From Acidobacteriaceae bacterium (GTDB lineage: Bacteria; Acidobacteriota; Terriglobia; Terriglobales; Acidobacteriaceae): a DNA stretch of 64,000 nt. Location of the stretch: assembly GCA_003134995.1 (NCBI GenBank), contig PLDC01000024.1:124001-188000 (forward strand), read 5' to 3'. Positions within the stretch are counted from its first letter, which is position 1; each line of letters begins with the position of its first letter. A model generated the notes under the pieces. The model was given only the letters and a program-made list of their open reading frames with translations. It was not told the DNA's origin and searched no databases. Both the position numbers and the translations under genes were made by a program. Below are positions 1 to 64,000 of this stretch, in pieces.

Positions 1-32
1 GGTGCTTGGAACGATTCAACGTTAATGATCCG

Positions 33-2210
33 CTAGCTGGGCTTCTTCTCTTCCTCTTTCTTCTTCTCCTCAGGTGTCTTCGGCGGAGGAGTCTTCTTTG
101 GAGGAGGAGCTGCCGGTTTTGCAGCAGCCGGAGGCGGCGTATGCTCCGCCGGTTTTGCTGCTGGTGGTGGCGTTGCCGGACGCGGCGCGGGTTTCGGCTC
201 TGGACGGGCAGCTTCGGGCCGCGCAGGTTCCGGCTTAGCTGGTTGTGCAGCGGGCGGGCGCGTGGGCGGCTCAGCGGGTTTGGTTTCAGGACGGCTCGGT
301 GCTGGCTGTGGTTTCGCCGGCGCTGGAGCGGGCCGTGTCGGTTCTGCAGCCGGACGATTAGGAGCTGGCTGTGCCGCAGGCGGGCGTTCCGTACGCGCGG
401 GGGGTGCAGCTGGCTTTGCCGGTTCAGCGGGACGGCTCGGTGGCGCTGCTGCTGGCCGGTTCGCCTCAGGACGAGCTGGTGCTGGTTCTGCCGCCGGACG
501 ATTCGGCTGTGCTGCCGGAGCAGCGGGCCGCTCGTTCGCACCGGGCTGCGCTGGACGGTTCGCGGGTTGATTCGCAGGCGCTGCCGGCTGCCCAGGTCGT
601 GCAGCAGCAGGCTGATTAGCAGGCTTGCCCATGGTTGGCGTAGCAGGTTTCGCCGGAGGCGCAACCTTTACCGCCGGATGTGCGGCTGCGGATGCTGCCG
701 GATGCAAACTCGCCACTTGCTGCCTGCCCAGTGGAACTCCGGGATGCGCTGCCATGGCCTGTTGCCGTGCGGCAAACGTTGGCGGAGGCGGAGGTGGTGT
801 CTTCTTCGCGACTACCTGCCGATTCGCGACGGCCGCCGGAGGCGCTGCAACGTGTCCTGCCGTAGAAGCTTTCGCTCCCTGCACGGCTTGCCGCGTCGGA
901 GCAACTGCAACCCGTCCACTCACCGGAGCAGACGCGATCTGTTGCGCATTCACCGTGACCGCGATTTTCGCCACAGGCTGCGCGCTCGCGAAACCGTTTT
1001 GCGGAACGGCCATCACCGCGCCCTGCACACCACGATTCGCGTAAGTGATGTTGGTGATGTTTGTGGTGTTGTTTACGACTGTCGTGTTATAGACGTTCGT
1101 GATTACGGTGGTGCTGACGACTGTATTGCTGACATTGATGCGCGTCATGTATCCCGCGCTGACGTGGTAAGAAGGCACCCAGACTTCGCGCGGACCGAGA
1201 GGGAACCATCCAATGTTTCCACCCCAGCCGCCGCCTGCGCCAATGAATACAACCAGAGCGGGCGCGTACACGGCCTGCACAGCGACCGGTCCGGGAATCC
1301 AGCCCCAGCGTCCGCCGACCGAAGCCCAGCGTCCGTAATGGAACGGTGCGTAACCCCACGGAGAATCATCCACCCACGTGTAGCCCCACGGATCGATCCA
1401 GTCCCAATGGCCGGTGTGATAAGGCGCCCATCCCACCTCAACCTGCGGAAACCAGACGTGACCGTATTGCCCATCGTCGCGCCAGTTGCCGTGGTCGTCG
1501 AGATCGTCATAGCCGACGACGTCATGCGAAAGATACTGCGCCGACTTTGAAAAATCGTAGCGGTGATCGCGATCCTCGGTCCAGTTATCGAATGTATCGA
1601 AGGCGTAAATCGGTTCGACGTTTGCGGTAAGTGAATCCGTTCCGCTGAACGTTCCTCGTTGCCCGGTGCGCAGATCGAAACTCTCGCCGCCACCCGTGGC
1701 CTGGCCTTCGCCCACGCGAACGCTCACCACCGAATAGCTCCCGTCTTCGCTCGCTTCCATGCGATAGCGGCCGGGTTGCAGGATCGTGAATGCATCGTTC
1801 GGCGTGTCGATCTCGAAGTCGTCGTCCTCGTGTAGCCGGCGGACGGAAATGTTGATCATGCCGGAGGAAAGTTGGACCTGAATCGTGTTGTCATCCAGAT
1901 TCAGAAAAGAGATGCCGGTGTTTTCCGACAAGCGAATCGAGGCTGAACCCAGTTGCAGTTCGGCGCGGGAATCCCTGTCAGTCCAGAGTTGATCGCCCGT
2001 GGTCATCGGCCGGTTGAGGCCCGCGCCAACCCATTCGGTTTCTCCCGCGGGTAGGAATGAGACGGAACCTTCCATATAGCCGATTCGAGCGACACGAGTC
2101 GGCGGATCATCCTGATCTTGAGCGCTTAATCGCGCCGGTAGAGCGATGGTGGCGAGCGTAAGCGTGAGCAGCGCGCTCCACAGGCCAAGCTTCTTCAATG
2201 CATTACCCAT
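33..2210 (-). CDS. Secreted FecR/DUF6600-type protein with Pro/Ala-rich tail
   Basis: This 725-residue protein starts with a signal peptide (hydrophobic stretch about residues 9-28, likely cleavage after ARLSAQ). Residues about 40-150 look like a FecR domain (a short beta-rich periplasmic fold: GSVSF, GDQLWTD, AELQLG, IRLSENT). Residues about 225-345 are rich in Trp, Tyr and Gly, with motifs such as WAPYHTGHW and PWGYAPFHYGRW typical of the DUF6600 segment. From about residue 465 the chain is almost entirely Pro, Ala, Lys and Arg and ends in a Lys/Glu cluster, so it is probably disordered and may bind cell wall or polyanions (inference). No sigma factor or FecA partner is next to it, so a classical FecIR role is unsupported. 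A perfect hairpin (2239-2256) lies just upstream of the start. Confidence 0.85.
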   Translation of the reverse strand: MGNALKKLGLWSALLTLTLATIALPARLSAQDQDDPPTRVARIGYMEGSVSFLPAGETEWVGAGLNRPMTTGDQLWTDRDSRAELQLGSASIRLSENTGISFLNLDDNTIQVQLSSGMINISVRRLHEDDDFEIDTPNDAFTILQPGRYRMEASEDGSYSVVSVRVGEGQATGGGESFDLRTGQRGTFSGTDSLTANVEPIYAFDTFDNWTEDRDHRYDFSKSAQYLSHDVVGYDDLDDHGNWRDDGQYGHVWFPQVEVGWAPYHTGHWDWIDPWGYTWVDDSPWGYAPFHYGRWASVGGRWGWIPGPVAVQAVYAPALVVFIGAGGGWGGNIGWFPLGPREVWVPSYHVSAGYMTRINVSNTVVSTTVITNVYNTTVVNNTTNITNITYANRGVQGAVMAVPQNGFASAQPVAKIAVTVNAQQIASAPVSGRVAVAPTRQAVQGAKASTAGHVAAPPAAVANRQVVAKKTPPPPPPTFAARQQAMAAHPGVPLGRQQVASLHPAASAAAHPAVKVAPPAKPATPTMGKPANQPAAARPGQPAAPANQPANRPAQPGANERPAAPAAQPNRPAAEPAPARPEANRPAAAPPSRPAEPAKPAAPPARTERPPAAQPAPNRPAAEPTRPAPAPAKPQPAPSRPETKPAEPPTRPPAAQPAKPEPARPEAARPEPKPAPRPATPPPAAKPAEHTPPPAAAKPAAPPPKKTPPPKTPEEKKKEEEKKPS

Positions 2211-2238
2211 AGTTGCCCCAACTTTCTATTTGTTAACT

Positions 2239-2256
2239 CGCCAACCCGAGTTGGCG
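2239..2256 (-). promoter_or_regulatory. Hairpin in the 5' leader of the FecR gene
   Basis: CGCCAAC and GTTGGCG form a perfect 7-bp stem around a 4-base loop, 29 bases before the FecR-protein start. It could be a leader structure or operator half-sites. There is no U-run to make it a clear terminator. The rest of the 2211-2454 gap shows nothing I can name. Confidence 0.35.
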
Positions 2257-2454
2257 GATAGTATGCCGATCTATGATGCGGGAGGCAGCCATTCCGTTTA
2301 CATCTTTCCTGCATCTTTGGTGTGGAATTTCGGTGGAACAATGATACGACGTATGGACAGTTTCGGCATAGGTCTGGGAGGTTTGAGTAAGGGATGGAAC
2401 GGTTAGCGTGTCTCGATCTGGACCGGGCCAGTGCCAATTCCGGTACCAGAGTAA

Positions 2455-2473
2455 TTACCATTGGTTATGGTAA
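2455..2473 (+). promoter_or_regulatory. Operator-like palindrome before the AbrB/PIN pair
   Basis: TTACCAT and ATGGTAA form a perfect 7-bp inverted repeat with a 5-base spacer, ending 10 bases before the antitoxin start. Toxin-antitoxin operons are usually autorepressed through such palindromes, so this is the natural operator candidate. It also overlaps the expected -10 region. Confidence 0.55.
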
Positions 2474-2483
2474 AGTAAATGCC

Positions 2484-2789
2484 ATGATGACTACCCTGAC
2501 TATTGATCGGGCGGGGCGCCTGGTGTTACCCAAGCCGGTGCGTGAAGAACTGCAGCTTGCAGCGGGGGATTCCCTTGAGCTGGAAAGCTCGGAGGATCAA
2601 ATTATTTTGCGACCGGTGCGAGGGACCGCGTCCTTGCGGAAGAAACAGGGTGTGTGGGTGATGCGAACCGGCAAGCCGCTTTCCGCGGAAGTAGTCAACC
2701 AAACCATCCGCAAGATCCGCAATGAACGTGGGCGGATTGATGCGACCTCTCTCCGGAAGTCGCGAGGCCGCACCGGAGAAGCGCGTTGA
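2484..2789 (+). CDS. AbrB/SpoVT-type antitoxin (VapB-like)
   Basis: The 101-residue protein opens with a swapped-hairpin AbrB DNA-binding fold (TIDRAGRLVLPKPVREEL, then GDSLELE), the usual N-terminus of VapB/MazE-like antitoxins. The C-terminal half is basic and would wrap the toxin. I chose the ATG at 2484 (a second ATG is at 2487); an in-frame upstream ATG at 2394 would add 30 residues with no family resemblance. The stop overlaps the PIN toxin start by four bases, indicating translational coupling. It should bind the palindrome at 2455-2473 and neutralise the downstream nuclease. Confidence 0.8.
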   Translation: MMTTLTIDRAGRLVLPKPVREELQLAAGDSLELESSEDQIILRPVRGTASLRKKQGVWVMRTGKPLSAEVVNQTIRKIRNERGRIDATSLRKSRGRTGEAR

Positions 2790-3211
2790 AATGGTTCTTT
2801 GACACCTCGGTGTTGCTTCCGGCATTTCTAGAAGATCACGCGAATCACGAGCGCTGTCTGGCCGTTTATGCTCCATGCAATAAAAGAGTCGCATGCTGTG
2901 GCGCTCACAGCCTTGCCGAAGTCTATGCGACTGCGACGAGGTTGCCGGGCGAGTTTCGCGCCAGTCCGGAGCAGGCGATTCTCTTCCTCAGCGACATTCA
3001 GGAACACCTCACGATCGTGTCGCTCGAGAGTTCCGAATACTTCAAGGCCATTCAAGGGGCTGCTGTGAACGGGATCGTTGGCGGAACGATCTACGATGCG
3101 CTCCTCGCGGCGTGCGCGATTAAAGCAAAAGCCGAAACCATTTATACCGACAACGAAAGGCACTTTCGCATGCTCGGCCCCGACATTGCTCGCCGAGTGA
3201 GAAGGCCCTAG
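2786..3211 (+). CDS. PIN-domain ribonuclease toxin (VapC-like)
   Basis: A 141-residue PIN nuclease using a TTG start that overlaps the antitoxin stop (TTGA). The acidic residues expected for Mg2+ coordination are all present: Asp6 (FFDTSVLLP), Glu45 (SLAEVYA), Asp104 (IYDALLAA) and Asp122 (YTDNERHF). Length and layout match VapC toxins, which cleave tRNA or rRNA; the target cannot be read from sequence. The toxin looks intact, so the pair is probably functional. Confidence 0.85.
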   Translation: MKWFFDTSVLLPAFLEDHANHERCLAVYAPCNKRVACCGAHSLAEVYATATRLPGEFRASPEQAILFLSDIQEHLTIVSLESSEYFKAIQGAAVNGIVGGTIYDALLAACAIKAKAETIYTDNERHFRMLGPDIARRVRRP

Positions 3212-3424
3212 GGTTGAATTCCAGCCCGAGACGTCTGCGAGATGTATGTGCTCTATCACGATCCTCCGTTTGGTCGCGTGCTGGCGAAAATGTCGGACTA
3301 AAAAAAGTTAGTGGGACTCATCCGTTTGTCATTTACCAGGCGATGACTCGAATCCTCATGGGCTGTGAGGTGGGGATCGGATGGAGAAAAAAATTAGGGC
3401 CGACCGCGCTAAAATAATACAAAC

Positions 3425-3597
3425 AAAGGAGTTGCGAGAACGGATCTCAGCGAGATCCGGCTAAAATCTTCCATCGAAAGGAGTTAGCTGCAAAATCCTC
3501 AAAGTGAAGGAGTTAGCGATACAAATCGCTGGCTCCGGGGTTCGTTTTTCGGTTTTCAAAGAGCTTGCGCCCTGGCGCGATTCGCGCCCCGCAGGGG
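3425..3597 (+). repeat. Triple AAGGAGTTAGC motif followed by small hairpins, no ORF
   Basis: AAGGAGTT(A)GC-like motifs occur at 3426, 3478 and 3507. Each contains a strong Shine-Dalgarno core but none precedes a credible ORF. The first is followed by a perfect hairpin (GGATCTC, loop AGC, GAGATCC; 3442-3458). The third forms AGCGAT-ACAA-ATCGCT (3515-3530). Two more small hairpins follow at 3567-3578 (GCGCC/GGCGC) and 3587-3597 (CCCC/GGGG). The whole 3212-3757 gap is otherwise without a gene I can support. A small RNA or a dispersed repeat are both possible. Confidence 0.45.
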
Positions 3598-3757
3598 TAC
3601 TTTGTAAAAGCTTAGCTCAAAGGCGGAAATAAAGATGTGACGGATGAACATGAGGGCTGTGGAAAACTGGTTGTTGTGGATTGCATCGTGGCTGCCGCAT
3701 GCCGCTCTGTCGGGACCAGATTCGGGAGTCTTCCAACTTGCCGACCCAGGCTCGCCT

Positions 3758-4336
3758 TCAACGGCTCGCGGCCCGGATGCCGACTTCGATTCGCTTTCTG
3801 GCCTGCTTCGGTCCTCTCACGTCGATGATGCGATATTGTTCGCGGCTTAGCTCGTGATAGTTCACGAAAAATTCTTCCAGCTCCTGAACGAACGTGTGCC
3901 CGAGGTCGGCGATGTGCTTGATGTCGGCAAAGCTGTGATTTTCTTTCTCGATGGCAACAATTCGATCGTTGCGCTCCTTTTTCTTCTTGTCGCTTTGCTC
4001 GCCTTCGATGATTCCAATCAGGCGGCATTTCAAAAGGCATCCGGGAAAAGCTGGTTCGTCCATTAGAACCAGTACGTCCACGGGATCGCCGTCTTCGCCG
4101 AGGGTGCGCGGAATGAAGCCGAAATCGTAGGGAAATGCCATTCCAGCGGGCAGCACCTTTTTCAGCTCAAAAACTTTCTGCTTCTCATCAAACGCGTACT
4201 TGTTGCGGCTGCCTTTCGGCGTTTCGATCACCACCTGAAGCAGTTCACCATCATCCTGATCGAGGTATGGAAGTTGGGATGGATCGGCGAGCGACTTCTT
4301 GAGGCTGGACTTCTTAGGATTGGAGCCTTTACTCAT
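3758..4336 (-). CDS. ppa: Inorganic pyrophosphatase (family I)
   Basis: The 192-residue protein hydrolyses pyrophosphate to phosphate, pulling biosynthetic reactions forward in the cytosol. The family signature is clear: DGDPVDVLVL holds the metal-binding aspartates, preceded by PAGMAFPYDFGFIPRT. The Lys-rich N-terminus (MSKGSNPKKSS) and a Lys-rich segment near residue 120 (SDKKKKERND) are extra to the compact bacterial form. I chose the ATG at 4336 because AGGAG sits five bases upstream; the longer ORF start at 4378 has no ribosome site. Its first bases overlap the end of the upstream DUF3147-like gene, so the three minus-strand genes are probably one transcript. Confidence 0.9.
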   Translation of the reverse strand: MSKGSNPKKSSLKKSLADPSQLPYLDQDDGELLQVVIETPKGSRNKYAFDEKQKVFELKKVLPAGMAFPYDFGFIPRTLGEDGDPVDVLVLMDEPAFPGCLLKCRLIGIIEGEQSDKKKKERNDRIVAIEKENHSFADIKHIADLGHTFVQELEEFFVNYHELSREQYRIIDVRGPKQARKRIEVGIRAASR

Positions 4337-4844
4337 GGAAACTCCTGCGGTCTGAGGATTTGTTGGGAAGTGAAGCATGAGACGGATGTTCGGAAGTATT
4401 GGAGAGCCGTAGGCGGAGACGTCTCGATAAAATTTCGCGAAGTTGCCAGAGCGACATGGAGGTTACAAGCCAGGCAAGGGTCGCCGAGACGAGGACAATC
4501 GGCAAGCTGAAGTTCGGCAGTTCTCGCCAGACGACGATAGCGAAGGCGACGAGGCCGATGCTTCCGAGGGACGCTCCGGCCGCATCGACTCCGGCGGCGG
4601 CGCGGCCGCGTTTCGTGCCGTCCAGTCCGGCTTGATCCTTCTTTTCCCTTTCATGTTTTTCTATGAGAGTCGCGGCCGCAGGCAGGATCGCGGGGAACGC
4701 AAGGAAGAGGCCGCCAATGCCCGGGCCAAAACGTTTTGCGATTAAACCCGCGAGCGCAGTGACTGCGCCGCCGAAAAGGAAGCGAAGAAGATATTCGTAC
4801 CAGTGAGATTCGGCCAAGCCGGATACATCGATTTTTAATTTCAC
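4329..4844 (-). CDS. DUF3147-like membrane protein (second of pair)
   Basis: About 171 residues, starting at a GTG that overlaps the stop of the upstream gene (GTGA). Hydrophobic segments lie near residues 18-38 (FLFGGAVTALAGLIAKRFG), 42-58 (GGLFLAFPAILPAAATL) and 100-140, with a charged loop (EKHEREKKDQ) between. This resembles the small multi-helix DUF3147 family of unknown function. The C-terminal Ser/Arg/Leu-rich tail is probably non-conserved and runs eight bases into the start of ppa. The longer open frame extending to 5222 is only fortuitous overlap with the neighbour's frame. Confidence 0.65.
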   Translation of the reverse strand: MKLKIDVSGLAESHWYEYLLRFLFGGAVTALAGLIAKRFGPGIGGLFLAFPAILPAAATLIEKHEREKKDQAGLDGTKRGRAAAGVDAAGASLGSIGLVAFAIVVWRELPNFSLPIVLVSATLAWLVTSMSLWQLREILSRRLRLRLSNTSEHPSHASLPNKSSDRRSFHE

Positions 4845-5188
4845 CCGGCCCACCCGAGGCCGTAGCAAAGGCCGAAGGCGCAACTGAACCACAACAACAT
4901 CGACAATATAGTCACGGGCAACACCGGGAGCTGCCAGCGCACCAGTGATCGGCTCACCAGACAGGCATAGAAGAAGAAGGCAATCGCGCCGACGATCATC
5001 GACCTTGCTTCGGTGGCGGCGTAGGCTGTTCCTTCCATCATGACGGTCAGGACCAGAGTGGCGAGTGCGACAGAGGGAGCGGCGCCGAATATTCCCGCAA
5101 AGCTTTTGGGTTTCAGCAGGTCTGCCAGCAAAGTGAATGCAGTAACAACTACTCCGCCGACTAGCACCCTGATCAGGATTTCTTTCAT
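4841..5188 (-). CDS. DUF3147-like membrane protein (first of pair)
   Basis: A 115-residue protein with four predicted membrane helices and almost no soluble part (LVGGVVVTAFTLLADLLKP, SVALATLVLTVMMEGTAYAA, SMIVGAIAFFFYACLVS, ILSMLLWFSCAFGLCYG). The FAGIFGAAPSVALATL segment matches what I know of the DUF3147 family. It overlaps the next DUF3147-like gene by four bases, so the two probably work as a heteromeric pair; the function is unknown. Confidence 0.7.
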   Translation of the reverse strand: MKEILIRVLVGGVVVTAFTLLADLLKPKSFAGIFGAAPSVALATLVLTVMMEGTAYAATEARSMIVGAIAFFFYACLVSRSLVRWQLPVLPVTILSMLLWFSCAFGLCYGLGWAG

Positions 5189-5460
5189 GCTGAACCGTCG
5201 GACACTCCAAACCGAGAATCAAGGAGAATGATTGGCGCCGGAATCAGGTGTAGCTGGTAGGCTCACGGACTGTCTTCCCTAGCACAGCGTTTTGGATAGT
5301 GCAGGTTTTGAGAATGTTGTCTCATGCTGAGACGGGACTTTCGGCGTGACATGCTGGAATGCTCGTAAATGATTGAAAAATATAGCGCCTGAGTGCTAAT
5401 CCTTCCGTTCCGCACTGTGGTCTCGGTCGTGCTTCTCTGTCTGGCGTAACCGCGTGTTCT

Positions 5461-5500
5461 GGCTCCCCAACGCTCTTCCTAACCGGGAAGAGGGGGAGCC
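5461..5500 (+). promoter_or_regulatory. Large two-part hairpin upstream of the signalling cluster
   Basis: GGCTCCCC (5461-5468) pairs perfectly with GGGGAGCC (5493-5500), and the inner CTCTTCC (5473-5479) pairs with GGAAGAG (5486-5492). This leaves only a 4-base bulge and a 6-base loop: 15 paired bases, 45 bases before the next start. No U-run follows. A smaller perfect hairpin (GTCTCA-TGC-TGAGAC) lies near 5319-5333. The 5223-5545 gap holds no other feature I recognise. Confidence 0.45.
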
Positions 5501-5545
5501 CAACCCGCACTTTTCGGTGGCATAGCAGAGACAAAAAAATTTCCT

Positions 5546-5914
5546 ATGGCGCATCAGGCTACAGCTCCATCGCGGACGGCGCAAACCAGTGCAGTCGCCG
5601 ATCTTGCACGTTTTTTCCCCGAGGCCACGCCCGTGCGTATACCAGTACAGTTCACGCGCCGCAACTGCGCGAGCAACGACAGCAAAGCGTCTGCGAGCGT
5701 AGAGGAACGCACCATCATAGAATTCGGAACCGCCCGCGAAGTTTTGTTTGCCTGCACCACGCCGCTGGAGTTTGCTGACGTCCTGCGGCTGCGTAACTCG
5801 GATGGATCGCTCGATACGGAAGCCTCGGTGGTCGCGGTGCAATACCACCCCGGCAAAACTATCGTGGCTGCCCGCTTCAGCAACTCAGTTCCCAACTGGA
5901 TCGTGAAATCATGA
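5546..5914 (+). CDS. PilZ-like beta-barrel protein, hypothetical
   Basis: A 122-residue protein whose second half (REVLFACTTPLEFADVLRLR, then ASVVAVQYHPGKTIVAARF) has the strand pattern of a PilZ-type barrel. The RxxxR and DxSxxG cyclic-di-GMP residues are not evident, so ligand binding is doubtful. The 3' end overlaps the next gene by four bases (ATGA), placing it first in a four-gene signalling cluster. No clear Shine-Dalgarno precedes the ATG. The assignment rests on pattern only. Confidence 0.6.
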   Translation: MAHQATAPSRTAQTSAVADLARFFPEATPVRIPVQFTRRNCASNDSKASASVEERTIIEFGTAREVLFACTTPLEFADVLRLRNSDGSLDTEASVVAVQYHPGKTIVAARFSNSVPNWIVKS

Positions 5915-7041
5915 CGCAATCGCAATCTTCGTCGCCGCAACCATCAGGAGCGGCTGCAGATGCCGCAACCCTGTGGTCGAGCTTGCGACGGCTGCATCCC
6001 ATTTATGCCGAAGTGGCGCGCGAGTTCGTAATCGACATGCCCGCGTGTGCCGACCTTGAGGCCGGCGCGGAAACTCCGCCGCCCGAATCAATCGAGCAGG
6101 CCCAACAGTGGTTGAACGACATGGATGAAAAAATCCAGGTTCACCAGTTGCGCCAGTTCCTGCAAATGAGTTCGCTCGTGGATCACGACGGTCTGGTCCT
6201 GCTGCTGCAGCACTTTCTGGCCAAGGCTACGAAAACCGATTCCGTGCGCGACAAGATTGATTTTCTGCTGGTGCAATATTTCAGCCAGAGCGCGCCCACT
6301 GAACTTGAGGACAGCAGCGCCGACATCGCTTACGTGGCACGCGGATTGGAGCCGATTCTGGGCAAAGTGGAACTTAAGGCGCCGGTGTGGCTGAACCAAT
6401 TGGATCGCGTGCTCGATTCCGCGCGCCGCTGCCGTTCGCTGGACGAACTGCTGCATGGCGGCGTGCTCGACCAGGGACGCAAGGCCAAGACGCAGGCCGG
6501 CGATCTGTTCTACCTGCCGATTGCGCTGGTCGCGTTTACTCGTTTCGGATACCTGATGCGCCGCGTGTTCTTCCGCTTGATGCTCGCCGATCTCAATAAC
6601 ATTCTCGACGGTCTCAGCGAGTTGGAAGAAAAGGGCGTGGAGATGATTGACTGCCGGCGCGCGCAATTCTCCGCGCAGGAGCCAATCATTCGATTGCGCA
6701 TGATCTGCCAATCGTGGAAGGTGATGTTCCAGGCGGAGTATTCCTCGGGACAGCCGCTGCGCATGCTGGTGGACCTGAGGGCATCCGTCGAAGCCGCCCT
6801 GGGCCTGGGTTCGGGCAGTGCGGACGCGCAAGCCGCGCCGCGAGCCGCGGCCGCTGCTGCCGGCGCTGGTGGCAGCGCTACGAATTCGAAAGCGGGAGTT
6901 GGTCAGTCTTCGCCGGGAGCAGTCGCGCAGCCTCAGGCCAAGTTCTCCGTTGCTGCCTCGGAGGCTCCGGAATTCGAAATCTCCGTCGCTCCGCAAGAGT
7001 GGAATCCGGATGAAGACTCACAACCTGGTAAGAAGAAATAA
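5911..7041 (+). CDS. Hypothetical helical protein of the CheR cluster
   Basis: I do not recognise this 376-residue protein. Residues about 20-290 look mostly alpha-helical and soluble (many Leu-rich amphipathic stretches such as DGLVLLLQHFLAKA, YLMRRVFFRLMLADLNNILDGL). Residues about 295-350 are an Ala/Gly/Ser linker, and the acidic end (EFEISVAPQEWNPDEDSQP) could be a docking peptide. It overlaps the previous gene by ATGA and is followed closely by a receiver/HisKA-like protein and CheR. A scaffold role in that pathway is plausible but inferred from position only. Confidence 0.75.
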   Translation: MTQSQSSSPQPSGAAADAATLWSSLRRLHPIYAEVAREFVIDMPACADLEAGAETPPPESIEQAQQWLNDMDEKIQVHQLRQFLQMSSLVDHDGLVLLLQHFLAKATKTDSVRDKIDFLLVQYFSQSAPTELEDSSADIAYVARGLEPILGKVELKAPVWLNQLDRVLDSARRCRSLDELLHGGVLDQGRKAKTQAGDLFYLPIALVAFTRFGYLMRRVFFRLMLADLNNILDGLSELEEKGVEMIDCRRAQFSAQEPIIRLRMICQSWKVMFQAEYSSGQPLRMLVDLRASVEAALGLGSGSADAQAAPRAAAAAAGAGGSATNSKAGVGQSSPGAVAQPQAKFSVAASEAPEFEISVAPQEWNPDEDSQPGKKK

Positions 7042-7063
7042 GAGTAGAGAAGGAAATTTGCAA

Positions 7064-7744
7064 GTGGATCAGCCGACCGTACTTATTATCTCCGACGACG
7101 TGGAATTTTCGCGCAGCATCACAGCGCGCTGGCAGATGGAGCGCCACGTTCCTACGTTCACCATGCTCAGCGGAGATCTCTGGCCGCGTTGCGTCGACAA
7201 CTTTGCCGTTGCCATCGTCGGCCCGCTGCGCCGCGAACTGCTTTCGGTGGTTCTCGAACCGCTGCACTCGACCCAGCAACCATTGTTCTGCGTGTGTAAC
7301 GATGCCACCACTGCGCAGCTGGTGCGCGAGCGTTGGCCGCGAACCTCAGTGCTGCGGGACGATGAACAGTGGCTCAACATTTTGCTTCCGGCAGCGGGAG
7401 AAGCCGTGCTCCGCTCCGGCGCTGAAGCCCGTGCCCGCGTTGCCGAAGACGCTTGCGTCACACTGGAACGCCAGGCCATGCTCGGCCGCTACATGCTGGA
7501 GATGCGGCATGGCCTGAACAATGCGCTTACCTCGTTGCTGGGGAATTCCGACCTGCTGCTGATTGAACCTGGCAGCCTTTCAGCACAAGCTCGCGCGCAG
7601 ATTGAAACCATTCGCAACATGACCTTGCGCATCCACGAAGTGATGCAGCGATTTTCTTCCCTGGAAAAAGAAATGAACGTGGTAGCGCAACAGCTGGAGA
7701 GGGATTCAGGTAAGTACCGCGTTGCCACGGCAGCAGGCGATTGA
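7064..7744 (+). CDS. Degenerate receiver fused to a HisKA-like phosphoacceptor helix
   Basis: About 226 residues. The N-terminal 110 residues begin like a response-regulator receiver (PTVLIISDDVEFSRSI), but the expected phospho-accepting Asp at the end of the third strand is missing (FAVAIVGPL). Residues about 145-205 form a helical hairpin with a histidine-kinase H-box (EMRHGLNNALTSLLGNSDLLL), yet no ATPase domain follows. It may therefore be a phosphotransfer or dimerisation module served by another kinase. GTG at 7064 follows AGAAGGAAA by about nine bases; TTG at 7058 is the alternative. The open frame further upstream is a shadow of the neighbour. Confidence 0.7.
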   Translation: MDQPTVLIISDDVEFSRSITARWQMERHVPTFTMLSGDLWPRCVDNFAVAIVGPLRRELLSVVLEPLHSTQQPLFCVCNDATTAQLVRERWPRTSVLRDDEQWLNILLPAAGEAVLRSGAEARARVAEDACVTLERQAMLGRYMLEMRHGLNNALTSLLGNSDLLLIEPGSLSAQARAQIETIRNMTLRIHEVMQRFSSLEKEMNVVAQQLERDSGKYRVATAAGD

Positions 7745-7781
7745 AACAAAACTCACTGCCTGGCGCCGAACCTGGTACCGG

Positions 7782-7816
7782 GAACTGAGAACTGAGAACC
7801 GAGAACTGAGAACCGA
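7782..7816 (+). repeat. Heptamer array A: five GAAC(T/C)GA units before cheR
   Basis: Five consecutive 7-base units (gaactga, gaactga, gaaccga, gaactga, gaaccga) end two bases before the cheR ATG, occupying the position where a Shine-Dalgarno would be. The same word is used in the 14-unit array at 54613-54710. Confidence 0.9.
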
Positions 7817-7818
7817 CC

Positions 7819-8922
7819 ATGCACAAGCTAATCGCGACCAGCACCATCCTCGAACATGAACTCTCGGAATTGCGCCTGCTGGTGGAGCGCCAAACCGGTA
7901 TCGTTCTTGATTGTCCTAACAGCGCGCTGGCCGCGCACGTCGCCGATTACGTAGATGCCCAAGGCTTGGGATCTTCGTCGACTCTGCTCGAGCGTTTGCG
8001 CTCCTCCGAGCAGGATCCTTCCGGCCTGCCGTTGCTTCTCGATGGATTGGTGAACGTCAACACCGGATTCTTCCGTCATCCCGGAGCGCTCAATGCTTTA
8101 ACGCGGCAAGTGGTGCCGCAGCTTTGCGCGCGCAAATCCGCGGATGGTCCCAGTCCGCTGCGCATCTGGAGCGCGGGCTGCGGCAGCGGGGAAGAGACGT
8201 ACTCCATCGCCATGGCGGTTTGTGATGCGTTGAGCCACAACGGTTCTGGTGCTGGGAGTAATGGCAGCGGCTCGAACAACGGAAGCGGCAACGGAAATGG
8301 AAAGTCGGCGGCTCGCAATGGTGGCATTGCCGATAGCGCGCCGGTCGCGTCAGCGAACCTTGGCGCAGGCTTGTCGATTCACATCGTAGGCAGCGACTTG
8401 CTCCCGCGCAATGTCGAAACCGCAGATCGCGGCGTATACCGGCAGTCGGCTTTGGATGGGCTGCCGCCGGCCACCATCCGCAATTATTTTTCTAAGATCA
8501 GTTCGCCCGTGGTTGTGCCGGACGAAGTTTATGACGAATTCGACGACGAAGGCCGCAGCCCAGCAGTAAGCCAGGGAAAAAATGGCGCGTCAGCCGGAAC
8601 GAATCCCGCAAATGCCGCGCACCTGTTAGTAAAGCCGCGCTTGCGCAGCCTGGTGACGTTCAATTGCATGAACCTGGCCCGCCCCGGCTACATTGGACGC
8701 TTCGATTGCATCTTCTGCATGGACGTGCTGCCGCACTTCTCGCGCGCACAGCGCATCGCGCTGCTCGAACGCCTCCATCTTTATCTCGAACCCGGCGGAT
8801 ATCTTTTCTTGAGCCAGACTGAGAAGCTCAGCGCGCCTAACTTGAACTTTCGCTCCGAAACTTTCGATGGCTATACGTTTCATCGCAAGCCGCTGGCGGC
8901 TAGCGCGGCTTATGGGCGCTAG
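7819..8922 (+). CDS. cheR: CheR-family protein methyltransferase, divergent
   Basis: A 367-residue SAM-dependent methyltransferase of the CheR family, which methylates glutamates on chemoreceptors. Visible: an N-terminal helical domain (ELRLLVERQTGIVLD), the VNTGFFRHP segment, SAM motif I (IWSAGCGSGEETYSIAM, about 115-131), and the C-terminal YLEPGGYLFLSQTEKL. Oddities: a Ser/Gly/Asn-rich insertion at about residues 141-165, a second insertion around 240-265, and CMDVLPHF where CheR proteins usually read CRNVLIYF, so the conserved Arg-Asn pair is lost. There is no cheB or receptor gene nearby. A heptamer array abuts the ATG, and no normal ribosome site is seen. Confidence 0.88.
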   Translation: MHKLIATSTILEHELSELRLLVERQTGIVLDCPNSALAAHVADYVDAQGLGSSSTLLERLRSSEQDPSGLPLLLDGLVNVNTGFFRHPGALNALTRQVVPQLCARKSADGPSPLRIWSAGCGSGEETYSIAMAVCDALSHNGSGAGSNGSGSNNGSGNGNGKSAARNGGIADSAPVASANLGAGLSIHIVGSDLLPRNVETADRGVYRQSALDGLPPATIRNYFSKISSPVVVPDEVYDEFDDEGRSPAVSQGKNGASAGTNPANAAHLLVKPRLRSLVTFNCMNLARPGYIGRFDCIFCMDVLPHFSRAQRIALLERLHLYLEPGGYLFLSQTEKLSAPNLNFRSETFDGYTFHRKPLAASAAYGR

Positions 8923-8966
8923 CTTCAAAAACCACGGTTGCTCTTTGGGATCCTCTTGGGATAGAC

Positions 8967-8988
8967 TAGACTAAGTTAGTTTAGTCTA
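8967..8988 (+). promoter_or_regulatory. Operator-like palindrome of the first Phd/PIN pair
   Basis: TAGACTAA and TTAGTCTA form a perfect 8-bp inverted repeat with a 6-base spacer. A TATAAA box (8987-8992) overlaps its right edge, 8 bases before the antitoxin ATG. The arrangement fits antitoxin autorepression and a leaderless or near-leaderless transcript. Confidence 0.6.
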
Positions 8989-8999
8989 TAAATTATCCC

Positions 9000-9245
9000 A
9001 TGAAAACAGTTAATATTCACGAAGCCAAGACCCAGCTCTCCAAACTCGTCGAAGAAGCGTTCGAGGGAGAGCCTTTTGTGATTGCGAAGGCTGGTAGGCC
9101 GATGGTGAAAGTCACAGCCTTGGACGCTCCCATGGGAAAAGAAGTCAAGCGCCTTGGCTTTATGGCTGGGCAAATCTCCGTGCCAGACGACTTCGACCGC
9201 ATGGGTCAAGAAGAAATTGAGCGCATCTTTACGAGCGGAAAATGA
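9000..9245 (+). CDS. Phd/YefM-type antitoxin
   Basis: An 81-residue protein with the classical Phd/YefM start (MKTVNIHEAKTQLSKLVEEA, then EPFVIAKAGRPMVKV), which dimerises and binds operator DNA. The C-terminal part (VPDDFDRMGQEEIERIF) is the typical toxin-wrapping peptide of this class. It overlaps the downstream PIN gene by four bases (ATGA). It should repress its own promoter via the palindrome at 8967-8988. Confidence 0.88.
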   Translation: MKTVNIHEAKTQLSKLVEEAFEGEPFVIAKAGRPMVKVTALDAPMGKEVKRLGFMAGQISVPDDFDRMGQEEIERIFTSGK

Positions 9246-9628
9246 AGCTTCTGCTCGGTACCCACCTCCTGCTCTGGGCTGCGGGAAAACCAAACCGGCT
9301 CTCCGCGACCGCCAGAAAGTTGATCGACAGCTCAGCCAATGAGCTTCTATTCAGCGCAGGTAGCGTGTGGGAAGTGGCAATTAAACGTGGACTCGGCCGC
9401 AGCGACTTCCAAGCCGATCCCCGGCTGCTTCGGCGCGGCCTGCTCGACAACGGATACGACGAGCTGCCGGTTCTCAGCGAGCATGTGATCGCCATCGATG
9501 GTCTGCCGCTCATCCACAAAGACCCATTCGACCGCCTGCTGGTGGCGCAAGCCATCGTGGAGGGAATCACGCTTCTCACAGCGGACTCGATAGTGGCGGA
9601 ATATCGAAGACCGGTACGGCTCGTTTGA
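9242..9628 (+). CDS. PIN-domain toxin lacking its first catalytic Asp
   Basis: A 128-residue VapC-type PIN protein paired with the Phd antitoxin. Family members start MKLLLDTHxxLW; here the sixth residue is Gly (codon GGT at 9257-9259, one base from GAT). The other acidic positions remain: Glu44 (SVWEVAIK), Asp97 (DPFDRLL) and Asp115 (LLTAD). PIN nucleases normally need the first Asp for metal binding, so this toxin is probably catalytically dead or weak while keeping its fold and antitoxin binding. The reading frame is intact. Whether it is a natural variant or a base-call error cannot be told here. Confidence 0.85.
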   Translation: MKLLLGTHLLLWAAGKPNRLSATARKLIDSSANELLFSAGSVWEVAIKRGLGRSDFQADPRLLRRGLLDNGYDELPVLSEHVIAIDGLPLIHKDPFDRLLVAQAIVEGITLLTADSIVAEYRRPVRLV

Positions 9629-9646
9629 CGTTGGGCTTATTTTAGT

Positions 9647-9675
9647 TTGTCCATATTGTCTATTTTATCTATAAT
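9647..9675 (+). promoter_or_regulatory. Strong sigma70-like promoter, apparently leaderless
   Basis: TTGTCC (9647-9652), a 17-base spacer and TATAAT (9670-9675). The ATG of the second Phd antitoxin lies at 9682, about where transcription would start, so the mRNA should be leaderless. The AT-rich spacer contains an imperfect inverted repeat (TCCATA / TAATGGA) that may be the operator. Confidence 0.65.
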
Positions 9676-9681
9676 GGATAA

Positions 9682-9927
9682 ATGAAGGTCGTCACCTCCA
9701 CTGACGCAAAGCAGCGCTTCGGAAGCATCGCGGAATCGGCCCTGCGGGAACCCGTTCTCGTTCGAAAGCAAAATCGTGACTTCGTTGTAATTATGTCGGC
9801 GGAGCAATACGAGCGCATTCGCAAATCCAATATCGCAGAACTGGAGCGAACCATGGACCGCATCGGCGCCCAGGCCGTTGCGCGGGGCATGACCGAGGAG
9901 ATTCTTGCTGACATCGTGAAAGACTAA
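9682..9927 (+). CDS. Phd/YefM-type antitoxin (second module)
   Basis: An 81-residue antitoxin of the Phd/YefM fold (VTSTDAKQRFGSIAESAL, then PVLVRKQNRDFVVIMSAEQYERI). The C-terminal half is helical and ends ADIVKD. Its stop overlaps the start of the next PIN gene by one base (TAATG). It lies 53 bases after the first Phd/PIN pair but is unrelated to it beyond the fold, and it has its own promoter, so the two modules are independent. Confidence 0.85.
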   Translation: MKVVTSTDAKQRFGSIAESALREPVLVRKQNRDFVVIMSAEQYERIRKSNIAELERTMDRIGAQAVARGMTEEILADIVKD

Positions 9928-10325
9928 TGCGAACCGTCACCGACACTAACGTTCTTGTCAGTGCGGTGATATTTCCAAATTCTGTTCCGCGGCAAGCCCT
10001 GAGAAAGGCGCTCCACTGCGGCATTCTTTTATTTTCCGACTCCACGTTGAACGAGCTGAAGACGGTTCTCTTCCGGTCAAAGATTGACCGCTATGTCACC
10101 CGTGAGGAACGGGCCGTTTTCCTGGCTCAACTGGAAAGCGTAGCCGAAATGGTTCCCACCGTTCAAATTGTCCGCGAGTGCCGCGACCCGAAGGATGACA
10201 AATTCCTGGAAGTAGCGCTGAACGGGAGGGCGGACGTGATTATTACTGGCGATGTGGATTTGCTGAGGATGCATCCGTGGCGGGAGATTGAGATTCTGAC
10301 TCCGGCGGATTACTTGAAGAAATGA
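9927..10325 (+). CDS. PIN-family toxin (COG1569-like)
   Basis: A 132-residue PIN nuclease of the type annotated as putative toxin component, PIN family (COG1569). Motifs: Asp6 in TDTNVLVSAV, Glu43 in STLNELKTVL, the acidic cluster RDPKDDKFLEVA (87-96), and TGDVDLL (108-113). All expected acidic residues are present, in contrast to its neighbour at 9242. It is coupled to the antitoxin by TAATG. The substrate is unknown. Confidence 0.85.
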   Translation: MRTVTDTNVLVSAVIFPNSVPRQALRKALHCGILLFSDSTLNELKTVLFRSKIDRYVTREERAVFLAQLESVAEMVPTVQIVRECRDPKDDKFLEVALNGRADVIITGDVDLLRMHPWREIEILTPADYLKK

Positions 10326-10360
10326 CCAATTACTTTGTGGAACGCCGATAAAACAAATGC

Positions 10361-10445
10361 GTCATCCCGAAGCTCCGCGTTCGCACCAGCGGGGCGAGGG
10401 ACCTCGCGTGCAGCGATCCGACTTCGTTCCCATTTCTGGCGACGC
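10361..10445. repeat. GTCATCCCGA composite intergenic element
   Basis: The gap between two convergent genes starts with GTCATCCCGAAG and continues with GGCGAGGGACCTCGCG. The end matches elements at 13571, 22941 (reverse), 28979/29075 and 60560 (reverse). It looks like one member of a dispersed intergenic repeat family, possibly acting as a bidirectional terminator. Confidence 0.5.
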
Positions 10446-10448
10446 GTC

Positions 10449-11069
10449 TTAACGCCAAGCTGCAAAGGATTTAGGCCAGCCTAAGAACCGCTCCACGCGG
10501 ATGTGGCAGCCAGGGAATAGATCTCGAAGTTCACGTTTTGTGAGCAAGCGAATGGATTCAGCCTCGCGTATCTGTTTTGATTTTGCTGCGCTTGGTTTCT
10601 GCGCGAGACCTTGCAGCGTCAAGTAGCGATGAGCAAAGTCGCTAAAACAGCCTTGCGGTAGCCAGTGCACGAATAAGGCCAGGAAATGCGGTTCGATCGG
10701 AAACCAGCGATTCGGCGTCTGGCAGTACACGCGCCGCCCGAGTCGCAGCATTTCCTTGGCGAATTCTCGCTGGCGTTCCCAATTCCCTAAGTGCTCAATC
10801 GCCGAGTTGGAGTAGGCGAGATCGAAACTTGTGGATAGTGAAGAGTGGCAAGCGTCAGCCTGAACAAATTGCAGTCCCGAAGGCAGCGGGCCGTCGTTTT
10901 GGATAACGTTTACAAGGGTAATAGAAGGGAAGCGTATCCCATCCCAGCTCTTTAGAGTGCCGCCCATGTCGACAACGGTACGACAGTCGGCGAACTCGGA
11001 GAGCAGCCATGAACGACGCCGTCGGCGAAAGTAGCCGCCAACAACTGAGTAAAGTCTCGAAAAGCTCAC
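10449..11069 (-). CDS. Class I SAM-dependent methyltransferase
   Basis: A 206-residue protein with a compact methyltransferase fold: motif I is weakly formed (TVVDMGGTLKSWDGI, about 32-46), followed by LQFVQADACH and FDLAYSNSAIEHLGNWERQREFAKEMLRLGRRVYCQTPNRWFPIEPH, typical of Methyltransf_11/25 proteins acting on small molecules or lipids. The C-terminal lid is shortened, and the substrate is unknown. Its ATG is 75 bases downstream of the zinc-ribbon gene. Confidence 0.75.
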   Translation of the reverse strand: MSFSRLYSVVGGYFRRRRRSWLLSEFADCRTVVDMGGTLKSWDGIRFPSITLVNVIQNDGPLPSGLQFVQADACHSSLSTSFDLAYSNSAIEHLGNWERQREFAKEMLRLGRRVYCQTPNRWFPIEPHFLALFVHWLPQGCFSDFAHRYLTLQGLAQKPSAAKSKQIREAESIRLLTKRELRDLFPGCHIRVERFLGWPKSFAAWR

Positions 11070-11144
11070 AGGAAATCCTAGCGCGGGTACCTCGGTCGCA
11101 AGTCAGCCGTTTCCTATAGTCTGTCAACCCGAAATCATCCAGTT

Positions 11145-11384
11145 TCAGAGGTCTCTAAGCTCACCTTCGAGGAAATAGCCCCGTTTGAGCCAGCTCTGCG
11201 GAATCTCCCACAACCTGCATTCGTGATTCTGAACTTCAAACGTTGTTCGGCAAGTCTCAATCGGGCAGGTCGTCTCGACTACACCGGGACGTATTGGCCT
11301 GCACCTGTCATGCGTAACGATGACCCACGCATCGCAACTTGGACAGCGCGCCGAGTTCGCCCCAACAACCGGCTCCGTAAGCAT
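11145..11384 (-). CDS. Small zinc-ribbon protein, hypothetical
   Basis: A 79-residue protein with a CPSC pair at about 14-17 and a CPIETC pair at about 40-45, a probable zinc ribbon, followed by a hydrophilic tail (SWLKRGYFLEGEL). I do not recognise the family. The motif spacing and the absence of a better frame support a real gene; its partner is unknown. Confidence 0.55.
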   Translation of the reverse strand: MLTEPVVGANSARCPSCDAWVIVTHDRCRPIRPGVVETTCPIETCRTTFEVQNHECRLWEIPQSWLKRGYFLEGELRDL

Positions 11385-11512
11385 GTGACGCCTCCACTAC
11401 CAATGATCATATGGCTGCATGGTAGCGCAACAGGCTTCGGGCGGAGGCCCAAATACTGGTTTATTCTGACCTGTTTTCCCATTACGGAACGGACGAGACG
11501 GCCCGATTCTTT

Positions 11513-13504
11513 CTACGCGAACAAAAACTCCTTCGTTCTCAACTCCTTAATCGTGTCCCGCAGCTTCGCCGCCTTCTCAAACTCAAACCGCTTGGCCGCT
11601 TCGCGCATGTCGCTTTCGAGTTTGACTACGTACGCGTCTAACTCTGGCTGCGATTTGAACTCCGGCATGCCTTCGGCTTCGCCACCGGTCAGGTCGGTGT
11701 AGTCGGCGGCGATGATTCCGGCCAAGGTCATATCGAGGGGACGAATGATCGATTCCGGCGTGATTCCATTCTCCAGATTGTAGGCAGTTTGAATTTCACG
11801 CCTGCGCAAGGTTTCATCCATGGCACGCTTCATCGAGTCGGTGATTCGGTCGGCATAGAGAATCGCGCGGCCGTGCAGATGCCGGGCGCAGCGGCCGATG
11901 GTCTGAATCAACGATCCCCACGACCGCAGGAAGCCTTCTTTATCGGCATCGAGAATGGCCACCAGCGAAACTTCCGGCAGATCGAGGCCTTCGCGCAGAA
12001 GATTGATGCCGATCAATACATCGAACTCGCCTTTGCGCAGGTCGCGCAAGATCTTCACGCGTTCCAGCGTTTCGATCTCCGAATGCATGTAGCGGCACTT
12101 CACGCCCACCTCGGCGTAATACTCGGCCAGGTCTTCCGACATGCGCTTGGTCAGCGTCGTTACCAGCACGCGCTCGCCTTTTTCTACACGCGCGCGAATT
12201 TCGTGCAGGAGATCATCGATCTGCCCTTTGACCGGACGTATTTCGACCTCGGGATCGATCAACCCCGTCGGCCGAATGATCTGTTCGACAACTACGCCCG
12301 CCGACTTGGTCAACTCATACGGTCCCGGCGTCGCCGAAACGTAAACGAGCTGGTTGGTGCGATGCTGGAATTCCTCGAACGTCAGCGGACGGTTATCGAG
12401 CGCCGACGGCATGCGGAAGCCATATTCCACTAGCGTTTCTTTCCGCGACCGGTCGCCGGCATACATGCCTCGCAATTGTGGCACCGTCTGATGCGATTCG
12501 TCGATGAACATCAGAAAGTCGCGCGGAAAATAATCCAGCAGCGTTGGTGGAGGCTCGCCCGGCATGCGTCCGGTGAAATGCCGCGAGTAATTCTCAATGC
12601 CGTGGCAGTAGCCCATCACCTTGATCATTTCCAGATCGAACTTCACACGCTGGTGAATGCGCTGTGCTTCGACTACGCGGCCCTGCTTCTCCAGTTCCAC
12701 TTCCCACCACGCCAGCTCTTTCTTGATCGACTCCACTGCCGACGCCCGCGTCTCATCTTTCATCACATAATGCGTCTTGGGATAAATCGGCAGCCGCATA
12801 TACTTCTGCTTCACCGTGCCGAACAGCGGATCGATCTGCGCGAGCGATTCCACCTGGTCTCCCCACAACTCGATGCGGTAAGCCATGTCGTCGTAGGTAG
12901 GGAAAACCTCGATCACGTCGCCGCGCACGCGAAATGTTCCGCGCTTGAACTCGCCGTTGGTGCGCTCGTAGAGAATGTCGACCAGTTTGTGCGTGATGTC
13001 TTCGCGCGTAATCTTCTGTCCCTTTTCGAGGAACAGCATCATGCCGTAATATGCCTCGGGCGAGCCCAGGCCGTAGATGCAGCTCACCGAAGCCACAATC
13101 AATGCGTCGCGCCGCTCGAACAGCGACTTGGTAGCCGAAAGCCGCAGCTTGTCGAGTTCGTCATTGATGGTCGCTTCTTTTTCGATGAAGAGGTCGGCGG
13201 CCGGAACGTAAGCCTCGGGCTGGTAATAATCGTAATAAGAAACGAAATATTCGACGGCGTTATGCGGAAAGAAATTCTTGAACTCGTGATAAAGCTGCGC
13301 CGCCAGAGTTTTGTTATGCGCCATCACCAGCGCGGGACGGTTCACCGCCTCAATCACTTTGGCCATGGTGTAAGTCTTGCCCGAGCCGGTCACGCCCAGC
13401 AAAACCTGATGCTGCTCGCGGTCATAGATGCCGCGCAGCAGAGACTCAATAGCGCGGCCCTGATCGCCTTGCGGTTTGTAATCGGATACGAGTTTGAAGT
13501 CCAT
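11513..13504 (-). CDS. uvrB: Excinuclease ABC subunit B
   Basis: The damage-verification helicase of nucleotide excision repair. It receives DNA from UvrA and recruits UvrC. The 663-residue protein is full length: Walker [11 protein letters not shown] near residue 40, the beta-hairpin segment [16 protein letters not shown] that clamps one strand, DEAD-like FIDESH near 343, helicase motifs [14 protein letters not shown] and QTIGRCARH, and a C-terminal UVR motif ([21 protein letters not shown]). The expected ATG at 13504 is followed by [14 protein letters not shown]. Its 5' leader contains heptamer array B, and no lexA-like operator is obvious. Confidence 0.97.
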
Positions 13505-13511
13505 GAAAAGA

Positions 13512-13546
13512 AGCTTCTAGCTGTTAGCTCCTAGCTTTTAGCTAAC
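13512..13546. repeat. Heptamer array B: five AGCTNNT units before uvrB
   Basis: Units agcttct, agctgtt, agctcct, agctttt and agctaac (plus strand) start eight bases upstream of the uvrB ATG. The word family reappears in reverse orientation before rodA (49853-49880). A GTCATTCC-type element follows at about 13571-13610. Confidence 0.88.
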
Positions 13547-13680
13547 CCTATTTTGTCCCGCTCGGCGATTTGTCATTCCTAGCGATGCGAGGAATACGGT
13601 GTCCTCGCCGCAATTCGCACAGAAGGCAATTTCGGCGGGTAAGAATCCTTCTATTATAACGCGGTTCAAAACGCTGTTCG

Positions 13681-15363
13681 TTACAGCTCTGCCAGCACCC
13701 GGTGCACCATATAGATCGAGATTGAGCCTTCACCTACGGCAGAGGCCACGCGCTTCACATTTCCGGCGCGGACATCGCCCACGGCAAATACTCCGGGCAG
13801 GCTCGTCTCGAGCATTTGCGGCACACGCGAAAGCGGCCACTTAAAATCATGCAACACGGGATCCAGATCGCGCCCGGTGAGAATGAAGCCCTTGTCGTCG
13901 AGGGCGACGCAGTCTTTCAGCCACCCGGTGCGCGGCGAAGCTCCCGCCATGATGAAGACGTGCCGGATGTCATGCGTCGAAGTCTCGCCGGTTTTCGTGT
14001 CCCGCCAGGTTACGCGCTCCAGTTGCGAATCGCCTTCCATGCCTACAAGTTCCGTGCAGTAATGCATTTCGATTGCGGGATTTTCGTCGATGCGTTGAAT
14101 CAGGTAGCGTGACATCGTTTCAGACAACTGCTGCGCCCGCACGAGAATATGAACCTCGCTCGCAGTCTGCGAAAGGTAAACTGCCGCCTGGCCGGCTGAA
14201 TTCCCGCCACCAACGACGATCACCTCATCGTCACCGCACAGCTGCGCTTCCAGATAGGTCGCCCCGTAATAGACACCCTGGCCTTCGAACTTTTTCAGGT
14301 TGTCGATGTTGGGCTTGTTGTACTGCGCGCCACTTGCGATCACTACGGTGCGGGCGCGGATTACGTGCCCGCAATCGACGCTCAACTCATAAGGGCGCTG
14401 CTCGCAATCCAATTTCGTCACATTGTTGGCGATCAGCACCTTGGCGCCAAACTTCTGAGCTTGCGCGGCGGCTCGGCCTGCCAGTTCCTGTCCTGAGATT
14501 CCCATGGGAAAGCCGAGATAGTTTTCGATCTTGGAACTTGATCCAGCTTGCCCGCCGGGAGAATCGGCCTCGATCACCAGGGCGTCCAGGCCTTCCGATG
14601 CGGCGTAAACCGCCGCCGCCAGACCGGCTGGCCCGGCGCCGACAATAACCACGTCGCGCACTTCGGCCGCCGTGATGTGGGCGTTGAGCCCCAGGCACCT
14701 CGCCAACTCCTGAATCGACGGGCTGCGCAGCACAGTGCGGTTGTTGCAGATGACCACGGGAATTTGATCGACGGTGACATGAAAACGGTCGAGCAAATCC
14801 TGGTAGCTCTTGTCGGTATCGAGATCTACGTAGGTGTGGGGATGCCCATTGCGGGTAAGAAATTCGCGCAGACGCAACGTCTTGGCCGAGTGCTGCGAGC
14901 CCAACAGAATCACGTTACCCTGGCCGCGATTAATCAGTTGAACGCGGCGCAGAATGAACGCTCGCATGAAGATTTCGCTTAACTCCTCATCTCTCGCCAC
15001 CAGCGTCCGGAGAGCTTCGTTGCTCAGTTCCAGAAATTCGCCGTCAGCCGTCACCCGGCCTCGCCCCAGGGCGGGACGGCCCGAGATCACCGTCATTTCT
15101 CCGGTAAAGTTTCCAGCTTCGTGCTTGACGATCAGGCGTTCGCCCCGCCGGTCGGGCTGCACGATTTCCAAACTGCCCGAAAGCACCACGAAAACGGGAA
15201 CGTCGCTATCGCCCGGCTCGAACAGGATTTCGCCCGCCTTCACTTTTCGTAATGTGCTCACAGGACGGATGCGGCTGATCTGTTCGGCAGTCAGCACGGG
15301 AAAAATTTCACCGCGAACATCACCGCGAACATCAGCTTGTAACGGAGTTATCTGGGAAGACAT
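13681..15363 (-). CDS. cNMP-binding/thioredoxin-reductase-like flavoprotein
   Basis: A 560-residue three-part protein. Residues about 20-140 form a cyclic-nucleotide-binding (CRP-type) domain (LFEPGDSDVPVFVVLSGSLEIV). Residues 150-230 form a thioredoxin/glutaredoxin-like fold without a CxxC (VILLGSQHSAKTL, DQIPVVICNN). Residues 240-560 are a pyridine-nucleotide flavoprotein (FAD motif VGAGPAGLAAAVYA, NADPH motif VGGGNSAGQAAVYL, and GVFAVGDVRAGNVKR). Where thioredoxin reductase has its CATC redox centre this protein reads YYGATYLEAQLC, so it cannot reduce thioredoxin in the usual way; ferredoxin-NADP reductase-like activity is more likely. The first domain suggests regulation by a nucleotide. 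Confidence 0.88.
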   Translation of the reverse strand: MSSQITPLQADVRGDVRGEIFPVLTAEQISRIRPVSTLRKVKAGEILFEPGDSDVPVFVVLSGSLEIVQPDRRGERLIVKHEAGNFTGEMTVISGRPALGRGRVTADGEFLELSNEALRTLVARDEELSEIFMRAFILRRVQLINRGQGNVILLGSQHSAKTLRLREFLTRNGHPHTYVDLDTDKSYQDLLDRFHVTVDQIPVVICNNRTVLRSPSIQELARCLGLNAHITAAEVRDVVIVGAGPAGLAAAVYAASEGLDALVIEADSPGGQAGSSSKIENYLGFPMGISGQELAGRAAAQAQKFGAKVLIANNVTKLDCEQRPYELSVDCGHVIRARTVVIASGAQYNKPNIDNLKKFEGQGVYYGATYLEAQLCGDDEVIVVGGGNSAGQAAVYLSQTASEVHILVRAQQLSETMSRYLIQRIDENPAIEMHYCTELVGMEGDSQLERVTWRDTKTGETSTHDIRHVFIMAGASPRTGWLKDCVALDDKGFILTGRDLDPVLHDFKWPLSRVPQMLETSLPGVFAVGDVRAGNVKRVASAVGEGSISIYMVHRVLAEL

Positions 15364-15478
15364 GTTCGCTCCCGCTCACAGACGAATTCGATTCAAGGTT
15401 GAGACTAGTAGATGATATCGGCGGCGATTCGGTTTCAAACGAAGCGGTTCGCGAGCCATGCAGGATAGGGCACGCAGG

Positions 15479-16423
15479 CTACTTTTCCCGTACGTCGCCC
15501 ACGCCTACAATCTTCGCGGTCGCGCGAAACTTCTTGTAATCCCGATAGGTCTGCTCCACGTCCACATCGAAGTTCTTGATCAGGCCGATACGCACATCGA
15601 TCTTCGCCGTCAGGTGCAGCGGCAACCAGACTTCGTCGTTCACCCGCGTCTGTTCGAGCATGAAACGCGACCCTTTGTGGAAGCGCGCGAGAAACAATCC
15701 CCATGAAAAGTTGTCCAGGCATTCCACGTCCATCTTGGCCAGTTGCAGATCGTCCTTGTCGATCCAGACTCGGCCGCGAAACTTCGATAAAAACTTAGAC
15801 TCCTTCATGTGCGGCTCAAACCCCGGACGCGGCTCCCCGTCGATCACCCAGGCCTCGCGACCGCCTAAGGATTGCGTTCCCACCAGCGTGAAGTTGTAGG
15901 CGTCGGCTACGTCGCGCACGAATTTGCGATCCTGCTCTCGATCTTTTTCTTCTTTCTGCTCGCGCTTCCTGCGGGCATCCTCGGATTCATTCTTGCGTTT
16001 GTCGATGACCTTCTGGATCTTTTCTTCCTCTTTGGCCGCGTCCTTCTTGTCGAGAGCTTTGTCGTCTTTCTCGATCAGGCGCTGCACCTGTTCACCGTAA
16101 AGCTCCATCACATCGTAAGTCTTCACTTCGGTGGATTTCACCTGCCCAGTGCCATCGAGCTTGCGTTCTTCGTCGCGCTCAATGTAGGTATAGTCGCGCA
16201 CCCGCTTGCCGTTCTCGATATCTTTGTCGGCGACTACGCGAAGCAACTGCTGCATCTGCTGTTGCGAGAGCTTGCCGCTGGCATCGGGCTGCAAGTCGGG
16301 AGGGGAAGCGGTGCTCGGCGGCGAACCGGAGGCGGATCGATCCTGCTGGGCGAAAACCGGCGCTGCCAACAGAACGCCGACCATTAGGAGCAGAGCGAGA
16401 CCCAGCTTTCGCATGACAGACAT
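15479..16423 (-). CDS. Secreted LolA-like/outer-membrane protein, hypothetical
   Basis: About 314 residues with a signal peptide (MRKLGLALLLMVGVLLAAPVFAQ) and a Ser/Pro-rich linker. A long charged helix follows (about residues 110-190, KKDAAKEEEKIQKVIDKRKNE), probably a coiled coil. The C-terminal beta-rich part (EAWVIDGEPRPGF, GRVWIDKDDLQLAKMDVE, WLPLHLTAKIDVRIG) resembles outer-membrane lipoprotein-sorting folds. The function is unknown. I prefer ATG 16423 or 16414 over the longer ORF, whose N-terminus is encoded inside heptamer array C. Confidence 0.75.
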   Translation of the reverse strand: MSVMRKLGLALLLMVGVLLAAPVFAQQDRSASGSPPSTASPPDLQPDASGKLSQQQMQQLLRVVADKDIENGKRVRDYTYIERDEERKLDGTGQVKSTEVKTYDVMELYGEQVQRLIEKDDKALDKKDAAKEEEKIQKVIDKRKNESEDARRKREQKEEKDREQDRKFVRDVADAYNFTLVGTQSLGGREAWVIDGEPRPGFEPHMKESKFLSKFRGRVWIDKDDLQLAKMDVECLDNFSWGLFLARFHKGSRFMLEQTRVNDEVWLPLHLTAKIDVRIGLIKNFDVDVEQTYRDYKKFRATAKIVGVGDVREK

Positions 16424-16459
16424 TACGTTCTTAGAAGACGGGAAGTTCCCCCAGGATGC

Positions 16460-16494
16460 ACGACCAACGACCAACCACCAACGACTAACGACCG
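16460..16494. repeat. Heptamer array C: ACGACCA units spanning a stop codon
   Basis: Units acgacca, acgacca, accacca, acgacta and acgaccg fill the gap between two minus-strand genes. The TAG stop of the transglutaminase-like gene (16485-16487) lies inside the fourth unit, so the array forms the very end of the coding sequence. Confidence 0.88.
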
Positions 16495-17105
16495 TCCTTG
16501 TACGCTTTTCCCAGGCACTCCGCCTGAAACAGGCGCTCGTCCACGCGATGCAAGCTCTTTGCCACGGCTGGAGGGATCAGCGGGTAATGTTTAATCTCGA
16601 ACAGGTGATACACGATGAACCAGACGGGTTCTTCGGTGGTCATCCAATTCTGACTGTCGAAGCGTTTCAGATTGACGGGAACCGAGTAGCGCCGCAAGGT
16701 GCGCTCGCGGCGCAGATTGAAATAGCCGTTGAAATAAGTGATGGCCAGCTCGCGCAGCGTGCGATGGACGGGCTCGCGCCAGCGGCATCCGGTGTAGTTT
16801 GACTTGGCGACCGCGCCCCAGCATCCGTTCTCGCGAAAGACGGCAATCACATGATCGGTGTCGTGCTCGGCTTCGAAGTCGAGCAGCAGCGGAGGATATC
16901 CATTGGCGCGCAACGCCGCTGCCGCGAAAATTGCGCCTTCGAGGCAATGCGCCGTCTGCTCGGATAGCACGCGCCGCGGCGACCACGCTGTGTCTGCAAG
17001 ATGATAGGGGGCATCATCGAGAAACTTCTGAATGCCGTAAGGATCTTTCATGCTGCGCAACTTGCGCAGCTCTTTTCCTGTGAAACCTGCAAGCGGGTCC
17101 GTCAT
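16485..17105 (-). CDS. Transglutaminase-like hypothetical protein
   Basis: A 206-residue cytosolic protein. TAHCLEGAIFAAAALRANGYPPLLLDF followed by DTDHVIAVF is the core pattern of the transglutaminase/cysteine-protease fold, with Cys54 and His85 as likely catalytic residues. The third member is unclear. Such stand-alone small proteins are poorly characterised. The last codons (KDGR, stop) are encoded by heptamer array C. No operon partner with an obvious substrate is seen. Confidence 0.65.
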   Translation of the reverse strand: MTDPLAGFTGKELRKLRSMKDPYGIQKFLDDAPYHLADTAWSPRRVLSEQTAHCLEGAIFAAAALRANGYPPLLLDFEAEHDTDHVIAVFRENGCWGAVAKSNYTGCRWREPVHRTLRELAITYFNGYFNLRRERTLRRYSVPVNLKRFDSQNWMTTEEPVWFIVYHLFEIKHYPLIPPAVAKSLHRVDERLFQAECLGKAYKDGR

Positions 17106-17168
17106 TGACCGATGAGTTTACATGAGAGCCGCTGGCATGCGAAACACGCAGGCCCGCGCGCACTTGGG

Positions 17169-17295
17169 GGTCTTAGGTCTCAGGTCTTAGGTGTTAGGAA
17201 GACCCGACCCCTGACCCCTGACCCCTGACCCCTGACCCCTGACCCCTGACCCCTATGCCCTAACACCTGAGACCTAAGACCTAAGACCTAAGACC
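17169..17295. repeat. Heptamer array D: inverted arms around seven GACCCCT units
   Basis: The left arm (17169-17196) has four GGTCTTA-type units. The centre (17206-17254) has seven perfect GACCCCT units. The right arm (17261-17295) has five TAAGACC-type units, the reverse complement of the left arm. The arms could fold into a stem of about 28 bp. The right arm includes the last four codons and the stop of the phosphatase gene (stop at 17281-17283). Confidence 0.95.
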
Positions 17296-17988
17296 CGGAC
17301 TGAAAACTTCCGCCAGTTCGTAAGGCGTGTCCACCAGCACATCCGGCGGATTCTCCTTGAGCGTGTGTGGCGCAAAACCGTAGTTCACGCCCACGGTCCA
17401 TAATCCGGCGTTCTGTCCAGTTTCAACGTCCGTGTGCGAGTCGCCGACGATCACCGCTTCCTCTGGCCGCACACCGCTTTCTTCGAGCAGCTTGCGCGCG
17501 CCCTCGGGATCAGGCTTCTTGGTCGCAAAACTATTGCCACCGTAGATTTGAGTAAAGAACGGACCTAATCCCAACGCTTCGACGATGGCACGCGACGGGG
17601 CCACCGGCTTATTCGAGAGTACAGCCAGCCTGCGCGGAACTCCGTTGCTCGCATTTTGAACGGCAGCAAGCGCTTCGTTTACGCCCGCGTAAACCGTAGT
17701 GTGATCGAGTTTGTGTTCGCGATAATAAGACAGAAAAAACTGCAGGCCCTGGCGCACGATGGCTTCGTCAACCGCTTCGCCGCCGAGCGCCCGCTGAATC
17801 AGGATCGGAGCGCCATCCCCCACATAGCTGGCAATGACGTCATCGGGCAACTCGGGACGTCCAATGTGGCGCAGCGCGGCATTCACCGAATGCACCAAGT
17901 CGAGGCGCGAATCAATCAGCGTGCCATCAAGATCGAAGATCACCAGCTTAATTGAGTTCGGGTCGAAGGCGCGCCGGGTCTGAATCAT
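17281..17988 (-). CDS. gph: HAD-family hydrolase, phosphoglycolate phosphatase-like
   Basis: About 235 residues. HAD motif I is IFDLDGTLIDSRLDLVHS (nucleophile Asp in DLDGT), motif II is LAVLSNKPV, and motifs III/IV are KKPDPEGARKLLEESG and VIVGDSHTDVETGQNAG. The cap domain and overall length fit phosphoglycolate phosphatase, which removes 2-phosphoglycolate arising from DNA repair or oxygenation. I chose the ATG at 17988 (MIQTRRAF); the longer frame adds 32 Arg/Leu-rich residues of doubtful value. The C-terminal SPGLRS and the stop are encoded by heptamer array D. Confidence 0.85.
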   Translation of the reverse strand: MIQTRRAFDPNSIKLVIFDLDGTLIDSRLDLVHSVNAALRHIGRPELPDDVIASYVGDGAPILIQRALGGEAVDEAIVRQGLQFFLSYYREHKLDHTTVYAGVNEALAAVQNASNGVPRRLAVLSNKPVAPSRAIVEALGLGPFFTQIYGGNSFATKKPDPEGARKLLEESGVRPEEAVIVGDSHTDVETGQNAGLWTVGVNYGFAPHTLKENPPDVLVDTPYELAEVFSPGLRS

Positions 17989-18163
17989 GGGTTCGTTTAA
18001 GAATAAACGATCGCGGCGCACACAGACTGGCCGTAAAATCCCCCCGCGCAAGAACTTGCATGTTTTCCAAAGCTTAAATCCCATTTACAATGCAACTTGC
18101 GCTGTCGCGCTGGCACCACATTTATAGGACGCATAATTCATAAGGCATTCCTCAGGAAACCGG

Positions 18164-20395
18164 ATGGCGACGACAAAAACCGACCCTAAGTTATCCGTTC
18201 CAGGTGCTGGAAAGAAGTCCCGAACCTACGAGGGACTTACGCGCGAGCAACTGATCGAAGCCTACCGCGTCATGTATACGTCCCGGCGCATCGACGACCG
18301 GGAAATCCTTCTGAAGCGGCAACAGAAGATCTTCTTCCAGATGTCGGGAGCCGGGCACGAAGCCATCGGCGTGGCGGCCGGCATGGCGCTCAAGCCGGGC
18401 CACGACTGGTTTTATCCTTATTATCGTGACCGCGCGCTGTGCCTGGCGCTGGGCGCGAAGCCGCTGGACATGTTTCTGCAGGCGGTCGGTGCCGCTGACG
18501 ATCCCAGTTCCGGCGGACGCCAGATGCCGTCTCATTGGGGATACAAGCCGCTGAATATCGTGACGCAATCGTCGCCGACGGGATCGCAGATCCTGCAGGC
18601 CGTGGGATGTGCTGAGGCTGGACGGTACTTTGCCAATCATCCCAGAGCCGCGGAAATTCCCGGGGCACCGACTTCTGGAAATGGCTCGCCCGATTATCGC
18701 CAGTTCAAAGATGTAACGTTCCATGGCGACGAGATCGCCTACGTTTCTCTCGGCGATGGCACGACAAGCGAAGGCGAATTCTGGGAGGCGATGAATGCCG
18801 CCGCTCTCAATAAGCTGCCGGTAATTTTCGTCGTGCAGGATAACGGCTACGCCATCTCGGTGCCGGTGGAAGTACAGACCGCCGGAGGTAGTATTTCGCG
18901 GCTAGTCTCGGGATTTCCGAATTTCCATTTCGAAGAGATCGACGGCACGGACCCAGTGGCGAGTTCGGCCGCGTTTCAGCGTGCTGTGAAGTATTGCCGC
19001 GAGGGCCACGGTCCTGCGTTTGTGCACGCGCATGTGATCCGTCCTTATTCGCATTCGCTCTCCGATGATGAACGCCTGTACCGTCCAGACTCCGAGCGCG
19101 AACGCGATGCCGCCCGCGATCCGGTTTCTCGCACGCAAATGTTTCTTTTGCGCGAGGGAATCCTCGACGAGAAAGGCATTAACGACCTTGAAAAGCAGGT
19201 CGAAGAAGAATTGCAGATCGCCGTCGATAAGGCGCTTCAGGCCTTGCCGCCCGCGCCCGAGAGCGTGCTGCAATATGTCTATTCGCCGGATCTCGATCCC
19301 TCATCGGCAGCGTTCGATACCGAGGCAGTAGTCGGCGCCGACTCAGCGGATGGCAAGAAACCCGCGGCGAAAACCATGGCCGACCTGATCAACGTGACGC
19401 TGCGCGACGAAATGAAGCGCGACGAGCGCATCGTGATCTTCGGCGAAGACGTGGCCGATTGCAGCCGCGAAGAATACTTGAAGCGCAAGCTGGTCAAAGG
19501 CAAAGGCGGAGTCTTCAAACTTACCTTCGGTCTGCAATGCGAATTCGGGCCGGACCGAGTCTTCAACTCGCCGCTGGCCGAGGCGGCAATCGTGGGCCGA
19601 GCCACCGGCATGGCTACGCGTGGATTGAAGCCGGTTGTCGAGATTCAATTCTTCGACTACATCTGGCCTGCGATGATGCAGATTCGCGACGAGCTGTCGG
19701 TGATCCGCTGGCGATCGAACAATGTGTTTTCTTGCCCGCTTGTGATTCGAGTCGCCATCGGCGGATATCTCACCGGCGGTGCGATTTATCACTCGCAGTG
19801 CGGGGAGAGCATGTTCACGCACATTCCAGGGCTCCGGGTTGTCTTCCCATCGAACGCGCTCGATGCCGCAGGATTGCTGCGCACCGCAGTTCGCTGCGAT
19901 GATCCAGTGTTGTTTCTGGAACACAAGCGCCTGTACCGCGAGACGTACGGCCGCGCGCCTTACCCCGGGCCGGATTACATGATCCCATTCGGCAAGGCGA
20001 AGATCGTTCATCCCGGCACGGACTTAACCGTAATCACTTATGGAGCGGTGGTTCCCCGTGCATTGCAGGCGGCGCAGAAACTCGAACGCGAACACGGCGT
20101 GAAAGTCGAACTGATCGATCTTCGTTGCCTGAATCCATTTGACTGGGAAACGATCGCCGCGTCGGTCGGCAAGACGAATCGCGCGCTCGTGGCTTACGAA
20201 GATACTTTGAGCTGGGGTTACGGCGCGGAAATCGCAGCGCGCATCGCCGATCAACTCTTCGATCAACTGGATGCTCCGGTACGCCGCATAGCAGCCGCAG
20301 ATACGTTCGTCGCCTACCAGCCGATTCTCGAGGATGCCATCCTGCCTCAGGCCAACGATCTTTTCCGCGCCATGAAGGAGCTGGCGGAGTACTGA
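18164..20395 (+). CDS. 2-oxoacid dehydrogenase E1, alpha and beta fused
   Basis: A 743-residue thiamine-diphosphate enzyme that decarboxylates a 2-oxoacid and passes the acyl group to an E2 lipoyl carrier. Residues about 25-370 are the alpha part, with the ThDP motif [15 protein letters not shown] ending in VQDNGYAIS. Residues about 400-743 are the beta part ([57 protein letters not shown]). The two are usually separate genes in branched-chain oxoacid and Gram-positive-type pyruvate dehydrogenases. Branched-chain oxoacids are the likeliest substrate, but pyruvate is possible. E2 and E3 are not adjacent. Confidence 0.9.
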
Positions 20396-20399
20396 AAAT

Positions 20400-20441
20400 C
20401 AGCGGACAGTGGTCGGTGATCAGTGGCCAGTGTTCAGTGAA
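20400..20441. repeat. Heptamer array E: six CAGTGGT-type units
   Basis: Units cagcgga, cagtggt, cggtgat, cagtggc, cagtgtt and cagtgaa begin five bases after the E1 stop codon. The same word family is used in array F after htrA. Confidence 0.88.
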
Positions 20442-20518
20442 ACAGCCGAATCCGCCGGATGCCGCGCTGGGGTTCGCGTCGCCAGCCTAGAGTCTTCTGT
20501 CTCTGTAGTTTTTCCCAG

Positions 20519-20548
20519 TTGACCGCGCCTTCATTGACACCCTAAAAT
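20519..20548 (+). promoter_or_regulatory. Sigma70-like promoter of the beta-propeller gene
   Basis: TTGACC (20519-20524), an 18-base spacer and TAAAAT (20543-20548), 25 bases before the ATG at 20573. A GGGGG run just before the start could serve as ribosome site. Confidence 0.55.
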
Positions 20549-20572
20549 CAGTCGCCGTCTCCTGGGGGATTA

Positions 20573-22216
20573 ATGACATCACTTCGTCGCAGGGCTCACA
20601 TCCGTGGGCTGGCTGGAATTGCCAGCCTTGCCGTAGTAATTTTTCTGGCCAACGTACTCACCGCCGCACAAACTGCCGTCACCACTTATCACAACGACAA
20701 TTACCGCACCGGATGGAATAACACTGAAACCGTGCTCACACCTTCCAACGTGAATGCTTCTCAGTTCGGGTTGCTGGCCACGGTGCCTGTCGACGATCAG
20801 GTCGACGCACAGCCGCTCCTGGTCCCGAACGTGACCATTACGGCGGGCAATTATCAGGGACTGCACAATGTCGTGTATGTCGTGACCGGTAACGACACGG
20901 TTTATGCCATCGATGCTAATGCAGGCACAATCCTGCTGAGCAATCACCTCGGGACGCCAGTGACTTGGCCGCTCGGCTGCAACAACAATGGACCGCACGT
21001 CGGCATCACTTCCACGCCGGTCATCGACACAAGCAAGAACAACCTTTACCTGATTGCCTACACCAAGGGCAGCAACGGCAGCGCCCCATCCTATACGCTC
21101 CACGCGCTCGATCTGGGAAGCCTCACCGACAAGCTGACGCCCGAAATTGTCAGCGCGTCGCATACGCTCACTAATGGAAGCAGCTTCGTTTTCAATGCGA
21201 CCTATCAGCGGCAGCGCCCCAGCCTGCTGGAAGCAAACGGCAACATCTACGCCGGATTCGGCAGCTTCTGCGATTTTGATGGCGGCTCCTCGCGCGGCTG
21301 GCTGCTGGGATGGAATGCGGCTACGCTCGCGCCCCTCCCGGCTAATCAACTCTTCGATTACCAGGCCACTTCTCCGGATACCTTCTTCCTGTCGTCCATC
21401 TGGATGTCGGGATATGGGCTGGCCGCGGACGATTCCGGCAACGTCGTCTTCGTCACCGGGAATTCGGACTACTCGGGAACCACTTACGACGGCGTCACCA
21501 ACATTCAGGAAAGCACCATCGAAGTGTCGTCGGACCTGACGACTGTCGTGGACCTGTTCACGCCCTCGGATCAAGGTTATCTGGACGAGACGGACGACGA
21601 CTTCGGATCAGGAGGCGTAATGGTGTTGCCCGATCAGCCAGGCTCAACTCCGCATCTGGCGGTGGCCGCCGGCAAAGATGGCAACATGTACTTCATGAAT
21701 GAAGACGATCTGGGCGGATACTCGACCTCGAAAAATAACGTCCTCGGTACGTACCAGATCGGCGGTTGCTGGTGTGGAGAGTCGTACTTCGTAGATCCGG
21801 GCGATGGTCTGGCGCGCGTCGTGAGCAGCGGAGGCAATGTGGTGGATGTGTGGAAACTGGAAACCTCGCCCACGCCCAGCTTAACCAACGTCACGCACTC
21901 GCCAGGACTCAGCACCGGGCAGAACGGTGGCTTCTTCACCAGCGTGTCATCGAATGGCACCGCGAGCCCGATCATCTGGGCGCTGGCGCGGCCAACTACC
22001 CAGAAACCACCCAGCATGCTGCTCTATGCCTTCAACCCAGAAACGGGCAAGAAACTCATGGGTGAACTTTTCAGGACCGTCGGCGGAAGCTGGCCCAACC
22101 AGGGCGGCGATTCAAACCAGGTTCCCATGATTGCCAACGGCATGGTCTATGTCGCGAGCTTCAAGGAACTAAAGATTTTCGGATTGAAGCCGGCGTCGAA
22201 GGAGAAAGCGAAGTAG
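20573..22216 (+). CDS. Secreted PQQ-like beta-propeller repeat protein
   Basis: A 547-residue protein with a signal peptide (GLAGIASLAVVIFLANVLTAAQ). The body has blade-like repeats of the quinoprotein type, for example VVYVVTGNDTVYAIDANAGTIL near 100-120 and MLLYAFNPETGKKLMGEL near 485-502, with a YHNDNYRTGWNNTET start common in acidobacterial secreted propellers. PQQ-binding residues are not evident, so a binding or structural role is as likely as dehydrogenase activity. It has its own promoter and no operon partner. Confidence 0.82.
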   Translation: MTSLRRRAHIRGLAGIASLAVVIFLANVLTAAQTAVTTYHNDNYRTGWNNTETVLTPSNVNASQFGLLATVPVDDQVDAQPLLVPNVTITAGNYQGLHNVVYVVTGNDTVYAIDANAGTILLSNHLGTPVTWPLGCNNNGPHVGITSTPVIDTSKNNLYLIAYTKGSNGSAPSYTLHALDLGSLTDKLTPEIVSASHTLTNGSSFVFNATYQRQRPSLLEANGNIYAGFGSFCDFDGGSSRGWLLGWNAATLAPLPANQLFDYQATSPDTFFLSSIWMSGYGLAADDSGNVVFVTGNSDYSGTTYDGVTNIQESTIEVSSDLTTVVDLFTPSDQGYLDETDDDFGSGGVMVLPDQPGSTPHLAVAAGKDGNMYFMNEDDLGGYSTSKNNVLGTYQIGGCWCGESYFVDPGDGLARVVSSGGNVVDVWKLETSPTPSLTNVTHSPGLSTGQNGGFFTSVSSNGTASPIIWALARPTTQKPPSMLLYAFNPETGKKLMGELFRTVGGSWPNQGGDSNQVPMIANGMVYVASFKELKIFGLKPASKEKAK

Positions 22217-22322
22217 AGGCCTTCGAACTTGAGTGTGGGCGCAGTAGTTTCCTAATTCAGAGGCGAGGGAGCTACTGAAGCTCGCGAAGTTGCACGCATA
22301 ATTGCTATGGAATCGCCTGTCT

Positions 22323-22769
22323 ATGTTTACCTCACGGCCGATCGGTTTTGTGCGTAGTCCGTACGAGGATGCGGGCCAGGTTCCTAAGGGACTCGGCGCG
22401 AAACATGAAGTCGATGGGGTGCTGGATGTCTTGCCGGAGTTCGAAGCTGGGCTTACTGACATTGAAGGTTTCTCGCATCTTGTCGTGCTCTGGGAGTTTG
22501 ATCGTTCGACAGGATTCGAGTTGTTGGGGACGCCGCCTTCCGATAATCGAGCGCATGGAGTGTTTGCGACCCGATCACTGCGGCGGCCGAATCCGATTGG
22601 GCTGACTATCGTTGAGTTGCTTCGGCGTGAAGGCTGCGCGTTGCATGTACGCGGGATCGATATGCTGGATGGGACTCCTATTCTCGATATCAAGCCTTTG
22701 ATGTCTGGGATTTCGGTTGAAAAGCTGCGACGGGGGTGGCTGGCGGAGGCTGAGGCGCGGAAGAAGTGA
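22323..22769 (+). CDS. trmO: tRNA (t6A37) N6-methyltransferase TrmO
   Basis: About 148 residues of the TsaA/TrmO beta-barrel family, which uses SAM to methylate N6-threonylcarbamoyladenosine at tRNA position 37. Visible: RPIGFVRSPYEDAGQVPKG at the start, FSHLVVLWEFDRS, FATRSLRRPNPIGLTIVELL (the RSPxRPNxIG core) and the C-terminal LDGTPILDIKPLM. The ATG at 22323 is preferred over a TTG at 22302. There is no good Shine-Dalgarno. Confidence 0.92.
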   Translation: MFTSRPIGFVRSPYEDAGQVPKGLGAKHEVDGVLDVLPEFEAGLTDIEGFSHLVVLWEFDRSTGFELLGTPPSDNRAHGVFATRSLRRPNPIGLTIVELLRREGCALHVRGIDMLDGTPILDIKPLMSGISVEKLRRGWLAEAEARKK

Positions 22770-22832
22770 GTTCGGCGGTGCGCCGGAAGCACGGCTCGGC
22801 GGCTGAACCCTCGCTTGCGACGAGATTGTTTC

Positions 22833-22955
22833 GGCACGAGTGAAACTCGTGCCCTTCCCGGACGCTCTAACCAGGAGCACTAGCAGCGCACGCCAAAAGC
22901 AGGTTCCTCGACTCCGCCGTCGCTTTCGCTCAGGCTGCGCTCGGAATGACAGGTT
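22833..22955. repeat. Hairpin plus GGAATGAC composite intergenic element
   Basis: A perfect 9-bp hairpin (GGCACGAGT, loop GAA, ACTCGTGCC; 22833-22853) is followed by CAGGTTCCTCGACTCCGC and ends in GCTCGGAATGACAGG (22939-22953), the reverse of the GTCATTCCGAG end seen at the other composite elements. It fills most of the 22770-23051 gap. Confidence 0.55.
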
Positions 22956-23051
22956 GTTGGGACGCCGTCTCGCGCTCGAGTTTGGCTAACCGCCTATTTC
23001 TTGGCAATCCCTATTCCCTCCTGTGCGTTGTAAGATGAGCGAATACTTTCC

Positions 23052-24317
23052 ATGAGCCCCAATCCTCCACGCGCGGATATGCCCGAAGTTTCGCCTGCGG
23101 TGCAGGAGGATGTCGCGCGGCTGGCGGCAACGCCTGAGGTGCGGTCGGCTTACAACTGGCTGCGGACGAAGGAGCCGCAGTTGGCGCAGTGGCAGATGGA
23201 GATGGCGCGGATTCCGGCGCCTCCGTTTGGGGAGTCGGCGCGCGGGGCATGGCTGGCGGAGCGCTTTCGCGAGGTTGGGTTGGACGATGTTCGCATTGAC
23301 GATGTGGGAAATGTCTTTGGCGTGCATCCTGGCTTCGGACAACGTTACGTTGCTTTGAGCGCGCACATCGATACTGTGTTTCCGGCGAGCACACCGTTGA
23401 ATATCCGGCAGCAGGGTAGCCGGCTTTATGGGCCGGGGGTTTCTGACAATGGCGCGGGCGTGGCGGCGATGCTGGGGATTGCGGCTTTGCTGCGCGCGGT
23501 GCGGCTGCGGCACTCGCTGCCGTTTGTATTTATTGGCAACGTTGGTGAAGAGGGTGAGGGCGATCTGCGCGGGATGCGGCATATTTATTCCACACCCCGG
23601 TGGAAGGATTCAATTGCCTACAGCGTGGTGCTCGACGGCGCGGGCGCGGACACGATTGTGGCTGAAGCATTGGGTAGCCGGCGGTTCGAAGTGATCGTGC
23701 GCGGTCCGGGCGGGCATTCGTGGAGCGATTTTGGCGCGCCGAATCCGATCGTGATTTTGGCGAGGGCGATCGATACGTTCACTTCAATCCCTGTGCCTGC
23801 TTCGCCGAAGACTACTTTCAATATTGGAGTGATTCGCGGCGGTACTTCGGTGAATTCGATTCCGGAGTCGGCGAGCATGAAGGTGGATATCCGGTCGACT
23901 TCGATGGCGGAGATGGAGCGGCTGGAGCAGACCCTGCGGCTGGCGCTGAATCGCGCGGTGGAGGATGAGACGTTGGGGGCGGAGATGCGGTCTCACGTGC
24001 AGAGGCGGCCTTCCGGAGTGAGTTGCGAGGTTGTCGCGATTGGGAACCGTCCCGCGGGAGAACTGGCGGTGGGAGCCCGGATTCTGCACGTGATTCGCGC
24101 CGTGGATGCGCAGTTGAATAATGCGGCGCAGGTGCAGCGAGCGTCGACGGATGCGAATATTCCGCTGTCGCTTGGCCTGGAGGCGATTGCGATTGGCGGC
24201 GGCGGGTCGGGCGGCGGTGCTCACACTTTGCAGGAATGGTTCGATTCCAACGGGCGGGAGTTGGGGTTGAAGAGGATTTTGTTGACCATGCTAGCGCTGG
24301 CGGGAGCGGGGGAATGA
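23052..24317 (+). CDS. M20-family metallopeptidase
   Basis: A 421-residue zinc peptidase or amidohydrolase. Metal-binding motifs are visible: SAHIDTVFP (His and first Asp), GPGVSDNGAGVAAML (bridging Asp) and GNVGEEGEGDLRG (Glu-Glu), with a lid domain opening at VIVRGPGGHSWSDFGAPNPI. This is the tripeptidase/di-peptidase branch of M20 (peptidase T/ArgE-like). There is no signal peptide. Its stop overlaps a possible ATG of the downstream amidohydrolase frame (ATGA at 24314-24317), so coupling is possible. Confidence 0.88.
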   Translation: MSPNPPRADMPEVSPAVQEDVARLAATPEVRSAYNWLRTKEPQLAQWQMEMARIPAPPFGESARGAWLAERFREVGLDDVRIDDVGNVFGVHPGFGQRYVALSAHIDTVFPASTPLNIRQQGSRLYGPGVSDNGAGVAAMLGIAALLRAVRLRHSLPFVFIGNVGEEGEGDLRGMRHIYSTPRWKDSIAYSVVLDGAGADTIVAEALGSRRFEVIVRGPGGHSWSDFGAPNPIVILARAIDTFTSIPVPASPKTTFNIGVIRGGTSVNSIPESASMKVDIRSTSMAEMERLEQTLRLALNRAVEDETLGAEMRSHVQRRPSGVSCEVVAIGNRPAGELAVGARILHVIRAVDAQLNNAAQVQRASTDANIPLSLGLEAIAIGGGGSGGGAHTLQEWFDSNGRELGLKRILLTMLALAGAGE

Positions 24318-24336
24318 TGGGCGGATTCGTGACCTC

Positions 24337-24388
24337 GGGGGCTAAAGCCCCTTTCAAAAGAAAGTATCTTTTCGCAGCGCTGAAGCGC
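24337..24388 (+). repeat. Two perfect mini-hairpins between peptidase and amidohydrolase
   Basis: GGGGC-TAAA-GCCCC (24338-24351) and GCGCT-GA-AGCGC (24377-24388) lie between the M20 stop and the likely start of the amidohydrolase. They belong to the same hairpin style as 54358-54599 and argue that this stretch is intergenic rather than an N-terminal extension. Confidence 0.5.
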
Positions 24389-24448
24389 CGCGCCACCCAA
24401 AAGCTTGACGCGGCAGTGGAATCCCACCCTTCGCAAAGGACGCGAAGG

Positions 24449-26236
24449 ATGCGGCACCCGGCGGTCTTTCGCATTCCGTCACTTCGTGACTTGGTCGTCG
24501 CAATATCGATCTTTGTCTTTTTCTTCTTTGTCGCAATCTTTTCTAGCGCGCTAGCGTCGGCTCAGGATGTGCCTCCGGCCCCGACAGCGACTTCGGGCGC
24601 TAAGGCTGAAATTATCTTCATCCACGCCAATGTTTATACGGGCGTTCCGGCCAACGCGCAGTTCAGTTCGATTCTGCGCGAGGAGGCGATTGCGGTACGC
24701 GGAGATCGCATTCAGGCGGTGGGAAAAAATGCCGAGATCGAGAAGCTGAAAGGGCCGTCGACGCAGGTGGTTGATCTGGGCGGGCACTTCGTGATGCCGG
24801 GGTTTAACGATGCGCACCTGCACCTGGCCTCCGCGGGGATGCAGAAGTTGAGTGTCGATCTGACCGGAGTGAAGACGCTGGACGAATTCCGAAAGCGTGT
24901 TCTGGCCAAGGTGGAGACGGCTCAGCCGGGCGAATGGATTCTGGGTGGAGGATGGGATGAGACCATGTGGCCGGTGAAATCTTTACCCAGCCGCTGGGAT
25001 CTGGATGAAGTTTCGGGGGGGCATCCGGTGTTCCTGGATCGTGTGGATGGACATCTAGCCGTGGCGAATACGCGGGCGCTGCAGTTGGCCAACGTCACGC
25101 TCGCGACCCATGATCCGCAAGGCGGGAAGATCGATCGCGATGAGAATGGGCAGCCTACTGGAATTTTGCGTGAAGGAGCGCAGCAGGCGGTGCGGGCGGT
25201 GATTCCGGCACCGACCTACGAAATGCGACGGAAGGGAATTGAAGTGGCGCTGGCGGATCTCGCCGCGCACGGTGTGACCTCGGCTCAGGATTACTCGCCG
25301 GGAGGAGAGAGTTTTCAGATTTACGAAGACCTTGAAAAAGAAGGCAGACTGACGGCGCGAATTTCCGAGTGGCTGACCTTTGATGATTCGGTCGAGGAAC
25401 TGAAGAAGCAGCGCGACGCGCATCCCCTGTCGGATCTGATGCTGCACACCGGGATGCTCAAGGGGTTCATGGATGGATCGCTGGGCGGACACACGGCGGC
25501 GCTGGTGCAGCCTTATGCGGATGATCCGAAGAACTCCGGTTTGCCGCAATACGATGCTGCGAAGCTGAACGAGATGGCGAAGGAGCGCGTGTTGGCGGGC
25601 TTCCAGCTTGGGTTTCACGCCATAGGGGACAAGGGAGTTCAGATGGCGCTTGATGCATTTGCTGAAGCTGAAAAAGCTGCGAGGGAGCAGAAAGGGAAGG
25701 CGCCGAACGGGGGCGATGATTTCCGCCTGCGAGTTGAACATGCGCAGGTGACCACGCCGGCGCAGATTGCGCGCTTCAAAGATTTGAAAGTGATCGCCTC
25801 GGTGCAGCCCAGCCATCTATTGACGGATATTCGCTGGGCAAAGGACCGGCTGGGACCGAAGCGGGCCGCGACTTCCTACGCGTGGGCGGGTTTCTTAAAT
25901 AAGGGTGTAACGCTGGCTTTTGGCACGGATTATCCGGTTGAGCCGGTGTCTCCGGTTCGCGGGTTGTATGCTGCGGTTACGCGCAAGAGCGAAGACGGCA
26001 AGCAGGAATTTTTTCCTGAGCAGAAGCTGACTATGGATCAGGCGATCGCGGCTTACACCACGGGCTCGGCGTTTGCCGAATTCGAGGAAAAAGAAAAGGG
26101 CAAGCTGGTGCCGGGTATGTTGGCGGATTTTGTGGTGCTCGATCGCGACGTGACGGCAGCTTCTCCAGAAAAACTGTTGGCGACCACGGTGCTGCGGACG
26201 GTTGTGGGCGGCAAGACAGTTTACGAGGGGAAGTAG
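24449..26236 (+). CDS. Exported amidohydrolase (YtcJ-like)
   Basis: About 595 residues with a strongly hydrophobic signal segment (LVVAISIFVFFFFVAIFSSALASAQ). The metal-dependent hydrolase core begins with MPGFNDAHLHLASAG (HxH motif) and continues through GFHAIGDKGVQMALDAF, RVEHAQVTTPAQIARF and a late AFGTDYPVEPVSP (metal Asp), ending with PGMLADFVVLDRDV. This is the amidohydrolase_3/YtcJ group; the substrate is unknown. I chose ATG 24449, with AAAGGA nine bases upstream, because the signal peptide then starts normally. ATG 24314 would add 45 residues encoded by hairpin repeats. Confidence 0.82.
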   Translation: MRHPAVFRIPSLRDLVVAISIFVFFFFVAIFSSALASAQDVPPAPTATSGAKAEIIFIHANVYTGVPANAQFSSILREEAIAVRGDRIQAVGKNAEIEKLKGPSTQVVDLGGHFVMPGFNDAHLHLASAGMQKLSVDLTGVKTLDEFRKRVLAKVETAQPGEWILGGGWDETMWPVKSLPSRWDLDEVSGGHPVFLDRVDGHLAVANTRALQLANVTLATHDPQGGKIDRDENGQPTGILREGAQQAVRAVIPAPTYEMRRKGIEVALADLAAHGVTSAQDYSPGGESFQIYEDLEKEGRLTARISEWLTFDDSVEELKKQRDAHPLSDLMLHTGMLKGFMDGSLGGHTAALVQPYADDPKNSGLPQYDAAKLNEMAKERVLAGFQLGFHAIGDKGVQMALDAFAEAEKAAREQKGKAPNGGDDFRLRVEHAQVTTPAQIARFKDLKVIASVQPSHLLTDIRWAKDRLGPKRAATSYAWAGFLNKGVTLAFGTDYPVEPVSPVRGLYAAVTRKSEDGKQEFFPEQKLTMDQAIAAYTTGSAFAEFEEKEKGKLVPGMLADFVVLDRDVTAASPEKLLATTVLRTVVGGKTVYEGK

Positions 26237-26421
26237 GGCAGAGTAGATTCCGGCGCACCAAGCACGGGTTAGGCGCTACTCCGGTTTGAGCTGTCCGTGC
26301 TCTGCTTATCGTTATCCGCCGTTTTCTTGTAAGACGAAGAGCCTCGTTGGGCGTCTAACGCATGGTGATTGCGGCACATGAGTGCATGCCCGGCGGTGGG
26401 TCTCGTCGGTTGTCAAACGGG

Positions 26422-26427
26422 TATAAT
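26422..26427 (+). promoter_or_regulatory. -10 box upstream of htrA
   Basis: A consensus TATAAT lies 36 bases before the htrA start codon, followed by a good GGAGG ribosome site. No convincing -35 at 17 bases is present (TTGTCA is only six bases away), so an alternative sigma factor or activator may be involved. Confidence 0.4.
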
Positions 26428-26463
26428 CAAAGGTTGGTATAGATTTCGGAGGGAAGTAGGCAT

Positions 26464-28035
26464 ATGGATTCGCGGGAAGCAGGAGTGCGGTTGAAGACTC
26501 GTCGGTGGGTTTATACGTTCAGCATTGTCGCAACGCTGGTTGTCGGCATTTTAATTGGGACGATCGTTTCATACGGTGTGAAGGGCAAGGAAGGGCAGAA
26601 GGGTTCTGATGCAACGCCGCTCACCGTGCCTGCGCCGCAGCAGCTTTCGAATGCGTTTTCGCAGATCGCCAAGCAGTTGGGGCCGAGCGTGGTCAACATC
26701 AGCACGGAATCGACCGTAAAAAATCCGCACCGGAAGCGTGGCACGCCGGTTCCCGACGATCCGGACGCCGACAGCGGCGGCAATGGCATGGATGACTTTT
26801 TCAATCGTTTTTTTGGCGGCCAGGGCGGCGATGGCGCGATTCGCGAGCATTCGCTGGGCTCGGGCGTGATTGTTGATCCGAAGGGATATATCGTAACCAA
26901 CCGGCACGTGGTCGAGAAGGCGGACCGCATCCGGGTGCGACTGCAGGACGATCCGCCGGGAGTGCAGCATGACGCCAAGGTGGTCGGTGAGGATCAGGAA
27001 ACGGACCTGGCCGTAATCCAGATCGAAATGAGCCAAGCTTTGCCTGCGGCAAAGATGGGCAACTCCGATGGCATGGAAGTCGGCGATTGGGTGCTGGCTA
27101 TCGGCAGTCCGTTTGGGCAATTTGGCACGGTGACGGCCGGCATTGTTTCAGCCAAGGGCCGCGACATTGTTCCGGGCAAGCAGTTCCAGACGTTTATTCA
27201 GACCGATGCCGCGATTAATCCTGGAAATTCGGGAGGGCCGCTGGTCAACATGAACGGCGAAGTGATTGGCATCAATACCGCGATTTTGAGCGAGACGAAT
27301 GCTTACGCGGGCGTGGGCTTCTCGCTGCCTTCGAATACGGTGGTGACGGTCTACAACCAGCTGATCGGGCCGGAACATCGCGTGGCGCGCGGCTCGATTG
27401 GAATCATGTTTGACTCGGTAGAGAATCCGGCGATTGCGCGCGTGTATGGCGCGGGCAGCGGAGTGACCGTGTCGAGCGTAGTGGCCGGAAGCCCTGCGGA
27501 CCAGGCGGGCCTGAAGGTTGGCGACACCATCACCACCGTCGATGGCCACAAAGTGACGAAGGGATCGGAGTTGGTGGCGGAGATTGCTGCGCGCAAACCG
27601 GGAACCAAGGTAGCAGTGAGCTTCCTGCGCAACGGCAAAGAGCAGCAGACGAGCGTAACTATTGCCGATCGCGCCAAACTCTTCGCCGCGCGCTTGGGCG
27701 AGGACAAGGCAACTGAAGAGGAAAGCACGCCCAAGCCAAGCAAGTTGGGAGTCACGGTTCGCAAGCTGACGCCGGAGATGGCCGAGCGGCTCGACTTACC
27801 GGCCGGCAAAGGCGTGATCGTGCAGGACGTGAAGCCGGGGTCGTTTGCCGAGGATATCAATTTGGGCCGCGGCGACGTGATCCTGGAAGTCAACAAGCAA
27901 GCGGTCAACAATGAAGAGGATTTCGCCAAGGTGGAATCGGGCCTGAAGAGCGGACAGGACGCAGTATTCCTGGTGCGCCCGCGAGGGTCGACCGCGCAGG
28001 ATGGAACCATCTTCATGGCCGGGACACTTCCGTAA
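26464..28035 (+). CDS. htrA: HtrA/DegP-family serine protease with two PDZ domains
   Basis: A 523-residue envelope protease that degrades misfolded proteins. An N-terminal membrane anchor (about 17-38) holds it in the inner membrane. The trypsin-like domain carries His148 (VTNRHVV), Asp181 (ETDLAVI) and Ser256 (NPGNSGGPL). Two PDZ domains follow, around residues 315-405 (GVTVSSVVAGSPADQAGLKVGD) and 420-520 (GVIVQDVKPGSFAEDINLGRGD). A Gly/Asp-rich loop near 98-115 corresponds to the LA loop region. A GGAGG ribosome site precedes the ATG. It is followed by heptamer array F and a peptidoglycan-binding protein. Confidence 0.95.
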   Translation: MDSREAGVRLKTRRWVYTFSIVATLVVGILIGTIVSYGVKGKEGQKGSDATPLTVPAPQQLSNAFSQIAKQLGPSVVNISTESTVKNPHRKRGTPVPDDPDADSGGNGMDDFFNRFFGGQGGDGAIREHSLGSGVIVDPKGYIVTNRHVVEKADRIRVRLQDDPPGVQHDAKVVGEDQETDLAVIQIEMSQALPAAKMGNSDGMEVGDWVLAIGSPFGQFGTVTAGIVSAKGRDIVPGKQFQTFIQTDAAINPGNSGGPLVNMNGEVIGINTAILSETNAYAGVGFSLPSNTVVTVYNQLIGPEHRVARGSIGIMFDSVENPAIARVYGAGSGVTVSSVVAGSPADQAGLKVGDTITTVDGHKVTKGSELVAEIAARKPGTKVAVSFLRNGKEQQTSVTIADRAKLFAARLGEDKATEEESTPKPSKLGVTVRKLTPEMAERLDLPAGKGVIVQDVKPGSFAEDINLGRGDVILEVNKQAVNNEEDFAKVESGLKSGQDAVFLVRPRGSTAQDGTIFMAGTLP

Positions 28036-28039
28036 CAGG

Positions 28040-28128
28040 TAGTGGTCAGTGATTAGTGGTCAGTGGTCAGTGAATGCGGCAGAATCATGTGAAGGGTTTT
28101 GCTTGCCGCTGATTTCTGGCCACTGATC
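28040..28128. repeat. Heptamer array F: TAGTGGT/CAGTGGT units with an inverted partner
   Basis: The left array (28040-28074) has units tagtggt, cagtgat, tagtggt, cagtggt and cagtgaa, starting five bases after the htrA stop. The right array (28108-28128, gctgatt, tctggcc, actgatc) reads as the reverse complement of the same word family, so the gap can fold back on itself. Confidence 0.85.
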
Positions 28129-28143
28129 TTTTGAGGTTGTCTT

Positions 28144-28953
28144 TTGGAACTTGAGGTGAAATACCGCGCGAAAATAACTAGTTGGCTGGGCGCAGGCTGC
28201 GCCGTGGCTGTGATGTGCGCGTGTGTTTCGCCGTTGCGGACACTTGGGCAAGCGTCGGCTGCCAGCTCTAAGACGGGCAACGGTAGTCAGAGTACGACGG
28301 CAAAATCCAGAACGGCAGGCTCCCAAACTTCGAAATCACAAACTTCGAATTCTAAAAGGGCGGGCGCACGACCGGCGAGTCCACAGAAACATGCGGCTGC
28401 TGCCGCTAAGGGCAGCGGACGTTCCACCTCACAGGCGAGATCTCATTCGACATCGCATGTTGCAGCGAGTACGCACTCTAGATCGAGTACGAGCGCCTCG
28501 GGTTACAACAGCAAATCGAAGTATGCTTCCTCGCGCAAAACGGGCAACCGCAAGCCCGGAATTAAGAAGTCAACCGCGCGGGGTCAGCAGAAAATTGATT
28601 CCGAGCGTGCGCAGGCTATTCAGGAAGCGTTGATACGCGTCCATTATTTGGACGGCGAACCTGCCGGTATGTGGAATGACGCCAGTGAAGATGCAATGCG
28701 GCGCTATCAGGCCGATCATGGCTGGCAATCAAAGGTGGTGCCGGATTCGCGCGCATTGATCAGCCTGGGCCTGGGGCCAAGCCATGACCACCTGCTGAAT
28801 CCCGAGAGCGCAATGACCACGGAGCCGGCCGCGCCGCACGCCGAGGCTTTGACTCCCACGTCGCACAGCGCGGATCCCGGGAGTAGCGTGAACACGACTC
28901 CGGTCGCTCCAGTGGCAACTACGCCTCCTGAAAATTCCTCGAAGCCGCAGTAG
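28144..28953 (+). CDS. Secreted peptidoglycan-binding-domain protein
   Basis: A 269-residue exported protein with a TTG start seven bases after GAGG. A hydrophobic signal region (WLGAGCAVAVMCACVSPL) is followed by about 110 residues of Ser/Thr/Lys/Arg-rich low complexity. A PG_binding_1-like domain then lies at about 155-205 (RAQAIQEALIRVHYLDGEPAGMWNDASEDAMRRYQADHGW). The tail is Pro/Thr-rich. It probably anchors to the cell wall. It lies downstream of htrA, separated by array F; co-function in the envelope is plausible but unproven. Confidence 0.75.
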   Translation: MELEVKYRAKITSWLGAGCAVAVMCACVSPLRTLGQASAASSKTGNGSQSTTAKSRTAGSQTSKSQTSNSKRAGARPASPQKHAAAAAKGSGRSTSQARSHSTSHVAASTHSRSSTSASGYNSKSKYASSRKTGNRKPGIKKSTARGQQKIDSERAQAIQEALIRVHYLDGEPAGMWNDASEDAMRRYQADHGWQSKVVPDSRALISLGLGPSHDHLLNPESAMTTEPAAPHAEALTPTSHSADPGSSVNTTPVAPVATTPPENSSKPQ

Positions 28954-28978
28954 GGCAATCCTCCGATTAAGACAAATT

Positions 28979-29075
28979 GTCATCCCGAGTGAAACCGGAT
29001 ACTGGTTTTTGCCCGCGCCAACCAGTGTCGCCAGTGCCGCCAAACGCCAAGGTGCCTCGTTTCACTCGGGATGAC
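28979..29075. repeat. Perfect 17-bp inverted repeat between convergent genes
   Basis: GTCATCCCGAGTGAAAC (28979-28995) and its exact reverse complement (29059-29075) flank a 63-base spacer with short CCAGTG and GCC repeats. It lies between the convergent ends of the peptidoglycan-binding gene and the phosphatase gene. It is the fullest member of the GTCATCCCGAG family and is likely a bidirectional terminator or a dispersed element. Confidence 0.75.
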
Positions 29076-29118
29076 GAACTGGATTTGGAGTGACCATTAC
29101 CACTGCTGGCCTTGCCAA

Positions 29119-29895
29119 CTACCGGGCGTCTTTGCGATAGCTTCCCAACACGGGGCGTGGAAAGTAGGGAAGGGGCTGAGACTGAATGATGGCTCGGGGG
29201 TTTGCGTCGACGAGTGCTTCGGCAACTTCTTCGCCACAGATTTCTGCGGCGGCATCGCGGCCTGCCGATAGAACCGGGATGCGCTTCACGGTATCGTGAG
29301 CGTCGGTGGCCAGGACGTGAACGGCGTCGTGCTCGAGCAGCCACTGGGCGGCGCGGCGCACGCGTTCTCCCCAGAATCCAGTAAGACTGGAAGCCGTCAC
29401 CTGGATCACGCAACCCTGCTCAGCCCACTCCACCACGCGCTGCGGAGTCTCGCGCAGAATGGGATTCCGCTCGGGATGGGTGATGACAGCGGTGATGTCG
29501 CGGTCGCCGAGCTGCGTAAAACAATCGGTAGTCTGCTGCGGGACGCTGTAATTGCTCAGTTCAACCAGCATGTAGCGCGAACCTTCGATCGAGTAACGCG
29601 CGGGATTGGCCAACACATCCTGCAAATTGTCGTAGGAAAGATGGAAGTCGCAGCCCAGGCTGAGGGTTGGCGCGTTGCCGATTAAGCCCTGCAGATGCGT
29701 GACGAGACCCTGGAGATATTCGCGATCATAGTGATAGCGGTCATTGGCGTGAGGCGTGGCGACCTGGTGCGTGATGCCGTCGGCGGCGGCCATGCGGCAC
29801 ATGGCGACGGAGGTTTCCCAGGACTTGGAGCCGTCGTCTACTTCCGGAAGAATGTGGGAATGAATGTCGACCACGATTTGTTTGAACCTGCACAA
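29119..29895 (-). CDS. PHP-type tyrosine-protein phosphatase (CpsB/YwqE family)
   Basis: A 258-residue metal-dependent phosphatase. The PHP motifs are clear: VDIHSHILPEVDDGS near the start, QVATPHAND, ITHPERNPIL and LATDAHDTVKR, which bind the metal cluster. This family dephosphorylates tyrosine kinases that control capsule and exopolysaccharide export. No kinase or polysaccharide gene is adjacent. The start is uncertain: TTG at 29895 or GTG at 29874 (VVDIHSH); neither has a strong ribosome site. Confidence 0.88.
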   Translation of the reverse strand: MCRFKQIVVDIHSHILPEVDDGSKSWETSVAMCRMAAADGITHQVATPHANDRYHYDREYLQGLVTHLQGLIGNAPTLSLGCDFHLSYDNLQDVLANPARYSIEGSRYMLVELSNYSVPQQTTDCFTQLGDRDITAVITHPERNPILRETPQRVVEWAEQGCVIQVTASSLTGFWGERVRRAAQWLLEHDAVHVLATDAHDTVKRIPVLSAGRDAAAEICGEEVAEALVDANPRAIIQSQPLPYFPRPVLGSYRKDAR

Positions 29896-29980
29896 TCTGC
29901 TGCAGGTAGCTTCTAATTTGATTTAAGCAGATTCGCGGGGAAAGAGAAAGTCACGGAGACTGCTGAGGGAAGCCCGAGGT

Positions 29981-30373
29981 TCACCAGATTGTCGGCACCG
30001 CCTTCGAGCGCCGGATCGCCTGGTCCGCAGTTACGAGATTCAGATCTTCGATGAGCGCGGTTGCCCCAATCACGCGGTCGACGGGATCTTTGGGATAATT
30101 TGCCGGCAGCGCGAATGCCTGCATTGCAATCCTCGAGGTGATAGGCAAGATTACAAAGTGCCGTTCGATTTCGGATAGAACCGTGTCTACATCCGGAATT
30201 AAATCGATTCGTCCATGACTCGCGAGCTGGGCGATTTCGACAAGTGTGATGTCGGCAACTGCCAATCCGCGATCTTTGTTGCGTGCATCCTCAATGGCAG
30301 CCTGAGCCGCTGTTGATATCCGCTTGTAATCCTGCGCAAGCCAGATCACCACATGCGTGTCGAGCAGGATCAA
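29981..30373 (-). CDS. PIN-domain toxin (VapC type)
   Basis: About 130 residues. LLDTHVVIWLAQD carries the first catalytic Asp, TLVEIAQLA the Glu, DPVDRVIGATAL and VTADQAI the remaining Asp residues, so the nuclease looks intact. The TTG at 30373 overlaps the antitoxin stop by four bases (TTGA), as in the pair at 2786; the alternative ATG at 30388 overlaps by 19 bases and adds MGRSL. MILLDTH is the usual start of this family, which favours the TTG. It is paired with the Phd-like gene just upstream. Confidence 0.87.
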   Translation of the reverse strand: MILLDTHVVIWLAQDYKRISTAAQAAIEDARNKDRGLAVADITLVEIAQLASHGRIDLIPDVDTVLSEIERHFVILPITSRIAMQAFALPANYPKDPVDRVIGATALIEDLNLVTADQAIRRSKAVPTIW

Positions 30374-30609
30374 TAGAGATCGCCCCATTCCTCAGGGCTG
30401 AATGCCGGGGAGACAATGTCGCCCTTGATTTCGATTTTGCCTTTGCCCTTAAGGAAGCCGAAGATATCGTCCTTTTCTTGTTCGACGGGGACGAGCTTCG
30501 CGACCGGCTTGCCACGCTTGGTGATCAGCACAGCCTGGCGTTTTGACTGAACTTCGTCCATGACTTTTAGGCAATGGACTTTGAATTGGCCTGCGGCCAT
30601 TGTTTTCAT
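30370..30609 (-). CDS. Phd/YefM-type antitoxin (third such module)
   Basis: A 79-residue antitoxin: AAGQFKVHCLKVMDEVQ and AVLITKRGKPVAKLVPVE form the Phd DNA-binding half, and the acidic, aromatic end (PAFSPEEWGDLY) is the toxin-binding peptide. AAGGA stands eight bases before the ATG. A palindromic operator candidate (30627-30644) overlaps its TACAAT -10 box. Confidence 0.87.
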   Translation of the reverse strand: MKTMAAGQFKVHCLKVMDEVQSKRQAVLITKRGKPVAKLVPVEQEKDDIFGFLKGKGKIEIKGDIVSPAFSPEEWGDLY

Positions 30610-30626
30610 TGGAGAATCCTTTCGAT

Positions 30627-30644
30627 CATGGTCATTGTACCATG
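30627..30644 (-). promoter_or_regulatory. Operator palindrome of the third Phd/PIN pair
   Basis: CATGGT and ACCATG form a perfect 6-bp inverted repeat around CATTGT. ATGGTCAT is also directly repeated across it. On the minus strand the centre contains a TACAAT -10 box, so binding there would block transcription of the antitoxin-toxin operon. Confidence 0.55.
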
Positions 30645-30651
30645 GTCATCA

Positions 30652-31008
30652 TCAATCTATTGATTTCACGTCAGTCGGGCCCGAGGCAGCAAAGCGGTCG
30701 ATGAGCGCCCAACTTGCTTCGAAGATTCGATCTCGAAACTGCCGGTTGATTTTCTCGATTTCGATGTCTTTCTGCCGAAGGACGTCGCGATTCCAATACA
30801 AACGTTCCGAGCCAACTGGCAAGCTACGTACGCTATCCAAATACTCGTTGAATATCGTCGGTAGGTTCGCCTCGTGGGGTGCAAGCCAGCAAAGGGTGCG
30901 GCTCATCCGTCGGCAGCCGGTCGAAAGACCGATCTGATAAGTGACAATTGATCGGGCTACTGCAACCGCCTTGCCCGCGGCGGAGTCTCGTTTCGTTGGG
31001 TTCGCCAT
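30652..31008 (-). CDS. Hypothetical protein downstream of aminotransferase
   Basis: A 118-residue soluble protein I do not recognise. It has Cys and Trp residues at CRRMSRTLCWLAPHEANLPT and a charged helical end (RQKDIEIEKINRQFRDRIFEASWALIDRF). It starts seven bases after the aminotransferase stop and is probably co-transcribed with it. It ends just before the operator of the Phd/PIN pair. The frame looks real by composition, but there is no functional clue. Confidence 0.55.
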   Translation of the reverse strand: MANPTKRDSAAGKAVAVARSIVTYQIGLSTGCRRMSRTLCWLAPHEANLPTIFNEYLDSVRSLPVGSERLYWNRDVLRQKDIEIEKINRQFRDRIFEASWALIDRFAASGPTDVKSID

Positions 31009-31014
31009 ATGCGT

Positions 31015-32244
31015 TCAAGCATTTCCATACCGTTCGCGGATAAAATCCGCAATTCCCGCATAGGCCTTCGTCAACGTCCCCTCGTCCGGCAAGAACACGA
31101 TGCGGAAATGCTGCGTGCCGGGCTTCTGGCCGAAGCCTGAGCCGTGGACGACCATGACGTGCTTCTGGCGGATTAGTTCTTTAACGAAGATCTCATCGCT
31201 CTCGGGGATGTCGATGCGCGGGAAGGCGTAGAACGCGCCGCGCGGGGCGACGCAGCTTACACGCGGCGTGGACTCGCACCACTTCTGGGTAAGATCGCGT
31301 CGGGAGCGCAATTTGCTTTGCACTTTGCCGAGGTGATCCTGCGGGCCTTCGAGCGCGGGCTTGATGGCGTATTGTTCAGGATGGTTGGCGCATAGGCGCG
31401 CGCGGAGAAGGCGGTGAATGCCTTCGGTGTAGGGCTTAATGGCGGCGGCGTCTCCGGAGACGATGCCCCAGCCGATGCGCCATCCGGGGACTAAATAGTT
31501 TTTCGACATGCCTCCGAAGGTGATGCAGGGGACGTCGGGCGCTACGGCGGCGAAGGCTATGTGGGGCGTGATATCTCCGTTCGCGTCGGGAAGAATCAGC
31601 TTGTCGTAGATTTCGTCGGAGAAGACTACCAGATTGTGACGGCGTGCGATCTCTGCGACCCGCTCCAGCATTTGCCGCGAGCACAGCGACCCTGTGGGAT
31701 TGTTTGGGTTGATCAGTACAATGCCGCGTGTGTGCGGCGTTAGCTTGCGTTCAATGTCGGCGAGTTCGGGCTGCCAGGCGTCGTCTTCGTTTAAATCGTA
31801 AGCGTTTAGTGCTATGCCTAGCTTGCACAGAACTGCAGAGTAGAGCGGGTAATCGGGCTTGGGCGTGAGAATGTCTTCACCGGGATTCACCAGCGCGCTG
31901 ATGCAGAGGTCTACCGTTTCGCTTACGCCAGAGGTGACGAAAACATCGCGCACGGTGGTGATGCCTTTGCGCGCGGCTTCGCCGCGAATCGCTTCGAGCG
32001 CTTCAGGAATTCCAGGAGACGGCGCGTATCCGTTCTTGCCGTCGCGCATGGCTTTGTACGCCGCTTCGATGATGTGCGGCGGAGTCCGGAAATCGAAGTT
32101 GAGCGGGTCGCCGACATTGAGCGGCAGAACTTTGTGTCCTTGCTGGATGACTTCGTCGGCGACGCACGCCAGGTCGCGTATTGCGTATCGGACGTTTTCA
32201 AGACGCCTGGCTGCGGTAATCTCACGGGTTTGGGTGATGGGCAT
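31015..32244 (-). CDS. Class I aminotransferase (AlaA-like)
   Basis: A 409-residue PLP enzyme. PLNVGDPLNFDFRTPP and NGYAPSPGIPEAL mark the N-terminal substrate region. INPNNPTGSLCSR and FSDEIYDKLI are the cofactor-contact motifs, and GGMSKNYLVPGWRIGW (near residue 246) carries the Schiff-base lysine and phosphate-binding Arg. The sequence fits the AlaA/alanine-glutamate transaminase group; aspartate or aromatic substrates cannot be excluded. A short nonamer repeat (32261-32287) lies just upstream of the start. Confidence 0.88.
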   Translation of the reverse strand: MPITQTREITAARRLENVRYAIRDLACVADEVIQQGHKVLPLNVGDPLNFDFRTPPHIIEAAYKAMRDGKNGYAPSPGIPEALEAIRGEAARKGITTVRDVFVTSGVSETVDLCISALVNPGEDILTPKPDYPLYSAVLCKLGIALNAYDLNEDDAWQPELADIERKLTPHTRGIVLINPNNPTGSLCSRQMLERVAEIARRHNLVVFSDEIYDKLILPDANGDITPHIAFAAVAPDVPCITFGGMSKNYLVPGWRIGWGIVSGDAAAIKPYTEGIHRLLRARLCANHPEQYAIKPALEGPQDHLGKVQSKLRSRRDLTQKWCESTPRVSCVAPRGAFYAFPRIDIPESDEIFVKELIRQKHVMVVHGSGFGQKPGTQHFRIVFLPDEGTLTKAYAGIADFIRERYGNA

Positions 32245-32260
32245 TCATCAAATTCTAACC

Positions 32261-32287
32261 GCAGAGCACGCAGAGTACGCAGAGAAA
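32261..32287. repeat. Three nonamer units upstream of the aminotransferase
   Basis: Units gcagagcac, gcagagtac and gcagagaaa give a 9-base period, unlike the 7-base arrays elsewhere. They sit 17 bases before the aminotransferase start. Confidence 0.6.
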
Positions 32288-32322
32288 TCGTTAAGGGCGG
32301 GAAGATCACGCCGGGAAAAGAG

Positions 32323-32721
32323 CTAGTCCCCGTGCGGGTTGAAATTGAGAGAGATATCGTCGGTGGTTTGCGTTGGGCCGGGGACGAATTTCCATTGCTT
32401 CACGGCAGCCACCGCGCTCTCCGCAAGGATTGGATTGCCTCCCAGGACTTCAACGTTGCTTACCGTCCCGTTGGGAAGTATCCAAGCTCTTAGACGAACC
32501 AAGCCGCCTATCTTAGCTTCCCTCAGAAGATCGGGATAGTGAGGCTTCACCGTCACGAGCACCTTGCGTTCAAACTTTGAAGCTTTCTGGGCCGGCGAAG
32601 TGAGCTCGAACGCTGTACTTAAGCAGAGTGCCAGAAGCAGAAACGTCGCGAGGAAATTCCGGAAAATGCCCCTTGCAGATGGAGGTGACAGACGCGGAAA
32701 ACGAAAATAATCATGGGGCAA
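32323..32721 (-). CDS. TonB C-terminal-domain protein
   Basis: A 132-residue protein with an N-terminal hydrophobic segment (about 20-40, NFLATFLLLALCLSTAF) and a TonB_C fold: VKPHYPDLLREAKIGGLVRLRAWILPNGTVSNVEVLGGNPILAESAVAAVKQWKF. There is no Pro-rich periplasm-spanning linker, so it is shorter than a working TonB and may be a periplasmic TonB-like partner. It is common as a stand-alone gene in Acidobacteriota (recollection). No TonB-dependent receptor is nearby. Confidence 0.8.
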   Translation of the reverse strand: MPHDYFRFPRLSPPSARGIFRNFLATFLLLALCLSTAFELTSPAQKASKFERKVLVTVKPHYPDLLREAKIGGLVRLRAWILPNGTVSNVEVLGGNPILAESAVAAVKQWKFVPGPTQTTDDISLNFNPHGD

Positions 32722-32864
32722 AGTAGGCTCGTGCTAGCTCGAACGTTGCAGCATCAAGCCATGACGATAGGTGACGGATCAGCCGCGCACAAGGGCACCA
32801 AGGTATTACCGCAGCGATCTTAGCGAACACTCATTAATAAAATCTTATTCTTTCTTGCCCGCCG

Positions 32865-34496
32865 CTAGGGCACAAGTGCCTTGATCAGGTTCGGGCCGTC
32901 GGGACTGCCCCAGCCCGTGACCAGATCATATCCAACTACTGCTTTGTATCCGCCGTTGCTACCGTTCGTGACGTCGTGGAAGTCGCTGTCGTAGCCGGTT
33001 CCCACGCCTATTTCATAAATCGCGGGGTTGAGAAAGCCCAGGGTTGATTTGCCATCGGTGACCGCCTGTTCATTCGCCATCGCGGTGATGCCGGCCCACT
33101 GCGGAGCGGCATAGCTGGTGCCACCGTTGCCTTCGAAGCATCCGCCGTCGTAACAACTGTATTGATTGGTGTTGGCTTCGGCGGCGACGTCCGGGTAATT
33201 GCGAAGAGTGGTTGAGCCGCCGTTGGATGAGTTGATCACTCCTGCCAATTGCTGATAGCTGGGAATGGGAATGCCGTTTTTCGAGGGTGAGCCGGCGCTA
33301 CCGTTCCATCCTGTTTCCGATTTCCATGCTCCGCCTGGGCCGGTGGTGGTCAGGTCTGTGCCACCGACCGCGGTCACGTACGGATCGTCCGCTGGCCACA
33401 CTACATCGCCGGGCGTGCCTGAGCCGTTGTCGCCGGTCGCGACAAATATGCTCTGGCCCTGCGCTCCCATTTCTTCGAAGATGGGGTCGAGGCTACTTTC
33501 GTCATCGGACCATCCCCAGGAGCAGCTTACTTGTTTGGATGTGTTGTCGGCCGCCATCTGATTAAAAATAGAGACATCACTGCTGCCCACGTAGACCACG
33601 ATCTGGGTCAGGTGCGGAGCCATCGAGGCGGCCATCTCAATGTCGAGAACTTGTTCACTGTCATCGCAGTTCGACGGAGGACAGCTCAGGCTGACTCCAT
33701 TCAGCGATACGCCTTTGACGGGGATGTTGAACGGCTGCTTCACTTCTTTGAAGTAGTTTTTGACGTCGTTGATTTCGTATCCGGCATATTCAAACAGTCC
33801 GACGGATTGTCCCTTGCCATTGAGTGGGCCGGAGCCGTAGTAGGCCGCCCGCATGTCGCTGCCGATAAAATCGCCGCCGGGGCCGGAGCCCGTAGTCTTG
33901 CTGGCGAAGCTTGATGCGTGGGCCGCTTTGATGTTCTTGGCGTGGGGCAGCGTGAAGTTGTCCAGGCCGGAAATGTGCAGCAGCGGTACATCCAGATCGA
34001 CCGTGGGTTCGCGGTCGGGCGCGAAGAAAGTGCGGCTCTCGGTGGGATGCTGATAGACGCCTAAGGTTACGTGGAAGGCTTTTTCGATGATTGCTGCCGG
34101 GGCTTCGACATCGACCACCATGCGGTTATTAAACATTTCAATTACGGAGAGCCCATAGGTTTGCGCGAAGTGCAGCACCGCTTCGTAGTCAGACTCGGTG
34201 GGACCAAATCTGTCGCTGAATTCGTCCGCAGTTAGATATTTGTGGTAGTTGGGACTGTGCGGATCGTAAAGCTGTTGCAGCAGATCGTCGAGTTCAGCCT
34301 GATTTCGCGGAGGCAAGGAGATGGCCAGGCTGAAGCGTTGCGTGCCTGGAACGTGAGCGATCAACGGGGCCACTCCGCTGGCAACGGCTTGAGGAACGTG
34401 GGTAGTCATGATGGGGCGCTGCTCGGCCTTGGCCGCGGCTGCGGCGAATAATGTTATGGAGGCGCACAAGGCGGCTAATGCTGACATCTTTTTCAT
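32865..34496 (-). CDS. Secreted S53 (sedolisin/kumamolisin) peptidase, copy 1
   Basis: A 543-residue secreted acid serine-carboxyl peptidase. Signal peptide MKKMSALAALCASITLFAAAAAKA; activation propeptide about residues 30-180; then the catalytic domain with the Glu-Asp pair in LDIEMAASMAPHL, an oxyanion Asp region and the Ser in GGTSYAAPQWAGI. The C-terminal Ca2+ site lies in DFHDVTNGSNGGY. AGGAG stands about eight bases before the ATG. A close paralog lies immediately upstream. These enzymes digest protein at low pH, fitting an acidic soil lifestyle (inference). Confidence 0.92.
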   Translation of the reverse strand: MKKMSALAALCASITLFAAAAAKAEQRPIMTTHVPQAVASGVAPLIAHVPGTQRFSLAISLPPRNQAELDDLLQQLYDPHSPNYHKYLTADEFSDRFGPTESDYEAVLHFAQTYGLSVIEMFNNRMVVDVEAPAAIIEKAFHVTLGVYQHPTESRTFFAPDREPTVDLDVPLLHISGLDNFTLPHAKNIKAAHASSFASKTTGSGPGGDFIGSDMRAAYYGSGPLNGKGQSVGLFEYAGYEINDVKNYFKEVKQPFNIPVKGVSLNGVSLSCPPSNCDDSEQVLDIEMAASMAPHLTQIVVYVGSSDVSIFNQMAADNTSKQVSCSWGWSDDESSLDPIFEEMGAQGQSIFVATGDNGSGTPGDVVWPADDPYVTAVGGTDLTTTGPGGAWKSETGWNGSAGSPSKNGIPIPSYQQLAGVINSSNGGSTTLRNYPDVAAEANTNQYSCYDGGCFEGNGGTSYAAPQWAGITAMANEQAVTDGKSTLGFLNPAIYEIGVGTGYDSDFHDVTNGSNGGYKAVVGYDLVTGWGSPDGPNLIKALVP

Positions 34497-34586
34497 TTAC
34501 TTATCTCCTGGTTCCGCAAATCTCCCAGACAATTCGAACAGAAATTCTAATCGTAGAGAGGCGATGTACCGCATTCGTCGACCAAG

Positions 34587-36245
34587 CTACTTTTTTGGCG
34601 GGGCCAGGGCGTTGATCAGATTCACCCCCTGGGGACTGCCCCAGCCGGTGACGAGGTCATATCCGACTACGGCGGAATACCCGCCATTGCTTCCGCTGGT
34701 GATGTCGTGAAAGTCGGTTTTGAAGTCCGATCCTAATCCGATCGAATAGAGCGCCGGGTCGATAAATCCAACGGTTGCTTCGCCGTTGCTTGCCGCCTGC
34801 TCATTCGCCATCGCAATCAAGCTGGCCCATAGGGGCGCCGCATAGCTGGTGCCACCGCCGAAGTCCCTGCATACTCCCAGGTAACAGACATATTGGCTGG
34901 CATTCGATTCGGAGGCGACATCCGGAATATTGCGCAACGTTGTCGAGCCATGATTGGAAGCCGTGATCACCCCTGGCGTTTGTTGCCAGCTGGGAATCGG
35001 AACGCCGTTTGGAGATGGCATTCCCGCACTGTTCTTCCATCCAGTCTCGGACTTCCAAGGCCCGCCCGCACTGCTGGTGACCAGAACCGTTCCGCCGACC
35101 GCAATGACATAAGGGTCATCGGCCGGCCACACTACATTGGCGGGAGTGCCGGATCCGTTATCACCGGTGGCGACGAATACGGTCTGACCTTGCGTCGCCA
35201 TTTCCTCGAAGATCGGGTCGAGGCTCTTTTCGTTGTCCGCCCATCCCCAAGAGCAGCTGATCGACTTCGCCTTATTGTCCGCCGCCATCTGGTTAAACAC
35301 GGACACGTTGCTCTTTCCAACATAGAACGAAAGCTGACTCAGGCCGGGCGCCATCGAAATGGCTTGCTCAATATCGAGAGACTGTTCGCCGTCGTTACAC
35401 GTGGATGGAGGACAGGTCAAAGACGCGCCGTTTACCGAGATGCCTACAACCGGGACGTTGAGCTTCTGACCGATGCTGCTGAAGTACAGATCAATGTCGC
35501 TGATCTCGAATCCCTTTAGAGAAAAGATGGCGACGGTTTGCCCGGCGCCGTTCAAAGATCCTGAACCGTAATACGCCATGCGCAGGTCGCTGCCCAGGAA
35601 CGAGCCACCGGGACCGGAGCCCGTCGCGTTGGAATGTACGTTCGATGGTGTGGAGGAAAATGTGTTCTTGGGTTGCGGTGGAGAGAAGTCGTCCAAGCCG
35701 TCGATGTGCAACAGCGGTACTTCGAGATCGACCGTCGGCTCGCGGTCCGGCGCATAGAACGTGCGGCTCTCTGTGGGATGTTGATAGACGTTGAGAGTTA
35801 CGTTGAAAGCTTTCTCGATGGCTGCAGCGGGAGCTTCGACATCCAGAACCATGCGGTTGGCTGGGATGTCGATTATCTCCAAGCCGTGCGCCCTGGAGTA
35901 TTGCAACACGGTCGCGTAGTCAGATTCCGTAGGGCCAAATCTCTCGGCGAACTCTTGAACGCTAAGATACTTGCGGAAGCTTGGACTGTGAGGATCGTAG
36001 ATCTGCTGCAACAGATTGTCGAGCTCGGCCTGATTTCGCAGGGGCAGGGAAATCGCGAGGCTCAAGCGCTGCGTGTCGGCAAGGTGGCCAACCAGGGGCG
36101 CGACTCCGCTGGAGACTGCCTCGGGAACGTGGATCATCAAGACGGGATGCTGCTCGGCTTGCGCGGCGACTGTGAAGAACAGAATGGAAATGGATAATGT
36201 TACAGTGACCCACAACGGAGCAGGCTTTCTATAGACCTCGTTCAT
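34587..36245 (-). CDS. Secreted S53 (sedolisin/kumamolisin) peptidase, copy 2
   Basis: About 552 residues, strongly similar over its whole length to the downstream copy (shared FGPTESDY, PTESRTFYAPDREPTVDLEVPLLHI, GGTSYAAPLWASL, DFHDITSGSNGGY). Signal segment APLWVTVTLSISILFFTVAAQA. The Glu of the catalytic pair sits in LDIEQAISMAPGL and the Ser in GGTSYAAP. I chose ATG 36245, preceded by GGAGG at eight bases, rather than the longer ORF. The tandem arrangement points to local duplication. Confidence 0.92.
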   Translation of the reverse strand: MNEVYRKPAPLWVTVTLSISILFFTVAAQAEQHPVLMIHVPEAVSSGVAPLVGHLADTQRLSLAISLPLRNQAELDNLLQQIYDPHSPSFRKYLSVQEFAERFGPTESDYATVLQYSRAHGLEIIDIPANRMVLDVEAPAAAIEKAFNVTLNVYQHPTESRTFYAPDREPTVDLEVPLLHIDGLDDFSPPQPKNTFSSTPSNVHSNATGSGPGGSFLGSDLRMAYYGSGSLNGAGQTVAIFSLKGFEISDIDLYFSSIGQKLNVPVVGISVNGASLTCPPSTCNDGEQSLDIEQAISMAPGLSQLSFYVGKSNVSVFNQMAADNKAKSISCSWGWADNEKSLDPIFEEMATQGQTVFVATGDNGSGTPANVVWPADDPYVIAVGGTVLVTSSAGGPWKSETGWKNSAGMPSPNGVPIPSWQQTPGVITASNHGSTTLRNIPDVASESNASQYVCYLGVCRDFGGGTSYAAPLWASLIAMANEQAASNGEATVGFIDPALYSIGLGSDFKTDFHDITSGSNGGYSAVVGYDLVTGWGSPQGVNLINALAPPKK

Positions 36246-36425
36246 CGGACCGACCTCCCACATGGCTTGGAACTTTACAACGCAAGAGGACGGGAAACAA
36301 GCGGTCGATAGTCTCCAATGGGAACTGCACGCCAAAAGGAAGCCTAAACGCGAAAAGCACAGAGGATCATAGGGTAATTCCTCGCCCTACCCTGTGTTCC
36401 CCTGTGCCCTCTGTGTTTAAGTTTT

Positions 36426-37961
36426 TTACTCAGCTCTATCGATCTGGGCCTTCTGTAGCTTGTCGGAATAATCTACGTAAACAGACTTCCACTCGGTATA
36501 AAAATCAATTGCGCCGATGCCGCCCTCGCGGTGGCCGTTGCCGGTGGCCTTAGTACCTCCGAAGGGCAGGTGCACCTCGGCGCCGATTGTGGGCGCGTTG
36601 ATATACGTAATGCCTGCGTAGAGGTCGCGAATGGCCGAGAAGGCTTTGTTCACATCTTTGGTATAGAGCGCGGAGGACAAGCCGTACTTGATGCCATTGG
36701 CGATCTCAATCGCGTCTTCGAGGGCATCGCAGGGGATGATGGAAACGACGGGGCCGAAAATTTCTTCCTGCGCGATGCGCATCTTGGGGTCAACGTCGGT
36801 GAAAACGGTTGGCTCCATGAACCAGCCGTATTGGTAATCGCCATCGATGAGACGATTGCCGCCGCACATCAACTTTGCGCCTTCGTTCTTGCCGATCTCG
36901 ACGTAGGTCAGGTCGGTCTGAAGCTGCTTCTCGTTGATAGCTGGACCCATCTCGGTGGTCTCATCGAGGCCGTTGCCGACTTTCAGTTTCTTCGCGCGCG
37001 CGACATATCTCTCGATGAACTCGCGGTAGACGCCTTTCTGTACGATGATGCGGCTGGTCGCAGTGCAACGCTGGCCGGTGGTGCCAAATCCGCCCCAGAG
37101 GCCGCCTTCGATGGCGAGGTCGAGGTTGGCGTCATCGAGCACGATCATGGGATTCTTACCGCCGAGTTCGAGCGAGCAATGTTTGAAACTCTTGGCGGCG
37201 ATGCCGCCGATGATGCGGCCTACAGCAGATGATCCGGTCAGCGAAATCGCGCGCACATCTGCATGCTCGGCGAGCGGCGTGCCGACTTCGGGCCCGTATC
37301 CGGCGACGATGTTGATTACGCCTTTGGGCAGTCCGGCGTCGGTGAGGGCGCGAACAAGATTGAACGTTGAGAGCGGAGTGTCCTGAGCGGGTTTGATGAC
37401 GCAGGTGTTGCCGCACACGATGGCTGGCAGCAGCTTCCAGGAAGAAATCGCCATGGGGAAATTCCAAGGCGTGATCATGCCGCAAACGCCGATGGGCTGG
37501 CGCACGGCCATGGCGAATTTGTTCGGCATCTCCGACGGAACAGTCGGGCCGAAGAGGCGGCGGCCTTCGCCGGCATTGTAGTAGGCGGCGTCAATGGCTT
37601 CCTGCACGTCGCCGCGAGTTTCGGCGAGCACCTTGCCCATTTCGCGAGTCATTTCGCGCGCATAGTCTTCTTTTCGCTCGATCAGAATCTCGGCTGCGCG
37701 GAAAACCGTTTCAGCTCGTCGCGGCGCTGGAACCAAGCGCCATTTGGCGAAGGCGCGCTTCGCGGCATCTACAGCAGCGTCTACGTCAGCCTTAGCCGAT
37801 TTCTGGAAGATCCCTACGACGTCACGCGTGTCGGCGGGATTGCGATCTTCGAAGGTTTCTCCGGTCGAGGATTCGACCCACTCTCCGTCGATGAAATTCT
37901 TTAAGACTTTAGTTGGACTGTGGCTGAGGGTCGCGGGGGAAGCTAGGGTTTCAGTGGCCAT
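36426..37961 (-). CDS. NAD(P)-dependent aldehyde dehydrogenase
   Basis: A 511-residue ALDH-fold enzyme that oxidises an aldehyde to the acid. Visible: [22 protein letters not shown] (cofactor region), [12 protein letters not shown], the catalytic Glu in [13 protein letters not shown], the nucleophile Cys in [12 protein letters not shown] (near 301), and [12 protein letters not shown]. The end, [27 protein letters not shown], resembles semialdehyde-oxidising members. Substrate unknown. It is a single gene, with the S53 pair downstream. Confidence 0.9.
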
Positions 37962-38052
37962 GATTGCTCCTGTTCCTTATGAATGCCTGGATATTGATGC
38001 TACAGGGGGCAGGGAAGGTGCGGCAAGGCGGGGGCGTCGGGATGCAGTCAGT

Positions 38053-38631
38053 CTAGGGAATCGACGAGTCTGGCGCGTCGGCCAGGCGCAGCGCCTCGCT
38101 CCATTCTTTCGTCACTCCCAATTCGCGAACCCATTTGTCCACATAGGATCGATCTAGAAAATCTATGCGCATCTTTAAAATTCCCGCTGCGTCCTCAATC
38201 TGGCGGTTGGATTTGCCGAGCCTGGCCCATTCGAGCTTGGCGAGGATTATGTCTTCGGCGCTGGCGACATACAAGGACATGCCTTCCAGGTTCGACAATC
38301 GGCGCCGCCCGAATTCCTCCTGGCTGAACGCGCGGGACTTGCGAATAATCATGTCGATCTTCCACGAAGTCTTGAGATCGATGATGTTGAACAAAGATTC
38401 TCGCTTAAGAGCTTCAAGCGCCGCATCCGCTTCCACGTAGTATTCGCCGCGGGACAGACTCTCGACGAAGGTTTGTAACTGTGCGCGGTTGGCCGCGATG
38501 ACAAGGTCGATATCCTGCGTTGAGCGCGGAGAGCCGTAAAACACGCTGGCAAACGATCCTGTGAGCATATACGCGATTCCAGCGCGATTGAGCTCCGCTG
38601 CAATCCGTTGCAAGGCTTCAGGGACAATCAT
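38053..38631 (-). CDS. Nucleotidyltransferase (AbiEii/MenT-like), possible toxin
   Basis: A 192-residue protein with the minimal nucleotidyltransferase fold: YMLTGSFASVFYGSPRSTQDIDLVI supplies the GS and DxD motifs, KIDMII a third acidic site, and YVASAEDIILAKLEWA the helical part. Similar stand-alone enzymes act as toxins (AbiEii, MenT) that block tRNA, but housekeeping or unknown roles exist. It overlaps the small upstream gene by ATGA, a typical antitoxin-toxin layout. Confidence 0.8.
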   Translation of the reverse strand: MIVPEALQRIAAELNRAGIAYMLTGSFASVFYGSPRSTQDIDLVIAANRAQLQTFVESLSRGEYYVEADAALEALKRESLFNIIDLKTSWKIDMIIRKSRAFSQEEFGRRRLSNLEGMSLYVASAEDIILAKLEWARLGKSNRQIEDAAGILKMRIDFLDRSYVDKWVRELGVTKEWSEALRLADAPDSSIP

Positions 38632-38882
38632 TTCAGGCCAGGCGTCACGCCAGCCGTCAGGCCATCCGGCAGCGGCTGGGGAAAGAAAGCGAGCCTGAGA
38701 AGTTCCCGTGCGATTTGCGCCTCAGCCCACTCCGGATGCTCTTGGCGCAGCCGCGCCCGGTTCAACTCCCGTCCAAACATGCTCATCTCGTAAGCGAGAG
38801 CGATCTTTCGCTCGCCCGTCATTGCGCGATGCAGTTCGAGTTGCACGGCTTGCGCTGCGGGTGTTGTGTCGGAAATGGGCAC
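38628..38882 (-). CDS. Small partner of the nucleotidyltransferase (putative antitoxin)
   Basis: An 84-residue helical protein from a GTG start (VPISDTTPAAQAVQLE, then LHRAMTGERKIALAYEMSMFGRELNRARLRQEHPEWAEAQIARELLRLAFF). I know no named family with certainty. The size, the helical charge pattern and the 4-base overlap with the nucleotidyltransferase suggest an antitoxin of a MenAT-like pair. The open frame continues upstream to 39092, but that part runs into the M3 peptidase gene and looks non-coding. Confidence 0.65.
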   Translation of the reverse strand: MPISDTTPAAQAVQLELHRAMTGERKIALAYEMSMFGRELNRARLRQEHPEWAEAQIARELLRLAFFPQPLPDGLTAGVTPGLK

Positions 38883-39034
38883 TGGAAAATGGTACCACGC
38901 TGCGAAGTATTGGTCCGTTCGCGCTGAAGGCGAGCCGTCCCGGACAAAAATCAAAGATCGAGTCAAAGGCAGCGGACAGCAGTGTCCGTTGCGCGACAAC
39001 ACGAACTCTTCCATTCTATCGTTTCCACCGGCCA

Positions 39035-41095
39035 TTACTGTCCGGCTGGTTTGGTGGTTGGCGCGCCGCCGTCGAATTCCTCCGACATCCAATGTTGCAG
39101 CGCCGTCATGTTCTGCGGGCGCCCCAGAAAATTTTTCACCAGGTCGTTCGCCGGCATTGAACCGCCAGGTTCGAGAACGATACGCCGATACTTCATCGGT
39201 GCGTCGCCATTCAGCAGGTTTTGATGATCAAACTGCAGGAAGAAATCTTCCGCGATCACTTTGTCCCAAAGGTAGGTGTAATAAACGGAGGAATAACCGC
39301 CAAGATGTCCGAAGGATGCCCACATGTGCGTTTCGGGGAGCGGAGTGAAGAGAGTGTACTTGCGGTTGTCTTCGAGGGTGACTTGGTCGAGATCCACATT
39401 ATCAGGCTTGGTTTTGTAAATGTCGTAAGAGATGGCGGTGAGGGCGTTCTGGCGAGCGGTCCAGAAGCCGCGTCCGAAGGCGGAGGCGCGGTTCATGCGA
39501 ACTACGAGATCAGCGGGGATGGGTTCGCCGGTTTTATAGTGATGCGCGAATTTAGCGAGGACCTGCGGGCTGCGAATCCATTCCTCGAGCATCTGCGAAG
39601 GAGCTTCCACAAAATCGGATTCCATCGCAATGCCGCTGACGCCGGCCCATTGCTGCTGGCCTCCCAAAATGTGATGCATCAAGTGGCCGAATTCATGAAA
39701 GAAAGTTTGAACGTCGCCGTAATCCATTAGACCGGAGTCTGTCGCTGTTGGCTCCGGAAAGTTGCAAACCAGAATAGCCTCGGGTAGTTGCTTGCCACGA
39801 ATTCCATCGAGCACCGCGGACATTTCGGCGTGGCTGAATTTTCCGGGACGCGGGTGCATGTCGAGATAAAAGCGCCCGATAGGTTTGCCGCTATCGACGA
39901 CGACCCAGGTTTCGACCGAGGGATCCCATGAAGGCACATTCATTTCCTGCTGAAAGCTGACGTGGAATAGATCTGCCGCCGTGTCGAGAATCCCCTGCTT
40001 TACCTGCATGAAGGGGAAATAAGGGCGCACAGATTGCGAATCGAAATCGTAGCGCGAGCGGCGCACTGATTCCGAAAGATAGGCCCGTTCATAGTCCCAG
40101 ATTTCCTTGGCGCCGGGATTGGTCTTCTGTTTCTCGGCGAGCAGCATCTGGAATTCGCGCTCGGCCAGGGGTCGGGAAGCGTCATCGACTTGCTGGATGA
40201 AGTCCGCAATGTTGTGGCCCTTGGCGATCATCTTGTCAGCGGCATTGTAGTCGGCCCAGTTGGTATAGCCGAGAAGCGTGGCAATTTCGTAACGCGTCTT
40301 CAGCAGGCTGCTGAGCACTTCCTGATTCTTCGGATAGGCGCGCGTGTTGAAGGCCAAAGTAAGCCGGCGGCGCAGATCTTCGCTTTTGGCGAAACTGAAC
40401 ACGGGCAGGGAGTCCGGATAATCGGTGGTGATGCGGACCTTCCCGTCAGCGCCGGGTTTGTGCCGATCGATGTAATCCTGCGGCAGTCCTTCGAGTTCAG
40501 AGGGATCGGCGTCAACTACTTTTTGGCCGTCGGCGATGTTGCGATCGAACATCGACTGCTCTTCGGTGGATTGTTCGTTCAACTTTTTCAGGCGGGCGCG
40601 GGTCGCGTCATCTTTGTCGACGCCGGCAAGCCGGAATTGCAGAAGCTGGCGCTGAACGTAGTAGCGAGTGGCGGCGTCAGCCTTCGAAAGCTCGAGCGCC
40701 GCAAGCGCGTTGTACACCTCGTGATTCAGGGCGATCGCCGTTTGCGCAGCGGTGGCCTTGGTGAGCATGGTCGTGGCGTGATCCCGGAAATTTGCGTCGG
40801 GATGTACGTGCGTCGTTGTTGCGGCGAAGTATCCCGCGGAATTGTTTTGGTGCACGGCTTCGTCGAAGGGAGCTAGTGTGTTCTCAATGGTGCGCGGACC
40901 CTTTACTGCGAGCAGTGTGTCGATGGCGCGCTGGCCGGCGGCGAGACGGTCGTTCTCGATTTTTTCGAAGGCGGCGACGTCTGGCTTAGAAGCCCAGACT
41001 GTCGGCTGCGAGACCTTTGCGTTTTGAGCGGAAAGAACGACAGCGATAAAAATCGGTAGACAAAGAATGATGGCCAACCGTGCGGCAAGCAACAT
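39035..41095 (-). CDS. Exported M3-family metallopeptidase
   Basis: About 686 residues. A signal peptide (MLLAARLAIILCLPIFIAVVLSAQ) is followed by a mainly helical thimet-oligopeptidase/Dcp-like chain with the zinc motif FFHEFGHLMHHIL near residue 465 and the downstream MESDFVEAPSQMLEEW Glu ligand. Periplasmic members cleave short peptides and could finish digestion begun by the S53 enzymes encoded nearby (inference). ATG 41095 follows GAGG by eight bases; the longer ORF has no support. Confidence 0.9.
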   Translation of the reverse strand: MLLAARLAIILCLPIFIAVVLSAQNAKVSQPTVWASKPDVAAFEKIENDRLAAGQRAIDTLLAVKGPRTIENTLAPFDEAVHQNNSAGYFAATTTHVHPDANFRDHATTMLTKATAAQTAIALNHEVYNALAALELSKADAATRYYVQRQLLQFRLAGVDKDDATRARLKKLNEQSTEEQSMFDRNIADGQKVVDADPSELEGLPQDYIDRHKPGADGKVRITTDYPDSLPVFSFAKSEDLRRRLTLAFNTRAYPKNQEVLSSLLKTRYEIATLLGYTNWADYNAADKMIAKGHNIADFIQQVDDASRPLAEREFQMLLAEKQKTNPGAKEIWDYERAYLSESVRRSRYDFDSQSVRPYFPFMQVKQGILDTAADLFHVSFQQEMNVPSWDPSVETWVVVDSGKPIGRFYLDMHPRPGKFSHAEMSAVLDGIRGKQLPEAILVCNFPEPTATDSGLMDYGDVQTFFHEFGHLMHHILGGQQQWAGVSGIAMESDFVEAPSQMLEEWIRSPQVLAKFAHHYKTGEPIPADLVVRMNRASAFGRGFWTARQNALTAISYDIYKTKPDNVDLDQVTLEDNRKYTLFTPLPETHMWASFGHLGGYSSVYYTYLWDKVIAEDFFLQFDHQNLLNGDAPMKYRRIVLEPGGSMPANDLVKNFLGRPQNMTALQHWMSEEFDGGAPTTKPAGQ

Positions 41096-41263
41096 GAAGG
41101 AGCCTCGTTGAGAACTTAGGGTGGAACGATTTGGAAACAAATTTGAGGTACCAACAAATTGTTGATGACGGCGTCTTGGGATGTCAAGCCGTGCTACTCC
41201 GCGCAAACTTAAAAACTTCTAACACAGGGGGCACTGAGGAACACAGGGTAAAACCGCATCGAC

Positions 41264-42871
41264 TTAGCGCCAGCGTTTTACTTCCGGCCAGAGTTGGTCG
41301 AGCGTCCCGAACTTCGGACGCCTGCAGATGTAGACTGCGATCTCTTTTTCCAGCGCGTAGGGATTGTCCGCGGAATCTCCCACGTAGTCGACGTGCTCCC
41401 AAAGTTCTTCCAGGCGCTGGCGCCGGTCGCCGAGGACGATCATGCAGTTTCCGGAATAACCCCGCGGCCCCCAGAGGAACCAGGTCTGGTGGCCACTGAG
41501 TGCTGGCGGCAATCCGTATTTGCGGCCGAGGAAGTCGATCGCACCGGCCTGGCCGTAGTCCTGCGCAAAGATGCCGCAATTCTTGCCGAGGCGTTCTTCC
41601 GGAGTCAGCTTATTCCACGCGACCGCTGTTTCCGCGACAATTTCTTCCCATCCAAATTGATCGGCGTACCACTGCGGCAGCGGGGCGTGGGCGTGATCGT
41701 GCTCCGTCACCGGCAGTTTCACCGGCAGAGTTTTCGTGTACGCGAGGAAGCGGTCCGGAGATAGCACCGGAACCGTGATGGGAGCGAGATAAGTGCCGTC
41801 CGCGAGCATCGCGATTATGATCACGTACTTGAGCCACGTTCGGCGCGGGTGGGCGTTCTCCTCACCAATTCTGCTGCCTTCGATCCGCGATTCGAATGCG
41901 ACTGCGCCCGCGGCCATCAGCATGGGATAAACGGGAGCAAGGTAATAAATCTTGCCGTGTAGAACGAAGAAGACGGTGAAGCAGACCAGGTAGCACCAGC
42001 CGAGTGCGCGGTAAGGCTTGAAGTGCGCGACGAAGAGAAGTGAGAACAATCCTCTGAGCCAGATAGGCGCAGTGATGACGGAAACCAGAAACATTTGCTG
42101 CAGAAAGAATTGAGGCAGCGGCAGGACGACATCGCGACCGTCAGCCTTGATGTTGCGAATCAATTCGATAAACGGGAAATGGTAGTGAATGTTCCAAAGC
42201 AGGTTGGGAAGAAATGTCAAGAAGGCAGCGAGGCCGCCGATCCAAATCCAGCGATTGAGAAAGACGCGGCGCTGCGCCGTGAGTAGAAGGCCGATGACGA
42301 TTCCGAAGCCGAAAAGAGCAATGGAATACTTTTCTTCCATGCCAATTCCGGCGATGACGCCGAACCAAAGCCAGTAGCGTGGATTGTTGCGTTTTATCGC
42401 TAGGATGGCGAAGTAGGCGCAGCCCATCCAGAGATTGGGTTCGAGGCAGTTGGTGGTGAGCAGGCTGCCGTTAGAAAGATATTGCGGCGCAATGACAACA
42501 GCGATTGCGCTGAGGAGCAGGGCGAAGCGGCGTCCGCCGAACTCGCGCGCAAGTATCGCGGTTTGCACGACCAAGAAAGATGAAGCCAGCGCCGGAATGA
42601 AACGAATGCTGCGCAGCGAGTCTCCCAGCACAGCGCGGCTGATGTGAATAAGAAACGGAATGAGCGGCGGTTGATCGACATAGCCCCAGCTGAGGTGATC
42701 GCCGCAGGACATGTAATCGAACTCATCGCGAAAATATCCGTAGCGGTTGTTGAAATAGATGTGGAAGAGAAGTTTGGCTAGGGCGACAGCCCAGATGATG
42801 GCCATGCCGCCGGCGAGGAAAGATTTGTGACCGCGGCGCGCGGAAATAACCGATGAGGACGTGCTGGCCAT
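41264..42871 (-). CDS. GT39-like membrane glycosyltransferase
   Basis: About 535 residues with around ten membrane helices. The N-terminal loop has the acidic motif of polyprenyl-phosphate-dependent (ArnT/PMT-type) transferases (YGYFRDEFDYMSCGDHL, followed by GYVDQPPLIPFL), and the C-terminal third is a periplasmic domain. It should move a sugar from a lipid carrier to lipid or protein at the outer face of the inner membrane. The start is uncertain: ATG 42871, 42904 or 43009 are all in frame and none has a good ribosome site. Confidence 0.8.
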   Translation of the reverse strand: MASTSSSVISARRGHKSFLAGGMAIIWAVALAKLLFHIYFNNRYGYFRDEFDYMSCGDHLSWGYVDQPPLIPFLIHISRAVLGDSLRSIRFIPALASSFLVVQTAILAREFGGRRFALLLSAIAVVIAPQYLSNGSLLTTNCLEPNLWMGCAYFAILAIKRNNPRYWLWFGVIAGIGMEEKYSIALFGFGIVIGLLLTAQRRVFLNRWIWIGGLAAFLTFLPNLLWNIHYHFPFIELIRNIKADGRDVVLPLPQFFLQQMFLVSVITAPIWLRGLFSLLFVAHFKPYRALGWCYLVCFTVFFVLHGKIYYLAPVYPMLMAAGAVAFESRIEGSRIGEENAHPRRTWLKYVIIIAMLADGTYLAPITVPVLSPDRFLAYTKTLPVKLPVTEHDHAHAPLPQWYADQFGWEEIVAETAVAWNKLTPEERLGKNCGIFAQDYGQAGAIDFLGRKYGLPPALSGHQTWFLWGPRGYSGNCMIVLGDRRQRLEELWEHVDYVGDSADNPYALEKEIAVYICRRPKFGTLDQLWPEVKRWR

Positions 42872-43027
42872 GAGGTAAGAAGGATAGCGGAGATTGTGGA
42901 GCATGTCATCGGCGGCTTCGAACAAATCTCGAAACTGCCTCCCCGCAAATTTCGCGAAGAAACCGCGCTGAGGACGTAAGGAAGAGCAGATACCTCTTGT
43001 GACCAACATGTGGTCAACGCAAACGAA

Positions 43028-43083
43028 GGTAACGTTCCCTGTTGATTACCTATTCTTGGTGCATATGCGCTTGTGGTAACGTT
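43028..43083. promoter_or_regulatory. Direct repeat GGTAACGTT in a divergent promoter region
   Basis: GGTAACGTT occurs at 43028-43036 and 43075-43083, each containing the palindrome AACGTT, with 47 bases between starts (about 4.5 helical turns). It lies between the divergently transcribed glycosyltransferase and FecR genes and may be a pair of activator or repressor sites. Confidence 0.4.
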
Positions 43084-43129
43084 GGAATTACCGCATATTC
43101 AATAGGTTTGAATAAGGTTTTAAGCAAAC

Positions 43130-44416
43130 GTGTCTTCGCCGACTCGCAAACCAGGTATCCACATCGCGTGGACGACGGTCACATACCGCAGTGTGGCCCT
43201 GATGATCATTGCGGGCCTCGCAGTGGTACTGACCGGAATACGCCTGACCTTTCCGCAGTTCACGGAGAACACCATCAAAGCGGCCGGAGGCGTAGCGGAT
43301 AAAGCGTTGCAGCGTGTGGCGGGCATGGCGCCGGCGGCCGGACATGGCACATCCACAGCACAGCAGGCGCACTTTACCGCGCTCGATGGCACAGTGCGCG
43401 TGAAGAAAGGCAACGGCAATAGCTGGGTCGGAGCCGATTACAACATTCCACTGGAAAAAGGCGATGTGGTGCAGACCGGTTCCGAAGGCATGGCGAAGGT
43501 GGTGTTCAACGACGGCACCAGCTATACCGTGAAGCAGGATTCGCTAATCGTGATCGAAGAGAACTCGGCCAACGATCAGCAGCAGACGAACGTGGCCGTG
43601 GCGGTAAGCACTGGAACCGTGGATCTTTCGACGGCGACTTATTCGCAGGGATCGAAATCGCAGGTAATCGTGTCTGGTGCGACAGCATCCCTGGCGCCGG
43701 ATTCGGCGGCGCAGGTACATAACGATCCCAAGGCCGATCAGCACGAGATCCTGATGAAGAAGGGCGCCGGCGAGGTTACGCGTAACGGAGAAACGGTGCA
43801 ATTGGCGAACTGGGAAAAGGTGAGCTTCCAGGCGGCTGAGACGCACATGGAAAAGGAAAAAGGGACTGGACCGCCGACGCCGATATCTCCAGCGAACATG
43901 GCGCCGATCTTCACTTCCGGGGAGACGACCAAGGATGTGGAATTTTCCTGGACGCCGATGGCGAACGCAACGGGTTACCGCCTGCGAATCTCAAGAAATC
44001 CTTATTTTTCCTCCACCTTAGTTGACAGGAAGGTAAATACCGCCGATGTTACGGTTACAAGCCTGGGTGAAGGAGCTTACTACTGGGCCGTACAGTCCTA
44101 CGATGCGACCGGGAAAGTATCGATGGAGAGCGAGAAGAACCGCTTCACCATCATTCCCAAGGGAAAGCAATCCGAAGCCATTGAATTGGATCTCGATCCC
44201 TTCATTCAGCATGGACACATTATTGAAGTGACCGGCAAGACTCAGGTGGGAGCGCGGGTGATGGTGAATGGACGGGAAGTCCCGATGTTTTCGACCGACG
44301 GGACGTTCCATTACTTCACTCCGCCGCTCACGCCGGGGGAAGCGGTGATTACAGTGACCGCCCAGACAGCACAGGGCGGAGTGAACACGCAGCAGAAGAA
44401 GATCATTATTCAGTAG
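43130..44416 (+). CDS. FecR-domain protein with fibronectin-like repeats
   Basis: A 428-residue membrane-anchored protein (GTG start). One helix at about 22-42 (SVALMIIAGLAVVLTGI) precedes a periplasmic part. Residues about 80-215 are a FecR domain (LDGTVRVKKGNGNSW, LEKGDVVQTGSEGMAKVVFNDG). Residues 245-345 and 350-428 look like Ig/fibronectin-type beta domains (VEFSWTPMANATGYRLRISRN; GARVMVNGREVPMFSTDG). There is no adjacent sigma factor. Its position right before mreB suggests an envelope function, though a hairpin separates the transcripts. Confidence 0.82.
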   Translation: MSSPTRKPGIHIAWTTVTYRSVALMIIAGLAVVLTGIRLTFPQFTENTIKAAGGVADKALQRVAGMAPAAGHGTSTAQQAHFTALDGTVRVKKGNGNSWVGADYNIPLEKGDVVQTGSEGMAKVVFNDGTSYTVKQDSLIVIEENSANDQQQTNVAVAVSTGTVDLSTATYSQGSKSQVIVSGATASLAPDSAAQVHNDPKADQHEILMKKGAGEVTRNGETVQLANWEKVSFQAAETHMEKEKGTGPPTPISPANMAPIFTSGETTKDVEFSWTPMANATGYRLRISRNPYFSSTLVDRKVNTADVTVTSLGEGAYYWAVQSYDATGKVSMESEKNRFTIIPKGKQSEAIELDLDPFIQHGHIIEVTGKTQVGARVMVNGREVPMFSTDGTFHYFTPPLTPGEAVITVTAQTAQGGVNTQQKKIIIQ

Positions 44417-44452
44417 ATCCTTGGGCGGGCAGAAATCGCCCGCCTCAGGATC
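44416..44452 (+). terminator. Terminator-like hairpin after the FecR gene
   Basis: A 15-base arm (GATCC then GGGCGGGC) pairs with GCCCGCC...GGATC around a 7-base loop, with two mismatches, starting at the last base of the FecR stop codon. No U-run follows, so it may be a Rho-independent-like brake or a dispersed hairpin. It separates the FecR transcript from mreB. Confidence 0.6.
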
Positions 44453-44622
44453 ACAAGCAATGGGGTTCCGGCCAAGTATGGGCCAGGAGTACGAGGAACC
44501 TTCGGTTCGGGCGAGGTTGCAGAGGCTCTCATAGACTGAGAGAGGATGCGGCCGCGCACGGGTGGCGCAAATCGGGTTCGCCCGTAACGTGCGATCAATG
44601 TGGATCGCGAAAGAGTTCGTTC

Positions 44623-45684
44623 ATGGCAAACAATAACGGATTTCATTCATCCCGCTCTCACAACCTCCGGTCGTTATTCAGCTTGTTCTCAAGCGATCTG
44701 GCCATCGATCTGGGCACAGCCAACACTCTGGTCTACGCGCGCGGTAAAGGCATCGTGGTCAACGAACCTTCGATTGTCGCCATCAACAAGAACACGGGTG
44801 AAGTGGAAGCCGTGGGCAAAGAAGCGAAAGAGATGCTGGGGCGGACGCCGGGCAACATCGTCGCGATCAAACCGATGAAGGACGGCGTGATTGCCGACTT
44901 CAAAGTCACCGAGAAGATGCTGAACTACTTTATTCAGAAGGCGCACAACCGCAAGATGCTGGTGCATCCGCGAATTGTGATCGGGGTGCCCTCGGAAATT
45001 ACGCAGGTAGAAAAGCGCGCGGTCATGGACTCGGCCTATCGCGCCAAAGCCAGCGAAGTGCATCTCGTAGAACAAGCCATGGTCGCGGCAATTGGTGCGG
45101 GACTGCCCATCACCGAACCGAGCGGCAACATGGTGGTCGACATCGGCGGCGGCACGACCGACATCGCAGTGATTTCGTTGAGCGGCATCGTCTACTCGCG
45201 GTCGGTGCGGATGGCAGGCAACCAGATGGATGAAGCCATCATGAATTATCTGAAGCGGAAATATAACTTGCTGATCGGCGAGCGCACCGCCGAGCAGATT
45301 AAAATGGAGATCGGCTCGGCGCATCAGCTCGACAAGCCGATGACCATGGAGATCAAAGGGCGCAACCTGATCGAAGGTGTGCCCAAGACCATCACGGTCG
45401 ACGACGGCGAGATTCGCGAGTCACTCAGCGAGTGCGTTTCGACGATCATGAATGCGATTCGAGTAGCCCTCGAGCGCACGCCACCAGAACTTTCCGCCGA
45501 CATCAGCGACCGAGGCATCGTGCTGACCGGCGGCGGCGCGCTGCTGAAAAATCTGGACAAACGCATCCGCGAAGAAACCGGATTGCCAGTTTCCATCGCC
45601 GACGATCCGCTGTGCAGCGTAGTTCTGGGCACCGGCAAAATGCTCAGCGACTTCAAGCTGCTGCGCAAGATTTCTATCGAGTAA
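44623..45684 (+). CDS. mreB: Rod-shape-determining actin homolog MreB
   Basis: A 353-residue actin-fold ATPase that forms membrane-associated filaments steering lateral wall synthesis. Phosphate motif 1 is AIDLGTANTLVYARGKGI near residues 26-43. Phosphate 2 is VVDIGGGTTDIAVISL, and the adenosine motif is GIVLTGGGALLKNLD. The N-terminal extension of about 20 residues (NNNGFHSSRSHNLRSLFSLF) may aid membrane contact. First gene of the elongasome cluster. Confidence 0.97.
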   Translation: MANNNGFHSSRSHNLRSLFSLFSSDLAIDLGTANTLVYARGKGIVVNEPSIVAINKNTGEVEAVGKEAKEMLGRTPGNIVAIKPMKDGVIADFKVTEKMLNYFIQKAHNRKMLVHPRIVIGVPSEITQVEKRAVMDSAYRAKASEVHLVEQAMVAAIGAGLPITEPSGNMVVDIGGGTTDIAVISLSGIVYSRSVRMAGNQMDEAIMNYLKRKYNLLIGERTAEQIKMEIGSAHQLDKPMTMEIKGRNLIEGVPKTITVDDGEIRESLSECVSTIMNAIRVALERTPPELSADISDRGIVLTGGGALLKNLDKRIREETGLPVSIADDPLCSVVLGTGKMLSDFKLLRKISIE

Positions 45685-45690
45685 GCTCAA

Positions 45691-45782
45691 GTCCCGAGTT
45701 GCGAGTCCCGAGTACTCACTTCCAGGCAGCGACGCGAACTGTTAGTGGTTTTTCTCGGGACTCGGGACTCAGTACTCGCAAC
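45691..45782. repeat. Heptamer array G: inverted GTCCCGA arms between mreB and mreC
   Basis: The left arm 45691-45718 (gtcccga, gttgcga, gtcccga, gtactca) and the right arm 45755-45782 (tcgggac, tcgggac, tcagtac, tcgcaac) are reverse complements in word content. The left arm starts seven bases after the mreB stop, and the right arm ends seven bases before the mreC ATG. Confidence 0.92.
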
Positions 45783-45789
45783 TGAAGTT

Positions 45790-47097
45790 ATGGAATCCTT
45801 TCTCGGCCGTTACCGCAACCTGACCATTCTCGTGGGAGTGTTGTTTCTGCAGGTGCTGGGACTCGCGGTGCAGGTGAAGCGCAGCGGTGACGCGGAAAAC
45901 ACGCGCCTGATCCGCGTCTGGGCGGTAAGGGCCATCACTCCTTTCGAGCGTGCGCTGGTCTGGGGCCAAAACGGCAGCAGCGACCTCTGGCACAACTATT
46001 TTTTCCTGCGCGGAGTGCGCGCCGAGAACCGGCGCCTCAATAAAGAAATCGAGGAAATGCGGCTGCAAGAAGTCCGGATGAAAGAAGACGCCGCCCAAGC
46101 CCAGCGGCTGCAATCCCTCCTTGCCTTCAAAGAGCAGTTCATCGTTAAGCCCCTCGCCGCACAGGTCATTGGCTCAAGTGGAAGCGATCTTTCCCGGTCC
46201 GTTTATATCGACAAAGGTTCAAATGAGGGCGTTGCGCAGGATATGGCGGTCATCACAGCGGGCGGCATCGTGGGCAAGGTGTTGCACGCGTATCCTTCCA
46301 CGTCTCTGGTGCTGATGATCAACGATCAGAGCAGCGGTGTGGGAGCGATGCTCGAGAAGTCGCGGTTGCAGGGTGTCGTGCGCGGGACGCCCAACGGCGA
46401 GTTGGTGATGGAACGTGTGATGAGTGACGAGCAGGTCTCTCCGGGAGATACCGTGCTGAGCAGTGGAGGCGATCAGATCTTTCCTAAAGGGCTTCCGCTG
46501 GGCACGGTGAGCAAAGTAAGTCCGGGAAGAGAAATGTTTCTGAACATTCACGTGAAGCCGGCCGCGGATCTGAGCCGGATAGAAGAAGTGCTGGTGGTAA
46601 CGGAAAAGCAAGAACGGGCGCCGATAGCGGAGAGCGGCGGGAGGGTGCGCGCGGCGGATATTCTGGCGCAGCGCCTGCCGTCAGTGCCCGAGAAACCTGC
46701 CGTGGTTGCCGGACCCTCCGCTCCCGCGGCAAATGTTCCAGGCGGCGCGGCTGAGCCGGGATCGACTGCAGGTGTAAAGCCCCCGCCCAACGCTGCAGTC
46801 AAACCTCTAACTGGAACTGGGACGACTGTTGAAGTTCTGAAGAAAGTTGCGCAGATGCCAATTGTCGGGGATTCCGGCGCAAAGAGTTCTTCTAGCAGCG
46901 GGGCTGCGTCGAGCGCGGTTCCAAGCTCTACGGCCAACACCGGCTCGAAGCCCGCGACGAAACCCGCGTCGAAGACCGAGACGAAGACCGAGACGAAATC
47001 TGCGGCCACCACTGCAAAACCGACTGCAGCTCCCCCTAAACCTTCGAACTCGCCGTCCAATCCTAAACCCGCTGCAACGGAAGACAATCCCCACTAG
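45790..47097 (+). CDS. mreC: Rod-shape-determining protein MreC
   Basis: About 435 residues. One membrane helix (about 8-25, LTILVGVLFLQVLGLAVQV), a coiled coil at about 60-110 (NRRLNKEIEEMRLQEVRMKEDAAQAQRLQSL), and the periplasmic MreC beta core at about 115-270 (VIGSSGSDLSRSVYIDKGSNEGV, GGIVGKV, SLVLMINDQSSGVGA). The last 160 residues are a Pro/Ala/Ser/Thr/Lys-rich tail not found in the E. coli protein. It links MreB to PBP2. The start at 45790 (MESFLGRY) directly follows heptamer array G, with no clear ribosome site. Confidence 0.95.
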   Translation: MESFLGRYRNLTILVGVLFLQVLGLAVQVKRSGDAENTRLIRVWAVRAITPFERALVWGQNGSSDLWHNYFFLRGVRAENRRLNKEIEEMRLQEVRMKEDAAQAQRLQSLLAFKEQFIVKPLAAQVIGSSGSDLSRSVYIDKGSNEGVAQDMAVITAGGIVGKVLHAYPSTSLVLMINDQSSGVGAMLEKSRLQGVVRGTPNGELVMERVMSDEQVSPGDTVLSSGGDQIFPKGLPLGTVSKVSPGREMFLNIHVKPAADLSRIEEVLVVTEKQERAPIAESGGRVRAADILAQRLPSVPEKPAVVAGPSAPAANVPGGAAEPGSTAGVKPPPNAAVKPLTGTGTTVEVLKKVAQMPIVGDSGAKSSSSSGAASSAVPSSTANTGSKPATKPASKTETKTETKSAATTAKPTAAPPKPSNSPSNPKPAATEDNPH

Positions 47098-47098
47098 C

Positions 47099-47617
47099 GT
47101 GCCCATCACTTACACATCGGGCGAGCAGATCGAGGTTTACCGGTTCAGCATTCCGGTGACCGTGGGCGTGCCGCTGCTGGCGCTGCTGCTGCAAGGGTTC
47201 TTGCCCATACGGTTTCCCTTGTTTGCCTACCTCGACCTGCCCTTGCTGGTAACAATTTTCTTTGCCATGGCGCGGCGCAATCCCGTCTCCGGACTGTTTA
47301 CCGGAGCCGCCATCGGGCTGGCGCAGGACATGCTGGGCCACCATCCAATCGGACTCTACGGCATCGCCAAAACCGTGGTTGGCTATGGGGCGTCGTCGCT
47401 GGGTGCGAAGCTCGACGTCGAAAATGCCGGAGCTAGATTCCTCGTCACGATGGGTTTTTACCTGATTCACGCTGCTGTCTATTTCACCGTGGCGCGCGGC
47501 ATGGTCAACCTAACGCTCGACTGGAGCTGGACCCGGGGAATTTTAGCCGGGCTGGCGAACGCGATCCTGGGCGTAGCGATTTACTTCGTGCTCGATAAAT
47601 TCAAGCAGAGAACTTAG
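47099..47617 (+). CDS. mreD: Rod-shape-determining protein MreD
   Basis: About 172 residues, with five or six membrane helices (VGVPLLALLLQGFLPIRFPLFAYLDLPLLVTIFFA, GLFTGAAIGLAQDMLG, RFLVTMGFYLIHAAVYF, ILAGLANAILGVAIYFVL). The GAAIGLAQDMLGHHPIGLYGIAKTVVGY segment is the recognisable MreD part. The GTG start lies one base after the mreC stop, so translation is coupled. The open frame reading upstream through mreC is a shadow. Confidence 0.9.
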   Translation: MPITYTSGEQIEVYRFSIPVTVGVPLLALLLQGFLPIRFPLFAYLDLPLLVTIFFAMARRNPVSGLFTGAAIGLAQDMLGHHPIGLYGIAKTVVGYGASSLGAKLDVENAGARFLVTMGFYLIHAAVYFTVARGMVNLTLDWSWTRGILAGLANAILGVAIYFVLDKFKQRT

Positions 47618-47620
47618 GGG

Positions 47621-47820
47621 CGGGCTTCGGGCTTCGGCTTTCGGGCTTCAAGCGACCCGCGCCAAGCAAGACGCGTGACCTTCGTGTCGGAGAAGCGGTC
47701 CGCGCCTACGACTGCCGGATTACAATGTATCTAACTTCCTAAGGGGATAAAAACGGCTGGGGTCCAACGAGCGAAGGCGCAGCAGCAGCGCCGAAGCCCG
47801 GAGCCCGAAGCCCGAAGCTC
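47621..47820. repeat. Heptamer array H: inverted CGGGCTT / GAAGCCC arms flanking the mreD-mrdA gap
   Basis: The left arm 47621-47648 (cgggctt, cgggctt, cggcttt, cgggctt) starts four bases after the mreD stop. The right arm 47793-47820 (gaagccc, ggagccc, gaagccc, gaagctc) ends one base before the mrdA ATG. The arms are reverse complements and bracket the 144-base centre of the gap, which shows no other feature. Confidence 0.92.
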
Positions 47821-47821
47821 G

Positions 47822-49807
47822 ATGTTCGGACGCGACGACAAAGTTTCGGCAATCCGCCTGACGGCGGCGCAGTACATGATCCTGGCCATCTTTCTTGTGC
47901 TGGCTTATGGACTGTGGCGGCTGCAAGTGATGCAGAGCGGCTATTACGCCTCCGCGGCCCAGAAAAACGAAATTCGCAATGTGCCCATCCTCGCGCCTCG
48001 GGGCAAAATTCTCGATCGCGAAGGCCGCATCATCGTCGATAACTACCCATCATTCTCTGCGCTGCTCCTGCGTGATTCTTCCCGTGACCTGAATGCCGAT
48101 GCGGATTTGATTGCCCAAGGCCTGCACCTCGACGCAACCGAAGTGCGTACGAGAATCCGGCATTTCGCCTCCATGCCGCAATACCAGCCGATCTTTCTGA
48201 AAGAAGACATCACTCCGGACGAGCTGGCGTTTATCGACGCGCATCGCAACGAACTGCCGGAGTTGGACACGATCGTCGCCCATCGCAGGTTGTATCCGCG
48301 CAACGGATTCATGGCCCACCTGATCGGCTATGTCGGCGAAGTCACGGAAGACATGCTCAACCAGCCGCAGTTCGAACTCTACAACCCCGGCGATGTCGTG
48401 GGAGTCTCGGGCGTCGAGCGGCAATACAACAACGCATTGATGGGAAAAAACGGGGCGCGGCGCGCCCTCGTAAACAGCCACGGTCGCGAAATCGGGTTGC
48501 TCGGCGAGACCGAGGCAGTCCCCGGAAAACAATTGAAGCTGACCGTGGATATTGATTTGCAAATTGCTGCCGAGGAAGCGCTTGAAGGGAAGAACGGCGC
48601 CGTTGTCGCAATGGATCCGCGTACCGGCGAAATCCTCGCTATGGTGAGCCGGCCGACCTTCGATCCCCAAAGTTTTTCGGTGCGGGTGTCACGCGATCAA
48701 TGGAGCAAGCTGGTCAATGATGAAGACCATCCGCTCATGAACAAGGCGATTCAAGCGCAACTCGCGCCGGGGTCGACGTTCAAAATCATTATGGCGACTG
48801 CCGGCCTGCAGGAAGGCATCGCGCAGGACCTGCATGTGAACTGCACCGGCGGGGGAATTTTCTACGGACGTTATTTCAAATGCTGGATCTCAGCGCGGCA
48901 TCAATCGCACGGCGCCGTCGACATTGTGAAGGGAATTTACCAATCCTGCGATGTGTTCTTTTACACGCTCGGAGAAAAGCTTGGCATTGACCGCATCGCC
49001 AGGTACGCAACGGCGCTGGGCATGGGGCAGAAAACGGGAATCGATCTGCCGCAGGAAGTGAGCGGGGTGATGCCGTCCGAACAGTGGAAGATCCGGAACT
49101 TCAAGCAGAAATGGTTTGCCGGGGAGACGATCTCGGTGAGCATCGGGCAAGGCGCAGTGGCGGCAACGCCCATCCAGATGGCGCGCGCCTTCGGCGCGAT
49201 CGCCAGCGGAGGCCGCATGGTTCGGCCGCATGTGACCAATCCCACAGATTTGCCGCCGGGCATAATTCCAGCGCAGAACCTTCAGGATGAAGTGACGATT
49301 CCGATCGACCCGAAAAATTGGGAGATCATTACCGACGCTATGGCGCAGGTCGTCAGCCCAGTGGGCACCGCAGGCGCGTCGGCGATCAAAGGCGTAGACA
49401 TGGCCGGCAAGACCGGCAGCGCCCAGACTGTCAGCAACGCGCTGAAGGCCAAGATGAGCGCCAGCGACAAGGCCAAGCACAAAGACAATGGCTGGTTCGT
49501 CGGAGTCGAGCCGCGGCGCAATCCGGAAATTGTCGTGTGCGCCCTGTTCGAAGAAGGCGAGCACGGCTCCTTGGCCGCCCACGTAGTTTCGAAAGTGATC
49601 GAAGCCTACGTAGAGAAGCAACGCCGTCAACCGGCGAAGATGGCATCGGCGAAGGCCGCAGCCAACGCGGAAATCGGCGCAGTATGGACCGAGCCGGACG
49701 AAGATGGCGGCGAGCAGAAGCTGCAAGGCGGCCACTTTTTTCTGGACACAGCAAAACGCCCGCTAGCGGTCATGACGGCCGCGCCGGGAATGGCGCAGAC
49801 GCATTGA
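47822..49807 (+). CDS. mrdA: Penicillin-binding protein 2 (elongasome transpeptidase)
   Basis: A 661-residue class B PBP that crosslinks peptidoglycan during elongation. Membrane helix about 17-35, then the dimerisation domain starting ILAPRGKILDREGRIIVDN. The transpeptidase domain has the active-site Ser in APGSTFKI (about 318), YQSCDVFF (about 372-379, the SxN-equivalent motif) and KTGSAQ (about 530). The C-terminal tail of about 50 residues is acidic and non-conserved. There is no ribosome site: heptamer array H ends one base before the ATG. Confidence 0.95.
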   Translation: MFGRDDKVSAIRLTAAQYMILAIFLVLAYGLWRLQVMQSGYYASAAQKNEIRNVPILAPRGKILDREGRIIVDNYPSFSALLLRDSSRDLNADADLIAQGLHLDATEVRTRIRHFASMPQYQPIFLKEDITPDELAFIDAHRNELPELDTIVAHRRLYPRNGFMAHLIGYVGEVTEDMLNQPQFELYNPGDVVGVSGVERQYNNALMGKNGARRALVNSHGREIGLLGETEAVPGKQLKLTVDIDLQIAAEEALEGKNGAVVAMDPRTGEILAMVSRPTFDPQSFSVRVSRDQWSKLVNDEDHPLMNKAIQAQLAPGSTFKIIMATAGLQEGIAQDLHVNCTGGGIFYGRYFKCWISARHQSHGAVDIVKGIYQSCDVFFYTLGEKLGIDRIARYATALGMGQKTGIDLPQEVSGVMPSEQWKIRNFKQKWFAGETISVSIGQGAVAATPIQMARAFGAIASGGRMVRPHVTNPTDLPPGIIPAQNLQDEVTIPIDPKNWEIITDAMAQVVSPVGTAGASAIKGVDMAGKTGSAQTVSNALKAKMSASDKAKHKDNGWFVGVEPRRNPEIVVCALFEEGEHGSLAAHVVSKVIEAYVEKQRRQPAKMASAKAAANAEIGAVWTEPDEDGGEQKLQGGHFFLDTAKRPLAVMTAAPGMAQTH

Positions 49808-49852
49808 GCCGAAGGATGCGAGGGCCAGAACCGAAACGAAGTCGACCGAGTT

Positions 49853-49880
49853 AGCTAGGAGCTAGAAGCTAGAAGCTGCC
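49853..49880. repeat. Heptamer array I: AGCTAGA units before rodA
   Basis: Units agctagg, agctaga, agctaga and agctgcc end three bases before the rodA ATG. Read in reverse they match the AGCTTCT/AGCTCCT words of array B before uvrB. Confidence 0.88.
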
Positions 49881-49883
49881 TTT

Positions 49884-50981
49884 ATGAGCCGTTACGTTTC
49901 ATTCCGCGATTTCGACTGGCTCCTGCTGATCTTTGTCCTCATGATCTGCGGGCTCGGCGTAACGGAGATCCACAGCGCCACCATGCACACCAAGTTCGCT
50001 GGCTCTCACATCAAACAGATTTACTGGATTCTCGGCGGTGTCGGCGCGATGTTTCTGCTCAGCGCCGTGAACTACCAGTTGTTACTGGATAGAATTCACT
50101 GGTTTTATATCGCGGGAGTGGCCTCCTTGATGGCGGTGCTCGTCTTCGGCCAAAAATATCTGGGAGCGCGCCGCTGGATCAAGATGCCCGGCGGAAACCA
50201 CTTCCAACCCTCCGAGTGGGTGAAGCTGATTCTTATTCTGTCGGTGGCAAAGTATTTTGCCGACCTCCGGCATCGAGAACTGTCTTGGCCGGATTTCATC
50301 AAGGCCGGGGCCATCGTCGGCATTCCCATGCTGATGGTGTTGGCGCAACCCGATCTTGGCACCGCCCTCACCTACGTTCCCATCGCCATCATGGGTGTAT
50401 TTCTAGGCGGCATGCAGTGGAAGCAGGGGGTGTTGGTCGCGCTGCTGGCTTTGATTGGCGTAGGAGCAGTCTTCTTCGTCCCCCGAGTGCACGTTCTAAA
50501 GTCTTATCAGAAACAGCGCCTCACCAGCTTCATGGACCCCGAGAACGATCCCCAGGGGACGGGGTACCAAGTTGAGCAATCCAAGATTGCCGTAGGTTCT
50601 GGGGGCTTGTGGGGCGGTAAAGGCTCGCAAACCCACGGTGCGTTCCTGCCCGTCCCACAAACGGACTTTATTTTCGCGGCTTTCTCAGAGGAGCACGGAT
50701 TCGTGGGCGCTCTGGGGGTTCTGCTGTTATACTTCATTGTGCTGATGCGTTTGACCCAGAACGCTCAAACCGCGCCCGACCGCGCGGGCACGTTCGTGGT
50801 GATGGGTGTGGTGGCTGTGCTTAGCTTCCATATCCTGGTCAATGTCGGCATGGTGGTCGGTTTTATGCCGGTCACCGGAATACCCCTGCCGCTAATGAGT
50901 TACGGAGGGTCTTCCGTGTTGTTTATGTTCCTGGCGCTGGGGATGGTGATGAATGTCCGAATGCGCCGCTTTGTGAATTAG
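49884..50981 (+). CDS. rodA: SEDS glycosyltransferase RodA
   Basis: A 365-residue polytopic membrane protein of the SEDS family. It polymerises lipid II into glycan strands together with PBP2, encoded just upstream. About ten helices are visible. Conserved motifs include GARRWIKMPGGNHFQPSEWVKL, LAQPDLGTAL, GTGYQVEQSKIAVGSGGLWGKG and TDFIFAAFSEEHGFVGA, ending GMVVGFMPVTGIPLPLMSYGGSS. The ATG follows heptamer array I by three bases. Confidence 0.96.
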   Translation: MSRYVSFRDFDWLLLIFVLMICGLGVTEIHSATMHTKFAGSHIKQIYWILGGVGAMFLLSAVNYQLLLDRIHWFYIAGVASLMAVLVFGQKYLGARRWIKMPGGNHFQPSEWVKLILILSVAKYFADLRHRELSWPDFIKAGAIVGIPMLMVLAQPDLGTALTYVPIAIMGVFLGGMQWKQGVLVALLALIGVGAVFFVPRVHVLKSYQKQRLTSFMDPENDPQGTGYQVEQSKIAVGSGGLWGGKGSQTHGAFLPVPQTDFIFAAFSEEHGFVGALGVLLLYFIVLMRLTQNAQTAPDRAGTFVVMGVVAVLSFHILVNVGMVVGFMPVTGIPLPLMSYGGSSVLFMFLALGMVMNVRMRRFVN

Positions 50982-51101
50982 CCGGCTGTGGGCTTGCTGA
51001 TTCAACGGGATTAAGTACCACGTTTCACGATCCTTAAGCTGGATTCCTGAATCCATTCTTGAACTTTGTTCTTGAATACGGGAAGACAGCAGGAAGTAGT
51101 T

Positions 51102-51121
51102 GCTGCGCCAGTAGGCGCAGC
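51102..51121 (+). promoter_or_regulatory. Hairpin in the long leader before the RNase E/G gene
   Basis: GCTGCGCC-AGTA-GGCGCAGC is a perfect 8-bp stem with a 4-base loop, followed by CCCCAAAAATAT. It lies within a 478-base gap (50982-51459) that holds no credible ORF. In Enterobacteria the rne leader mediates autoregulation, so a structured leader here would fit. GGGAG-AAAC-CTCCC near 51330 is a second small hairpin. Confidence 0.4.
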
Positions 51122-51459
51122 CCCAAAAATATCGATCGTCCTCGCGTAAAGGGGGCATTTCACCGGCTGTCGAGCAGTCGAAGGCCGGGCAGGATTGAAG
51201 CTATAACGCTGCTGGCAGGGAAACGGCCCCCCGACCTATAAACGGTCTGAGAGTGCGGTCACAAACCCGGCAGACGCAAAGCGAAACAGTGCAAAAGATA
51301 CCCAAGCTTGAGCAGCGGATTCGGCCAGGGAGAAACCTCCCCAGCCCCACCCGTCCCCCATGCGGGGCCACTATCGCGACGCTCGATCCTCCCGTTTCCT
51401 TCCTCGCTTCGCCCCGGTGAAACCCGTCCGGCTTTAAGCCGCGCGGGACCGGAGTGTCC

Positions 51460-54312
51460 ATGAACAAAGAGTTATTTGTCTCTTCCACGCCTCACGAGAC
51501 CAAGGTCGGGCTGGTGGAAGACGATCTGCTCGCGGAAATCTACCTCGAGCGCGAAAATGAATACACCCTAGCCGGCTCCATCTACAAAGGACGCGTCACC
51601 CGCGTGCTGCCTGGCATGCAGTCCGCCTTCGTCGACATCGGCCTTGAGCGCGATGCCTTCCTCTACGTTTCCGACTTTATGGAGTTGGAGGAGCACGACG
51701 AGGATCTAACCGACGTCGTCCCCGCGAACCGCGGCGTGCAGGATATGCGGCAGCCTGCCCGGGAAGAATCCACCGAAGTCGAAGCGCACTCGCATGAAGC
51801 CGAGGATGCACCACCCGAGACGGAGAGTTTCGGCAACGCTGCCAATCAGGATTTCGTCGAAACTGAAGAGCCGGCAGAGTCTCAGTCTTCGGTCGCTGCT
51901 CCGGATGCGTCCGGCAGTGGCGTATCTCAGGACCGTGATCGCGGAGCTTATCGCGGACGCCGTCGTCGTCGTGGCGGCCGTCGCGATGGCCGCAGTGACG
52001 GACGCGGTGACAATCGTGATCGCAACTCGGAACCGCGTTTGCCTCGGCCCGTAGTCGAGAGCGCTCCTATCCCACCACCGGCACCTACTTTTACCCCGGC
52101 TGCTCCTCGGCATGAATCAAGCCGAAGCCAACAGTTTGGTCCGCCCGCGGGATATCAGCCGATTCTGCTGCCCGGCGAGTCGATTTCCAAGTACCGCGGC
52201 CTAGCGCCGACTCCAGTAGTTCCGGAGCGAGCTTCGCAGGAAACTCCTGGCGCGCGGAATTTCGCTCCATCAACCACTCCTGCGAATTTGGCGGAGCCGG
52301 TCGCTCCGCTGGCTGCTGCTTTTCCGGAGGACGAACCGGTCTTCGCCAGCGCCGCGGCTGGCGTTGTCGAAGCTCCGCGAGCATACGCACCACCTGCGGT
52401 AGAGAACCGCAGCACTCCAGTTCCGGTTTCTGAAACCTCGACCACCGTGGATTGGAACCGCGAATTTCGTCGCCAGGACCTGGCGAACGCGCCTACTTCT
52501 GCTGTGGTCACCGAAGTCCCGGAAGCTTCCGCACAGCCCGTTGAACCCGTTGAAGAAGAGGAATTCGTCGAAGAAGCAGACGAGATGGTGGTGGATTCCG
52601 AGGAGGCAAATCAGCGGAAGCTTCAGGTTCTCGAAACCCAAGCTCCTGCCTTCGCCGCGCCCGGAACCCTCGAAGAAGAAACCATCGACGAAGAAGAAGC
52701 GGACACCGTCCGCTACGAACAATCCTCCGACGAAGGCTACGATGAATTCGAGGAAGAGACGCGCGCCGCCGGTCAGATTGCCGAAGTCCGCGAGACTGTG
52801 GATGAAATCCACATGGCCTCCCTAGCCGAGGCAGGAGTCGTGCCGCCTGCGGACGGCAGCGTGGGCGAAGACGACTCCGAAGAATTGGAACTCGAAGAAG
52901 CGCAGGCTGAAGCCGAGGCATTGCTCGACGCCGAAGCCCGCGGCAACGGCGAAGTCGATGCCCGCGCGGAAGTTCGCGCCCCTGCAGGAACCGCCGGCTA
53001 CACGCAGCGTGCGCCGCGTCCGCAGCGCCCCGGTTATGATCGCCAACGTGGAGGCCGCCGCAGTGGTGGTGGCGGGCGCCGCTTCCCGCGCCGCCAGTCA
53101 GCGCAGGAAGTCCCAAAGATTTCCGACTTGCTAAAAGAAGGTCAGGAAATCCTGGTGCAGATTGCCAAAGAGCCAATCGGCAAGAAAGGCGCGCGCATCA
53201 CCAGCCACATCGCGTTGCCCGGACGTTTCTTGGTCTACATGCCGACGGTCAACCATACCGGAGTCTCGCGCAAGATCGCGTCCGACGAAGAGCGCCAGCG
53301 CCTCAAGCGCATCGTGATGAGCGAGCGCGATAACGGCCACGGCGGCTTCATCGTTCGCACCGCCGCTCAAAACGCAGGCGAGGACGAACTCCGCGCCGAC
53401 ATCCGCTTTCTCAAAGGCCTCTGGAACGACATCAAGAGCCGCGCCGAAGCCTCCAAGCCGCCCGCGCTGATCTATCACGATCTCAACGTAGTCGAGCGCG
53501 TGCTGCGCGACCAGGTCACGTCTGACTTCTCCGTAATCTGGGTCGACACTGAACCGGAGTACGAGCGCATTCTCCGCTTCTTCAATCGTTTTCAGCCGGG
53601 ACTCGTGAAGCGCGTGAAACTCTTCACCAAAGAGACGCCGCTGTTCGAGCAGTTCGGCCTCAAAGAAGAAATGGATAAGGCGCTCAAGTCGAAAGTCTGG
53701 CTCAAGAGCGGCGGCTACATCGTCATCAACCAGACCGAAGCGCTGGTCGCCATCGACATCAACACCGGCAAGTACGTAGGCAAAACCTCGCGCCTCGAAG
53801 ACACCATCGTCAAAACCAACGTGGACGCGATCAAAGAAATCGTTCGCCAGATTCGCCTGCGAGATCTCGGCGGCATCATCATCATCGACTTCATCGATAT
53901 GGACGAGCGCCGCAACCGCCAGCGCGTAATGCAAGCGCTAGAAGAAGAACTTCGCCACGACCGCGCGCCGTCGAAGGTTCTCCAGTTCAACGACTTCGGC
54001 CTGGTAGCCATCACCCGCAAGCGCGTGAAGCAATCGCTCGAACGCACCATCGGCGCCCCATGTCCCTATTGCCAATCGACAGGCTACGTAAAATCGCTGA
54101 CCACCGTAGCGAACGAAATCTACGTCGAGATGCGCAAGATGGCAAAACACCTGGTGCAGGAAGACGTAATGCTGCGCGTGCATCCCGATGTAGCCAAAGA
54201 ATTGAAGGCCAACAACGGCCGCCTCCTGAACGAAATGGAAGAACTGACCAAGCGCACCATCATCGTAAAAAGCGACCCCGCCCTGCATCAGGAGCAGTTC
54301 GACATTAACTAG
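51460..54312 (+). CDS. rng: Ribonuclease E/G with a very long insert in the S1 domain
   Basis: About 950 residues. The start (ELFVSSTPHETKVGLVEDDLLAEIYLER, then SIYKGRVTRVLPGMQSAFVDIGLERDAFLYVSD) is the RNase E/G S1-domain opening. The S1 domain resumes only near residue 547 (ISDLLKEGQEILVQIAKEPIGKKGARITSHI). About 460 residues between are inserted: Arg/Gly-rich (RGRRRRRGGRRDGR), Pro/Ala-rich and then strongly acidic. The catalytic part is normal: ALVAIDINTGKYVGK and IIIIDFIDMD supply the metal-binding Asp residues, and CPYCQSTG is the Zn-link. ATG 51460 follows GGAG by five bases. It processes rRNA and decays mRNA. Confidence 0.93.
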   Translation: MNKELFVSSTPHETKVGLVEDDLLAEIYLERENEYTLAGSIYKGRVTRVLPGMQSAFVDIGLERDAFLYVSDFMELEEHDEDLTDVVPANRGVQDMRQPAREESTEVEAHSHEAEDAPPETESFGNAANQDFVETEEPAESQSSVAAPDASGSGVSQDRDRGAYRGRRRRRGGRRDGRSDGRGDNRDRNSEPRLPRPVVESAPIPPPAPTFTPAAPRHESSRSQQFGPPAGYQPILLPGESISKYRGLAPTPVVPERASQETPGARNFAPSTTPANLAEPVAPLAAAFPEDEPVFASAAAGVVEAPRAYAPPAVENRSTPVPVSETSTTVDWNREFRRQDLANAPTSAVVTEVPEASAQPVEPVEEEEFVEEADEMVVDSEEANQRKLQVLETQAPAFAAPGTLEEETIDEEEADTVRYEQSSDEGYDEFEEETRAAGQIAEVRETVDEIHMASLAEAGVVPPADGSVGEDDSEELELEEAQAEAEALLDAEARGNGEVDARAEVRAPAGTAGYTQRAPRPQRPGYDRQRGGRRSGGGGRRFPRRQSAQEVPKISDLLKEGQEILVQIAKEPIGKKGARITSHIALPGRFLVYMPTVNHTGVSRKIASDEERQRLKRIVMSERDNGHGGFIVRTAAQNAGEDELRADIRFLKGLWNDIKSRAEASKPPALIYHDLNVVERVLRDQVTSDFSVIWVDTEPEYERILRFFNRFQPGLVKRVKLFTKETPLFEQFGLKEEMDKALKSKVWLKSGGYIVINQTEALVAIDINTGKYVGKTSRLEDTIVKTNVDAIKEIVRQIRLRDLGGIIIIDFIDMDERRNRQRVMQALEEELRHDRAPSKVLQFNDFGLVAITRKRVKQSLERTIGAPCPYCQSTGYVKSLTTVANEIYVEMRKMAKHLVQEDVMLRVHPDVAKELKANNGRLLNEMEELTKRTIIVKSDPALHQEQFDIN

Positions 54313-54345
54313 CTGTCAGCCGTCTGCTATCAGCCGTCAGCAAAA
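54311..54345. repeat. Heptamer array J: AGCCGTC units over the RNase stop codon
   Basis: Units agctgtc, agccgtc, tgctatc, agccgtc and agcaaaa. The first two bases of the array are the last two of the TAG stop of the RNase gene (54310-54312). Confidence 0.82.
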
Positions 54346-54357
54346 GTGCCCATGTGG

Positions 54358-54599
54358 GGACAGCCGCCCTCGGCTGTCCGCCGGGCAAGGCCTGGCTGCT
54401 TGCCATTGCCACTGATTTTCGACCCGGATGGGAACGGTACGTTCGGGAAGGGCACGGCTTCAGCCGTACCACAGAAAGCCAAGAAGGACGCGGGCTTCAG
54501 AAGGTGCGTGAGAACTAGATCCGCGCTCTGGTGGTGGAATGAATTTCGATGGTTCAGCCGCGCAGCGGCGAAAGAATGCAGCCACGGCGCAAGCCGTGG
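54358..54599. repeat. Cluster of four perfect hairpins
   Basis: Stems: GGACAGCCG/CGGCTGTCC (54358-54379), ACGGCT/AGCCGT (54454-54467), GCCGC/GCGGC (54557-54569) and CCACGGC/GCCGTGG (54582-54599), with loops of two to four bases. They lie in the convergent gap 54313-54713, which has no gene. Their style (perfect stem, loops such as TTC or GCAA) matches 24338-24388 and 22833-22853. Confidence 0.6.
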
Positions 54600-54612
54600 G
54601 TAGAATGTGCGG

Positions 54613-54710
54613 GAACTGAGAGCTGAGAACCGGGAACTGAGAGCTGAGAACCGAGAACCGAGAACTGAGAATTGAGAACTGAGAACTGAGAACTGAGAAC
54701 TGAGAACTGA
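54613..54710. repeat. Heptamer array K: fourteen GAACTGA-type units
   Basis: Fourteen consecutive units in strict 7-base phase, eight of them exactly gaactga, the rest gagctga, gaaccga, gaaccgg or gaattga. The exact copies cluster at the right end, as expected if new units are added there. The array stops three bases before the stop codon of the minus-strand gene at 54714. It is the longest array in the window and uses the same word as array A at cheR. Confidence 0.96.
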
Positions 54711-54713
54711 AAA

Positions 54714-56267
54714 CTAGCTTCCCGGATGAGCCAGAGCCTTTACGGCGAGATCAGATCGAACGCGTAGTTTGTGCACCGTTTCATGAATCGCGACGGCAGA
54801 TGCATTGCTATCTGCGCCCTTGGCGACGGCGACAGCCTCTTCCGTCGTGGTGCTGGCGATTTCGAGCAGGGCTACGAGCGCGTCGGCATGCAACTTCCAC
54901 AGCGACGACATGCTATGGCTGCGCTTGAGTTCCTCGAGTTCGGTGTTCACGCGAGCCACGCAGGAAACCATGCGGATTAGCGTGCGCGCAACATCGGCGC
55001 GAAGGCTTTTCTCCTCGAGGAAGCTTGCATTGTAGGCTTCGGCTTCGGCCGTAGTTAGTGTCAGATTGAAAAAGCGCATCGGGACAATCTGCCGATACTT
55101 GGGATCAGCAACGCGCACAAAGACTCGGATCGATTCTTCAACGCGGCGCAGTTTGCCTTCTTCGGCAGAGATTTGCTGGGCCGTGATTGCCGGCGCCTGA
55201 AAGGCCTGCGCTGGAACGGGCTCTTTTGCGGCCGCAACTCGCGCAGCCTTGGCAGCAGCAGCCGCGCCCGAAGATTTCGTTGTGCCTCCGCCCGAAGGCG
55301 CAAGCAACGACTTGCGAATCGGTGGACGCCGGTCGAGTTCTTTTTTCAAGCGCGAGACACGGCGAAATTTTTCCAGAGCGCTGCCGTAGTCGGCTTGCAG
55401 CATTTCTTTCTGTTCGATCGCGGCTACGTGGTCGACCGTGACTTCTACGCCGTCGACGGTGCTGAGAATGCTGCCTCCCATCTCATCGAGAGCCTGGGCG
55501 AATTGCTTGATTTCTCCCAGAGCCTTTTCGAAGAGCTGGTCAAAGCGCGCGCCGAACGCCGCGTTGTGGGCGGCGACCGTCGCCAGCACGCCGGGATGAT
55601 AAAACGAAGCGTCCAGCCAGCGCTTCAGTTCGCGCACTCGCGAGATGATGCCGGAATCGATAAGCGAATTGAAATCGCGGTAACGGGCGATCTCCTCGCG
55701 CAAGGGATCGAAGTTGCGCAACAGTTGCACGTGTTCTTCCGGAAGCGAAGGCACATCGGTGTCGGCAAGAATTTCGATCAGGGCAATTTCAAATGGAGAG
55801 AGCGGCAAAGATCCGTCGAGTCCGTAACCGTGCTGCTGCCATTGCCCGTGGACTCGGGGATGACGATAAAGGAAAGTAGAAATCAGATCGGTCTTGTCGC
55901 GGTTGACTTCGCTGGGCTCGCGGCGGCGCACGAAGTAACGAAGCAGGGCCTCGGCAACTTCGGAATCTGTTTCGGGAGTCAGCGCGTGGCGCAGCATCGC
56001 GGGCGTGATAGCCATATCGAGCAGGTGCAGCCAGCGATACATCCGCGAAAGAGTTTCGGGAAGGTCGGATTCAGAATGGCGAAGCGAGACTTCGTCGAGC
56101 CCGCTCGGAATGGGCACATCGCCGCCGAGCGAATCGCGCATCAGCTTCTGATAAAAACCCTGGACAGTCGCCAGGATTGCTAACTCAAATTTAAGATCCT
56201 CGGCCAAGAAACGCTCCCGCGAGCGGGAATTTCCCCCTCGGTTAAAGGATTCTTTACTGCTGTTCAA
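54714..56267 (-). CDS. Hypothetical helical protein, 517 residues
   Basis: I do not recognise the family. The protein is soluble and mostly helical. A flexible Ala/Gly/Pro/Ser linker around residues 325-360 (SGGGTTKSSGAAAAAK) divides it into an N-terminal part with Leu-rich helices (LSRMYRWLHLLDMAITPAMLRHAL) and a C-terminal part (SMSSLWKLHADALVALLEIASTTTEEAVAVAK). There is no signal peptide and no catalytic motif. It stands alone between heptamer array K and purU. Codon use looks native. Confidence 0.75.
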   Translation of the reverse strand: MNSSKESFNRGGNSRSRERFLAEDLKFELAILATVQGFYQKLMRDSLGGDVPIPSGLDEVSLRHSESDLPETLSRMYRWLHLLDMAITPAMLRHALTPETDSEVAEALLRYFVRRREPSEVNRDKTDLISTFLYRHPRVHGQWQQHGYGLDGSLPLSPFEIALIEILADTDVPSLPEEHVQLLRNFDPLREEIARYRDFNSLIDSGIISRVRELKRWLDASFYHPGVLATVAAHNAAFGARFDQLFEKALGEIKQFAQALDEMGGSILSTVDGVEVTVDHVAAIEQKEMLQADYGSALEKFRRVSRLKKELDRRPPIRKSLLAPSGGGTTKSSGAAAAAKAARVAAAKEPVPAQAFQAPAITAQQISAEEGKLRRVEESIRVFVRVADPKYRQIVPMRFFNLTLTTAEAEAYNASFLEEKSLRADVARTLIRMVSCVARVNTELEELKRSHSMSSLWKLHADALVALLEIASTTTEEAVAVAKGADSNASAVAIHETVHKLRVRSDLAVKALAHPGS

Positions 56268-56371
56268 GTAAAGATGAAAGTCACCGAGGCTGCAAGTTAC
56301 CAGCGGAGCGAGACTTTTACGTCCGCTTCCGATCTCTGGAAGTGCATGGCCTTTCGGGCACTGAGGTGAGG

Positions 56372-57253
56372 TTAGAAAACCACGGTTTTGTTGCCGTAAA
56401 GAAGCACGCGATTTTCAATGTGCCAGCGAACTGCGCGGGATAGTACGACTTTTTCGAGATCGCGGCCTTTGCGGATTAAATCTTCGACCGTATCGCGGTG
56501 AGAGACTCGGACGACATCCTGTTCGATGATGGGCCCGTCGTCGAGGACCTCGGTGACATAGTGGCTGGTTGCGCCTATGAGCTTTACGCCGCGCTCGAAT
56601 GCTTGATGGTATGGTCGAGCGCCGATGAAGGCGGGCAGAAATGAGTGATGGATGTTGATGATGCGCTGCGGATAGCGGTTGACGAAATCGTTGGAGAGAA
56701 TCTGCATGTAGCGGGCGAGGACCAGGAAGTCGGCTTTGTGGTCTTCGATCAAAGTTTGAATTTGATCCTCGGCTTGTGGCTTGTTGTCTTTGGTGATTGA
56801 GATGATCGCGTAAGGAATTTTGTAAAAATCGGCGATGGGTTGGTTGTCGGGATGGTTGGAGACAATCAGCGGGATGTCGCACGCTAGCTCGCCACTCTGG
56901 TGACGGTAGAGAAGGTCGACGAGGCAATGATCGTATTTGGAAACCAGGATGATCATGCGTGGGCGATGCGAGGACTGCGCCAGACGCCATTTCATCTGAA
57001 ACTTTTCGGCGATGGCAGAGAAATGCTTGCTGAAGTCAGCGAGGTCTTTGTCGGCGAGATCTTTTCCAGGTAGATCGATGTCGAAATCTTTGGGATCGAA
57101 TTCGACGCGCATTAAGAAGAGGCCGGATTCTTCGTCGGCGTGTTCGTCGGCGTGCAGGATGTTGCCGCCGTGGCGATAGACGAAGTCGGCGATAGTGGCG
57201 ACTTCGCCTTTCGCGTCGGGGCAGGAGATTAGGAGGATGGCGGAATTCTTCAT
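56372..57253 (-). CDS. purU: Formyltetrahydrofolate deformylase PurU
   Basis: A 293-residue enzyme hydrolysing 10-formyl-THF to formate and THF, supplying formate for PurT and balancing one-carbon pools. The N-terminal ACT domain (about 1-85, SAILLISCPDAKGEVATIADFVYRHGGN) senses glycine/methionine in other bacteria. The hydrolase domain has INIHHSFLPAFIGARPYHQAF (catalytic Asn/His) and LDDGPIIEQDVVRVSHRD (catalytic Asp). The gene is complete. A duplicate of its first 40 codons lies upstream at 57687-57833, with the DUF1801 gene between them. Confidence 0.95.
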   Translation of the reverse strand: MKNSAILLISCPDAKGEVATIADFVYRHGGNILHADEHADEESGLFLMRVEFDPKDFDIDLPGKDLADKDLADFSKHFSAIAEKFQMKWRLAQSSHRPRMIILVSKYDHCLVDLLYRHQSGELACDIPLIVSNHPDNQPIADFYKIPYAIISITKDNKPQAEDQIQTLIEDHKADFLVLARYMQILSNDFVNRYPQRIINIHHSFLPAFIGARPYHQAFERGVKLIGATSHYVTEVLDDGPIIEQDVVRVSHRDTVEDLIRKGRDLEKVVLSRAVRWHIENRVLLYGNKTVVF

Positions 57254-57272
57254 GGCTGGGAAGGCGACGCGG

Positions 57273-57680
57273 TCAGCGGCCTTTCTTGCGTTCGAGTTCT
57301 TTGATCCGAGCCTTGAGCATCTTTTTCAGGAGGGTTGCGGGAAGAGGCTTGTCCGGCGCGAAGCGGATGGTGCCTTTCGCCGTTTTGAGGTTCTTGAGTT
57401 CGTCTTTGAACTCTATGATTGGACCCGCTCCCGGGAACAGGCTGCAATGGTCCGAGAATGCAGCGAAGCTCGCGAGCATTCCTTTGTATTCGAATGTCGG
57501 GATACCATAGCTGATGCACTCGGTCGCCTCAGGCGGTGCAGCGGAGCGAATGACGGCGCGAACCTTCTTCAAGGTGGTGCGGGCGGGCTCGGGGATTCCT
57601 GCAAGATATTCGTCCACGTTATTGACACCAGTTTTGGGCTTTCTGTTCGCAGCTTTTTTGCCTGATTTTGTCTTTTTCAT
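57273..57680 (-). CDS. DUF1801 (YdhG-like) protein
   Basis: A 135-residue protein of the DUF1801 family: VDEYLAGIPEPARTTLKKVRAVIRSAAPPEATECISYGIPTFEYKGM, then DHCSLFPGAGPIIEFKDELKNLKTAKGTIRF and a basic end. An iron-chaperone-like role has been proposed for relatives, but function is not settled. The first 17 residues are Lys-rich. It begins six bases after the end of the purU fragment and stops 19 bases before purU. Confidence 0.88.
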   Translation of the reverse strand: MKKTKSGKKAANRKPKTGVNNVDEYLAGIPEPARTTLKKVRAVIRSAAPPEATECISYGIPTFEYKGMLASFAAFSDHCSLFPGAGPIIEFKDELKNLKTAKGTIRFAPDKPLPATLLKKMLKARIKELERKKGR

Positions 57681-57686
57681 CTGTGG

Positions 57687-57833
57687 TCATTTCAAGTCTA
57701 CGCCCGAGGCGTCGTCGGCGTGCTCGTCGGCGTGCAGAATGTTGCCGCCATGGCGGTAGACGAAGTCGGCGATGGTGGCTACTTCGCCTTTCTGGTCAGG
57801 GCAGGAGATGAGGAGGATGGCTGAGGGTTTCAT
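57687..57833 (-). pseudogene. Broken duplicate of the purU N-terminus
   Basis: A 48-codon open frame from ATG 57833 to TGA 57687. Its first 40 residues (starting MKPSAILLISCPDQKGEVAT) match the PurU N-terminus almost residue for residue (start MKNSAILLISCPDAKGEVAT). It diverges after HADEHADDASG and ends VDLK. The DNA identity extends a little into the upstream region. The ACT domain is cut in half and no hydrolase domain follows, so it is a partial duplication remnant. If translated it could act as a leader peptide for the DUF1801 gene six bases on. Confidence 0.85.
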
Positions 57834-57900
57834 GGTCACGATGCGGCGCGAGTTAGCGGTTTATGCAACCTTAGCGCGATGGCCTAATTGAAAGAGTAAG

Positions 57901-58158
57901 TCACCGAAACCCAAGGCCATCAAGGACAGCGCGATCGACGGATCGTCGGCTTTCGAAGACGTCAATTCCGTGAGACCCCTTGGCGAGTTCTGAGTTGAGC
58001 CACTCGCTTTCCGGTTCTTCCATATATTTCGAAAAGGCGGACTTGAAATCCTGCCAAGATGAGTAGGTTTTGTGAAGAACATCCCCAGATGCTGGATAAG
58101 CATTTACCTTGTGCTCCCCTGAAGAGAGCCTCTGGACATGCAGCCTGTACGCCATCAT
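57901..58158 (-). CDS. Small hypothetical protein
   Basis: 85 codons from ATGATG, with AAGG a few bases upstream that suits the second ATG (58155) best. The product (MAYRLHVQRLSSGEHKVNAY, then SSWQDFKSAFSKYMEEPESEWLNSEL) looks like a real soluble protein, but I know no family. Two other open frames overlap this stretch on the same strand; this one has the most protein-like composition. Confidence 0.5.
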   Translation of the reverse strand: MMAYRLHVQRLSSGEHKVNAYPASGDVLHKTYSSWQDFKSAFSKYMEEPESEWLNSELAKGSHGIDVFESRRSVDRAVLDGLGFR

Positions 58159-58327
58159 AGTGCCTTACTTTCTGAATGCGTCCTAAGTAGAACGGATTCT
58201 GGTCAGGTGCCGTGATTATAATCACCATGTAGGTTCTGGAGGGTAATCGCATCGGCTACGACAGTTATGAACAACGTGGTCGGTGTGGTCGCTTGAACCA
58301 ATTACACTCAAACGCCAAGGAGAAACC

Positions 58328-58786
58328 ATGCAATACCCCAAGATCGTTGTTGCGCTGTGCTTCGCGGCGTGTGTAAGCGGAGCCTTGGCGCAAACCAAAG
58401 AGCAAACCGTGCAATACAACGCACTCGGCGCCGCTGCCGTGCGCGTTGTGCGGGATAAAGGATTCGATGACCCAGACAGTTTTCGAGTTACCGCTGCGTG
58501 GCTAGTCCGTGCCCATGATCCCGATGATCCGAACCTTTTTTGGGTTTGCTTCGTAGGGCGCGCGAAAAATGAAATGGGTGGATACGTCAAAGTTCTCGCA
58601 GAAGCTGAGGTTTCTCTCAGTAAGGGAACTGCCGTCTTCATTATGTCGGGTGCGTCCGACGGCGAAAATGCCAAGTACATCCGTCAGAGTTGCACATCCG
58701 ATCTTGTCGCCAATGGCAACCGTGTATTTGCTGACATAACAGACGCGGCGAAAGCCGCGCTCAAGGCTGATCTCGATAAACAATAA
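58328..58786 (+). CDS. Secreted hypothetical protein
   Basis: A 152-residue protein with a clear signal peptide (MQYPKIVVALCFAACVSGALAQ) and an AAGGAG ribosome site seven bases upstream. The mature part (AVRVVRDKGFDDPDSFRVTAAWLV, FWVCFVGRAKNEMGGYVKVLAEAEV) suggests a small beta-rich periplasmic fold with three Cys residues. No family recognised. It is flanked by minus-strand genes and has its own transcript. Confidence 0.75.
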   Translation: MQYPKIVVALCFAACVSGALAQTKEQTVQYNALGAAAVRVVRDKGFDDPDSFRVTAAWLVRAHDPDDPNLFWVCFVGRAKNEMGGYVKVLAEAEVSLSKGTAVFIMSGASDGENAKYIRQSCTSDLVANGNRVFADITDAAKAALKADLDKQ

Positions 58787-58855
58787 ATGCTGACAAATCG
58801 CCATTTCTCATTGCCCGGGTATGCCACCGGAAGCTAGTCTGATCGAGTAGCGGCC

Positions 58856-60436
58856 TTAGCGCCTCAGTCCTTTAAGTATCTCCCTGGCCGCATTCGCTCC
58901 CGAGCCTCCGGTCAATCCCGCGCCGGGATGCGTGCCGCTGCCGCACAGAAAGAAGTTGTCGAGCGGCGTACGATAGGGGGCCCAGTCCAGCAGCGGGCGC
59001 ATGGTGAAGAATTGGTCGAGGGCCAGGTCGCCGTGGAAGATTTGGCCGCCGGTTAATCCGTAGACGTCTTCGAGATCCTGCGGGGTGATGATCTGATGGG
59101 TGAGAATCAGCTCGGGCAGATTGGGCGCGTATTGTGCGAGGGTCTGCACTACGGTTTGGCCTAGCGCCTTACGCTGGTCTTCCCAGTCACCTTTCAGCTT
59201 ATACGGAGCGTACTGCATGTAGATCGACATCACGTGCTTGCCTTCGGGCGCCAGCGTCGGATCTGTGAGCGATGGAATTACGGCTTCGAGATAGGGATGA
59301 GGAGAGAAATTGCCGTACTTGGACGCATCGAAGGCACGCTCGAGGTAGTCAATCTCGTGGCCGATGTGGATGCGCCCCTTGAGCGCGTTTCCGTTTCGGT
59401 CCTTCAATGCGGTGAAATTCGGCAGGGCAGAGAGCGCGAGGTTTACTTTGGCGACCGTGCCGTTGCCGCGATAATGCTGCAGCTTTTGTACGAAGTCGGG
59501 GGATAGATGCGTAGGATCGGTGAGCTTGAGCAGAGTGCGCTTGGGGTCGGCGTTGGAGATTACAGCCTTGGCGCTGATTTCTTCACCGGTGCCTAGCAGC
59601 ACACCCGTGGCTGCACCATCTTTCACGCGAATCTCGATGACCTCGGCGGCGGTGCGAATCTCAACTCCGGCGGCTTGGGCGGCAGAGGCCATGGCTTGCG
59701 TGAGCGCGCCCATGCCGCCAGCGGCGAAAAAAGCGGAGCCGGCCGGATGACAATCGCCGGCGGCGCGAATCAGCAATTGCAGACTGCTGCCTGCGGACCA
59801 TGGGCCGAGAAAGGTTCCGAAGATTCCGCGAGCGGCGATTACTGCGCGCAGCAATTCGGTTTCGAAATATTCCGCTACCAGATCGGCGACTGCCATCGGG
59901 CCCCAGCGCAACACGCGATACATATCATGCTTGCCTAGATTGCGCAGCGCGCGGCCGGTCTTGAGCATGCTCCAGAGATCGCCGTTGCTGGGGTGATCAA
60001 TGTCGGGCGGAGTTGTGGCTAGGACTTCGGCAATGACCTTGCTGATTTTTCCTAAAGATTTTTCGAATTCGGGATACTTTGCGGAATCTTTTTGCGAGAA
60101 GGCAGCGATGGATTGCGATGATTTGTTTTCGTCCTGATAGAGGGAAAGCGCGCGACCGTCGGGCGAGAGTGCGGTGACGCAGGTCTCTGGCGTAATCCAT
60201 CGCAGGCCGTGTTTTTCCAGTTGCATGTCGCGAACTATGTCGGGACGAATCGGTCCGGCGGTATGCGCCAGCGTGGAGCAGCGGAAGCCGGGATGAAATT
60301 CGTCGGTGATCGCGGCGCCACCGACTTGTGGGCGGCGTTCGAGGATCAGAGGCTTCAATCCGGCTTTCGCGAGGTAGAAAGCGGTGACGAGGCCGTTGTG
60401 GCCGCCGCCGATGATTAGGACGTCGCGGGTGTTCAT
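58856..60436 (-). CDS. CrtI/PYROXD2-like FAD oxidoreductase, copy 1
   Basis: A 526-residue flavoprotein. The Rossmann motif IIGGGHNGLVTAFYLAKAGLKPLILERRPQVGGAAITDEFHPGF is at the N-terminus, and GSGTHPGAGLTGGSGANAAREILKGL forms the C-terminal FAD site, as in phytoene-desaturase-like enzymes. No carotenoid genes are nearby, so the substrate is probably not phytoene; relatives include PYROXD2. A paralog follows upstream on the same strand, separated by a strong hairpin. Confidence 0.85.
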   Translation of the reverse strand: MNTRDVLIIGGGHNGLVTAFYLAKAGLKPLILERRPQVGGAAITDEFHPGFRCSTLAHTAGPIRPDIVRDMQLEKHGLRWITPETCVTALSPDGRALSLYQDENKSSQSIAAFSQKDSAKYPEFEKSLGKISKVIAEVLATTPPDIDHPSNGDLWSMLKTGRALRNLGKHDMYRVLRWGPMAVADLVAEYFETELLRAVIAARGIFGTFLGPWSAGSSLQLLIRAAGDCHPAGSAFFAAGGMGALTQAMASAAQAAGVEIRTAAEVIEIRVKDGAATGVLLGTGEEISAKAVISNADPKRTLLKLTDPTHLSPDFVQKLQHYRGNGTVAKVNLALSALPNFTALKDRNGNALKGRIHIGHEIDYLERAFDASKYGNFSPHPYLEAVIPSLTDPTLAPEGKHVMSIYMQYAPYKLKGDWEDQRKALGQTVVQTLAQYAPNLPELILTHQIITPQDLEDVYGLTGGQIFHGDLALDQFFTMRPLLDWAPYRTPLDNFFLCGSGTHPGAGLTGGSGANAAREILKGLRR

Positions 60437-60518
60437 AGGGTGTGTTCCCCGGATGTATGGGCAGAGCGGCCTACACTGGACAAGAGTTGTGCCCGGAGTA
60501 GGGATCCTTCGACTGCGG

Positions 60519-60549
60519 TTGTTCTTCGCGCTTGGGGCGCGAAGAACAA
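60519..60549. repeat. Perfect 13-bp hairpin with composite end
   Basis: TTGTTCTTCGCGC pairs perfectly with GCGCGAAGAACAA around a 5-base loop, between the two oxidoreductase genes. It is followed by CCTCGCTCAGGATGAC (reverse of GTCATCCTGAG), the end found in the other composite elements. Confidence 0.7.
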
Positions 60550-60597
60550 TCCTCGCTCAGGATGACAAGCGGGATGGTGCGAGGTGCAAGGCATAGA

Positions 60598-62190
60598 TTA
60601 CGCAGCGCCTCCCAGGTCTTTCAGCATTTCCAGAGCTGCTAGGCGGCCGGGCGCGCCCATGATGCCGCCGCCGGGGTGCGTGGCGGAGCCGCACATGTAG
60701 AGATTTTGAATGGGCGTGCGAAAGCGCGCGTAGCCTGGGGCGGGGCGCAGAAAGAAAAGTTGTTCGAGCGACAGTTCGCCCTGGAAGATGTTGCCTTCGC
60801 TTAGTCCCCACTCGCGTTCGAGATCGAGCGGAGTGATGACTTGCCGGTGGAGGATGATGTCTTTTATGTTCGGCGCGTACTCGGCGATGGTGTTGACGAC
60901 GGTGTCGCCGAAGGCTTCTTTCTGATCGTCCCAGTTCAAGCCGGGACGCAGTTTGTAGGGTGCGTACTGCACGAAGCAGGAGAGCACGTGCTTGCCCGGC
61001 GGCGCTACCGAGGGATCGGTGAGGCTTGGGATCACCATGTCGATGTAGGGCTTGCGCGAAAAGTTTCCGTACTTGGCGTCGTCGTAGGCACGCTCCATGT
61101 ATTCGACTGATGGAGAGATTGAGATGGCACCGCGCAGATGGGCGCCCGGTCCGGGGATGGCTTTGAAGTTGGGCAGGGCATCGAGCGCCATGTTCACTTT
61201 GCCAGATGATCCGCGATACTTGAAGCGGTTGATGTCTTCGAGGAAGTCGGCGGGGAGTTGGTCGGCCTCGATGAACTTGTTGAAGGTTAGGCGAGGATCT
61301 ACGCTCGATGAAATTGTTTCGGCGTAGATTTCGTCGCCGTTGGAGAGGACTACGCCTTTGGCTTTGCCATCTTTGACGATGATCTTCGCGATGGCGGCTT
61401 GGGTGCGGATTTCTACTCCAGCTTCGCGAGCGGCGTCACCGATGGCGTTTGAAATTGCTCCGGTGCCGCCGCGCGCGAATCCCCAGGCGCGGAATGCGCC
61501 GTCGATCTCTCCCATGTAGTGGTGCAGTAGAACATAAGCAGTTCCGGGAGAGCGCACACCTAAGAATGTGCCGATGATTCCTGAGGCTGACATCGTTGCT
61601 TTGAGGACATCGGTCTCGAACCATTGATCGAGAAAATCGATGGCGCTCATGGTCATGAGCTGGACCTGGTTGTATTTGTCGTAACTCGACATGCCCTGAA
61701 AACGCTTGCCGATGAAGAGCAGCTTCATCAGTTCGCGCGGGTTCAGTGTGTTCGGGTCGGGCGGGACCATGCTGAGGATCGGCTTGACGAAGCGGCACAT
61801 GGCTTGCATGGCTTTGCCGAATTCGTCGTAGGCTTCGGCGTCGACGCGAGAGTGGCGGGCGATCTCGCGGTGAGTTTTGCCGTGATCGTTCACGCGCCAA
61901 AGATAATCGCTGCTGGGCATGGGGGTGAAGGTGCCATCGAGCGGGAGGATTTCGAGGCCGTGACGTGGGAGGTCGAGGTCGCGGATGATTTCCGGGCGCA
62001 GCAGTGAGACCACGTAGGAGCAGACGGAGAATTTGAAGCCGGGGAAAACTTCTTCGGTGCAGGCCGCGCCGCCTAGAATGTGCCGGCGTTCGAGCACGAG
62101 AACTTTCTTTCCGGCGCGTGCGAGGTAGGCAGCGTTGACGAGGCCATTGTGGCCTCCGCCGATTACGATTACATCGTATTGATTAGCCAT
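60598..62190 (-). CDS. CrtI/PYROXD2-like FAD oxidoreductase, copy 2
   Basis: A 530-residue paralog of the enzyme at 58856-60436 (shared VIGGGHNGLVNAAYLARAGKKVLVLERR, SADF-like central motifs and C-terminal CGSATHPGGGIMGAPGRLAALEMLKDL). Same fold and probably similar chemistry; substrate unknown. The ATG lies immediately beside heptamer array L. The GcvT-like gene starts divergently 278 bases away. Confidence 0.86.
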   Translation of the reverse strand: MANQYDVIVIGGGHNGLVNAAYLARAGKKVLVLERRHILGGAACTEEVFPGFKFSVCSYVVSLLRPEIIRDLDLPRHGLEILPLDGTFTPMPSSDYLWRVNDHGKTHREIARHSRVDAEAYDEFGKAMQAMCRFVKPILSMVPPDPNTLNPRELMKLLFIGKRFQGMSSYDKYNQVQLMTMSAIDFLDQWFETDVLKATMSASGIIGTFLGVRSPGTAYVLLHHYMGEIDGAFRAWGFARGGTGAISNAIGDAAREAGVEIRTQAAIAKIIVKDGKAKGVVLSNGDEIYAETISSSVDPRLTFNKFIEADQLPADFLEDINRFKYRGSSGKVNMALDALPNFKAIPGPGAHLRGAISISPSVEYMERAYDDAKYGNFSRKPYIDMVIPSLTDPSVAPPGKHVLSCFVQYAPYKLRPGLNWDDQKEAFGDTVVNTIAEYAPNIKDIILHRQVITPLDLEREWGLSEGNIFQGELSLEQLFFLRPAPGYARFRTPIQNLYMCGSATHPGGGIMGAPGRLAALEMLKDLGGAA

Positions 62191-62232
62191 GAGCTTTGAG
62201 CCTTGAGCTGCGAGCTTGCTGGGTTGAGATTG
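62191..62232. repeat. Heptamer array L: GAGCTTT units touching a start codon
   Basis: Units gagcttt, gagcctt, gagctgc, gagcttg, ctgggtt and gagattg begin at the base next to the ATG (62188-62190, minus strand) of the second oxidoreductase. The phase is clear for the first four units and weaker after that. Confidence 0.75.
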
Positions 62233-62426
62233 GGGACGAGGAATGTTAGCGCAGTTTTGGGGCGCGCCTATTAGAGGCCACTGGGTAGGACGCTCCAGTT
62301 GCGGAGGACATTCGATAGGATTGGGACGAGTGGGCGCATGAGCTGAAGGGTGATTCTATCGGGAATGCATGATTTTGTCTGCAAGATTAGCGAGCGTGGA
62401 TGGCGCCTCCGATGAGGGTTACGGCG

Positions 62427-62432
62427 TATAAT
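62427..62432 (+). promoter_or_regulatory. -10 box of the GcvT-like gene
   Basis: TATAAT lies 36 bases before the TTG start at 62468. No consensus -35 is visible at the expected spacing. Confidence 0.4.
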
Positions 62433-62467
62433 TTCGCTTCGAGTTAAATCACTTCGAGGCCACACCC

Positions 62468-63673
62468 TTGCCTATTGGAACCGCATTTCACGAGCGCACA
62501 TTTCCACTTTGCCAGAGCTTGAATTATCGCGAGTGGTCGGGGTATTACACGGTGAGCGTGTATGAGGTGCATCATGAGCACGAGTACAACGCCATCCGCA
62601 ATGCGGCGGCGCTGATCGATATTTCGCCGCTCTACAAGTATTTGGTCACGGGCAAAGACGCGACGCGGCTGGTGAACCGCGTGATCACGCGCGACATTAA
62701 TAAAGTGAAAGTGGGGCAGGTGATTTATTGCTGCTGGTGCGATGAAGAGGGCAAAGTCATCGACGACGGCACGATTTCGCGGCTGGAGGAAAATGTTTAC
62801 CGCTGGACGGCGGCCGATCCGAGCCTGCGCTGGTTCCGGCAGAACGGCCTGAACATGGATGTACATGTCGAGGATATTTCCGAGAAAGTTGCGGCGCTGG
62901 CGTTGCAGGGGCCAACTTCAGCGAAACTGCTGAAGGCCGTGGCCGACGCTGACACTTCAAACTTGAAATATTTTCGCGTGACGCACGGAAAGATTGCGGG
63001 CGTGCCTGTCGATATTTCGCGGACTGGGTATACAGGTGATTTGGGATATGAGATCTGGGTGCCGTTAAACGAAGCCAATGATGCGGTGAAGGTGTGGGAT
63101 GCGCTGGCTGAGCAAGGCAAACAGTTTGATCTGCATGCGGCGGGAATGCTGGCGCTGGATGTCGCGCGCGTCGAGGCTGGGCTGCTGTTGATTGAAGTCG
63201 ACTACTCGAGTTCGAAGAAGGCGTTGATTCCTTCGCAGAAGTATTCGCCTTATGAGCTGGGCTTTGCCAAGATGGTGCATCTGGAGAAGGAAAATTTTAT
63301 TGGCAAGCGGGCTCTCGAGTTGGACGCGAAAAATGGCGTAGCGCGGCAGTTTGTTGGAGTGGAAGTGGATTGGACCGATGTAGAGGCGCTGTATGAACGG
63401 TATGGGCTGACTCCGGCGGCGCCTAGCCAGGCTTCGCGCGTGGCGGTTCCTTTGTATTCGGGAGAGAAACAGGTGGGTAAGGCGACGACCACGAGTTGGT
63501 CGCCGATTCTGAAGAAGCTAATTGCGCTGGCTAGTGTGGAGACCGAGCATGCGAAGTTGGGGACGGAGTTGCAGATGGAGATCACGATCGAAGCGATCCG
63601 GCTCAAAACGAATGTGAAGGTGACTGCAGTGCCGTTCTTTAATCCAGCGCGGAAGACGGCTGTTCCGGTTTAG
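62468..63673 (+). CDS. GcvT-family aminomethyltransferase
   Basis: A 401-residue folate-dependent methyl/aminomethyl transferase with GcvT N- and C-terminal domains: YNAIRNAAALIDISPLYKYLVTG, ALALQGPTSAKLLKAV, RTGYTGDLGYEIWVP and the later LGFAKMVHLEKENFIGKRAL, with a C-terminal barrel. The true glycine-cleavage T protein is about 365 residues; the longer size and absence of gcvH/gcvP make a demethylase of another methylated amine or a stand-alone T protein equally possible. TTG start about nine bases after GAGG. The two nearby oxidoreductases may be functionally linked (inference). Confidence 0.82.
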   Translation: MPIGTAFHERTFPLCQSLNYREWSGYYTVSVYEVHHEHEYNAIRNAAALIDISPLYKYLVTGKDATRLVNRVITRDINKVKVGQVIYCCWCDEEGKVIDDGTISRLEENVYRWTAADPSLRWFRQNGLNMDVHVEDISEKVAALALQGPTSAKLLKAVADADTSNLKYFRVTHGKIAGVPVDISRTGYTGDLGYEIWVPLNEANDAVKVWDALAEQGKQFDLHAAGMLALDVARVEAGLLLIEVDYSSSKKALIPSQKYSPYELGFAKMVHLEKENFIGKRALELDAKNGVARQFVGVEVDWTDVEALYERYGLTPAAPSQASRVAVPLYSGEKQVGKATTTSWSPILKKLIALASVETEHAKLGTELQMEITIEAIRLKTNVKVTAVPFFNPARKTAVPV

Positions 63674-63775
63674 ATTCGTTACGGGCAGTGTCGGGATCTT
63701 CTGCTGCCTGGTATTCTTCTTCGGGGCTTATGTTCGGCACCCACAAATAAATCGTGGATTCGCGCCCGGAATGGG

Positions 63776-63811
63776 TATATAGTGTGGGGAAATTAGGCTC
63801 CAAGAGGAGCC
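63776..63811 (+). promoter_or_regulatory. -10 box and leader hairpin of the last gene
   Basis: TATATA at 63776-63781 followed by a perfect hairpin GGCTCC-AAGA-GGAGCC (63796-63811), which could be a 5' leader stabiliser or regulator. The ATG is at 63861, with AGGGAGGGA just before it. Confidence 0.45.
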
Positions 63812-63860
63812 TCCACCGGAAAGACTTCAGCAGATTTTCGGATGGTAGGGAGGGACGATT

Positions 63861-64000
63861 ATGAAGCGAATACTTTTGATGGCAGCATTGGCGTTGGCGC
63901 TGCCACTGGCGGCTTTCGCGGGCAATGTGGATTTCACCAATACGGGTGGGACGCTCACTGGAACCTCCGCAGGCTTGACGCTTACCGGGTCTGAGTTGAC
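63861..64000 (+). CDS. Secreted protein, N-terminal fragment (runs off the window)
   Basis: The first 46 codons show a signal peptide (MKRILLMAALALALPLAAFA) followed by GNVDFTNTGGTLTG, a Gly/Thr-rich start typical of secreted acidobacterial proteins that often end with a PEP-CTERM sorting signal. The C-terminus is outside the window, so this cannot be verified. Confidence 0.7.
   Translation, partial: MKRILLMAALALALPLAAFAGNVDFTNTGGTLTGTSAGLTLTGSEL

Follow-up and report, generated by a model that had tools for sequence, protein, structure and literature searches.

Array D, a heptamer fold-back at a stop codon, and a class of intergenic fold-backs in a genus of Acidobacteriota

Between two genes of a soil bacterium of the Acidobacteriaceae lies a short series of heptamer repeats whose two ends are complementary to each other. 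This locus, here called array D, is located in the window, i.e. the whole stretch of 64,000 nucleotides that was analysed. It raises the question of how such a structure is made and how its arms are kept matched: by copying of DNA, by selection for an RNA hairpin, by the spread of a mobile element, or by plain slippage. The best explanation is that array D belongs to a numerous class of intergenic fold-backs, made up of words of 7 or 8 nt, in this genus of Acidobacteriota. We assign a probability of about one half to the reading that the fold-backs of this class are both made and kept matched by copying of one arm from the other at the DNA level, with slippage changing the number of units.

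Sequence and predicted fold of array D

Array D covers positions 17169 to 17295 and contains four, seven and five heptamer units in series; a recount confirmed these coordinates and unit numbers, as given in the preliminary description. On the plus strand, positions 17169 to 17198 hold four GGTCTTA-type units (GGTCTTA, GGTCTCA, GGTCTTA and GGTGTTA, ending at 17196) followed by GG. This part is the 3' arm of the coding strand and lies beside the downstream gene. The orientation of the units flips at the junction AAGACCC (17199 to 17205). The core (17206 to 17254) consists of seven exact copies of GACCCCT, read as AGGGGTC on the coding minus strand. A linker unit (GGGCAT on the coding strand) and the coding-strand 5' arm, also on the minus strand, occupy 17255 to 17295 in the register of the core, and the plus strand from the end of the core to 17295 reads CTAACACC, TGAGACC and three times TAAGACC.

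Read from 17295 downward, the minus strand gives GGTCTTA three times, GGTCTCA, GGTGTTA, GGGCATA, GGGGTCA repeatedly, GGGGTCG and GGTCTTC, all in a single 7-nt register, and past the flip CTAACAC, CTAAGAC, CTGAGAC and CTAAGAC. What had been described as two different heptamer words, one nested in the other, are divergent units of a single array that switches strand at one end; two independent arrays could be rejected because the units share one register.

The stem formed by the arms is 27 nt long, close to the approximately 28 bases proposed earlier, and comprises 25 Watson-Crick pairs, one G-U and one A-C; the GACCCCT core lies inside its loop of 60 nt. The arms were shown to be inverted copies of each other, variant units included: the rarer units GGTGTTA and GGTCTCA are present in both. 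RNA folding, suggested before as a check, predicted a fold for array D that none of 200 shuffled sequences equalled (z -5.24), and the same was predicted for folding as DNA (z -5.36; 0 of 200). The core on the coding strand, (GGGGTCA)n, is a G-quadruplex motif situated in the hairpin loop, with at least four G tracts as predicted by pattern search and quadruplex-aware folding. When quadruplexes were allowed, the predicted RNA energy went from -66.8 to -97.2 kcal/mol, with two putative quadruplexes within the loop. A known RNA family was rejected for array D, since the Rfam covariance models gave no match over the array at an E-value of 1; two weak matches elsewhere in 16400-18100 were both under their gathering scores.

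Ordinary slippage accounts well for the seven exact copies of the core, which look recent: at this junction the related loci L097 and L111 show, by eye, no more than one or two GGGTCA-like units (in L111, two units resembling GGGGTCA).

Flanking genes and transcription signals

Both genes flanking array D are encoded on the minus strand. The upstream gene (17281 to 17988) encodes a HAD-like phosphatase; its start was taken from a home-made gene call, and the longest open reading frame starts at 18084. Its stop codon falls inside array D, and the last four codons (GLRS) together with the TAG stop, at 17281 to 17295, are spelled in array units. The co-directional downstream gene (16485 to 17105), described earlier as transglutaminase-like, had no Pfam match at an E-value of 0.001. 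A second heptamer array, at 16460 to 16493 on the minus strand (ACGACCA on the plus strand), covers the stop codon of this gene.

No promoter-like site was found by sequence scan in 16900-17600. The sole terminator-like site in this region, detected by a scan that accepts loops of 3-8 only, is located at 17052-17070, outside array D, and shuffled sequences gave 0.7 such sites on average. The G+C-rich stem and T run of an intrinsic terminator were not found at array D, nor was a terminator-like tail after the array. Bidirectional termination, which had been put forward for this intergenic region, is unsupported, as the flanking genes are co-directional and array D has no terminator-like site.

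Related arrays in the same genome

In 842,983 bases of the same genome, 83 arrays with a lag of 7 exceeded the threshold and 80 of them lie outside predicted genes, the gene calls in these counts coming from the home-made caller. The numbers for lags of 5, 6, 8, 9, 10 and 11 in this sample were 1, 6, 16, 5, 1 and 0, respectively. In 400 kb from C23, 45 lag-7 arrays were counted, and a first-order Markov simulation of 400 kb produced no lag-7 run at a threshold that gives 11 in the real 400 kb. Further 7-nt arrays in the window are located at 7782-7816, 20398-20440, 28041-28072, 47791-47822, 49853-49877 and 54613-54715; the array at 49853-49877 lies 6 nt upstream of a predicted start codon and is present with identical sequence at two more genome loci.

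For 45 of 60 array clusters the distance to a stop codon is at most 10 nt, whereas 2000 random placements gave 16.5 such clusters on average and 27 at most. Co-directional spacers contain 60 arrays in 75.8 kb, convergent spacers 14 in 21.0 kb and divergent spacers 4 in 33.8 kb. Counted by spacers of at least 40 nt, an array is borne by 48 of 362 co-directional, 12 of 80 convergent and 4 of 98 divergent ones. In 24 of the 26 co-directional fold-backs of this genome, the first base of the 5' arm falls within the interval from -5 to +10 nt relative to the stop codon. Both the poverty of divergent spacers and this arm position speak for an alternative in which RNA hairpins within one transcript are selected, either coupling translation of both genes or shielding the upstream mRNA. 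The geometry suits coupling, with a 5' arm that begins at the stop codon and a 3' arm that often lies just before the next start. We consider selection for RNA hairpins possible, if rather unlikely, and return to it below.

Inverted matches between the two halves of a spacer (at least 12) were found in 25 of 58 array-bearing spacers (those of at most 450 nt among 64), compared with 22 of 461 swapped pairs (4.8%), which corresponds to an about ninefold excess. Hairpins scoring at least 12 anywhere in the spacer occurred in 30 of the 58 spacers with arrays versus 38 of 250 array-free spacers. These figures bear on the proposal that the arrays are products of plain slippage in tolerated spacers, their inverted arms having arisen by chance. 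The seven exact core units do resemble recent slippage, and PMC4692102 describes an excess of heptamer repeats across many bacterial genomes. However, neither the ninefold excess of inverted arms nor the two variant units that the arms of array D have in common would be expected from it, and as an explanation of the whole structure plain slippage is improbable. The arm matching within genomes of the genus, described below, disfavours it as well.

A dispersed mobile element, REP- or MITE-like, would have copied whole fold-backs from place to place. In agreement with this, a DNA search with array D returned 26 matches in the own genome (G000) and some in 8 of 20 relatives, the same variant order is found at separate loci (AGCTAGGAGCTAGAAGCTAGAAGCT in 3 of 9 pattern matches, CAGTGGTCAGTGATCAGTGGTCAGTGGTCAG in 2 of 2), and G000 has 8 matches to Y1 transposases. 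The 3 of 9 for AGCTAGGAGCTAGAAGCTAGAAGCT may nevertheless be due to chance, as other orders were also found. Moreover, each genome contains many unrelated words, loops and flanks differ among the inspected copies, and G008 (86% complete) has fold-backs without a Y1 match. Y1 transposases as the cause showed no clear link, and a mobile element appears quite unlikely.

The same junction in related genomes

The junction of the phosphatase and its downstream gene was analysed by script in 47 of 80 loci and in G000 (48 sequences), and the downstream gene was located within about 1.2 kb in 37 of them. Six of these 37 spacers contain a periodic run: G000, L097 (GGTCTTA), L103 (AGTACCN), L107 (GGTCTTG), L120 (CGACYAA, in a spacer of 561 nt) and L134 (AGCTACC type). 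The remaining 31 are without one, which counts against selected RNA hairpins. A fold-back was also predicted at the junction in L097, L103 and L107. That array D was produced by faulty assembly is extremely improbable, because these other records fold back at the same junction, and the class was found in each of the 12 same-genus genomes compared.

In the phosphatase tree, G000 belongs to a four-row group (84/92) together with L094 and L105, which have no array, and L103, which has another word. L097, L107 and L111 are placed outside this group, and good support is limited to 5 of 25 inner branches. The idea that array D was gained once was rejected, since the tree, with few supported branches, mixes arrays, absence of an array and another word. 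Arrays of this kind appear to be gained, lost or exchanged at this site.

Fold-backs in ribosomal protein operons

Spacers of 29 neighbouring gene pairs in ribosomal protein operons were compared among 12 genomes of the same genus, the own genome included, and 8 genomes of the sister family, with some pairs missing in some genomes. Overlapping genes were counted as spacers of length 0, and the rplE-rpsH and infA-rpsM spacers seem to contain a small ribosomal protein gene missed by the gene caller. The median spacer measures 91 nt in the genus (n = 292) versus 20 nt in the sister family (n = 222). Of the 292 same-genus spacers, 104 contained a stem scoring at least 10 and 100 were periodic (7 or 8); of the 222 sister-family spacers, whose shorter length offers less room for stems, the numbers were 5 and 1, respectively.

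Hairpins of 7- or 8-nt words recur at the same sites across the 12 same-genus genomes, with differing words. Between rpsH and rplF, the stem score is at least 10 in 10 of 12 genomes and the spacer is periodic in 11 of 12 (G008 has neither), and the words vary by genome (CAGCTNT, GCTCTTG, CTTCTGG, GAGCAAT, AGCTTCT and others). That several of the 12 species have fold-backs at the same sites, with preserved pairing and different words, counts in favour of selected RNA hairpins, as does the rpsH-rplF spacer itself. On the other hand, individual sites may be without the hairpin: it is missing from rpmD-rplO in G003, G007 and G011, where the spacer is 10-13 nt, and from rplR-rpsE in G005, where it is 2 nt.

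Matching of the arms was compared within and between genomes at 22 sites, using spacers of 45-230 nt and sites with at least 5 genomes. The two halves matched (at least 12) in 62 of 197 cases when both came from the same genome, and in 110 of 1650 when they came from different genomes. The observed sum of 1841 was not reached in any of 1000 permutations (maximum 1432). The same-genome mean was higher at 17 of the 22 sites, the exceptions being rplV-rpsC, rplP-rpmC, rpsQ-rplN, adk-map and rpsK-rpsD. Fold-backs close behind stop codons were shown for the own genome, as were, for the relatives, words that differ at many sites where the arms still match.

Outside the genus, similar fold-backs were seen by eye between rpsH and rplF in the same-family genera g8, g11 and g16 and none in g10 (28 loci). 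In other families of the class, 19 of 20 loci were readable, and their rpsH-rplF spacers of 6-94 nt contained no periodic run of at least 9. In the sister genera g8, g10 and g12-g14 (L229-L250), conserved GGCTGCAGTGGAAC...GACTCGCAAGCC flanks a variable stretch between rpsH and rplF, as judged by eye. For three g10 loci this block had no Rfam match at an E-value of 0.5, and it may be an undescribed ribosomal protein leader.

Within G000, L036 (3364-3440) and other S10-spc spacers also hold heptamer or octamer fold-backs between ribosomal protein genes, and other species have other words. The 8-nt word GTTTCAAG is found in three fold-backs each in G002 and G004 (S10-spc spacers), and at rplN-rplX in G001, G002 and G004, a distribution resembling that of words which spread inside a genome and are retained from one species to another.

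Comparison with known repeats

Array D is a true fold-back. Its kind is known from the STRR hairpins and the convergent heptamers of Xanthomonas, and this variant is new. No report of such repeats in Acidobacteria or Sulfotelmatobacter was found in the openly licensed literature.

The cited descriptions of the STRR sequences of filamentous cyanobacteria concern 7-bp repeat hairpins between hupS and hupL, for which a function in transcript stability or translation coupling was proposed (PMC2670836, PMC2408588). The proposal in PMC2670836 is the same as the one for selected RNA hairpins considered here and lends support to it. As far as those descriptions go, the class of array D shares with STRR the tandem 7-bp units, the intergenic position at many dispersed places of the genome and the predicted hairpin between neighbouring, co-directional genes. 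The likeness is one of form, the words being too short to show descent. Unlike the cyanobacterial repeats, the class in Acidobacteriota has several words per genome, 8-nt words as well, and a position close behind stop codons; its words are replaced across species with the arms staying matched, it has fold-backs in ribosomal protein operons, and the loop of array D carries a quadruplex motif.

The heptamers GGGAATC and GGGGA(C/T)T of Xanthomonas and Nostoc are, in the sections of PMC4692102 that deal with them, mostly intergenic and near the end of the upstream gene, and 70 and 75 convergent inverted heptamer pairs are given there for two Xanthomonas genomes. Array D resembles them in its heptamers, its convergent inverted arrays and its predicted G-quadruplex motif. 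Its words, GGGGTCA in the core and GGTCTTA in the arm, are different ones. The theme of that account is one G-rich word with quadruplex potential, whereas here matched arms of many words are found and the motif is present in 9 of the 83 arrays.

The TAACTGA repeats of Beggiatoaceae, as presented in PMC4679880, are likewise heptamer arrays beside genes, often before start codons; unlike the class of array D, they comprise 169 sets of direct repeats with one indirect repeat reported. REP elements are intergenic palindromes in many copies too, in the description of PMC3733652. They are characterised by a GTAG/CGTC tag and an associated RAYT transposase; the class of array D differs from them in its periodic arms and many words.

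Origin and maintenance of the matched arms

Selected RNA structures are usually recognised by changes that match on the two sides of a stem, and in stems kept for an RNA fold, G-U on the sense strand is expected to exceed A-C. In 96 stems, 1929 positions were Watson-Crick, 64 were G-U, 64 were A-C and 119 were other. The RNA controls gave G-U to A-C ratios of 5:0 (12 tRNA acceptor stems) and 13:4 (41 U-tailed hairpins), in total 18:4. Comparison of 64:64 with 18:4 yielded a Fisher p of 0.006, with controls that are small and positions within one stem that are non-independent. Because G-U and A-C mismatches are equal in number, the evidence on balance favours arm matching kept at the DNA level over RNA selection. 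Selection on RNA stems as the keeper of the pairing is unsupported by this wobble test and was retained as a rival.

Repair genes were compared as well. Among 13 genomes of the genus, G003 alone had an SbcD match over the family cut-off; the 8 sister-family genomes had none, and 8 of the 14 controls had one. Weak matches of 20-25 bits were present in 6 other genomes including G000. Loss of SbcCD as sole cause was rejected, the sister family being likewise without SbcD over the cut-off and having short spacers. The lack of SbcD over the cut-off in 12 of the 13 genomes, which would fit arm copying, is at most permissive, because the sister family and 6 of 14 controls miss the cut-off too. Loss of mismatch repair was also rejected, as MutS was matched in 21 of 21 genomes (19 over the cut-off).

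According to the arm-copying explanation, a replicating strand would fold on itself and one arm would be copied off the other by template switching, so that both the origin of the arms and their continued match would lie at the DNA level. Slippage would alter the number of units, with the exact seven-copy core as a recent case, and arrays would pile up behind stop codons since an insert is least harmful there. On the mRNA, the stable hairpin and its possible G-quadruplex loop would stand between two co-directional genes, and any influence they have there would be a by-product or put to use secondarily. Template switching in inverted repeats is described in PMC8794818 and PMC8604942 as a maker and repairer of hairpin stems, and copying of arm from arm is common to both situations. 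The events dealt with in those accounts are single mutations, whereas here the process would act on repeat words at many genome sites.

Copying with strand switching, the mechanism suggested in the preliminary description, fits the data best and is indirectly supported by the shared rarer units, the arm match within genomes and the lack of a wobble signature. We infer both mechanism and function, no copying event having been seen. Other points against arm copying are the 5 of 22 sites at which the same-genome mean was not higher, the hairpins in 38 of 250 array-free spacers, the own-genome mismatch counts (G-U 23 vs A-C 16, from a smaller and earlier set) and the variation of words in one column, treated below. 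The scarcity of arrays in divergent spacers, and the fact that several species have fold-backs at the same sites, might alternatively reflect a function in the transcript.

As stems match across species and their mismatches are without an RNA signature, the genus could be used to test whether hairpins are kept by DNA copying instead of selection. If this is true, searches for RNAs in genomes of this kind can be led astray by arm covariation taken alone. The ribosomal protein spacers are concrete sites for deciding between DNA copying and selection.

A more far-reaching version of arm copying is put forward tentatively and is unlikely in its full form. An active process would keep writing fold-backs of 7- or 8-nt words behind stop codons, including those of ribosomal protein operons, by hairpin-templated copying, in which each round would leave six (or seven) bases faithful and one position free. 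Words would spread, drift and be replaced with the arms staying matched, and array D would be a site with a freshly slipped, quadruplex-capable core. The variation among units was analysed by word column in 88 of 147 lag-7 and 26 of 41 lag-8 arrays (26 of 83 in an earlier own-genome version). A pile-up of substitutions in one column is predicted by neither slippage nor arm copying. For 7-nt words, 54 same-column substitutions were observed versus 31.3 (sd 4.4) expected, and for 8-nt words 13 versus 5.0, values reached by none of 1000 random sets in either case; each word looks as though one position were free and the other six (or seven) fixed.
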